A DNA stretch of 34,172 bases from Phycisphaeraceae bacterium (GTDB lineage Bacteria > Planctomycetota > Phycisphaerae > Phycisphaerales > Phycisphaeraceae), in contig JADLFV010000061.1 of NCBI GenBank assembly GCA_020849625.1, forward strand, positions 1-34,172, in the 5' to 3' direction. Positions 1 through 34,172 of the stretch are shown in pieces. A model generated the notes under the pieces. The model did no database searches, was not told where the DNA came from, and saw nothing but the letters and a program-made list of their open reading frames with translations. Made by a program: the position numbers and the translations under genes. The number at the start of each line of letters is the position of its first letter. The first letter of the stretch is position 1.

Positions 1-56
1 AGTCGGCATGGTTTTGGTGCGCACGAGGAAGTTGGACATGCCGACTGAAGTCGGCA
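1..56. repeat. AGTCGGCA short repeats with a hairpin
   Basis: The octamer AGTCGGCA occurs at 1-8 and 49-56, and its complement TGCCGACT at 39-46. The last two form an 8-bp stem around GA (39-56). It lies just beyond the rpiB stop on the minus strand and could form an RNA hairpin, but no T-run follows, so terminator function is uncertain. The window edge cuts off the context. Confidence 0.4.
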
Positions 57-93
57 CGCCGGGGGCAGGTGAACGTTCTGAGAGAGCCTCGTT

Positions 94-579
94 TTACTCG
101 GTGACGCATTGCTCATCGCCGACGGCATTGGGGTCCTGGCCGGCTTCGATGCTGGCGATCTTGCGGTTGCGGCGGGCATGGCGGCCACCCTCGAACTGGG
201 CCCGCAGCCAGATCTGCACGATGCGCTCGATGACCGACGCGCCCATCAGGTCCGCAGCCAGGCAGAGGATGTTGGCGTCGTTGTGCCGCCGGCTCATCTC
301 GGCGCCCAGTTCGTCATGCACCAGGGCGGCGCGAATGCCCTTGACCTTGTTGGCGGCGATGGACATGCCGATGCCCGTGCCGCAGATCAGAATGCCGCGA
401 TCAGCCCGGCCCTCCGCCACCGCCGACGCCACCGGGTAGGCCAGATCAGGATAGTCGCAGGTCCGCCCCTCGCAGACCGTGCCCGGCTCGATCACCTGGC
501 AGCCCTCGGACTGGAGGATGAGAACGATGTGCTTGATCACGCTCGATCCGCGATGGTCGGCGCCCACGGCAATTCTCAT
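94..579 (-). CDS. rpiB: Ribose-5-phosphate isomerase B (RpiB/LacAB family)
   Basis: Interconverts ribose 5-phosphate and ribulose 5-phosphate in the cytoplasmic pentose phosphate pathway. The 161-residue product has the RpiB signatures: GADHRG at residues 6-11, the catalytic loop ICGTGIGMSIAANK around Cys66, HNDANILCL from His99, and a C-terminal GGRHARRNRKI segment. This is near the usual family length; about 15 residues after the GGRH segment look like a variable tail. Its ATG overlaps the stop of the upstream fusion gene by four bases (ATGA, 576-579), so the two are almost certainly co-transcribed and translationally coupled. The same order, tsaC-like then LMW-PTP then rpiB, is known from the Bacillus ywlC-ywlE-ywlF region. 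Confidence 0.93.
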   Translation of the reverse strand: MRIAVGADHRGSSVIKHIVLILQSEGCQVIEPGTVCEGRTCDYPDLAYPVASAVAEGRADRGILICGTGIGMSIAANKVKGIRAALVHDELGAEMSRRHNDANILCLAADLMGASVIERIVQIWLRAQFEGGRHARRNRKIASIEAGQDPNAVGDEQCVTE

Positions 580-1691
580 GGTTCGATCTCCGCTAATCGG
601 GCCGCCACGCGGCGGCGAATCATCTCGGCGGTGCGCTGGTACATTGTGGCATCCGTACCTAAAGGATCGTCGATTTCACCCGATTCGTCCAGCAGGCGCA
701 CCTTGGCCTGGGCCGAGGGATCGATGTCCAGCACGGCCCGGCGGTGGGTCGCGGTCATGCAGAAAATCACGTCCGCTTCGTTGATCAGCTCCTGCGTGAG
801 CGGGCGCGAGCGGTGGCCGTTCAGGTCGATGCCCTGTTTCCGCAGCGCTTCGACCGCCAGGTCGCTGGCCGGTGACTGACCCGCCGCGAACACGCCGGCA
901 CTGGCGACGTTGTAGCCGGCTTCTTCCAGGCGATCGGGCGACACGCCGCAGCGCTCGGCCAGCATCTGCCGCGTGATGGCCTCGGCCATGGGCGAGCGGC
1001 AAGTGTTGCCGGAGCAGATGAAAAGGATCGTGTATCGCATGATCTTGTGCAGGTATGACGCATCGTACACGCCGGGCCGCTCCAGGTCGATCCGCATTCC
1101 GCCCGCTGGCTGGCTCACGCGCACGATGGCCGAGGGTTGCGCGTAACGGCAGCGCCCGCCGTCGAGCACCAGGTCCACCTGATCGCCCACGGCCGCGGCG
1201 GCGTCGGCGGCATCGCGCGGCGGCGTTTGCCCCGGACCGTTGGCCGAGCCTGCGATCACCGGACTGCTCACCTGCTCCAGCATCCGCCGCGCCAGCGGAT
1301 GATCCGGACAGCGCAGGCCGATCATCCCCTGCCCGAACAGGCGCGGCCGCACCACATCGGGAAGTTCCAGCAGATGCATCGCCTGCTCGATGTCCTGCGG
1401 CGTCAACTCCACGGCCAACGTGACCGGCCCCGGCAGCAGGCGGCGGATCAACCGCTGCAGGCGAGGCCGGGCCTGCGGCAGATAGCGCATCGCTTCGTCG
1501 GCACCGGGCACGTGCACAGCGAAAGCGATCGCATCATCCTCACCGTGACCCTTGAGCCGGCCCAATCGTTCGACCGCCTCATCCTGATCGGCGCAAGCCG
1601 CCACGCCATAGACCGTTTCCGTGGGAAACACCACCAGTCCGCCGCGGCGCAGGACGTCGGCCGCCTGCTGCGACTGCTTGCGATAGACCAT
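576..1691 (-). CDS. Fusion: TsaC/Sua5-type threonylcarbamoyl-AMP synthase domain + low-molecular-weight protein phosphatase
   Basis: Two domains lie in one frame of about 371 residues. Residues 1 to about 200 match the YrdC/TsaC/Sua5 family, which makes threonylcarbamoyl-AMP for tRNA t6A; the GGLVVFPTETVYGVA signature sits near the N-terminus. From an internal Met at residue 218 begins a low-molecular-weight tyrosine/arginine phosphatase with the P-loop C226-SGNTC-R232 and a later DDPLGTD segment carrying the likely general-acid Asp. I chose the ATG at 1691; a TTG at 1712 in the same frame is possible, and neither has a clear ribosome site. The gene overlaps rpiB by four bases. In other bacteria these are separate neighbouring genes, so the fusion is notable. 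A reading break hidden by sequencing error is unlikely because both domains are intact. Confidence 0.88.
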   Translation of the reverse strand: MVYRKQSQQAADVLRRGGLVVFPTETVYGVAACADQDEAVERLGRLKGHGEDDAIAFAVHVPGADEAMRYLPQARPRLQRLIRRLLPGPVTLAVELTPQDIEQAMHLLELPDVVRPRLFGQGMIGLRCPDHPLARRMLEQVSSPVIAGSANGPGQTPPRDAADAAAAVGDQVDLVLDGGRCRYAQPSAIVRVSQPAGGMRIDLERPGVYDASYLHKIMRYTILFICSGNTCRSPMAEAITRQMLAERCGVSPDRLEEAGYNVASAGVFAAGQSPASDLAVEALRKQGIDLNGHRSRPLTQELINEADVIFCMTATHRRAVLDIDPSAQAKVRLLDESGEIDDPLGTDATMYQRTAEMIRRRVAARLAEIEP

Positions 1692-1739
1692 CTCGGCGCT
1701 GGCAGTGGGCAAGTGCGGATTCCTCTGCGAAAAGTTTCA

Positions 1740-1772
1740 CCCCATCTCCCTTGGGGAGAGAGCTGGAGTGAG
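1740..1772. repeat. Small palindromic segment (CTCCC...GGGAG)
   Basis: CTCCCTTGGGGAG with flanking purine-rich sequence forms a short hairpin upstream of the tsaC-type fusion gene. It resembles the CTCCC/GGGAG palindromes often dispersed in environmental bacterial genomes, but only one copy is seen here. Confidence 0.3.
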
Positions 1773-1807
1773 AACGGAGAGCTTCAGCGCGTGTACAAAA
1801 TCCCACG

Positions 1808-1904
1808 CCGAGCCCCGAGGAGTCGGCGACGAAGGGCCGGATCGAGCGGTCTTGTGCATTCGATCCGGCCCTTCGTCGTCGTGGACTCCTCCTCAGGGCT
1901 CGGC
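1808..1904. repeat. Long imperfect inverted repeat between minus-strand genes
   Basis: An arm at 1808-1845 pairs with 1860-1904. The inner stem of about 19 bp (for example CGATCCGGCCCTTCGTCG at 1861-1878) is near perfect, and an outer stem (GACTCCTC, GGGCTCGGC) is interrupted by a few mismatches. It lies after the stop of the 1947-2408 gene in the minus direction, and TTTT follows the hairpin on that strand within a few bases. It may terminate that transcript before the fusion gene. The stem is much longer than an ordinary terminator, so a dispersed palindromic element is the alternative. Confidence 0.55.
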
Positions 1905-1946
1905 TTCCGTGTTTTCATACACGTTGTTGGCGGACGTTTGCGATTC

Positions 1947-2408
1947 TCAATCCACTTTCGGCTCGACCTGGTTCACGACGGCAGTCAAAAACGACTTGAG
2001 GTAGTCGCGGCAGAAAAGCTCCACACCCTGTGCCGTCAATGCATGATCCATGCCCCAGATGCACACGCGCAGATCGGTGAACTCGGGGTCCAGTTGCAGC
2101 ACCACCTGCGGCTGCTGCTCCTGCTCGGATTCGAGCGTCAACTGCTGGGCGAAGTAGGCTGACAGCGCGTTGACGCCGGGGCCGCCGATGCTGATGGTCG
2201 GGCGCTGCTGCAGGTGATCGTGGTTGAGGTACCACAGATCGCTGCAGACGATCGGTGTCAGGTCGATGTTGAGCCTGTCGGCATGACCGGCGAGCCAGGC
2301 CTGGATGCGTTTGCGCAGCCGGTTGGCCAGCGGGCGGTCGGCTTCCTCAGCCCGCAGGTGGGCGCCGACCACGATCAGCAGGAGGTTGTCGGTTTTGACC
2401 TGGGCCAT
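1947..2408 (-). CDS. Conserved-looking protein of unknown function
   Basis: A 153-residue acidic, soluble-looking protein with no signal peptide or membrane segment. I do not recognise the family. Visible features are an N-terminal strand (NLLLIVVGAHL), a charged helix-rich region, a segment with IVCSDLWYLN and a glycine-rich ISIGGPGVNALSAYFAQQL stretch, then a Gln/Glu run and VCIWGMDHALTAQGVELF. The ATG at 2408 has no obvious ribosome site. The gene is divergent from hisC, 79 bp away, and is separated from the downstream fusion gene by a long hairpin, so it is probably its own transcription unit. Codon choice resembles the neighbours, which supports a real gene. Confidence 0.72.
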   Translation of the reverse strand: MAQVKTDNLLLIVVGAHLRAEEADRPLANRLRKRIQAWLAGHADRLNIDLTPIVCSDLWYLNHDHLQQRPTISIGGPGVNALSAYFAQQLTLESEQEQQPQVVLQLDPEFTDLRVCIWGMDHALTAQGVELFCRDYLKSFLTAVVNQVEPKVD

Positions 2409-2487
2409 GACTGCTAAATCATAGCCCGGGAATTGCTATCGGTCCGCTTTGACGATGGGCCGTTGAATCGCGACAATCCGTCCGCCC

Positions 2488-3543
2488 ATGAGTTACGCCA
2501 GAGACAACATCGCGCGCCTGATCGCCTACGCTCCCGGTGAACAGCCCACCGCTGAGCGGATGGTCAAGCTGAACACCAACGAAAACCCCTATCCCCCTGC
2601 GGACGCTGTGCTTAAAGCTGTAGGCCGGGTCTCCGCCGACCAGTTGCGTCGCTACCCGCCGCCGCTGGCGCCGGCTTTTCGACAAGTGGCGGCCAGGTTC
2701 CACTGCCTCGAACCGGCCAACGTCATCGCTACCAACGGCGGCGACGAATTGCTGCGCATGGCGTTCACTGCTTTCTGCGGCGTCGGCGAGTGCGGCATCG
2801 GGCAGACGCAGCCGACCTACTCGCTCTACGAGGTGCTGGCCAACATTCACGACACGCCGATCACCACCGTGCCGCTGAACGAGGACTGGTCGATCCCCGA
2901 CGACTTTGCCGCGCAGCTCAACAAGGCCGGCTGCCGGCTGGCGCTGGTGGTCAATCCGCATGCGCCTTCGGGACACCTGGAGCCGGTGGCCAAACTGGAG
3001 GCGATCGCCGGCGAGTTCCGCGGCGTGCTGCTGATCGATGAGGCGTATGTCGATTTCGCTTCCACCAGCGCGCTGCCGCTGGTGGGCCGGCGCAACGTGC
3101 TGATCCTGCGCACGCTCAGCAAGGGTTACTCGCTGGCGGGTTTGCGTTTTGGTTACGGGCTCGGACATGCTGACCTGATCGCCACGCTGGACAAGGTGCG
3201 CGACAGCTACAACACGGACATCCTGGCCCAGGTGGCTGCCATCGCTGCCATCGAGAATGCTGAGACGGCCCGCGACAACGCCACCAAGGTCATCGCCGAG
3301 CGGCAGCGCTTGACTTCCGCCCTGATCGAACTGGGCTTCATCGTGCCGCCCAGCGAAACCAACTTCCTGCTGGCCCAGCCGCCGGATGGGATTGAAGCGG
3401 AGTCGCTGTACCAGTCGCTGCGCGAGAAGGCGATCTTCGTGCGCTACTTCCGCCAACCGCGACTGACTGACAAGCTGCGCATCACCATCGGCACGCCGCA
3501 GCAGAACGACGCTCTGATCGCTGCCCTCAAGAGTTTGCGATGA
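2488..3543 (+). CDS. hisC: Histidinol-phosphate aminotransferase
   Basis: A PLP-dependent class-II aminotransferase that converts imidazole acetol-phosphate and glutamate to histidinol-phosphate. The 351-residue product has the HisC landmarks: an N-terminal LNTNENPYPP substrate segment, TNGGDELLRMAF, VVNPHAPSGH, LLIDEAYVDF and the PLP-lysine motif LRTLSKGYSLAGLRFGYG with Lys212. Length is typical. The stop overlaps the hisB start by four bases (ATGA), so the two are co-translated as a small histidine operon. The other his genes are not in the window. A long open frame on the opposite strand here is a codon-bias shadow. Confidence 0.95.
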   Translation: MSYARDNIARLIAYAPGEQPTAERMVKLNTNENPYPPADAVLKAVGRVSADQLRRYPPPLAPAFRQVAARFHCLEPANVIATNGGDELLRMAFTAFCGVGECGIGQTQPTYSLYEVLANIHDTPITTVPLNEDWSIPDDFAAQLNKAGCRLALVVNPHAPSGHLEPVAKLEAIAGEFRGVLLIDEAYVDFASTSALPLVGRRNVLILRTLSKGYSLAGLRFGYGLGHADLIATLDKVRDSYNTDILAQVAAIAAIENAETARDNATKVIAERQRLTSALIELGFIVPPSETNFLLAQPPDGIEAESLYQSLREKAIFVRYFRQPRLTDKLRITIGTPQQNDALIAALKSLR

Positions 3544-4133
3544 CACGCCAAGCCACCATCAAACGCAAAACCAATGAAACCGACATCGATCTATCGCTGT
3601 CGCTGGAGCCCGGCTCCTACAGCAACAGCACCGGCGTCGGCTTTCTCGATCACATGCTCGACCACATCGCCCGCCACGGCCGCATGGCGCTGACCGTCAA
3701 GGCCGTCGGCGACACGCACGTGGACGATCACCACACCGTGGAAGACGTGGGCATCTGCCTCGGCCAGGCGCTGGTGAAAGCGTTGGGCGACAAGAAAGGC
3801 ATCGAGCGCTACGGCTTCGCTTCCGTGCCCATGGATGAATCGCTGGCCCAGGTGACGCTCGATCTGTCGGGCCGCCCGGCTCTGGCTTTTGCCGTGGAAT
3901 TCAAGGGTTTCGGCGACGATCCACCCGCCATCGGCCGCTTCGACGTGCAACTGATCGAAGAGTTTTTCAACGCCGTAGCCAACAACGCCCGCATGAACCT
4001 GCACATCGAGGTGCCGTGGGGCGAGAACAACCACCACATCGCCGAAGCGATCTTCAAAGCCTTCGGCCGCGCCCTGCGCGACGCGGTGCGGGTGACGGGG
4101 GATGAAGTGCCGAGCACGAAAGGCAGTCTGTGA
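3540..4133 (+). CDS. hisB: Imidazoleglycerol-phosphate dehydratase
   Basis: Dehydrates imidazole glycerol-phosphate to imidazole acetol-phosphate, the step directly before HisC. The 197-residue single-domain enzyme (no HisB phosphatase domain) carries the two metal-binding repeats: FLDHMLDHIARHG with DDHHTVEDVGICLGQAL in the first half, and GENNHHIAEAIFKAFGRALRDA near the C-terminus. Length is normal for the monofunctional form. It overlaps hisC by four bases. Three bases after its TGA stop a heptamer-word array begins, followed by a strong hairpin terminator, so transcription should end here. Confidence 0.96.
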   Translation: MTRQATIKRKTNETDIDLSLSLEPGSYSNSTGVGFLDHMLDHIARHGRMALTVKAVGDTHVDDHHTVEDVGICLGQALVKALGDKKGIERYGFASVPMDESLAQVTLDLSGRPALAFAVEFKGFGDDPPAIGRFDVQLIEEFFNAVANNARMNLHIEVPWGENNHHIAEAIFKAFGRALRDAVRVTGDEVPSTKGSL

Positions 4134-4277
4134 GAAGGCTTGAGACATAAGGCTTGAGGCTTGAGTAACAAAACACCGTGAGGGTAACCTCACGGTGTTT
4201 TTCATTGATCGCACGATTTTGATTCGGCACCTCTTCGCAAAGCGCCTCACAACTCAAGCCTCATCCCTCAAGCCTCA
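4134..4277. repeat. Inverted pair of GGCTTGA heptamer arrays around the hisB/ompA terminator
   Basis: After the hisB stop, GGCTTGA occurs at 4137-4143, 4151-4157 and 4158-4164, with a degenerate heptamer (GACATAA) at 4144-4150, all in strict 7-base register. Facing it are TCAAGCC, TCATCCC and TCAAGCC at 4254-4274, which end exactly where the ompA-family stop (TGA, complement of 4275-4277) begins. The two arrays are inverted relative to each other and bracket the terminator. The same TCAAGCC word recurs inside proC at 29821-29841. Confidence 0.85.
4170..4202. terminator. Bidirectional intrinsic terminator of hisCB and the OmpA-family gene
   Basis: A perfect stem AACACCGTGAGG / CCTCACGGTGTT around GTAA, with an A-run on the left and a T-run on the right. 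It therefore works as a rho-independent terminator for hisB on the plus strand and for the convergent lipoprotein gene on the minus strand. Confidence 0.92.
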
Positions 4278-5114
4278 CTTATACATCGCCGGCTCTGGAG
4301 CGGGCCCGGCGGGGGTTTCGGGGGCCGGGGCGGGCTGTGCCATCGGGGCCGGCGCGGCCGCGGCCGGCACCTGCGGGCTGCGGCTGGAGGCGACCAGGAA
4401 GATTTCCACGCGGCGGTTTTCCTGCGAGCCCTTAGGGCCGTTGGCGGCCACCGGATCGAACTCACCGCGGCCGGCCACCGTCATGCGCTGCGGGGCGATG
4501 TTGGACCTCAGCAGCACGCGCATCACGGCGATGGCGCGGCCGGCGGACAAGCCCCAGTTGTCCTCGTACTTCTGCTTGTTGGCGGGATTGGTCACCGGCA
4601 CGTTGTCGGTGTGGCCCACCAGGCGGATGTCGAAGGGCTGGGCGTCGGCGCTGTTGAGCACGCCGGCCAGGCGGTTGAGCGTGGCGGCAGCCTCGGGGCG
4701 CACGGTGGTCGAACCGAGGGCGAAGGTCAGGTCGCTGTGCAACTGGATCATGCCGCGGGCCTTGTCGTAGGTCATCAGGTCCGGGTTGGCGGCTGCCAAT
4801 TCAGCCAGGGCGTCGCTGAGTTGCGGGGGCAGCGTGGTGCCCAGTTCGCGCAACTGGCGCTCGGCTTCGGCCAGCATGGCGGCCAGCTTGTCGCGCTCGG
4901 CGGTGATGCGGGCCAGTTCCTCGCTGCTGCTGCCGGCAGCGCGGAGGGCGGCGATCTGGGCGTCGCGCTCTTCCAATTGTGCCTGCAGGTCCAGCACCTG
5001 GCCCTGTGACTTGCGGTAGAGGGCCCGGATGTCGTCAGCCTCTTTCTGGGCCACGCACCCGCTCATTCCCACGAACATCGCCATGGCCAACAGAACCGTC
5101 AGTTTTGATTTCAT
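4275..5114 (-). CDS. OmpA-family peptidoglycan-associated lipoprotein
   Basis: A predicted envelope lipoprotein of 279 residues. The N-terminus MKSKLTVLLAMAMFVGMSGC is a signal peptide ending in a lipobox-like MSGC. A charged coiled-coil region rich in Glu, Arg and Ala follows (about residues 25-90). The C-terminal part, about residues 125-250, is an OmpA/MotB peptidoglycan-binding domain with LVGHTDNVPV, NWGLSAGRAIAVMRVL, VAGRGEFDPVAAN and NRRVEIFL. A Pro/Ala-rich tail ends the protein. I prefer the ATG at 5114 because AAAGG lies nine bases upstream; the ATG at 5123 abuts that site. It is convergent with hisB and shares its terminator. It may tether the outer layer to the cell wall; a MotB-like motor role is unlikely without motA. 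Confidence 0.9.
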   Translation of the reverse strand: MKSKLTVLLAMAMFVGMSGCVAQKEADDIRALYRKSQGQVLDLQAQLEERDAQIAALRAAGSSSEELARITAERDKLAAMLAEAERQLRELGTTLPPQLSDALAELAAANPDLMTYDKARGMIQLHSDLTFALGSTTVRPEAAATLNRLAGVLNSADAQPFDIRLVGHTDNVPVTNPANKQKYEDNWGLSAGRAIAVMRVLLRSNIAPQRMTVAGRGEFDPVAANGPKGSQENRRVEIFLVASSRSPQVPAAAAPAPMAQPAPAPETPAGPAPEPAMYK

Positions 5115-5265
5115 CGTCGGCATCCTTTGCGTTTGTCTCGCGATCCCTGATCCGCCCTGGCCCGCCGGGGCAACTTCCGGGGGCGATTGTAATCTTTCAC
5201 AGCGCCGCTTGGAAATCGTCGGCCAAATCGGTTATGACCGACGTATCAAGGAGTACTATCGGCCC

Positions 5266-6489
5266 ATGACCGCTTCAAGCTCCAAACGCCGGCCCACGCG
5301 CATCCTGGTCGCCGCGGCCATCCGCGACGCGGCGGGTGTCAACGCCCGCCCCGGAGCCGTGGCTGTGCGCGACGGTCGCATCGTATCCAGCGGACCGGCG
5401 GACCTGGTGCTCAACGACAAGGCCCTAGACCCGTCGGTGGTCCGCACGCTGCCGGGGGTGTGCCTGTTGCCGGGGCTGGTCAACGCTCACAGTCACCTGG
5501 AGCTGTCGCGCCTGGGTCCGCGGCCGTATGACGCATCACGAGGTTTCACCGGCTGGGTGGCCAAGCTGCGGCAGGCGGCCGGGCCGTTGGACAAGATCGC
5601 CTCGGCGCGGCAGGGAGCGCGGGCTTCGCTGGCGGCCGGGGTCTGTGCCGTGGGCGACATCGCCTCCAGCCGCGCGGTGATCGAAACAGTGCGCGATGCG
5701 GGACTGACGGGTGTCGGCTACCTGGAACTGTTCGGACTTGGTGAAACGAAGGTGCCGCCAGTTGATCCGGGGGTGGGTGCCGAGGGCGTCGGTTATCAAC
5801 CGCACGCGCCGTACTCCGCCGGGCCGGGCCTGTTCAAGGCGGCAGTCGAGAGCGGGCTGCCGGTGTGTACGCACCTGGCGGAGACGTTGGAGGAGCATCG
5901 CTTCGTGCGCGACGCCGGTGGGCCGTTCCGTGAACTGCTGGAGGATCTGGACAAGTGGCGCGACGAATTCGCGGTGATGTACCGTGGCCACGCTTCCAGC
6001 ATCCAGTGGATGCGCCCGCACCTGGAGGCCCGCCCGTGGCTGCTGGCACACTGCAACTACGTCAGTGATGACGACATGAAACTGCTGGCTGACACCGGGG
6101 CATCGGTCGCTTACTGCCCGATCGCCTCGGATTACTTCGGCCACAGCGGGCACCGTTACCGCCAGATGCTGGAGATGGGCGTCAACGTCTGCCTGGGCAC
6201 CGATTCGATCCTGTGTCAACCCAAGGGCGAAACCAGTCCGCACGGAATACTGCCGCAGATGCGCTATCTGTTCCAGCGCGATCGCACCGATCCTGACCTG
6301 CTGCTGAAGATGGCCACCGTCAATGGCGCTCGGGCCCTGGATTTGCCCGATGATTTCGCAACGCTGCGGCCGGGGGCACAACTTCCGGGGGCGCATCTGT
6401 TGACGGCAATGATCGACCCTCATGATGAAACCGATCCTCTGCGCCAGTTGCTGCGCGAGGATCAGAACTTGGAGGTGTTGCATGTCTGA
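5266..6489 (+). CDS. Amidohydrolase-superfamily deaminase (MtaD/SAH deaminase or aminofutalosine deaminase-like)
   Basis: A 407-residue metal-dependent hydrolase of the cytosine deaminase/chlorohydrolase branch. Metal and catalytic residues are visible: H75-S-H77 in NAHSHLE, His203 in CTHLAE, His262 in LAHCNY and Asp313 in CLGTDS. The substrate cannot be read from the sequence. The NAHSHLELS motif and the GGPFRELL segment after the HLAE helix recall aminofutalosine-deaminase-like proteins (menaquinone by the futalosine route), with methylthioadenosine/S-adenosylhomocysteine deaminase as the alternative. The start at 5266 is supported by AAGGAG at 5249-5254; a longer upstream frame lacks family similarity. 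The last eight bases overlap the start of the dehydrogenase gene, so the two are coupled. Confidence 0.85.
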   Translation: MTASSSKRRPTRILVAAAIRDAAGVNARPGAVAVRDGRIVSSGPADLVLNDKALDPSVVRTLPGVCLLPGLVNAHSHLELSRLGPRPYDASRGFTGWVAKLRQAAGPLDKIASARQGARASLAAGVCAVGDIASSRAVIETVRDAGLTGVGYLELFGLGETKVPPVDPGVGAEGVGYQPHAPYSAGPGLFKAAVESGLPVCTHLAETLEEHRFVRDAGGPFRELLEDLDKWRDEFAVMYRGHASSIQWMRPHLEARPWLLAHCNYVSDDDMKLLADTGASVAYCPIASDYFGHSGHRYRQMLEMGVNVCLGTDSILCQPKGETSPHGILPQMRYLFQRDRTDPDLLLKMATVNGARALDLPDDFATLRPGAQLPGAHLLTAMIDPHDETDPLRQLLREDQNLEVLHV

Positions 6490-7381
6490 CGAACCGATCC
6501 GCCGCGCCGGCTACGTGGGGCTGGGCATCATGGGCTCGGCCATGGCCGCCAACCTGCTGAAGGCGGGTTTTGCGCTGACGGTGTGGAACCGATCGGCGAG
6601 CAAGTGCGAGCTGTTGCGGCAGGCCGGCGCGAAAGTGGCTGCTTCCCCGGCAGAAGTCGCGTCTGCCTCGCAGGTGGTGTGCATTAACGTGACCGATACG
6701 CCGGACGTGGAGGCGGTGCTGTTCGGGGACAAGGGCATCGCCACTTCCGGGGCCACTTCCGGGGGGGCGGGCTTGATCGTGATCGACCATTCGACCATCA
6801 GCCCGGCCGCGACGCGCGAGTTTGCGGCACGGTTGGCGAAACAGAATGTGACGCTGATCGACGCGCCCGTTTCCGGCGGCGATGTGGGGGCCAAACAAGG
6901 CACGCTCAGCATCATGGCAGGCGGTCCACAGCAGGTATTCGATCGCTGTCTGCCACTATTACAGGCGATGGGCAAGAACATCACGCTGGTCGGCGACAGC
7001 GGGGCGGGTCAGCTCTGCAAAGCGTGCAATCAGATCGCAGTCAGTTGCTCGCTGATGGGCGTGGTGGAAGCGATCGCCCTGGCGCGGTCGGGCGGGCTGG
7101 ACGTGATGAAGATGATCGAGGTGGTCAAGGCCGGGGCGGGCGGTTCGTGGCAGATATCGAACCTCGGCCCCAAGATCGCTCAAAACGACTTCGCTCCCGG
7201 CTTCATGATCGACCTGGTGCTCAAGGACCTGGCGATCGTGGCGGACTACGCCGCGCAGGGCGGATTGGATCTCAAGGGCGTGCAGCAGGCACTGGCGTAC
7301 TTCCAGCAGGCGGCGGATCAAGGCGCAGGCCGCGACGGCACGCAGGCGATGGCGAAGGTGTTTGGGGGGACGTTCCACTGA
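6482..7381 (+). CDS. NAD(P)-dependent beta-hydroxyacid dehydrogenase (3-hydroxyisobutyrate dehydrogenase family)
   Basis: A 299-residue oxidoreductase of the 3-hydroxyisobutyrate/tartronate-semialdehyde reductase family. It has the N-terminal Rossmann motif GYVGLGIMGSAMAANLLKAG, the substrate loop APVSGGDVGAKQGTLSIMAGG and the catalytic Lys180 in GQLCKACNQ. Exact substrate (hydroxyisobutyrate, glycerate or a related acid) is open. The start at 6482 overlaps the amidohydrolase end by eight bases. Residues 88-95 (TSGATSGG) come from a tandem pair of the ACTTCCGGGG motif at 6743-6766, which looks like an in-frame local duplication in a surface loop. The last two codons and the stop lie inside the left REP-like repeat of the transposase unit. 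Confidence 0.9.
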   Translation: MSDEPIRRAGYVGLGIMGSAMAANLLKAGFALTVWNRSASKCELLRQAGAKVAASPAEVASASQVVCINVTDTPDVEAVLFGDKGIATSGATSGGAGLIVIDHSTISPAATREFAARLAKQNVTLIDAPVSGGDVGAKQGTLSIMAGGPQQVFDRCLPLLQAMGKNITLVGDSGAGQLCKACNQIAVSCSLMGVVEAIALARSGGLDVMKMIEVVKAGAGGSWQISNLGPKIAQNDFAPGFMIDLVLKDLAIVADYAAQGGLDLKGVQQALAYFQQAADQGAGRDGTQAMAKVFGGTFH

Positions 7382-7428
7382 AGTGGAGCGGCCTCGTTCC
7401 ATTAAGGCCGCTCCAATTCATTAGAGCG
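7371..7428. repeat. Left REP-like palindromic repeat of the transposase unit
   Basis: A 58-bp sequence nearly identical to 8047-8104 and in the same orientation. It contains the perfect stem GGAGCGGCCT (7385-7394) / AGGCCGCTCC (7405-7414) and an upstream CCACT/AGTGG stem. It supplies the stop codon of the dehydrogenase gene (7379-7381). The stem may also act as transcript end for that gene. Confidence 0.85.
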
Positions 7429-7435
7429 TGTGCGG

Positions 7436-8017
7436 TCACCGCTCCGGATTCTGATAGCGGCGGTACAGCACGCCTCGCAGATAAGCGTTCAATTCATTGG
7501 CGCGGCGGATAGCGCGCTCCAGTTCGATGTTGACGTGCGTGTGCGGATAATCGCGCCAGTCGGTGACGATGTGGTGGCGTTGCGATTGCGTCAGCGTGTA
7601 GCGGTAGGCTTTGCGGGCCTGCATTTCATCACGGATGCAGCCGTCGAAGTAATCGTGGTGACGGCTGTCGCGCCAGAAGGGCAGGCGCCGCTGCGGCAGC
7701 AGGTCGTTAACCAGTTTGGCGATTGAGCCATGAATGCGGCGCATCATGGGGCCGAGGTTCTGGCCGTGTTTCAGGTAACCAAGCGTGTGGTAGTGGTTGT
7801 CGATCAGGGAACTGACCCAGGGGACGAAGCCGAAGCGGGCGGTGTAGTGGTTGAAGCGGACCCAGAAGATCTGTTTGGCTTGCTCGGAGGCAAAAGCCGG
7901 AACGCGATCGCGGCAGCGGGAGGTGATGAAATAGACCTGGTTATCGCGATACCAGTGTTGCAGCGGGCGTTGGTCGTTGAAGTGTGCACCGCCCCCGGAT
8001 TTGCGGGTGTGGGACAT
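7436..8017 (-). CDS. REP-associated tyrosine transposase (RAYT, IS200/Y1 HUH superfamily)
   Basis: A 193-residue protein of the Y1 transposase (TnpA_REP) family, which cuts and rejoins single-stranded DNA by a 5'-phosphotyrosine link. Visible landmarks are the N-terminal VYFITSRCRDR strand, the HUH motif H75-Y-H77 in LIDNHYHTLGYL, and the C-terminal region KAYRYTLTQSQRH with Tyr138 (or Tyr140) as probable nucleophile, followed by WRDYPHT, where the family usually has a D(W/Y)P segment. I chose ATG 8017; a GTG at 8047 in the same frame starts inside the right repeat. The gene looks intact. Repair- or host-domesticated RAYTs are single copy, so it may be a host-tamed enzyme maintaining REP elements. 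Confidence 0.85.
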   Translation of the reverse strand: MSHTRKSGGGAHFNDQRPLQHWYRDNQVYFITSRCRDRVPAFASEQAKQIFWVRFNHYTARFGFVPWVSSLIDNHYHTLGYLKHGQNLGPMMRRIHGSIAKLVNDLLPQRRLPFWRDSRHHDYFDGCIRDEMQARKAYRYTLTQSQRHHIVTDWRDYPHTHVNIELERAIRRANELNAYLRGVLYRRYQNPER

Positions 8018-8046
8018 GGGTGGGAGTGTAACCGATGCGCGCTGCA

Positions 8047-8104
8047 CGCTCCACTAAAAGTGGAGCGGCCTCGTTCCATTAGGCCGCTCCAATTCATTGG
8101 AGCG
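8047..8104. repeat. Right REP-like palindromic repeat of the transposase unit
   Basis: Successive hairpins: CGCTCCACT (8047-8055) with AGTGGAGCG (8059-8067); GGAGCGGCCT (8062-8071) with AGGCCGCTCC (8081-8090); and CGCTCC (8085-8090) with GGAGCG (8099-8104). The stems share arms, so alternative folds are possible. It directly abuts the reductase stop codon at 8105-8107. Confidence 0.87.
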
Positions 8105-9982
8105 TCAGCTCTGTGCGAAGATATGCTCCAGTTGGGGCTGGAACGGGGCGGTGGCGGTCTTTTGCATCAGGGGAGCGGTGGCTTGGTTTTCTTTGAGTTT
8201 GGCGATCAACGCGGACATGCCGATGCGGCGCAGGTAGGCGCCGAGGTCTTCGTCCTCGAGTTTGTGGGCGGCATGGTCGTCGAAGAGAAACGCGCAGACG
8301 GCAGCGACCTGATCGCGCGGGACCTGGCGCAGATACCACTGTTCGTCTTCGACCAGCCACTGGCCCTGGTAGCGGGCATCTTCGGAGCCGCCGATTTTCA
8401 GGCCGTACATGTCTGGCCCCTGGCCGATCCACCCGAGGGTCTTGGTGGCGGGGCGGAAGCACTGGCGTTCGCAGCCGGTGATGCCGATCGATTCGTTGAC
8501 ATCGCCGTAGCCCAGTTCTTCGAGCTGGTCGATCAACTCGGGCTCGAACTGCTCGCTTTCGGTATAGGACAGCCGGCAGGTGGGCAGGCCGACGCAGGCG
8601 CCCGAGAGCACGCGCAGCCTGGAGTATGGTTTGCCTTTGCGCGAGCCGTGACCAAACTCCTTGAGTCTGGCGTCAAATTCGTCTTTGGCTTCGGGCTCGA
8701 TGTTGGCGAAGATCAGGTCCTGGTTGGGCGTGATCAATAGTTCGATGCCCATGGCCTCGAAGTGGTCCATGGTCCGGCGGACCATGCTCTTGAGGGGCCC
8801 GCTGCCCTGAACGTCGCCGAGGCCAGCCTTGTCGGTGAGTCGGCCGCACTCGACGTAAGCGCCGTAGGCCAGTTTCTTGTTAGGCAGCGTCATCCAGCCG
8901 TGGTGCAGCATGCGCGCACCCGGATCGAAATCCGGCAGCGGCATGGAGAATTCAGCGCCGCGCTGGCGCACCTGCTGGCGATACCAGTCGATGCCCTGGG
9001 CGTTGATGACGTACTTGAGCCGGGCCCAGTGGCGGTTCTTGCGATCGCCCCATTCCTTGTGGACATCGACGATGGATTTGAGGCCGAGCATCAGGTCTTT
9101 GCGTTTGAACACGCCGAAGGGCAGGCCGTGGCCGGCGAAGGTGGGCTTGCCGTTCTTTTCGCCCTGCCCGCCGCCGACGTAGAGCATGAAGGCATCAACT
9201 CGGTCGGCCTTGGGATCGTAAATCGGTGCGATGCCCACTTCGTTGGTGCGCAGCTCGACGCAGTTGTCGTACTGAATCTCACCATTGCTGGGGTTGCGAT
9301 GGACGGCGGAGAAGGCGAGCTTGAACTTGCGATTGAGCAGCTTGGGGCCGTAGTCGTATTGCTGGGCCTCGTCGCGGATGGCGTTGGGGTCGATAGCGAA
9401 CACCTGAATGTGCGGTGCGGCGGGCAGTCGGAAGTAAGCAGCGTACTGCCGCGCCAGATCGTTGGCGTTGTAGAAATCGGAATATTTGGACAGCGGGCAA
9501 CCCATGACGTTGCGGACGTTGTCGCCGCAGCCATTGAGGGTGTAGAAGCCGGTGGCAGCGATCTCCTGGACCAGGGGGATGATCTGGGGTTTCTTGACCC
9601 AGTGGTACTGCACGTTCTGTCGCGTGGTCAGGCGCAGGGAGGGCCCGCCGGCGGGATTGTGGTCGGCGTACTTGTTGGCGATCTCGTCAAACACGCGCCA
9701 TTGGGCCGCGGTAAAGGCGCCGCCGCCGGGTATCGACACGCGGACCATGAACATCCAGTCTTTTTCCCGGCCGGTCCTGGCCCGGTTGTATTCCAGGTAG
9801 ATGCCGTGGCTCTTGGATATCTGTTCGGCGCAGTCAGCCAGATCGTCGTGGCTCAGGTCGCGGTATTGGCGCGGCAGGTCATCGACCAGGGCCGAGTCCT
9901 GCTTGTAGCGCTCGACCTTGTTGAGCTGGTCGTCGGGGGTGTGAAACAAAGGTTCCGGGGATTTTCCGGGGGTGCCGGGCAT
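8105..9982 (-). CDS. Siroheme-[4Fe-4S] nitrite/sulfite reductase
   Basis: A 625-residue single-chain reductase that carries out six-electron reduction of sulfite to sulfide or nitrite to ammonia, probably with ferredoxin as donor. The siroheme-4Fe4S ligands are C463-X5-C469 (GACVGLPTC) and C504-X3-C508 (CERQC). Two ferrodoxin-like/siroheme half-domains are visible, with RLTTRQNVQYHWV in the first and GIELLITPNQDLIFANI in the second. Length fits the ferredoxin-dependent family rather than the longer NADH nitrite reductases. Start ATG 9982 has AGGAG five bases upstream. Sulfite versus nitrite cannot be decided from sequence alone; no sulfate- or nitrate-assimilation gene is adjacent. Its 3' end abuts the right REP-like repeat. 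Confidence 0.9.
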   Translation of the reverse strand: MPGTPGKSPEPLFHTPDDQLNKVERYKQDSALVDDLPRQYRDLSHDDLADCAEQISKSHGIYLEYNRARTGREKDWMFMVRVSIPGGGAFTAAQWRVFDEIANKYADHNPAGGPSLRLTTRQNVQYHWVKKPQIIPLVQEIAATGFYTLNGCGDNVRNVMGCPLSKYSDFYNANDLARQYAAYFRLPAAPHIQVFAIDPNAIRDEAQQYDYGPKLLNRKFKLAFSAVHRNPSNGEIQYDNCVELRTNEVGIAPIYDPKADRVDAFMLYVGGGQGEKNGKPTFAGHGLPFGVFKRKDLMLGLKSIVDVHKEWGDRKNRHWARLKYVINAQGIDWYRQQVRQRGAEFSMPLPDFDPGARMLHHGWMTLPNKKLAYGAYVECGRLTDKAGLGDVQGSGPLKSMVRRTMDHFEAMGIELLITPNQDLIFANIEPEAKDEFDARLKEFGHGSRKGKPYSRLRVLSGACVGLPTCRLSYTESEQFEPELIDQLEELGYGDVNESIGITGCERQCFRPATKTLGWIGQGPDMYGLKIGGSEDARYQGQWLVEDEQWYLRQVPRDQVAAVCAFLFDDHAAHKLEDEDLGAYLRRIGMSALIAKLKENQATAPLMQKTATAPFQPQLEHIFAQS

Positions 9983-10148
9983 GTCGTCTCCTGGTTTGAT
10001 GGCTGTCTTGGGCCGATATTCTAGTAAGGTCGTCAGGGTGATTCCAAGCCGCTACACTGTACGGCCCACTGAAATTGGCCGAAGATCATCAGACGGCCTG
10101 TTGCGGGGCATGGTTCTGATAATTACAAGGCTCACGAGGAAATAGATC

Positions 10149-11522
10149 ATGCGTATCACCATGGTGGGCACCGGCTACGTCGGACTGGTCACCGGCACCT
10201 GTTTCGCCAACACCGGCAATGACGTGATTTGCCTGGATATCGACCCCCGGAAGATCGAAAAGCTGAATCGGGGTGAAAGCCCCATTTACGAGCCGGGCCT
10301 GGACGACCTGATCCACCGCAACGCCCGGGCTGGTCGGCTCACTTTCACCACCGACAAGCAGAAGGCCTACGAGTCAGCCGAGGTGGTGTTCCTGTGCGTG
10401 GGTACGCCTTCGGATGAGGTCGGGCGGGCTGACCTGCAATACGTGCTGGCGGCCGCGGCGGACCTGGGCAAGGCCATGACATTGGCTCCCGGCGCCACCG
10501 GCGGCGATGCCGAGGAGCGGCGGCGCAAGATTATCGTGGTCAAATCGACCGTGCCCGTCGGCACCAACACCAAGGTCCGCGCCACCATCGCTCAGCACAC
10601 CGACAAGCCCTTCTTCATGGCTTCCAACCCGGAGTTCCTCAAGGAAGGTGCAGCCATCAACGACTTCATGAAGCCCGACCGCGTGGTCATCGGCGTCGAT
10701 GATGAATCCGCCGGCGGCCGACTCAGCGCGCTCTACGAGCCTTTCGTGCGCAACGGGCATCCCATCCACGTGATGGACATCGCCTCGGCGGAGATGGTCA
10801 AGTACGCCTCCAACGCCATGCTGGCGACCAAGATCAGCTTCATCAACGAGATCGCCTGCCTGTGCGAGGCTTACGGCGCCAACATCGACGAAGTCCGGCG
10901 CGGCATGTGCGCCGACGCTCGCATCGGTCACCAGTTCCTCTACCCCGGCCTGGGCTACGGCGGCTCGTGCTTCCCCAAGGACGTGCTGGCCTGCATCGGC
11001 ATGGGCATCGAAGCTGAGCACCCCGCCACGCTGCTGAAAGCGGTGCACGAGGTCAACCAGGCCCAGCGGCAGGCATTCATCCAGAAGATCGTCGCCCACT
11101 TCGAGGGACGACTGTCGGGGCGCAAAATCGCTGTCTGGGGCATCGCCTTCAAGCCCGGCACGGATGACGTGCGCGAAGCACCGGCCGTGACCATCATGAA
11201 GCACCTGCTCGATGCCGGCGCCACGGTGACCGCCCACGATCCGGTGGCGCACGAGACGTGCCGGCAAATCAAGGGCGTGGGCGATCGCATCAGTTATGCT
11301 GACAACATGTACGACACGCTGGACGGCGCGGACGCGCTGATCGTCTGCACCGACTGGGATGAGTTCAAGAACCCCAACTTCGACGTGATCCGCCAGCGCA
11401 TGGCCGAGCCGGTGATCTTCGACGGCCGCAACCTGTACAAGATATCGATGATGTACGACGAGCGCTTCGTCTATCACTCGGTGGGCCGTGCCTCGATCTG
11501 GCCGGCGTCAGTCAAGGCGTAG
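10149..11522 (+). CDS. ugd: UDP-glucose 6-dehydrogenase (UDP-glucose/GDP-mannose dehydrogenase family)
   Basis: Oxidises UDP-glucose to UDP-glucuronate with two NAD+, feeding exopolysaccharide and envelope glycan synthesis. The 457-residue product starts with the Rossmann motif MVGTGYVGLVTG, has VFLCVGTPSDE, the ASNPEFLKEGAAINDF segment, and the catalytic Cys274 in GYGGSCFPKD. The C-terminal domain GIAFKPGTDDVREAPA is intact. Length is slightly above the typical 430-450. The ATG at 10149 has a GAGGAAA ribosome site. The gene is monocistronic, divergent from the reductase, and ends at a hairpin terminator shared with gap. A glycosyltransferase operon lies 2 kb downstream. Confidence 0.94.
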   Translation: MRITMVGTGYVGLVTGTCFANTGNDVICLDIDPRKIEKLNRGESPIYEPGLDDLIHRNARAGRLTFTTDKQKAYESAEVVFLCVGTPSDEVGRADLQYVLAAAADLGKAMTLAPGATGGDAEERRRKIIVVKSTVPVGTNTKVRATIAQHTDKPFFMASNPEFLKEGAAINDFMKPDRVVIGVDDESAGGRLSALYEPFVRNGHPIHVMDIASAEMVKYASNAMLATKISFINEIACLCEAYGANIDEVRRGMCADARIGHQFLYPGLGYGGSCFPKDVLACIGMGIEAEHPATLLKAVHEVNQAQRQAFIQKIVAHFEGRLSGRKIAVWGIAFKPGTDDVREAPAVTIMKHLLDAGATVTAHDPVAHETCRQIKGVGDRISYADNMYDTLDGADALIVCTDWDEFKNPNFDVIRQRMAEPVIFDGRNLYKISMMYDERFVYHSVGRASIWPASVKA

Positions 11523-11549
11523 CGCACCCTCACCAACTGCCACAACAAA

Positions 11550-11586
11550 GAAGCCCACGGATTGAATCCGTGGGCTTCGTCATTTT
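11550..11586. terminator. Bidirectional intrinsic terminator between ugd and gap
   Basis: A 13-bp stem GAAGCCCACGGAT / ATCCGTGGGCTTC with a tight loop, followed by GTCATTTT on the plus strand and by TTTGTTGT on the minus strand. It serves the convergent ugd and gap genes. Confidence 0.88.
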
Positions 11587-11605
11587 GCGGTATTTTGCGG
11601 GGTTT

Positions 11606-13400
<1,795 letters not shown>

Positions 13401-13459
13401 CGAATGACTCGCTTATGTTCAGGGTCCGTTAACGGATTCTTGCAGCTCCGGGCACAATC

Positions 13460-13529
13460 ACTTCCGGGGGCCGCTTGCGGCTTCGCGAAGCCGCCCGTCG
13501 CTCCATGCGTTCCGCCAAGCCACAAGCGG
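13460..13529. repeat. Palindromic segment in the nuoB/glycosyltransferase gap
   Basis: A perfect 18-bp palindrome GCGGCTTCGCGAAGCCGC (13477-13494) lies between CCGCTTG (13471-13477) and its complement CAAGCGG (13523-13529). It follows directly on a copy of ACTTCCGGGGGC (13460-13471). The intergenic region is divergent, so a regulator site is possible, but the structure also resembles a small dispersed palindrome. Confidence 0.5.
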
Positions 13530-13608
13530 CGTTCGGGGGACGCAACTTTTCAATCTTAGACGAAACTTGGATTACTTCCAAGCGATTGGCCGACATTAAC
13601 CAAGTTGC

Positions 13609-14799
13609 ATGGGTCCAGAACGCGACAATTCGCATTTACTGGTCTTCGCTGACGACTGGGGTCGCCACCCCTCCAGTTGCCAGCACCTGGTGCGCCATCT
13701 GCTCGATCGTCACCAGACGCTGTGGGTCAACACCACCGGCACACGCACGCCCCGCCTGTCGCTGAGCGACCTGGTCCGCGCCGCCGACCGCCTGCGCCGC
13801 CGCTTCAGTAGCCGCGAACCGCTGCCCGAGCATCTGCACACCCTCAGTCCCCACATGTACCCCGGCTTCCGCAGCCCCTGGCAACGCCGCTTCAACTGCA
13901 ACCTGCTCACCGGGCAGATCAACACCGCCCTGTCGCATCATTTCGGCCACAGCGATGAAAAGCGCATCGCGGTCACCACCGTGCCCATCGCCGCCGACCT
14001 GATGGGCCGGCTCGACGTGGATCGCTGGATTTACTACTGCGTGGACGACTTCTCCGTCTGGCCCGGCCTGGACGCCGACGTGCTGCGCGACATGGAGCGG
14101 CAACTGGTCGCTTACGCCAATGCCGTGATTGCTGTCAGTCCCACACTGCAGCAGCGTTTGGCGGACTTGGGCCGGCCCGACGCGCCGCTGCTGACTCATG
14201 GCATCGACCTCGATCACTGGTACGGGCCACAGGCACAGGCCGCGCAGTCGCAACCGTTGCCCAAGTGGTGGCACACGTTGGTTTGCGCTACCGGGGGCGG
14301 GCCGGTGTGTTTGTTCTGGGGTCTGATCGATCAGCGCCTGGACATCGAATGGTGCCGCAGCCTGGCGGAAGCATTGATCCCGCAGCGTGGCTCACTGGTG
14401 ATGGTCGGCCCGCAACAGAATCCCGACCGTGCACTGACGCAACTTCCGGGTGTGCTGCTGCCCGGTGAAGTGCGCTATGAGCATCTGCCGCGACTGGCCG
14501 CGGCCGCCAACGCCCTGGTGATGCCCTATGCCGACCTTGACGTCACCCGCGCCATGCAGCCGCTGAAGTTCAAGGAATACCTGGCCACCGGCAAGCCCGT
14601 GCTGGCCCGCGACCTGCCCTCCATCCGCGACTGGGCGGACGCCACCGACCTGCTCAGCGACGCGGCCGGGTTCGTCCGCCGGGCGTTACAACGGCTGACC
14701 ACCGGCACTCCGCCCGAGCAACTGGCCGCCCGCCGCCGCCTGATCCACGAATCGTGGTCCGAGAAGGCGCGGCAGTTCGAGGCGCTCCTACAGGATTGA
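13609..14799 (+). CDS. Glycosyltransferase, family 1-like (GT-B fold)
   Basis: A 396-residue cytoplasmic glycosyltransferase of GT-B type. The N-terminal half contains HLLVFADDWGRHPSSCQHL and a WIYYCVDDFSVWPGLD segment, and residues 175-200 (ANAVIAVSPTLQQRLADLGRP) match the acceptor-domain closing helix. The C-terminal nucleotide-sugar domain shows VCLFWGLIDQRLD, LVMVGPQQNPD and the donor-binding ALVMPYADLDVTRAMQPLKFKEYLATGKPVLA motif, where the usual E-X7-E is partly replaced by MQPLKFKEYL. Acceptor and donor sugars cannot be read. The ATG at 13609 lacks a good ribosome site. It heads a run of four tightly spaced or overlapping genes for envelope or exopolysaccharide work. Confidence 0.85.
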   Translation: MGPERDNSHLLVFADDWGRHPSSCQHLVRHLLDRHQTLWVNTTGTRTPRLSLSDLVRAADRLRRRFSSREPLPEHLHTLSPHMYPGFRSPWQRRFNCNLLTGQINTALSHHFGHSDEKRIAVTTVPIAADLMGRLDVDRWIYYCVDDFSVWPGLDADVLRDMERQLVAYANAVIAVSPTLQQRLADLGRPDAPLLTHGIDLDHWYGPQAQAAQSQPLPKWWHTLVCATGGGPVCLFWGLIDQRLDIEWCRSLAEALIPQRGSLVMVGPQQNPDRALTQLPGVLLPGEVRYEHLPRLAAAANALVMPYADLDVTRAMQPLKFKEYLATGKPVLARDLPSIRDWADATDLLSDAAGFVRRALQRLTTGTPPEQLAARRRLIHESWSEKARQFEALLQD

Positions 14800-14814
14800 C
14801 CGATCTAATCCTTG

Positions 14815-15381
14815 ATGGGCAAAAGTTTGCTCAAGCTGTCGGGCTATGCGTTGGGCGCCCTGCGTGCGCTGCCGGTCTGGTGCGATTACCAGATCATGCG
14901 CCGCCTGGTCGGTGACGAGATCGCCTTCCGCGGTGCGGCTGAACGTCTGGCTGGCGTGCCCGATCAGTTCGGCGTCTTCGCCCGTGCCTGGTTCTATCGC
15001 CGCACGCTTGCCGGCGTCGGCCGCGATGTGTTCATCGGTTACCAGACTCTTTTCAGCAAACTCGCCGCCGAACTGGGCGATCACGCCTACGTGGGCCGTT
15101 ACTGCTCGATCGGCTGGGCGAAGATCGAAGAAGACGTGAAGATCGCCGACGGCGTGCAGGTGCTGTCAGGTCGTCACCAGCACGACCAGCAGCAGTTGCA
15201 GTTCCAACAGGTCACCATCGGCCGCGGCGCATGGATCGGAGCCGGCGCCATCGTGATGGCCGACGTCGGCCCCGGCGCCATTGTCGGCGCCGGCGCGGTG
15301 GTGACCCGACCGGTACCCGCCAACACCACGGTTGTAGGCGTCCCCGCCCGCGCCGTCATGCCTCTAGCCAAAGCTGCATGA
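14815..15381 (+). CDS. Hexapeptide-repeat acyl/acetyltransferase
   Basis: A 188-residue left-handed beta-helix acyltransferase. The hexapeptide repeats run from about residue 85 to 180 (DHAYVGRYCSIGWAKIEEDVKIADGV, then GRGAWIGAGAIVMADVGPGAIVGAGAVVTRPVPANTTVVGVPAR), and the ending TTVVGVPAR is typical of sugar O-acetyltransferases such as the maltose/galactoside and WbbJ group. The N-terminal 80 residues contain a helical segment rather than a membrane anchor. The ATG at 14815 follows the glycosyltransferase by 15 bp. The stop overlaps the next gene's ATG (ATGA, 15378-15381). Probably acetylates a glycan built by the neighbouring enzyme. Confidence 0.88.
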   Translation: MGKSLLKLSGYALGALRALPVWCDYQIMRRLVGDEIAFRGAAERLAGVPDQFGVFARAWFYRRTLAGVGRDVFIGYQTLFSKLAAELGDHAYVGRYCSIGWAKIEEDVKIADGVQVLSGRHQHDQQQLQFQQVTIGRGAWIGAGAIVMADVGPGAIVGAGAVVTRPVPANTTVVGVPARAVMPLAKAA

Positions 15382-16415
15382 TCCGCACCCTGAACCAACT
15401 CGACGACGACACCGCCGCCCAGGTGCTCGCTTTGCCCGGCGCCTGCGGCGAGCACGACCCGCGCTGGCTGCGCGTATTGGAGGAAGGGCTCGGCCATCGC
15501 CCTTATGCCCTGCTGGCTGAAAGCGACCTGGGCGCCGTGCGCGGCTACCTGCCGCTAGCCCTGGTGCAAAGCGCCCTGTTCGGCCGCTTCCTGGTCAGCC
15601 TGCCCTATCTCAACCAGGCGGGCATCCTGGCTGACAGCGTTTCGACCGCAATCCAACTGCTGGACAAGGCCGTCGAACTGGCCGAGCGCCACAACGTGCA
15701 GTACCTGGAGCTGCGCCATGCGGGCAACGTGTTGGAGCACGACACCTTCACCCATCGACGCGACGATAAGGTGCTGATGATCCTCGACCTGCCCCCGGAA
15801 GATGAAGCACTTGATCGTGCGATCGGTGCCAAGGTGCGCAACCAGGTGCGCAAGGGCGACAAGTTCGACCTGCAAATTCACTTCGGCGGGCGCGAACTGC
15901 TGGATCGCTTTTATGAAGTATTCTCCGTCAACATGCGCGACTTGGGCACGCCGGTCTACCCCCGGAAACTGTTTGCCTCGATCCTGGAAAACTTCCGGGG
16001 GCGGGGGGAGGCGGAGTTGGCAGTGGTGACGCAGCACGATCGTCCGCTGGCCGTCGCGTTGCTGATGCACCAGGGCGGCCAGACGCAGGTGCCCTCGGCT
16101 TCCAGCCTGCGCAGCTTCAGTCACACCAACGCCAACATGTGGATGTATCGCCGCCTGCTGTCGCGTGCCATCGAGCGCGGGTCGATTCGTTTTGATTTTG
16201 GTCGCTCATCGCCGGACAGTGGAACACACCGGTTCAAGAAGCAGTGGGGCGCGCTCGAACATCCGACGACCTGGCAGTACGTGCTGCGTCGTGGCGAACT
16301 GGGCGCGGTGCGTCCCGATTCACCGAAGATGCAGCGCCGCATCAACGCCTGGCGCAAACTGCCGGTGTGGGTCACCCGCCTGGTTGGGCCGGCCATTGTG
16401 CGAGGGATCCCATGA
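15378..16415 (+). CDS. FemAB/GNAT-like protein, probably PEP-CTERM/exopolysaccharide-associated
   Basis: A 345-residue protein of the FemAB-like acyltransferase fold (two GNAT-like halves). Visible segments are VRGYLPLALVQSALFGRFLVSLPYLNQAGILAD in the first half, RDDKVLMILDLPPEDEAL and AKVRNQVRKGDKF in the middle, and a C-terminal half with MWMYRRLLSRAIERGSIRFDFGRSSPDSGTHRFKKQWGA. This last motif is characteristic of FemAB proteins linked to PEP-CTERM/XrtA systems, a family assignment I make from memory of the motif. It probably transfers an amino acid or acyl group to an envelope substrate. It overlaps both neighbours by four bases. Residues encoded at 15991-16002 contain one copy of ACTTCCGGGGGC (NFRGRG). 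Confidence 0.8.
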   Translation: MIRTLNQLDDDTAAQVLALPGACGEHDPRWLRVLEEGLGHRPYALLAESDLGAVRGYLPLALVQSALFGRFLVSLPYLNQAGILADSVSTAIQLLDKAVELAERHNVQYLELRHAGNVLEHDTFTHRRDDKVLMILDLPPEDEALDRAIGAKVRNQVRKGDKFDLQIHFGGRELLDRFYEVFSVNMRDLGTPVYPRKLFASILENFRGRGEAELAVVTQHDRPLAVALLMHQGGQTQVPSASSLRSFSHTNANMWMYRRLLSRAIERGSIRFDFGRSSPDSGTHRFKKQWGALEHPTTWQYVLRRGELGAVRPDSPKMQRRINAWRKLPVWVTRLVGPAIVRGIP

Positions 16416-17614
16416 ACCGCCGCGGGGTCCACCTGATTCTGCTGTCCATTCTGCTGCTGCTGGCGGTGTTGCTGTACCTGTCGATGGACAGGGCGGCCGC
16501 CGACACGAGCCTGAGCCTGGAGCAGGGCAGGCAAATGGTTCATCAGTACCTGCAGATCGGTGAAACCGCCCAGGCTGAGACACTGGCCCGGCAACTGATG
16601 AGCGAACGCGATAATCCGACCAGTCTGGCGTGTCTGCTGGCCGAGGTGCTGCTGGCCGATCAGCGTGCCTCGGAGGCGGTGGCGTTGCTCAAGCCGATCC
16701 GCGATGCCCAGGCCGGCGGTGAAGTGTGCGAAATGTTGGGCAAAGCCTTGATTGCTGACAACCGCGGCGCGGCCGGCCAGCGCGAGTTGGAAACCGCGCT
16801 GAGCATCGACCCGCAGCGCATGGGCGCGATCGCCGCGCTCAGTCAGTTGTACCTGGCCCAGCAGCGCGAGGATGATGCCGCCCGCTGGTTGCTTCCGCAT
16901 GCCGACGAGCCGCGGTTGCAACCGATGCTGGCCGCGCTGGCGATCAGTCGCTACGACCCGGCTCTGCTGGCGCGCTTTCTGCAACCGCTGGATGCGGCGA
17001 CCGTCGGCTGCATCCTGGCGATGCTGTGTGACAACGATGATTGGTTGAGCCGACTTTCACCGCCGGACTGTTCGACGCCGTGGAGCATGTTGGCTCGAGC
17101 CTGGCGCGAGCAGCCCAACCGCGATGCGACGCGCACGCTGCTGACGCTGGCACTGGATCAACTGGACGATCCGCTGGCTAGCGCCCAACCATTGCCGCGC
17201 GTCCATGACGAGCCGACGCGCCTGTGGCAACTGGCCAGACAGCGCTGGCCCGCCGAGCGGATGTGGGATGAGCTTGTCATCGAGCCGCAACCGCAGCCGG
17301 ATGTCGCGGTGGAGATCGGCAGCGCCGCCCTGATCGCCCAGGTGCTCAACCTGGACGCGGCCCCGAGGCAGTGGGATGCCGCCATGAATCTGCTCATCGA
17401 GCAGATCGGCCCGCAGGCTTCGTCCGTGGTTCTGGACCGCAGCACCCGCAGCGGAGCGCTGGCATCGACTTGGCGTGCCCGCGTGGCCCTCGCCCAGAAC
17501 GACCGGGACGAGGCGAAGCGCTGGATCGAACTGGCCGCGGCCGAATGCCCCCGCTCGCCGCGCGTCCTGCGCATCATGGGCGAACTGGCCCCGACCTCCG
17601 CCAGACTGGATTAG
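16412..17614 (+). CDS. Membrane-anchored tetratricopeptide-like repeat protein
   Basis: A 400-residue protein beginning with a single hydrophobic helix (residues 6-24, HLILLSILLLLAVLLYLSM), which acts as a signal anchor or uncleaved signal. The rest is alpha-helical with TPR-like pairs: MVHQYLQIGETAQAETLARQLM, CLLAEVLLADQRASEAVALLKPI, MLGKALIADNRGAAGQRELETALSIDPQ and a similar C-terminal unit AKRWIELAAAECPRSPRVLRIMGELAP. No catalytic motif is seen. Its start overlaps the FemAB-like stop by four bases, so it closes the envelope operon. In exopolysaccharide loci such TPR proteins often scaffold assembly; here that role is inference. It is followed 56 bp later by a tRNA gene. Confidence 0.82.
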   Translation: MNRRGVHLILLSILLLLAVLLYLSMDRAAADTSLSLEQGRQMVHQYLQIGETAQAETLARQLMSERDNPTSLACLLAEVLLADQRASEAVALLKPIRDAQAGGEVCEMLGKALIADNRGAAGQRELETALSIDPQRMGAIAALSQLYLAQQREDDAARWLLPHADEPRLQPMLAALAISRYDPALLARFLQPLDAATVGCILAMLCDNDDWLSRLSPPDCSTPWSMLARAWREQPNRDATRTLLTLALDQLDDPLASAQPLPRVHDEPTRLWQLARQRWPAERMWDELVIEPQPQPDVAVEIGSAALIAQVLNLDAAPRQWDAAMNLLIEQIGPQASSVVLDRSTRSGALASTWRARVALAQNDRDEAKRWIELAAAECPRSPRVLRIMGELAPTSARLD

Positions 17615-17670
17615 AACAAAGGATCGGACGTCCCCGGCTGGACCGCCCGGCGCGGTATGATGGCGGTGCT

Positions 17671-17744
17671 GCCCCTGTAGCTCAGTTGGATAGAGCAGCG
17701 CTTTCCTAAAGCGCAGGTCGCAGGTTCGAATCCTGCCGGGGGCG
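17671..17744 (+). tRNA. tRNA-Arg (anticodon CCT)
   Basis: A 74-nt cloverleaf: acceptor GCCCCTG / CGGGGGC, D-arm GCTC/GAGC, anticodon stem GCGCT/AGCGC with loop TTCCTAA giving CCT (reads AGG), T-arm GCAGG/CCTGC with TTCGAAT, discriminator G. The 3' CCA is not encoded. Confidence 0.96.
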
Positions 17745-17754
17745 CTTGGGGTTA

Positions 17755-17848
17755 GGAATGGCTGATGGGTGATTGCTGATTGCTGATGTCAGAAAACGCG
17801 GCCGATGGTTTTTACATCAGCAATCCACAATCAGACATCAAACATTCC
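17755..17848. repeat. Inverted pair of TGATTGC heptamer arrays in the tRNA spacer
   Basis: Left array in 7-base register: TGATGGG, TGATTGC, TGATTGC, TGATGTC (17763-17790). Right array (17813-17840), read on the minus strand, is TGATGTC, TGATTGT, GGATTGC, TGATGTA. Outer GGAATG (17755-17760) pairs with CATTCC (17843-17848). The pair fills nearly the whole spacer between the two tRNA-Arg genes and would form a long hairpin in the precursor RNA. Confidence 0.87.
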
Positions 17849-17853
17849 CCGTC

Positions 17854-17927
17854 GCGCCCGTAGCTCAGTTGGATAGAGCAGCCGCCTTCTAAGCGGCAGG
17901 TCGTGCGTTCGAGTCGCACCGGGCGTA
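17854..17927 (+). tRNA. tRNA-Arg (anticodon TCT)
   Basis: A 74-nt cloverleaf: acceptor GCGCCCG / CGGGCGT (one G-U pair), D-arm GCTC/GAGC, anticodon stem GCCGC/GCGGC with loop CTTCTAA giving TCT (reads AGA and AGG), T-arm GTGCG/CGCAC with TTCGAGT, discriminator A. No encoded CCA. With the upstream CCT tRNA it forms a dedicated AGR-codon arginine pair. Confidence 0.96.
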
Positions 17928-18029
17928 TTGACGCGAGGGTTGAACAGTCCATCTGCCCGCCGCTATCCGGATTGCCCAAGCCAGCCGGCCGTATGGCATT
18001 TGTTCATATGTGTCGCCTCACGGGCATTC

Positions 18030-18117
18030 GCTGGAAAATATAAACATTGAATTAAAAGTTGCTTGAAATAAATTAGAACTATTCTTGCATATTGTGTTTT
18101 AATTGTTAGATTGATGA
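18030..18117. promoter_or_regulatory. AT-rich island upstream of the sigma-54 activator gene
   Basis: About 88 bases rich in A and T (for example TTGAATTAAAAG, GAAATAAATTAG, TTTTAATTGTTAG) stand out against the GC-rich surroundings. They end just before the activator's start region. Several sigma-70-like hexamer pairs can be drawn, none clearly best. A promoter or a silencing/HU-binding region is likely. I see no gene in 17928-18139. Confidence 0.5.
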
Positions 18118-18139
18118 GCACGTCCTTTCAGGATCAGGC

Positions 18140-19231
18140 ATGGCAGGCGACATTTCGGTGGCTTCCCGGGGAGGAGGTCAAAGATACGTGCCATTGTCAC
18201 AGCGCCAGGGCGGGCAGGTCAGCGGGATACAAAACAACGTAGTCGAAGCTCTGCCGGTGCAGGGCGATCGGGGACACCACCTGGTGGGGGCCAGCGCGGC
18301 CATGCAGAAGTTGCGCGGGCTGGTGGCTGCGGTCGCGCCGCGACGCTGCACGGTGTTGATTCAGGGCGAGACCGGCACGGGCAAGGAGCTGGTTGCCGGC
18401 GCCATTCACAGCGGCAGTGCGCGCCGCGACGGTCCGTTCGTGCCGGTGGATTGCACGGGCCTGCCCGAGACGCTGATCGAATCGCAATTGTTCGGCCATG
18501 TGAAAGGCGCCTTCACGGGGGCGGGCCATGACGCGATCGGCTTCATCCGCTCGGCTGACGGGGGCACGCTTTTTCTCGATGAAATCGGGGAGTTGCCGAC
18601 CACGGCCCAGGCCAAGCTGTTGCGCTTCATTCAGGAGCGCCGCGTCACGCCGATCGGCGCGGTGCGAGCGATTGAGGTGGACGTGCGGGTGATCGCGGCC
18701 ACGCATCGTGATCTGTCGGCCATGGTGCGGGAAGGCAGGTTTCGCGAGGACCTGTTTTATCGCCTGAATGCCGCCACGCTTGAAGTGCCGCCATTGCGGC
18801 AGCGGTCTGAGGACGTGCTGCAACTGGCTGAGCACTATCTGGTGCAGATTGCCCGGATGTATGAGGAGCCGGTGAAGCGGCTGTCGGATGAGGCGGCGGC
18901 GGCGCTACAGCGTTGTCCCTGGCCGGGCAACGTGCGGCAACTGGTCAACGCCATCGAACACGCGGTGGTGTTCTGTCCGCAGCGGACGATCGGGGTGGAG
19001 GATTTGCCGCGCGGGGTGGTGGAGCCGGCCGGTCCTGCCGTCAGGATCGAGGACTGTCTGACCACCCTGGCGGAAGCTGAGCGCCATCTGATCGGCAAGG
19101 CCCTGCACGTGGCCAAAGGAAATCTGACGCAGGCGGCGCGACTGATCGGGGTGGAGCGGCATCGCTTGCGGCGGAAGATGAATCTCTACCACGTTCAGTG
19201 GTCGCCCGTGGCGCAGCCGCTAGCCAGGTAA
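18140..19231 (+). CDS. Sigma-54-dependent transcriptional activator (AAA+ enhancer-binding protein) lacking a receiver domain
   Basis: A 363-residue bacterial enhancer-binding protein that uses ATP hydrolysis to remodel sigma-54 RNA polymerase. The AAA+ core spans about residues 48-290 with Walker A G76-ETGTGK-E83, the sigma-54 contact loop GAFTGA at 123-128, Walker B GGTLFLDEIGE (141-151), VIAATHRDL and FREDLFYRLN. A Fis-type helix-turn-helix follows at about 320-350 (GNLTQAARLIGVERHRLRRKM). The first 45 residues are short and hydrophilic with no receiver, GAF or PAS domain, so activity may be constitutive or controlled by a partner, as in PspF-type proteins. ATG 18140 was taken; GTG or later starts are possible. 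It precedes the only clear sigma-54 promoter in the window. Confidence 0.92.
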   Translation: MAGDISVASRGGGQRYVPLSQRQGGQVSGIQNNVVEALPVQGDRGHHLVGASAAMQKLRGLVAAVAPRRCTVLIQGETGTGKELVAGAIHSGSARRDGPFVPVDCTGLPETLIESQLFGHVKGAFTGAGHDAIGFIRSADGGTLFLDEIGELPTTAQAKLLRFIQERRVTPIGAVRAIEVDVRVIAATHRDLSAMVREGRFREDLFYRLNAATLEVPPLRQRSEDVLQLAEHYLVQIARMYEEPVKRLSDEAAAALQRCPWPGNVRQLVNAIEHAVVFCPQRTIGVEDLPRGVVEPAGPAVRIEDCLTTLAEAERHLIGKALHVAKGNLTQAARLIGVERHRLRRKMNLYHVQWSPVAQPLAR

Positions 19232-19504
19232 ATTTTCACAATTTTTTCTTCTTTGCATACCGGTATGCCGGCGGAATTGTCTGCGCGCCGGGCGGTTCTG
19301 GTTCATTGTGTACCACATGGCGCATGGCGCACCGCGCACCTTAACCTCCGCACAGCGAGACGGCTGCATCAATACCTGTTGACAGCGCGGTCCATCGCGC
19401 ACCGGTCATTTCATATTCGATTCGCGGGCCTTGAACGTGCTGATGTGACACAAGTCAAGCACGCATCGGAAGATGCTCCATCAACGAGACGATGGGCGCG
19501 GCTG
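19232..19504. promoter_or_regulatory. Gene-free region with dyad sites upstream of the sigma-54 promoter
   Basis: No coding region is credible here. It holds a T-rich stretch after the activator stop (19243-19252), a perfect 14-bp palindrome GCATACCGGTATGC (19255-19268), and the dyads TGTGTACCACA (19307-19317) and TGTGACACA (19444-19452). These lie 50-250 bp upstream of the promoter at 19505, the usual range for enhancer-binding protein sites, so one or more could be the activator's upstream site. That link is inference. Confidence 0.45.
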
Positions 19505-19520
19505 TGGCACTGCGCTTGCC
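19505..19520 (+). promoter_or_regulatory. Sigma-54 (-24/-12) promoter
   Basis: TGGCAC, five bases, TTGCC matches the sigma-54 consensus TGGCAC-N5-TTGCW, with GG (19506-19507) and GC (19518-19519) exactly ten bases apart. Transcription should start near 19531, 33 bases before the ATG of the 19564 gene. A dyad GATCAC/GTGATC (19534-19550) lies in the leader. Confidence 0.82.
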
Positions 19521-19563
19521 TTGTCAAGGGCACGATCACCACACGTGATCGGGAGACACGCAC

Positions 19564-19995
19564 ATGCAGCCCTTGCCGCCGACATCGCGAATCCTGGTCT
19601 TGTATAGCGAGCCGTTGAGCCCGGACTTGGACCATTTCGCCAGTGAGGAAGGCTGGTGGCTGCAAGCGTATGCCAGTCGAGCGGAGGCGTTGCGAAAAAT
19701 ATGGATCTGCCAGGCGCAGTGGCTTCTGTTTCAGGTGAACGAGCACTGCATGGCGGAAACGCTGGCGTTGCTGGCGTCCCTGCGCCAACTGCGCCGCGTG
19801 CCGCACGTGGCAGCCTGGTCCGAGTGTTACTCACCCACGCTGGAGCGGCTGGTTCGATCGACCGGAGCCAACCTGTATGCCGCGGGCTCAGAGGGACTGG
19901 TCCTGATCCGCGATGTGCTTATCGAGCAGATGAATCGCAGCGGTCCTTCTGCGATCCACGGCCCCCCGGTCCGAGCGCGATCGCCTGATCCATAG
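19564..19995 (+). CDS. Small protein with receiver-like fold (pseudo-receiver), unknown function
   Basis: A 143-residue soluble protein. The pattern of strands and helices, RILVLYSEPL at the start, WLLFQVNEHC near residue 53, VPHVAAWSECYSPTLERLVRSTGANLY and GLVLIRDVL, resembles a CheY-type receiver, but the expected phospho-acceptor Asp after the third strand is missing (QVNE instead), as are the N-terminal acidic pair. I therefore call it a degenerate receiver with low certainty. A GGGAG ribosome site lies about nine bases before ATG 19564, and the gene sits directly behind a sigma-54 promoter next to the activator. It may be a partner or feedback regulator of that activator. Confidence 0.7.
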   Translation: MQPLPPTSRILVLYSEPLSPDLDHFASEEGWWLQAYASRAEALRKIWICQAQWLLFQVNEHCMAETLALLASLRQLRRVPHVAAWSECYSPTLERLVRSTGANLYAAGSEGLVLIRDVLIEQMNRSGPSAIHGPPVRARSPDP

Positions 19996-20109
19996 CCTTG
20001 GATGCGAGCCGCGCGCACATGCAATCTTCGGAAGTCTGATCTATTGCCCACCCCCATCCGTTTCAGTCAAACACCTCAGCGCCGCCGCCGGCGGCAAGGA
20101 GCAGGAATC

Positions 20110-20310
20110 ATGCGACGTCACTTCGGTAAACAGCAGATTCGTGAATTGAGCGGTGAACAGCTTCTTCTCCTGGCGATCTTCGGCAACAGCCACCTGCGGT
20201 CGCTGATCCAGCATGAGCAGGCCCGCCGCTCCCAAGTCTGTCAGCGCATGCAGCGTTTTCACCTGGATCGTCTGAGCACGCTGCAGACTCACGCAGCTCG
20301 TGCCGCATGA
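20110..20310 (+). CDS. Small basic protein of unknown function (66 residues)
   Basis: A 66-residue protein rich in Arg, Gln, His and Leu with no Cys pair, signal or membrane segment except one Cys. It is predicted mostly helical: QQIRELSGEQLLLLAIFG, SHLRSLIQHEQARRSQVCQRM, FHLDRLSTLQTHAARAA. I do not recognise it. The start at 20110 is well supported by AAGGAG at 20096-20101, and the longer frame from 20002 has no ribosome site. It follows the pseudo-receiver-like gene by 114 bp on the same strand with no terminator visible between, so both may belong to the sigma-54 transcript. Could be a DNA- or protein-binding accessory. Confidence 0.55.
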   Translation: MRRHFGKQQIRELSGEQLLLLAIFGNSHLRSLIQHEQARRSQVCQRMQRFHLDRLSTLQTHAARAA

Positions 20311-20465
20311 TGACCTGATCCGCCGGCGGCGCGAAACGTTACGGCCGACCGCGTTCTGAAATGGCATTCATGTTCGCATCAATGTGCATCATCACTGTTC
20401 TGTCTGAAAGTCAGCCAACACTCAAGTCCTCATGCAGACCGCAATGAGGAAGAAAGGTCACCACC

Positions 20466-21707
20466 ATGTATCACAGGTACGCACACAACTTGCAGCTTCA
20501 GGTCCTGGTTACGGCTGTTTCGCTCGTTCTTGCCTTCATCGTCACGCCCGTGTGGGCGCAACCGACTTTTTCCATCGACTTCCAGAGTCCCACCTCGGGC
20601 CTGGTCAGTGAAGGTGACGTGCTGACGCCCGTGCCGCCGGGCATGTTTCCGCCTCCGCTGACGGTGATTCCCGCCGGCGTGGGTGGACTGGGCGTGTTGC
20701 CCAACAGCGCCGGTGTTCGTGAGGTGGATGCACTGTCATACGGCACGGATGCCCACCTGCTGCCGGACATCGTGCCGGGGCAGGTCTATTCCAACAGGTG
20801 GTTTTTCTCCGTGGATGAATACGCGGCCGGCATCCCCAGCGGCAGCGCGGTGACCATCAACGGCGCCTACGGGTTGACCGAAGCCTCGGCGGACGTGTAC
20901 GGCTCGGTGACGCCCAACGGCGTGGTGTTCCCCTTTGCGGGCACCAACGTCGGATTGCGTGACGGCAACGGCGGCCTGACGCCGTTCCCCGCGCCGGGCA
21001 ACAATCTGCGCGAGCCGAACCCGCCGACGCCTTTCTCGATGGTTGATGCGGCCGACAATCTCGACGCCCTGGATATCGATGCCGCACCAGGCAAGCCCGT
21101 TTACTTCTCGCTTGATTCCGCATACCCCGATCCGCTGGAAGCGCCCGGCATCAACTACGGCACCGCCATCGCCAACGGCTTCGTGGGCGGCGACGTGCTG
21201 GTCACCACGGCCGGCGGTCCGCCCGTCCTCTACGCTGCCGCCGCGCTGCTGGGCCTCGATCAGTTGGTCCCCGGAACCATCGACCACGATGACCTGGACG
21301 CCTTGGTGGTATGGGAGAACGGCAACGGTGTCTATGACGCGGTGATCGGCCCCTACAGCTGGCTGAGCGGTCAGACGGACATGTTGCTCTACTCGGTTCG
21401 TCGCGGCTCGTCGATCATCGGCACGCCCGATGCGCTGCAGGGCCTGGCCATCAGCGAAGGCGACATCCTGGTGCCCGTGCTGCAGACCAGCGGCGTGTTC
21501 GCTCCGGGCATCTTCGTGCCGGCCGAGGCGCTGGGCCTGGCCACCATCCGCACGCACGGACCCTACGTATCCTTCGGTTACAACGATGACCTGGACGCCC
21601 TCGACGTGCAGCAGTTCGCGGTTCCCGAGCCTGCCTCTGTGACCCTCTTAGGCATCGGCATCATGCTGCTGGCACGCGGCCGGCGCTCGCAGTCACGGAC
21701 GATTTGA
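20466..21707 (+). CDS. Exported PEP-CTERM protein with repeated D-x-L-D-A-L motifs
   Basis: A 413-residue exported protein. A signal peptide (residues 1-31, hydrophobic VLVTAVSLVLAFIVTPVWA) is followed by a long secreted region and a canonical C-terminal sorting signal: VPEP at residue 386, a hydrophobic helix (VTLLGIGIMLLA) and the basic tail RGRRSQSR. PEP-CTERM tails are recognised by exosortase, and such proteins are usually surface or extracellular matrix components. The motif NLDALD/DLDAL recurs at about residues 197, 275 and 374 (with VDAL near 83), spaced 80-100 residues apart, suggesting repeated small domains, perhaps metal binding. GAGGAAGAAAGG precedes ATG 20466. A strong terminator follows the stop. 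Confidence 0.88.
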   Translation: MYHRYAHNLQLQVLVTAVSLVLAFIVTPVWAQPTFSIDFQSPTSGLVSEGDVLTPVPPGMFPPPLTVIPAGVGGLGVLPNSAGVREVDALSYGTDAHLLPDIVPGQVYSNRWFFSVDEYAAGIPSGSAVTINGAYGLTEASADVYGSVTPNGVVFPFAGTNVGLRDGNGGLTPFPAPGNNLREPNPPTPFSMVDAADNLDALDIDAAPGKPVYFSLDSAYPDPLEAPGINYGTAIANGFVGGDVLVTTAGGPPVLYAAAALLGLDQLVPGTIDHDDLDALVVWENGNGVYDAVIGPYSWLSGQTDMLLYSVRRGSSIIGTPDALQGLAISEGDILVPVLQTSGVFAPGIFVPAEALGLATIRTHGPYVSFGYNDDLDALDVQQFAVPEPASVTLLGIGIMLLARGRRSQSRTI

Positions 21708-21721
21708 CACAGCCACACCTG

Positions 21722-21764
21722 GGGAAACCCGCAGATCCTGCGTCTGCGGGTTTCCCGATTTTTT
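21722..21764 (+). terminator. Intrinsic terminator after the first PEP-CTERM gene
   Basis: A 14-bp perfect stem GGGAAACCCGCAGA / TCTGCGGGTTTCCC with a 7-base loop, then GATTTTTT. It lies 14 bp after the stop and 27 bp before the next gene's start, so the next gene must depend on read-through or its own promoter. Confidence 0.93.
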
Positions 21765-21790
21765 CACCCTCAATCTTCTGGAGACTCCTC

Positions 21791-22492
21791 ATGACTCATC
21801 ATCAGCGCTATTTATGTCTGGCCGCTATCTTCGCGTTTGCCGTATCTGTTGCCGGTCCTTCACTGGCCGTGCCTATCCAGGGCCAGTATCAGGACGATCC
21901 CCTGGGTTGCGACACGCACGGCCCGCAGTTTCTTAGCCACGAGCTGGGCGATGCGGCCGTCTTCCCCAACAACGAAGCCTTCCTTTCCACTTTCGTCAAC
22001 ACCAGCAATCCCGCGTATTTCACCTGCGATCCTGATGACGGAGCGCCCAACGATTTCATCGTCCGCATCACCAACATCAGCGGCATCGACTACAGGAACC
22101 TGTATTTCGTGGTCGATGCGGGCGTGGATGTGGGCAATCACGACGGCCACATCCAGGACCTGACGGCGCCTGGGTTCCACAAGGCCTACCGCATTGACGG
22201 GACGGTGACCCCCGGGCTCAACAATCCGCTGCTGTCCGAGAGCATCAACGCCAACGAGATCTTCGAGGCCGGTGAAACGTGGGATTTCGTGGTGATCAAC
22301 CTGGTGTCACCGGCCAACCTGCCGCCGTTCCCATTCTTTGGTTCGGTGGGCAAGTTCTCGGTGTCCTCATCGGTGACCGTGGACAGCAACTCCAACGCCA
22401 GCATCCTGGCTGATCCGGTTCCGGAGCCGGCCACACTTGGACTGCTGGGACTGTCCGCGCTGCTGCTTTTGAAAAGGGAATCCCAGCCATGA
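21791..22492 (+). CDS. Exported PEP-CTERM protein
   Basis: A 233-residue exported protein. Signal peptide residues 1-25 (YLCLAAIFAFAVSVAGPSLA), then a beta-rich secreted domain with paired Cys residues (CDTHGPQF, YFTCDPDD) and FIVRITNISGIDYRNLYFVVDAGVDVGNHDG. The tail VPEPATLGLLGLSALLLLKRE is a textbook PEP-CTERM signal. Start ATG 21791 has GGAG about ten bases upstream; the open frame extends further upstream through the preceding terminator, which argues against an earlier start. The stop overlaps the next ATG by four bases (ATGA), so the two exported proteins are made together. Function of the secreted domain is unknown. Confidence 0.87.
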   Translation: MTHHQRYLCLAAIFAFAVSVAGPSLAVPIQGQYQDDPLGCDTHGPQFLSHELGDAAVFPNNEAFLSTFVNTSNPAYFTCDPDDGAPNDFIVRITNISGIDYRNLYFVVDAGVDVGNHDGHIQDLTAPGFHKAYRIDGTVTPGLNNPLLSESINANEIFEAGETWDFVVINLVSPANLPPFPFFGSVGKFSVSSSVTVDSNSNASILADPVPEPATLGLLGLSALLLLKRESQP

Positions 22493-23250
22493 TGCGCACG
22501 ACCATCACACTCATCAGTTTGCTCGCGTGTGCAATGCCTTCTTCGGCGGTACTGATCGATTTTGAAACCACGCCTACGGGCGTTATTCCGATCGATGACG
22601 CGCCGCTGCCCAGCAGCTTGCCCTACACGTTTGGCGGCCTGCAGATCTCTTTCGGGTTCGACACCAACACGGACGGCGTCGTGGACAGCTACGCCGTCTT
22701 CGAGCAAGCGGGCACCTACCAGGGTGAGCCGTTCTCGGGATTTGCAGGTTCGGTGGCGCGTGACACCGCTGATCCAGGCTTCACCGCACAGCTTGGCAAC
22801 TGGTTTCTGCGCGGCCCCGTGGGCGGGCAGGACTTCGGCAGGTTCATCATCAAATACACCAGCAGTTTCACCGTCACGGACGCTTCGGGCGAAATCTGGG
22901 ACATCGACGGCAACGACATCACCCTGGTCACCGAGCAATATCAGGTGCAGGCCTTCGACAGCGGAGGCAACCTGCTGGCCACCGTCCTGTCGCCGATCGG
23001 CACATTGAGCACCCCCACGGCGCCATTGGACGGTCAACCGTGGGTGTTCACCTTCAGCGGACTGTCGGCCGGCATCGATCGCATTGAGATCGACTTTGTC
23101 GGCACAAAACCGGCGGGCATCGGCCTGGCGTTCAACAATTTTAATCCGACCGCCATCCCGGATCCGGCCGGCGCATGGATTATTGCTTGCGCGCTGGGTA
23201 GCCTGCTGCTGCGGCGTCACACGGGCAGATCGATGCGGCATTACCCATGA
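22489..23250 (+). CDS. Exported protein with atypical PEP-CTERM-like tail (PDP instead of PEP)
   Basis: A 253-residue exported protein. Signal peptide MMRTTITLISLLACAMPSSA, then a beta-sandwich-like region (VLIDFETTPTGVIPIDDAPLPSS, YAVFEQAGTYQGEPFSGF, FIIKYTSSFTVTDASG, WVFTFSGLSAGIDRIEIDFVG). The C-terminus is IPDPAGAWIIACALGSLLLRRHTGR, arranged like PEP-CTERM: short motif, hydrophobic helix, Arg cluster. The motif, however, reads PDP where PEP is expected. It is translationally coupled to the preceding gene. Whether the exosortase accepts the variant is unknown; it may instead remain as a membrane-anchored protein. No exosortase gene is in the window. Confidence 0.85.
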   Translation: MMRTTITLISLLACAMPSSAVLIDFETTPTGVIPIDDAPLPSSLPYTFGGLQISFGFDTNTDGVVDSYAVFEQAGTYQGEPFSGFAGSVARDTADPGFTAQLGNWFLRGPVGGQDFGRFIIKYTSSFTVTDASGEIWDIDGNDITLVTEQYQVQAFDSGGNLLATVLSPIGTLSTPTAPLDGQPWVFTFSGLSAGIDRIEIDFVGTKPAGIGLAFNNFNPTAIPDPAGAWIIACALGSLLLRRHTGRSMRHYP

Positions 23251-23324
23251 TGGCGAGTCGCCATCGCGGTGCGTGCTGTGTCATCGGTAAGGTGTGCAGG
23301 CAGAAAACCGAGTTGATCGTTTCA

Positions 23325-23621
23325 TCAGGCCTGTTTGGATCTGGTGCCCGTGGTCGTAGTGCTGGCGGTGTTGGTGGAGGTCGAGGTGGTGTCGGTTTTT
23401 TCCAGACGGGCGGTCTGGTTCTTGTCCTGATCGATGGACTTCTGTACCTCGTCCTCGATGCCCGACAAGCCCTTCTTGAACTCCACGATGCTCTTGCCGA
23501 GTGATCGGCCGACCTCGGGCAGGCGGCGGCCGAAGATCAACACGCCCAGCACAGCCAGGAAAAAGATTTCCTGCCAGCCGAAGTTGCCGAACAAGGCCAG
23601 CACAGCGGAGTTGGCGTTCAT
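23325..23621 (-). CDS. tatA: Sec-independent protein translocase TatA/TatE family
   Basis: A 98-residue component of the twin-arginine translocation system. It has the TatA pattern: an N-terminal membrane helix (WQEIFFLAVLGVLIFG), then the FGRRLPEVGRSLGKSIVEFKKGL amphipathic helix, and a polar Thr/Ser-rich tail (DTTSTSTNTASTTTTGTR). Length favours TatA over TatB. It is convergent with the third PEP-CTERM-like gene and 53 bp downstream of a bioF-like gene on the same strand. tatC is not in the window. Confidence 0.92.
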   Translation of the reverse strand: MNANSAVLALFGNFGWQEIFFLAVLGVLIFGRRLPEVGRSLGKSIVEFKKGLSGIEDEVQKSIDQDKNQTARLEKTDTTSTSTNTASTTTTGTRSKQA

Positions 23622-23673
23622 GGTGTACCTCGGTGCAACGGTGACCCACCATCATTATTGCAGGTTCAGCCGC

Positions 23674-24876
23674 TCAAGGCGAATTACGGCCCGCCAGGCC
23701 CGGCCAGTCCCGCACAGCGGCCAGCAACAGGTCCATGTCCTCATCGACCAGATCCGCCCGCAGGCTCAGGCGCACCCGGGCCGCCGCCGGCGCCACCGTG
23801 GGTGGACGAATGGCGACCGCCAGCAGACCGCGATCTTCCAGATGCTGAGCAAGGTCCAGTGCCGCGTCGGGTCGGCCGGTGACCAGGGGCACGATGGGAC
23901 TGGCAAGTGAGGTGGGGCGTGGGGCGTAGGGCGTAGAGCGTAGGGCGTCGCGCAAACTAGTCGCCAGTTCGAGCACACGTTGGCGACGCTGCGGTTCGTC
24001 ACGGATCACATCCATCGCGGCCAGGATCACCGCAGCCTGGGCTGGGGGCGGCGCGGTGCTGTAGATGTAGGACCGGCCACGGTTAATGATCGTGTCGATC
24101 ACCGTGCGGCGAGCGCAGACCATGCCTCCCAGTCCACCCAATGCCTTGCTGGCAGTGCTGATGCTCACGTCAATGCGCTCGACCACGCCTTGCGCGGCGG
24201 CCAGACCTTCACCGTGCGGGCCGTACAGCCCGGTGGCGTGCGCTTCATCGACGATGGTGATCGCGCCGTGGCGCTGGGCCAGCTCGACGATCGCCGGCAG
24301 ATCGGCCGCGTCGCCGTCCATGGAGAAGATCGAGTCGGTGACCACAAAAAAGGGGCCTGACCCCTTTTTCGCCAGGCGCGTGGCCAGGTGATCGTAATCG
24401 CGGTGATGAAAGCTGCGCACGGTGGCGCCCGAAGCGCGGGCGGCATCGATGAGACTGGCGTGCGTGAGCTTGTCGATCAGGATGGTGTCGCCGCGCTGAG
24501 CGAGGCTGGTGAGCACGGCCAGATTGGCTGCAAAACCCGAGGAAAACAGCAGGGCGGCCTCGGCGTGTTTGAACGCGGCAAAGCGCTGCTCGAGTTGCTC
24601 GTGAAGTTGGTGGTGGCCGACGATCAGCGGGCTGGCGGTGGCGCCGACGCCGAAGCGCTCGATGGCATCGATGGCGGCGCGCTTCAGATGCGGGTGCCGG
24701 CTGAGGGCCAGGTAATCATTGGACGCGAGATTGATGAAGCTGCGGCTGTTCCACGCGACGGTGCGGCCATGACTGACCATGCAGCGCAGACGTCGGCGCA
24801 GCGATCGAGCCGCCAAGTCGTCGAGTTGCAATTGGAGTTGGTCGAACAGGTCGGCTGCGGGATGGTTGCTCATCAT
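23674..24876 (-). CDS. bioF: 8-amino-7-oxononanoate synthase / alpha-oxoamine synthase
   Basis: A 400-residue PLP enzyme of the alpha-oxoamine synthase family (BioF/KBL). Visible parts are NLASNDYLALSRHP, GVGATASPLIVGHHQLHEQLE, LLFSSGFAANLAVL, IVDEAHATGLYGPHGEG and the PLP lysine Lys244 in ISTASKALGGLGG. BioF (biotin synthesis from pimeloyl thioester and alanine) is the likely role; 2-amino-3-ketobutyrate-CoA ligase is the alternative. Two unusual inserts are visible: residues 170-177 (KKGSGPFF), encoded by a palindrome resembling a terminator, and about residues 310-321 (STPYAPRPTS region), encoded by five heptamers of the GGGCGTA type. The start (24876 or 24873) lies 20 bp behind HU. Confidence 0.88.
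   Translation of the reverse strand: MMSNHPAADLFDQLQLQLDDLAARSLRRRLRCMVSHGRTVAWNSRSFINLASNDYLALSRHPHLKRAAIDAIERFGVGATASPLIVGHHQLHEQLEQRFAAFKHAEAALLFSSGFAANLAVLTSLAQRGDTILIDKLTHASLIDAARASGATVRSFHHRDYDHLATRLAKKGSGPFFVVTDSIFSMDGDAADLPAIVELAQRHGAITIVDEAHATGLYGPHGEGLAAAQGVVERIDVSISTASKALGGLGGMVCARRTVIDTIINRGRSYIYSTAPPPAQAAVILAAMDVIRDEPQRRQRVLELATSLRDALRSTPYAPRPTSLASPIVPLVTGRPDAALDLAQHLEDRGLLAVAIRPPTVAPAAARVRLSLRADLVDEDMDLLLAAVRDWPGLAGRNSP
23914..23948. repeat. Five tandem GGGCGT-type heptamers inside the bioF-like gene
   Basis: GGGGCGT twice, then AGGGCGT, AGAGCGT, AGGGCGT, in strict 7-base register. The array is 35 bp, encodes part of a C-terminal-half loop and keeps the reading frame open. The same word (CTACGCTCTACGCC on the plus strand) recurs at 25990-26003 in the def/fmt gap. 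Confidence 0.8.
24347..24369. repeat. Terminator-like palindrome inside the bioF-like gene
   Basis: AAAAAGGGG (24347-24355) pairs perfectly with CCCCTTTTT (24361-24369) around CCTGA. On the sense (minus) strand it reads as a G/C hairpin followed by a six-base T-run. It encodes KKGSGPFF, a low-conservation loop. Confidence 0.8.
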
Positions 24877-24895
24877 CAGCAGAGCGGAGCGCCGC

Positions 24896-25186
24896 TCAGT
24901 CGTCGGTGCACAAGGTCTGCTTCATCAGGCGGCCGACCTTGAACTTGACGGTGCGTTTGGGCGGAACTTCGACCGGTTCAAGTGTTTTAGGATTCTGAGC
25001 CATGCGGGCGCGGCGTTGCTTGACCTCGAAGACGCCGAAGTCACGGAACTCCAGACGGTTACCTTTGCCCAGCTCGACGATGATGCTGTCGAGAAAGCTC
25101 TGCACGATACTCTTGACGATGACGCGCTTCTGGTCAGAGGTTTCAGAGATCTGGTCAATCAGTTCCTTCTTGGTCACAGTGGCCAT
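24896..25186 (-). CDS. HU/IHF-family DNA-binding protein
   Basis: A 96-residue nucleoid protein that bends DNA. It has the HU/IHF pattern: KKELIDQISETSDQKRVIVKSIVQSFLDSI as the dimer helices, then the beta-arm region LEFRDFGVFEVKQRRARMAQNPKTLEPVEVPPKRTVKFKVG. The Pro in AQNPKT, which intercalates DNA, is present. Slightly longer than typical 90-residue HU; assignment between HU and IHF is not possible from this alone. It is first in a minus-strand unit followed by bioF-like and tatA genes. Divergent from def. Confidence 0.93.
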   Translation of the reverse strand: MATVTKKELIDQISETSDQKRVIVKSIVQSFLDSIIVELGKGNRLEFRDFGVFEVKQRRARMAQNPKTLEPVEVPPKRTVKFKVGRLMKQTLCTDD

Positions 25187-25416
25187 CTGTCAAACCCTTG
25201 GTTGAGGGGGCGTTAAGCGATTTTCACGATTCGGAAGCCGCGGCAGAAAACGCCGGACGGGTGTCTCGCGTCGGTATCCAAGCATGCCGGGCGTCCCCGA
25301 CGCGATCCACGGACATTATGCGGACCCGCGGCGGGGCGGTCAAGTCCCAAACCCCGCTCTGTGCAAAATTTAGCGTTCATCTTGTCCTGCCCGCCCCTCC
25401 GCTTTAACATCCGCAT

Positions 25417-25953
25417 ATGGCCACAGCCGCCCCCCAGCCTGCGCAGCTTCGCATTGTCCACTACCCGGACCCCGCCCTGCGCCTCAAATGCAAGCCTGTG
25501 GGGGCCATTGACGACCGTATTCGGGCCATTGCCGCCCGCATGATCGAGTTGATGCACGAGGCTGACGGCGTGGGCCTGGCCGCCCCCCAGGTGGCCCTGG
25601 ACTTGCGGATGTTCGTCGCACACCCCGACCGCCAGGATCCCGACGGGGCACGGGTTTTCATCAACCCCGTCCTGAGCAACCCCTCATCCAGTACCGGCGA
25701 GCACGAGGAGGGCTGTTTGTCCATTCCGGGGGTCTTCGGCCAGATCACCCGCCCCCTGGCCATCACCGTCCAGGCTCTCGACCTCGACGGCAAGCCCTTC
25801 ACCCTTACCAGCGACCAGCTTCCCGCCCGCGTCTGGCAGCACGAAACCGATCACCTCGACGGCGTGCTCATCATCGACCGCATGACCCCGATGGACCGCC
25901 AGGTCAACAAGGTGGCGTTGAAGGAGATGGAAAGGGCAGGCAGTAGGGAGTAG
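25417..25953 (+). CDS. def: Peptide deformylase
   Basis: Removes the N-formyl group from nascent proteins. The 178-residue metalloenzyme has all three motifs: GVGLAAPQV (51-59), EEGCLSIPG with metal ligand Cys100, and QHETDHLDG with His142, catalytic Glu143 and His146. The last five residues (AGSRE) and the TAG stop are encoded by the start of a heptamer-word array, so the natural C-terminus was probably replaced. It is followed by fmt in the same direction, the classical def-fmt pair, 112 bp apart. No ribosome site is evident at ATG 25417. Confidence 0.95.
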   Translation: MATAAPQPAQLRIVHYPDPALRLKCKPVGAIDDRIRAIAARMIELMHEADGVGLAAPQVALDLRMFVAHPDRQDPDGARVFINPVLSNPSSSTGEHEEGCLSIPGVFGQITRPLAITVQALDLDGKPFTLTSDQLPARVWQHETDHLDGVLIIDRMTPMDRQVNKVALKEMERAGSRE

Positions 25954-26065
25954 GCAGTAGGCAGTAGGGGGAGAAACTGCCGCAACGATCTACGCTCTAC
26001 GCCAACTTCCTGTCTTTTTCCGATACCCTACTCCCTACTGCCTACTCCCTACTGCCTATTCCCCC
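25934..26065. repeat. Inverted pair of GGCAGTA heptamer arrays between def and fmt
   Basis: Left array GGCAGTA, GGGAGTA, GGCAGTA, GGCAGTA (25939-25966) overlaps the end of def and supplies its stop. Right array TACTCCC, TACTGCC, TACTCCC, TACTGCC, TATTCCC (26029-26063) ends two bases before the fmt ATG. Both keep 7-base register and are inverted copies. The loop contains CTACGCTCTACGCC (25990-26003), the word seen inside the bioF-like gene. Confidence 0.9.
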
Positions 26066-26998
26066 ATGCATCTGCTCCTGCTCGGCTCCGGTGACTTCGG
26101 CCTCCCCACTTTCGAGGCATTGCGCGCACAGCACCAGATCGCGGGCGTGGTCACTCAGCCGGATCGGCCGGCCGGTCGCAAGCGCATCGACACGCCCACG
26201 CCGGTGGCAGCCTGGGCGGCTGAGCATGAACTGACCGTACACAAGACGGACAACGTCAACAGCGACCAGTTCGTGCGGATGGTGCGGCAACTGGGCGCGG
26301 ATGCTTCGGTGGTCATCGCGTTCGGGCAGAAGCTTTCGCCGCAGTTGATCGATTCACTCGGCAATCTGGCGGTGAACCTGCACGCCTCGCTGCTGCCGCG
26401 CTACCGGGGGGCAGCCCCCATCAACTGGGCCATGATCCGCGGCGAAAAAAACACCGGCGTCAGCGTCATCGGCCTGGCCCAGAAGATGGACGCCGGCGAG
26501 GTTTACGCTACCGCCTCGTTGGCCATTGATCCGCACGAAACCGCCGGCGAACTGCACGATCGCCTGGCACTACTCGGGCCGGCCGCCGTGCAGCGGGTAC
26601 TCGATGACCTGCAACGCGGCACGCTTCAGCCGCAGGTGCAGGATCACAACCTCGCCACGCCGGCGCCCAAGCTCAAGAAATCCGACGGCACCGTGGACTT
26701 CAATCAGCCCGCTGAGGCGGTGCGCTGTCGCATCCACGGCCTGACACCCTGGCCCGGCTGCCGCGTACAGTGGGGCGATCAGGTGCTGGCATTGCACCGC
26801 GCGCAGGATGAGCCGAACGTAACGCACGGGTTCGAACCCGGCACGATCATGGGTGGTCTGCGCGTGGCCTGCGCTTCAGGCTGCGTGCGTTTGCTTGAGG
26901 TGCAACCGCCCGGCAAAGCACTGATGAGCGCCGCCGCCTTCGCCCGCGGCCATGCGATTCAATCCGGCCAACGCCTATCGTCGATTGCCGAGCCTTGA
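26066..26998 (+). CDS. fmt: Methionyl-tRNA formyltransferase
   Basis: Formylates the initiator Met-tRNA using 10-formyl-THF. The 310-residue product has the catalytic Asn104-X-His106 in VNLHASLLPRYRGAAPINWA and Asp near 142 in KMDAGEVY, the N-terminal LLGSGDFGLPTFEAL, and a C-terminal OB-like domain. Length is typical. It forms a functional pair with def. The start codon lies directly behind the right heptamer array, so its ribosome site must lie in CCTATTCCCCC, which is not SD-like; translation may depend on the array or on leaderless-type initiation. The stop is followed by the first CGCAGAG palindromic element. Confidence 0.95.
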   Translation: MHLLLLGSGDFGLPTFEALRAQHQIAGVVTQPDRPAGRKRIDTPTPVAAWAAEHELTVHKTDNVNSDQFVRMVRQLGADASVVIAFGQKLSPQLIDSLGNLAVNLHASLLPRYRGAAPINWAMIRGEKNTGVSVIGLAQKMDAGEVYATASLAIDPHETAGELHDRLALLGPAAVQRVLDDLQRGTLQPQVQDHNLATPAPKLKKSDGTVDFNQPAEAVRCRIHGLTPWPGCRVQWGDQVLALHRAQDEPNVTHGFEPGTIMGGLRVACASGCVRLLEVQPPGKALMSAAAFARGHAIQSGQRLSSIAEP

Positions 26999-27011
26999 AG
27001 CAATTCGTTTT

Positions 27012-27180
27012 GAACCGCAGAGACGCAGAGGACGCAGAGGAAGACAGAATACTCATTGAAGAAGGAAACCAGGACCTAGGAAACCATGAATAAGATCGTG
27101 TGAATTGTTTTGTATTCCTGTCTTCCCGGTTTCCTTCTTTTATCATGCCTTCCTCTGCGTCCTCTGCGTCTCTGCGGTTC
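27012..27180. repeat. CGCAGAG inverted-repeat element, copy 1 (fmt/accA gap)
   Basis: A 32-bp arm starting GAACCGCAGAGACGCAGAGG (27012-27043) has its perfect inverted copy at 27149-27180. Inside it a second pair, AAGAAGGAAACC (27059-27070) and GGTTTCCTTCTT (27129-27140), continues the pairing. The word CGCAGAG recurs at 8-9 base spacing. Nothing in it looks coding. Confidence 0.9.
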
Positions 27181-27222
27181 CATGTTTTCGTTGGATCCCT
27201 TGCGGAAGCGAGATGGGCGCAT

Positions 27223-27305
27223 AAAAAAACCCGCAACGCGTAGCCCCTTTATTTCAGTTTGCCGGCTTGCGGCTTACTGTGGGTGTTGGGCAGGGTTGCG
27301 GGCCT
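27223..27305 (-). ncRNA. Candidate small RNA of about 80 nt with own promoter and terminator
   Basis: On the minus strand a promoter-like pair precedes an RNA that folds on itself. From the predicted start near 27305, CCCGCAAC (27295-27302) pairs with GTTGCGGG (27230-27237); inside it GTAAGCC (27271-27277) pairs with GGGCTAC (27240-27246) with one bulge; the RNA then ends in a T7 run (27223-27229). The outer stem directly before the T-run makes a terminator. It is distinct from accA, whose stop is about 100 bp upstream, although it could instead serve as a long-loop terminator for accA. It matches no RNA family I know; it lacks the SRP GGAAG-type core and is too short for 6S or tmRNA. Confidence 0.5.
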
Positions 27306-27311
27306 GATATC

Positions 27312-27340
27312 ATTATCGAAAGAATGATAGCGCCAGACAA
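27312..27340 (-). promoter_or_regulatory. Sigma-70-like promoter for the candidate small RNA
   Basis: On the minus strand TTGTCT (27335-27340), a 17-base spacer, and GATAAT (27312-27317). Each hexamer differs from consensus by one or two bases and the spacing is ideal. An ATCATT/AATGAT dyad overlaps the -10 region (27309-27329). Confidence 0.55.
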
Positions 27341-27406
27341 ACTTTTTCTTCGATTTGTGTAATTTTCCCCCCGGTTGAATGGCGCACGCGCGATTATCGG
27401 CATGTG

Positions 27407-28438
27407 TCAGTCAGCCAATTCCTTGATTTTTCCGATGTTACGCAGGCGATCGTAGCGGTTGCGCAGCAGGTTCTCGATCTTGTAGCGCTTCAAGTCGCGC
27501 AGGGTCTTGGTCAGGTATTTCCCCAGGTTGTCTGCAGCAATTTGCGGATTGCGATGGGCCCCGCCCAGCGGTTCCTCGATCACCTCGTCGATGGTGCCCG
27601 CCTTCAGGTTATCCGCGGCCGTCAGTTTCAGTGCTTCAGCCGCCTGGGCGTTGGTCTCCGGGTTGGCGGTCTTCCACAGGATGGCGGCACAGCCTTCGGG
27701 GCTGATCACGCTGTACCAGGCGTACTGCATCATGGCCACGCGGTCCGCCACGCCTAGGCCCAGGGCGCCGCCGCTGCCACCTTCGCCGATCACCACCGCC
27801 ACGATGGGCGTCTTGAGCCGGCTCATCTCCAGTTGATTGACGGCAATCGCTTCCGCCTGCCCGCGTTGCTCAGCGCCCACGCCCGGGTAGGCGCCGGCCG
27901 TATCGATCAGCGTGACCACCGGCAAACCGAACTTCTCGGCCATTTTCATGCAGCGCAGGGCTTTGCGGTAGCCCTCGGGATGGGGCATGCCGAAGTTGCA
28001 CGCCACGCGCTCCTTGGTGTCCTTGCCCTTGTGGGTGCCGACGATCAGGCACTTGTGCGGGCCGATGCGACCGAAGCCCGCCATCACCGCCTTGTCATCG
28101 CCGAAGCGGCGGTCGCCGTGCAGCTCGGCGAAGTCTTTGACCACCAGGCGCAAGTAGTCGGTCACCTGTGGCCGGCGGGCGCTGCGGGCGACCTTGACGG
28201 TGTTCCAGGCCCCGAGGTTGTTGTAGATTTTCTTGAGCATGGCCGTGTGCGACTGGCGCAGCTTGCGCACCTCGGCCGCCAGGTCGACCTGCTTGTTCAA
28301 TCCTGCCTCACTTCCGGGGGCACTTCCGGGGGCGGGGGCGGCAGTTTCCAACTCGGTGATCTGCTGCTCCAAGGCCGCCAGCGGTCGCTCGAAGTCCAGG
28401 TCCAGGGCTGCGTTGTAGGTGCTGTTCAACGTGCTCAT
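27407..28438 (-). CDS. accA: Acetyl-CoA carboxylase carboxyltransferase subunit alpha
   Basis: The alpha subunit of the biotin-dependent carboxyltransferase that makes malonyl-CoA for fatty acid synthesis. The 343-residue product has the family segments LDFERPLAALEQQITELE, ARSARRPQVTDYLRLVVKDFAELHGDRRFGDDKAVMAG, GMPHPEGYRKALRCMKMAEKFGLPVVTLIDTAGAYPGVGAEQRGQAEAIA and IGEGGSGGALGLGVADRVAMMQ. Length is slightly longer than the E. coli type. Residues about 35-43 (PGSAPGSEA) are encoded by two back-to-back ACTTCCGGGGGC copies (28310-28333), a likely inserted stretch in the N-terminal linker. I chose ATG 28438; upstream frame to 28498 consists of a 19-bp tandem repeat. accD is not in the window. 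Confidence 0.95.
   Translation of the reverse strand: MSTLNSTYNAALDLDFERPLAALEQQITELETAAPAPGSAPGSEAGLNKQVDLAAEVRKLRQSHTAMLKKIYNNLGAWNTVKVARSARRPQVTDYLRLVVKDFAELHGDRRFGDDKAVMAGFGRIGPHKCLIVGTHKGKDTKERVACNFGMPHPEGYRKALRCMKMAEKFGLPVVTLIDTAGAYPGVGAEQRGQAEAIAVNQLEMSRLKTPIVAVVIGEGGSGGALGLGVADRVAMMQYAWYSVISPEGCAAILWKTANPETNAQAAEALKLTAADNLKAGTIDEVIEEPLGGAHRNPQIAADNLGKYLTKTLRDLKRYKIENLLRNRYDRLRNIGKIKELAD
28310..28333 (+). repeat. Tandem ACTTCCGGGGGC motif inside accA
   Basis: Two exact adjacent copies of the 12-mer ACTTCCGGGGGC (28310-28321, 28322-28333), giving a glycine/serine/proline linker in AccA. Single exact copies occur at 5173-5184, 6381-6392, 13460-13471 and 15991-16002, all on the plus strand; a near-exact tandem is at 6743-6766. 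Confidence 0.8.
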
Positions 28439-28456
28439 GAGCGAGGGTCTTTCGAG

Positions 28457-28494
28457 GGTTGCGGGAACTTCCGGGGGTTGCGGGAACTTCCGGG
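28457..28494. repeat. 19-bp tandem duplication upstream of accA
   Basis: The unit GGTTGCGGGAACTTCCGGG occurs twice head-to-tail (28457-28475, 28476-28494), 19 bp before the accA ATG on its upstream side. It contains the ACTTCCGGG motif and lies between the divergent accA and tyrA genes, in the promoter or leader of accA. Confidence 0.85.
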
Positions 28495-28527
28495 TCAAAA
28501 CAGATATTCTAACGCACGAGCGCCACG

Positions 28528-29394
28528 ATGGATAACACCCTGAACAACGTGCGGCAGATGGCGATTGTAGGCACGGGCCTGCTGGGGGCCAGTGTGGGTC
28601 TGGGGCTCAAAGCCGCAGGATTCACCGGCCGCATCATCGGACTGGGCCGGCGCATCGAGACCGTGCGGCAGGCTGCGGATCGCGGAGCGGTGGATGAGGC
28701 GTGCGAGGATTTTTCCGTGCTGCGCGATTGCCAGCTCGTGCTGGTGGCCGTGCCGTTGGGGGCTTTTGCGGGCATCTTCGAGAAGATCGCGCCGCACGAT
28801 CACGAGGCGTTGGTCATCACCGACGTCGGCTCCACCAAGACGCAGGTGGTGGCGTTAGCCGGGCAACTGCTGCCTCACCCAGCCCGATTCGTCGGCTCAC
28901 ACCCCATGGCCGGCAGCGAGCAGCGCGGGCCCGAAGCAGCCGAGGCACAACTCTGTCGCGGCAAGCCCTGCATTCTCACGCCGCAGTCGGACACCGACCC
29001 GGCCGCCCTGCGCCTGGTCGATGCACTGTGGCGGACGCTGGGCATGAAGATGCTGAGCATGAGCCCGCAGGAACACGACCGCGCCACCGCGGCCGTCAGT
29101 CACCTGCCGCACGCCGCGTCGGTGCTGCTGATTCACACAGCCGCAAAACTCGGGGGCTTCGACGTCGCCTCCACCGGCTTCCGCGACACCACCCGCCTGG
29201 CCAGCAGCAACCCTCCCATGCGGGCTGACATCATGCTGACCAATCGCGACTGTCTGCTGCAGGCCCTGGAGGCGTATGAGAACAACATCGGCGAGTTGAA
29301 ACACCTGCTGCGGGCAGGCGACCAGGAAAAACTGATCGCCTGGCTGACCGAAGCCCAGCGGGTGCGCGATCAGTGGAACCAAAGAAGGGATTAA
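28528..29394 (+). CDS. tyrA: Prephenate/arogenate dehydrogenase
   Basis: Oxidative decarboxylation of prephenate (or arogenate) in tyrosine synthesis. The 288-residue NAD(P)-dependent enzyme has the Rossmann motif VGTGLLGASVGLGLKAAGF, VITDVGSTKTQVV, the catalytic GSHPMAGSEQRGPEAA segment with His, and SHLPHAASVLLI. It lacks a chorismate mutase or ACT domain, the simple monofunctional form. Its TAA stop at 29392-29394 touches the second CGCAGAG element. It is followed by proC and a UbiD-like gene in the same direction, an amino-acid-biosynthesis neighbourhood, with palindromic elements in each gap. Confidence 0.93.
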   Translation: MDNTLNNVRQMAIVGTGLLGASVGLGLKAAGFTGRIIGLGRRIETVRQAADRGAVDEACEDFSVLRDCQLVLVAVPLGAFAGIFEKIAPHDHEALVITDVGSTKTQVVALAGQLLPHPARFVGSHPMAGSEQRGPEAAEAQLCRGKPCILTPQSDTDPAALRLVDALWRTLGMKMLSMSPQEHDRATAAVSHLPHAASVLLIHTAAKLGGFDVASTGFRDTTRLASSNPPMRADIMLTNRDCLLQALEAYENNIGELKHLLRAGDQEKLIAWLTEAQRVRDQWNQRRD

Positions 29395-29477
29395 CCGCAG
29401 AGACGCAGAGGACGCAGAGAAGATCAAATCAAATTGGTATGTTGCCTTCCTCTGTGTTCTCTGCGTCTCTGCGGTTC
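29393..29477. repeat. CGCAGAG inverted-repeat element, copy 2 (tyrA/proC gap)
   Basis: An arm beginning AACCGCAGAGACGCAGAGG (29393-29422) and its inverted partner (29447-29477, ending CTCTGCGTCTCTGCGGTTC) surround a short AT-rich loop. The left arm overlaps the last bases of the tyrA stop codon. The element ends 20 bp before the proC ATG and the right arm differs by three or four substitutions. Confidence 0.9.
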
Positions 29478-29496
29478 AAACAGAACGAGTAACAGC

Positions 29497-30315
29497 ATGA
29501 TGCACACACTGGGATTCATCGGGGCCGGCAACATGGCCGAGGCGATTGCGCGGGGGGCGATCGACAAGGGGGTGCTGCCCCCGGAAGGGATGATCGCGTC
29601 CGATCCGTCCGCAGCTCGCCGCGAGTTGTTCAAGTCGCTGGGCGTGACGGTGACGCAGGACAACGCCGAGGTCGTGAGGCTCAGTCAGCAGATCATGCTG
29701 GCGGTCAAGCCGCAGATGTTCAGTGCCGTGGCCGGGCTGCTGGCCGAGCAATTGCGCGATGAGCAGATCGTAATCTCCATCATGGCGGGCATGAGCACGC
29801 AGGCCATCACCATGAAACTCTCAAGCCTCAATCCTCAAGCCTCACCGCCTCGCCTCATTCGCGTGATGCCCAACACGCCGATGATGGTCAGTCGCGGCAT
29901 GGCGGGCGTGTGCGTGGGCGAGAATGCCGTGGCCGGCGACGAAACGTTGACCATGAAGCTGTTCGGCTCGGCGGGCAAAGCGGTGCTGGTGCCCGAGTCA
30001 GCCATGGACGCGATCACCGCCGTCAGCGGATCAGGGCCTGCGTATCTCTACTATCTTGCTGAAGCCATGCAGGAAGCGGCCGCGAAACTGGGCTTGGCCG
30101 ATCAGGCCGCCCTGCTGGTCAATCAAACCCTGCTGGGCGCCGCCGAGATGCTGGTGCGCAGCCACGACCCGGCCGGCGAACTTCGCCGCAAGGTCACCAG
30201 CCCCGGTGGGACCACGGAGGCAGCGCTAAAGTTGATGGAGCAGCGCCAGGTGAAGGCCGCCGTGGTGGACGCCATCGCGGCTGCGGAACAACGCGGTAAA
30301 GAATTAGGAAGCTGA
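29497..30315 (+). CDS. proC: Pyrroline-5-carboxylate reductase
   Basis: Last step of proline synthesis, reducing pyrroline-5-carboxylate with NAD(P)H. The 272-residue product has LGFIGAGNMAEAIARGAI, VKPQMFSAV, RVMPNTPMMVSRGM, the substrate loop SGSGPAYLYYLAEAMQEAA and SPGGTTEAALKLME. Length is normal. Residues about 109-118 (SSLNPQASPP) are encoded by TCAAGCC heptamers (29821-29841) identical in word and order to the array next to ompA. The insert sits just before the strand of RVMPNTP, in a loop. I chose ATG 29497 because the frame upstream is inside a palindromic element. Confidence 0.94.
   Translation: MMHTLGFIGAGNMAEAIARGAIDKGVLPPEGMIASDPSAARRELFKSLGVTVTQDNAEVVRLSQQIMLAVKPQMFSAVAGLLAEQLRDEQIVISIMAGMSTQAITMKLSSLNPQASPPRLIRVMPNTPMMVSRGMAGVCVGENAVAGDETLTMKLFGSAGKAVLVPESAMDAITAVSGSGPAYLYYLAEAMQEAAAKLGLADQAALLVNQTLLGAAEMLVRSHDPAGELRRKVTSPGGTTEAALKLMEQRQVKAAVVDAIAAAEQRGKELGS
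29821..29848. repeat. TCAAGCC heptamer array inside proC
   Basis: TCAAGCC, TCAATCC, TCAAGCC and TCACCGC lie in 7-base register inside the proC frame. The word order matches the array at 4254-4274 (TCAAGCC, TCATCCC, TCAAGCC, TCA). A gene-internal copy of an otherwise intergenic word. Confidence 0.83.
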
Positions 30316-30400
30316 ACCGCAGAGACGCAGAGGGCGCAGAGAAGACAAGCAGAATTCTGGTTCTTTGCATTCCTCTGTGTACTCTGCGTCTCTGCGGTTC
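30314..30400. repeat. CGCAGAG inverted-repeat element, copy 3 (proC/ubiD gap)
   Basis: Left arm GAACCGCAGAGACGCAGAGG (30314-30333) and onward pairs with the right arm (30370-30400) ending CTCTGCGTCTCTGCGGTTC. It overlaps the last two bases of the proC TGA and ends six bases before the UbiD-like ATG. It fills essentially the entire gap. Confidence 0.9.
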
Positions 30401-30406
30401 AAAATC

Positions 30407-32134
30407 ATGCCTTACAACGATCTGCGACAATTCGTGACCGCACTCGAGCAGGCCGGCGAGCTTCAGCGCATCACGGCCAAAGTCTCGCCTATGCTCGAGA
30501 TCAGCGCCATCGCCAATCGCGTGAGCAAGCAGGCGTGTCCGCATCCCAGTGAACATGCCCGCAGTTTTGATCCCCACCACTTCCGGGAGGGTGGCAAGGC
30601 ACTGCTGTTTGAGAACGTCGAAGGCTCAAGCTATCCGCTGCTGATCAACGCTTTCGGCAGCTACCGCCGCATGGAGATGGCGCTGGGGTGCGTGGAGGGC
30701 GGCTTCGCGCAGATCGCGGATCGGCTGGGTGAACTGGCACGCCCACAGCCGCCGTCGGGTGTGATGGCCAAGATCCGCAAGGGCCTGGACCTGATGAAGG
30801 TCGCTTCGCTGGCGCCGAAAATCGTCAGTAACGCCCCCTGTCAGCAGGTGGTCAAGACCGGCGACCAGATCAACCTGTTCGAACTGCCCATCATCAAATG
30901 CTGGCCCAACGACGGCGACCCCCGGAAGGTGGGATACGACGTTACCCCCGAAGACGCGGGCACGGCTTCCGGGGCAGGGCGATACATTACGTTCGCCGGC
31001 ATCTACACCATCCATCCCGATGATGCGGATAAACCCGACGGCCAGCCGCGCCTGTCGCGCAACGTGGGCATGTATCGCCTGCAACTGATCGACCGCAATC
31101 ACACCGCGTTTCATTGCCACATCCATCACGATGGGGCGCGACACTGGCGGGCGTGGAAGGAAAAGCAGAAAACGCAGGAATCGCAGAAAACGCAGGAAAT
31201 TAAAGGCATGCCGTGTGCGGCGGTGCTCGGTGGAGAAAGCGTGCTGCCCTACGCCGCCTCGGCGCCGATGCCCCCCGGAATGAGCGAGCTTCTGCTGGCG
31301 GGGATTCTGCAGGGGCGCGCGATCCCGCTGGTCAAGTGCAAGACCATCGACCTGCACGTCCCGGCCAACGCGGAGATCGTCATCGAAGGATACGTGTCCA
31401 CGCAGGCTGAGCCCGCGGGAATGACGAATGACGAAATTCGAATGACGAAAAATGGCTGTGGTCCCGGCGCGGTGCTGGAGGGGCCGTTCGGCGATCACAC
31501 GGGTTTCGATTCGCTGCCTGATCGCTATCCGATTTTCACCGTGACCGCGATCACGCACCGTCAGAATCCGATTTATCCGACGACCATCGTGGGCCCGCCG
31601 CCGCAGGAAGATTACTACATGGGCAAGGCCACCGAACGCATCTTCCTGCCCCTGCTGCAGACGTTGATTCCAGACATCATCGACTACGACCTGCCGATGT
31701 TCGGCAGCTTCCACAACTGCGCCTTCGTCAAGATCCGCAAGGAGTATCCGTTGCAGGCCCGCCGCGTCATGCACGCGATCTGGGGGGCGGGGCAGATGGC
31801 GTGGACCAAGCTGATCGTGGTGGTCGATCACGATGTCGATGTGCACGACTACGAGCAGGTGCTGTTTCACCTGTGCAGCAACTTCGACCCCGGAAGGGAT
31901 GTCGAGATCGCCCAAGGTCCGCTGGACATTCTGGATCACGCCGCCCCGCGCCTGGGCGCCGGCGGCAAGATGGGCCTCGACGGTACGCGCAAAATCCCGG
32001 GCGAAGCTTTTGCAGGTCACCCCGTGCGCGATTACCCGCAGGTGCTGCGCATGCCGACGGAGATCGTTTCACTGATTGAGAAGCGGTGGGGGGAGTATGG
32101 GATGAATGACGAAATTCGAATGACGAAACAATGA
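30407..32134 (+). CDS. UbiD-family decarboxylase with repeat-derived inserts
   Basis: A 575-residue prenylated-FMN-dependent decarboxylase of the UbiD family. Family segments include HARSFDPHHFREGGKALLFENVEGS, PLLINAFGSYRRMEMALG, ITFAGIYTIHPDD, RLQLIDRNHTAFHCHIHHDGARHW and EGPFGDHTGFDSL. The role could be quinone synthesis or another aromatic acid; the substrate is open. It is unusual in three places: residues about 253-265 (KQKTQESQKTQE, from CGCAG 9-mers), about 338-350 (MTNDEIRMTKNG, from GAATGAC heptamers), and the C-terminal tail 566-575 (NDEIRMTKQ, from the same word), which includes the stop. The inserts keep the frame, and the conserved blocks between them are intact. I chose ATG 30407. 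Confidence 0.88.
   Translation: MPYNDLRQFVTALEQAGELQRITAKVSPMLEISAIANRVSKQACPHPSEHARSFDPHHFREGGKALLFENVEGSSYPLLINAFGSYRRMEMALGCVEGGFAQIADRLGELARPQPPSGVMAKIRKGLDLMKVASLAPKIVSNAPCQQVVKTGDQINLFELPIIKCWPNDGDPRKVGYDVTPEDAGTASGAGRYITFAGIYTIHPDDADKPDGQPRLSRNVGMYRLQLIDRNHTAFHCHIHHDGARHWRAWKEKQKTQESQKTQEIKGMPCAAVLGGESVLPYAASAPMPPGMSELLLAGILQGRAIPLVKCKTIDLHVPANAEIVIEGYVSTQAEPAGMTNDEIRMTKNGCGPGAVLEGPFGDHTGFDSLPDRYPIFTVTAITHRQNPIYPTTIVGPPPQEDYYMGKATERIFLPLLQTLIPDIIDYDLPMFGSFHNCAFVKIRKEYPLQARRVMHAIWGAGQMAWTKLIVVVDHDVDVHDYEQVLFHLCSNFDPGRDVEIAQGPLDILDHAAPRLGAGGKMGLDGTRKIPGEAFAGHPVRDYPQVLRMPTEIVSLIEKRWGEYGMNDEIRMTKQ
31165..31200. repeat. CGCAG 9-mer tandem inside the UbiD-like gene
   Basis: CGCAGAAAA, CGCAGGAAT, CGCAGAAAA, CGCAGGAAA in 9-base register, twelve codons long, giving a Gln/Lys/Thr-rich hydrophilic loop. 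The 9-base period keeps the frame whatever the copy number. Confidence 0.78.
31419..31454. repeat. GAATGAC heptamer array inside the UbiD-like gene
   Basis: GAATGAC twice, GAAATTC, GAATGAC, then GAAAAATG, in 7-base register. It encodes MTNDEIRMTKNG between conserved parts of the enzyme. The word returns 650 bp downstream in the intergenic pair at 32104-32221. Confidence 0.88.
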
Positions 32135-32221
32135 CGAATGCTCAAATGTTCAAATGACGAACTTTCGTCATTCGTCATTTGGACATTGTTTCGTCATTCG
32201 AATTTCGTCATTCGAATTTTA
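32104..32221. repeat. Inverted pair of GAATGAC heptamer arrays between ubiD and pilT
   Basis: A perfect 30-bp inverted repeat: 32104-32133 (GAATGAC, GAAATTC, GAATGAC, GAAACAATG) and 32184-32213. A second nested pair, CAAATGACGAA (32151-32161) and TTCGTCATTTG (32171-32181), forms the tip. The element supplies the UbiD-like stop (32132-32134) at one end and reaches the pilT stop (complement of 32219-32221) at the other, filling the entire convergent gap. Confidence 0.92.
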
Positions 32222-33340
32222 CCGCTCGCCGGTATCCACATCCTCAGCATCGAGTTCGATGCGGCCGATCTGGGCCCCGGCGCGGTGGATCTTTTCGATC
32301 AGGGAGTTGGTGTTGCGACCTTTGTCTATCATGTCCTCGGCGCTGATCCAGCCCTTTTCGTAGAGCGACCAGAGGTGGTCGTCGAGAAGCTGCATGCCGA
32401 ACTTCTTGCCGGTCTGGATGGCGGAGTCGATACGGAAGGTCTTGTTCTCGCGGACCAGGTTGGCGATGGCGGGGGTGACCACGAGGAACTCGTAGGCAGC
32501 CACCATGGACTTCTTGTCGATGCGCTTGAGCAACTGCTGGCTGAGCACGGCCATGAGGGAGGTGGCCAACTGCACGCGGATCTGGGCCTGCTGGTTCACG
32601 GGGAAGGCGTCGATGATACGGTTGATGGTGCCGGCCGCGGAGTTGGTGTGCAGCGTGCCAAACACCAGGTGGCCGGTCTCCGCGGCGCGGATGGCGGCTT
32701 CGATGGTTTCCAGGTCTCGCAGTTCGCCCACCATGATGATGTCGGGGTCCATACGCAGAGAGCGGCGGAGGGCTTCGGAGAAGGACGGCACGTCGTTGCC
32801 GACCTCGCGTTGATTGACGATGGACTTTTTGTGCGTCTGGTAGTACTCGATGGGGTCTTCGATGGTGATGATGTGGCGGTCGAGGGTCATGTTGACGTGA
32901 TCGACCATGGAGGCGAGGGTGGTGGTTTTGCCCGAGCCGGTGGGTCCGGTGACCAGGAACAGGCCGCGGGGACGACGGATCAGGTCCTTGACGATCGGCG
33001 GCAGGCCGATCAGGTCAATGGAGATCATTTCGTTGGGAATGCGGCGAAGGGTGAGCGAGACGTTGCCCTTCTGCTTGAAGATAGCGACACGGAAGCGGGT
33101 CTTATCGCCGAAAGCGAAGCCGAAGTCGGAGCCGCCTTCTTCCTGCAGCTCGTTCTGCGAGCGTTCGGGGGTGATGGCCTTCATCAGTTGGATGGTGTCC
33201 TCGGGTTCGAGAACCTTGGTGCGCAGCTCGATCAGGCGGCTGCGGACGCGCAGGGTGGGTGGCTTGCCAACAGCCAGGTGCAGGTCGGAAGCGTCCTGGC
33301 TGACGACGGTGTCCAGTAGCCGGTCAATGTGGATGGCCAT
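32219..33340 (-). CDS. pilT: Type IV pilus retraction ATPase PilT
   Basis: A 373-residue hexameric ATPase that powers pilus disassembly (twitching, uptake). The N-terminal PAS-like part (DLHLAVGKPPTLRVRSRLIEL) precedes the motor with Walker A VTGPTGSGKTTTLASM, the Asp box ITIEDPIEYYQTHKKSIVNQREVG, the Walker B region DPDIIMVGELRDLETIEAAIRAAETGHLVFGTLHTNSAA with both His motifs, and a C-terminal part AVLSQQLLKRID. Length fits PilT rather than the longer PilB. It lies 55 bp behind the pilB/gspE gene on the same strand, a typical order. Its C-terminal residues IELDAEDVDTGER differ from the usual tail; the stop is shared with the GAATGAC element. Confidence 0.95.
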   Translation of the reverse strand: MAIHIDRLLDTVVSQDASDLHLAVGKPPTLRVRSRLIELRTKVLEPEDTIQLMKAITPERSQNELQEEGGSDFGFAFGDKTRFRVAIFKQKGNVSLTLRRIPNEMISIDLIGLPPIVKDLIRRPRGLFLVTGPTGSGKTTTLASMVDHVNMTLDRHIITIEDPIEYYQTHKKSIVNQREVGNDVPSFSEALRRSLRMDPDIIMVGELRDLETIEAAIRAAETGHLVFGTLHTNSAAGTINRIIDAFPVNQQAQIRVQLATSLMAVLSQQLLKRIDKKSMVAAYEFLVVTPAIANLVRENKTFRIDSAIQTGKKFGMQLLDDHLWSLYEKGWISAEDMIDKGRNTNSLIEKIHRAGAQIGRIELDAEDVDTGER

Positions 33341-33394
33341 AGGTCAAACTCCTGTAAACGTCGCGGGATTGAGCCCGCCGGCGTTGATTGCTTT

Positions 33395-34172
33395 TCAGCC
33401 TTCCGTGGCGGCGATTTCAACAGACCGCTCTTCATCCGCATCCACGACGCCCTCGATCTGGGTGATGCGGGCGATTTCCTCGAGGGTGGTCTGCCCAGCC
33501 AAAATTTTGAGCCGGCCGTCACCCAGCAGGTTGCGCATGCCGGAGTTTTCCGCCACGTCGCGGATTTTGCTCAGCGGAGCGCGGTTGAAGGCCATTTCGC
33601 GCAGCTCGTTGTTCATCACCATCAATTCGTAAATGCCGCGTCGGCCGCGGAATCCGGTGCCGCCGCAGCGTTTGCAGCCCACGGACTTGTAGATGGTGTG
33701 GTTGGCCAGGTCTTCGCGCTTCAGGCCGACCAGGCGCATGTAACGCGGGTTGGGATTCACATCGGGCTCTTTGCAGTGTTCGCACAGGATGCGCACCAGG
33801 CGCTGGGCCAGCACCGCCTGAATGGAGCTGGCGACCAGGAAGGGCTTCATGCCCATGTCGATCAGTCGCGTGATGGCTGAGGGGGCGTCGTTGGTGTGCA
33901 GGGTGCTGAAGACCAGGTGGCCGGTGAGGGCAGCCTGCACGGCGACTTCACCCACTTCCTTATCGCGGATTTCGCCGACGAGGATGATGTTGGGCGCCTG
34001 TCGCAACATGGCGCGGAGGATGCGTTGGAAGCTCAGGCCGATCTGTTCGTTGACCTGGCACTGGTTGATGCCCTTGAAGTTGTATTCGATGGGGTCTTCG
34101 GCGGTGATGATCTTCTTGTCGGGGCGGTTGAGCACGTCAAGGGCGGTATAGAGGGTGGTGGTTTTGCCCGAG
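33395..34172 (-). CDS. Type IV pilus/type II secretion assembly ATPase PilB/GspE, 3' part (cut by the window edge)
   Basis: The C-terminal 259 residues of a GspE/PilB-family ATPase; the N-terminus lies beyond the right edge, and the first codons still show [14 protein letters not shown], the end of Walker A. Following are [79 protein letters not shown], the tetracysteine zinc motif (CEHC and CKRC, 35-40 residues apart) and [17 protein letters not shown]. The zinc motif separates it from PilT. The acidic/short tail ends at 33395. With pilT it indicates a pilus assembly/retraction pair. Confidence 0.95.

Follow-up and report, generated by a model that had tools for sequence, protein, structure and literature searches.

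A window of 34,172 nucleotides, the whole stretch analysed here from a Phycisphaeraceae bacterium (contig JADLFV010000061.1), contains what is most probably a REPtron/REPIN system, i.e. a REP-associated HUH-Y1 single-stranded DNA transposase with a copy of an inverted REP pair on each side. From the sequence we estimate the probability of this reading at about 0.88. It is built on established observations: the anatomy of the locus, the dispersed copies, a conserved loop and foot with a covarying stem, the co-divergence of stem and enzyme, an association at the genome level, the predicted fold and the absence of the gene from syntenic relatives. The features are the following, with positions in the window.

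35-62, minus strand: dispersed REP of the hairpin family of the C91 paralogue (GGCGTGCCGACTTCAGTCGGCATGTC)
6422-7381, plus strand: left neighbour, a 3-hydroxyisobutyrate / 2-hydroxy-3-oxopropionate reductase-like dehydrogenase, stop codon inside a REP
7370-7394, minus strand: REP unit in R orientation, AGGC foot at the inner end (ACGTTCCACTGAAGTGGAGCGGCCT), holding the TGA stop of the left neighbour
7395-7404, no strand: spacer of the left copy (CGTTCCATTA), between two inward feet
7405-7429, plus strand: REP unit in Y orientation, AGGC-CGCTCCAATTCATTAGAGCG-T
7436-8014, minus strand: RAYT / TnpA-REP-like HUH-Y1 transposase, 192 aa, frame open to GTG 8047
7598-7600: codon of the catalytic Tyr139, with Gln143 four residues on
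7787-7795: codons of the HYH motif of the transposase
8046-8071, minus strand: REP unit in R orientation with a degenerate apex (CTAAAAG)
8072-8080, no strand: spacer of the right copy (CGTTCCATT)
8081-8105, plus strand: REP unit in Y orientation, AGGC-CGCTCCAATTCATTGGAGCG-T, its last base belonging to the minus-strand stop codon of the right neighbour
8105-9982, minus strand: right neighbour, an assimilatory sulfite reductase-like protein, stop codon abutting a REP

The transposase reading frame (minus strand, 7436-8047) sits between two direct repeats at 7370-7429 and 8046-8105. Its likely start is ATG 8014, since this is where the family's N-terminal K-S-S sets in; GTG 8047 was dropped as a start for the same reason. 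The protein matches the NCBIfam family of REP-associated tyrosine transposases (NF047646, REP_Tyr_transpos) with 55.1 bits and an E-value of 7e-15, against a curated cut-off of 80 bits. It appears clearly related to this family but, being below the cut-off, outside its curated core. Pfam gave no match to the transposase at 0.001, the Pfam family Y1_Tnp was touched weakly by 13 of 23 relatives, and its sequence profile found nothing real in the PDB.

An AlphaFold model of the transposase, built from a 23-sequence alignment, has a mean pLDDT of 84.5. Its best structural match is 4ER8, the E. coli TnpA-REP (REP-associated tyrosine transposase) with a bound REP hairpin (Foldseek E-value 1.9e-7; VIA Z 14.7, 142 residues, 3.4 A), and the next folds are the IS608 and ISDra2 transposases. 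Profile and fold both agree with the RAYT transposase proposed in the preliminary description of this DNA. Asn-His-Tyr-His, Tyr139 and Gln143 do not vary among the aligned sequences, and the protein combines the HUH motif with a single catalytic tyrosine on a Y1 fold, as in the HUH-Y1 (TnpA-Y1) superfamily. The Y---NP motif of class 2 TnpA-REP, which includes RAYT groups 2-5, is absent; the transposase has Y---Q (YTLTQS, 139-143), i.e. Tyr-x3-Gln.

The two repeat copies align over 49 of about 58 bp at 96% identity, as expected from the direct 58-bp copies reported earlier. Each 58-mer is formed by two inverted REP units with their AGGC feet inward, separated by a spacer of 9-10 bases, CGTTCCATT(A). 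In the TTCA-loop orientation the unit reads AGGC-CGCTCCAnTTCAnTGGAGCG-T. One spacer base differs between left and right (CGTTCCATTA vs CGTTCCATT), and the right repeat has the degenerate apex CTAAAAG and a few further single-base differences. Folded as single-stranded DNA, each repeat forms a single long hairpin, at -19.3 kcal/mol (z -7.0) and -22.8 kcal/mol (z -8.7), equalled by no shuffle. For the right copy there is an alternative fold with two terminal hairpins at -13.1 kcal/mol that share their arms with the long hairpin, so the alternating hairpins with shared arms described before are found again. Three of the four hairpins at the locus are imperfect, therefore the local copies may be decaying. 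The canonical GTAG/GTGG 5' foot is not present. The foot is AGGC/TAGG, of which only the GG is common across the family, and the repeat was thus rightly said not to be a GTAG-type REP.

The neighbouring genes are convergent. The sequence itself shows the left gene's TGA stop (7379-7381) within the first hairpin apex (CACTGAAGTG) and, for the right gene, a stop at 8105-8107 that starts on the last base of the second repeat, i.e. the element is wedged between two convergent genes and touches both stops, as first described. Two adjacent tRNA genes are also present in the window, at 17671-17744 and 17854-17927 (Rfam).

Copies of the repeat away from the transposase, a count proposed in the preliminary description, were sought genome-wide by pattern and covariance-model searches. 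The full 58-mer exists in only two copies, both at the transposase gene, and was rejected as the dispersed repeat. For the single REP unit, a strict pattern gives 20 matches and a second one, allowing up to three mismatches, gives 30; a reversed-pattern control has 0 matches in the genome, and the single REP pattern occurs 0-2 times per genome in 60 relatives. Eight dispersed pairs consist of two inverted REPs with a short spacer, as in REPINs. Their feet point outward in 8/8 cases, opposite to the pairs flanking RAYT genes across the family: among those whose two units have defined and opposite orientations, the feet are inward in 15/15. Among the loci examined from four other genomes there were no dispersed REP pairs.

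Using a crude gene caller, 28 of the 42 dispersed sites are intergenic, compared with 12% of random positions. Twelve of these 28 lie between convergent genes, 15 between tandem genes, one is undefined and none is divergent. Many of the 14 sites called as genic are near one of the ends of a called frame, whose start may be called too far upstream. The gene is thus flanked by REP hairpins that are also dispersed between genes of the same genome, which is the arrangement of a RAYT / REPtron.

The genome has two further members of the RAYT family, on contigs C35 and C91, 54-57% identical, each flanked by its own, different direct multi-hairpin repeats. There are accordingly three RAYTs with three different REP pairs, and each RAYT is present once. 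Hairpins of the C91 family are likewise dispersed in the genome, and the C35 family has 11 matches. Palindromes such as GGCCTGGTCGCTTAAGCGACCAGGCC match none of the three RAYTs, and RAYTs of other planctomycetes (L045, L062) have near-identical stems in their flanks. Near-perfect palindromes of the form GGC(C/A)TGGTCGCTTAAGCGACCA(G/T)GCC (L153, L154, L169, L172) are also dispersed in the genome without a cognate RAYT, with stems that resemble those flanking RAYTs in Lacipirellula (L062).

The earlier suggestion that the enzyme may serve other palindromic elements of the genome is supported, with two corrections. Related palindromes are indeed dispersed (20-30, against 0 in the control), but what is dispersed is the half-unit and not the 58-mer itself, and its pairs are arranged the opposite way round. 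The main clients of the enzyme are probably the REPs of its own cognate family, because the other two RAYTs have theirs; we infer that it moves or maintains these palindromes.

A search of genome contigs for the transposase family returned 44 loci, nearly all from Planctomycetota. One locus, L095 (WYBR01000013.1), is titled Vicinamibacteraceae (Acidobacteria); its coordinates and sequence match genome G048 (L050, G048:C77), the title is probably wrong, and G048 is placed in the same order as the genome of the window. The members L064, L066 and L056/L102 carry internal stop codons or a frameshift, i.e. some genomes have a decaying transposase. For 59 family loci, which include some genomes seen twice, we counted in the 250-bp flanks 113 hairpins of at least 8 bp against 11.1 in shuffled sequence, and a chance origin of the flanking hairpins is therefore excluded. 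The loop is TTNA or its complement in 65 of 70 hairpins (at least seven perfect pairs, a four-base loop, duplicates removed, loop not preselected). Such a hairpin is present on at least one side in 33 of the 46 loci with both flanks readable, and on both sides in 16.

Alignment of the units on the loop shows a G at one fixed distance on its 5' side in 62/64, and the symmetric 3' position is free. The stems vary across about 45 planctomycete relatives while the TTNA loop and the G stay constant. The stem is 95% paired, with a covariation of 0.903 compared with 0.237 when shuffled and at most 0.140 when slid. Stem similarity follows transposase similarity (Mantel r 0.52, p 0.0001, n=33), more weakly among pairs more than 30% divergent (r 0.27). 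At the genome level, a covariance model built from units in RAYT flanks, some of them belonging to genomes that were then counted, has a median of 15 matches in 12 RAYT genomes and 1 in 49 without (Mann-Whitney p 3.3e-6). The association of hairpins and RAYTs across genomes is strong but not strict. Four RAYT-free genomes have 14-25 matches to the model; hairpin numbers are also given as 10-25 for G023, G027, G013 and G022, and as 12-25 REP-like hairpins with a TTNA loop when G012 is included. These hairpins are either orphans or have a more distantly related TnpA-Y1 as their enzyme.

These results bear on a reading in which the hairpins serve the convergent genes, by terminating transcription from both directions or by stabilising the mRNA, with the transposase as a passenger. 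The convergent position, the stop codons at the hairpins and the dispersed copies, never between divergent genes, would all fit. However, it leaves unexplained the conserved asymmetric foot and loop next to a free stem, the three RAYT-specific hairpin families in one genome and the association of hairpins with RAYT genes across genomes, and no T-run follows the hairpins in the sequence. On these grounds we reject it as the sole explanation and consider it very improbable; a terminator role could coexist with the REP role.

The transposase family is carried by 12 of the 61 genomes searched. In five relatives of the same family the dehydrogenase, sulfite reductase and UDP-glucose dehydrogenase-like genes follow each other in this order, and a RAYT is there in none of the five. 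Behind the dehydrogenase, where the window has the RAYT, they (L124, L128, L129, L131, L132) encode a small membrane protein of about 120-150 aa (...YAWLLLFSALDIMLTWVIL...), whose gene the window lacks. Because these syntenic relatives lack the RAYT at this place, the element does not look ancestral at the site. The comparison with relatives for an empty site, as envisaged at first, gave five syntenic relatives without the RAYT, but not a strict empty site, since another gene is there. The preliminary description named a repeat found nowhere else and a vertically inherited gene without empty sites as what would speak against it, and neither half of this agrees with the results. In L124 (850-1520) and L128 (180-1520) the same convergent intergenic region holds another REPIN-like pair of a different REP family, with the apex CTACG/CGTAG (TAGCCGGCGGGCTACGCCCGCC...GGCCGCGTAGCGGCCCGGCTA).

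A vertically inherited, domesticated host nuclease gene, with the flanking repeats as relics, would have a single copy per REP family and a mostly intact reading frame, both of which are seen. To this explanation we give hardly any credence, as it conflicts with the patchy distribution among the genomes searched and with the five genomes that keep both neighbours with the different gene between them.

We also consider an autonomous IS200/IS605-like insertion sequence, in which the flanking hairpins are the ends, the whole moves as a unit and the dispersed pairs are MITE-like deletion derivatives. The gene would then lie between outward-footed REPs (AGGC-hairpin-gene-hairpin-GCCT), as in the dispersed pairs, and the innermost units around the gene do have the Y..R order (feet outward) found in all eight of them. 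The non-ancestral site and the Gln at +4 of the catalytic motif, as in IS200, point the same way. However, each RAYT is present in one copy and the paralogues are about 55% identical with different ends, so nothing points to recent transposition as a unit, and the space between the two repeats holds the transposase gene only, with no tnpB. We regard this alternative as unlikely.

For the REPtron/REPIN reading, the published group that fits best is class 3 TnpA-Y1 (Quentin et al. 2018, PMC6006769), and judged by the features described there the transposase is most like this class; we call it class 3-like. Class 3 is described as rare, mainly planctomycete, with several genes per genome, and flanked by atypical, non-GTAG hairpins that can be multicopy; its members are HUH-Y1 proteins with Gln rather than Asn-Pro after the catalytic tyrosine. 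The Tyr-then-Gln, the planctomycete distribution and the atypical multicopy hairpins are all found here, apart from a spacing difference: the motif is printed with four dashes after the tyrosine, whereas here the Gln is at Tyr+4, one dash off. The reported 5' foot also differs, CnGA compared with AGGC here and, across the family, a GG at a fixed distance; the CGGA of the C35 paralogue would fit. CTGA as the 5' foot of the central hairpin, which would fit CnGA, was dropped because the conserved GG foot of the family, on the other side, is fixed relative to the TTNA loop. The consulted text on class 3 describes neither the pair arrangement nor a TTNA loop.

Other systems share single traits. The group 3 TnpA-REP of Marinomonas (REPtron Mb, PMC8266576) has a perfectly palindromic REP with a T-T-N-A loop, in which T..A is essential and position 3 free, and a guide tetranucleotide at the 5' foot, where a GTGG guide leads to cleavage at CC; in contrast, its foot is GTAG and it is a class 2 enzyme with Y---NP, i.e. 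a different subclass. The E. coli TnpA-REP (4ER8) is the nearest solved fold and has REP pairs around the gene as well as dispersed, but at 15-16% identity, with a GTAG foot, a bulged stem and Asn119 in place of the Gln. REPINs (Bertels and Rainey 2011, PMC3116915) are likewise inverted, dispersed, RAYT-linked REP doublets with a short spacer; here, however, the copy number is low (tens) and the dispersed pairs are outward and the gene-flanking pairs inward. The IS200/IS605 transposases (IS608, ISDra2) share the HUH-Y1 fold and the Tyr...Gln spacing of 4, whereas here there are multiple hairpin pairs, single diverged copies and no sign of unit transposition. Compared with the consulted literature, four points are new: the constant TTNA loop and fixed GG foot with a free stem, the co-divergence of stem and enzyme, the presence in one genome of several private pairs that do not belong to the GTAG classes, and the contrast in orientation between pairs at the gene and pairs elsewhere in the genome. 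A REP system of this non-GTAG kind is under-described.

TnpA-REP enzymes bind the folded single-stranded REP and recognise the loop or stem irregularities, and the 5' tetranucleotide can guide the choice of the cleavage dinucleotide; in the Marinomonas REP the loop is TTTA, positions 1, 2 and 4 matter, 3 is free and T..A is paired (PMC8266576). By analogy, the transposase would bind its REP as folded single-stranded DNA, reading the TTNA loop at the hairpin tip and, a fixed distance away on the 5' side, the GG-containing foot. The foot may act as a guide that picks a short cleavage site, which we predict to be a C-rich dinucleotide because the GTGG guide moved cleavage to CC in Marinomonas. 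The enzyme would cut and rejoin through a 5'-phosphotyrosine at Tyr139, and REPs and REP pairs would thereby be copied or excised from single-stranded (lagging-strand) DNA. Binding, cleavage, guide pairing and mobility are thus proposed on the model of studied enzymes, and cutting and rejoining of cognate REPs on single-stranded DNA is most likely what disperses them. The stem would be the pair-specific address of each transposase, which would account for the different stem families of the three RAYTs.

REP systems have been studied mostly in Proteobacteria, with a GTAG guide. The planctomycete system follows the same REP plan of hairpin, foot, RAYT and inverted pairs, and has another foot together with a constant loop. 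Tentatively, Planctomycetes may hold a large and hardly described REP world in which the TTNA loop and GG foot are constant and the free stem is the private address of each transposase, giving several pairs per genome that do not cross-react. Only the outward form, AGGC-hairpin-spacer-hairpin-GCCT, would be mobile, hence the flanking pairs inward and the dispersed ones outward, and the transposase gene would be the over-long spacer of such a unit. The many diverged enzyme/hairpin pairs, three of them in this genome, are a natural cognate set for asking which bases a single-stranded DNA transposase recognises and how new specificities come about. That the pairs at the gene and those at dispersed sites are oriented in opposite ways is a testable clue to the mobile form.
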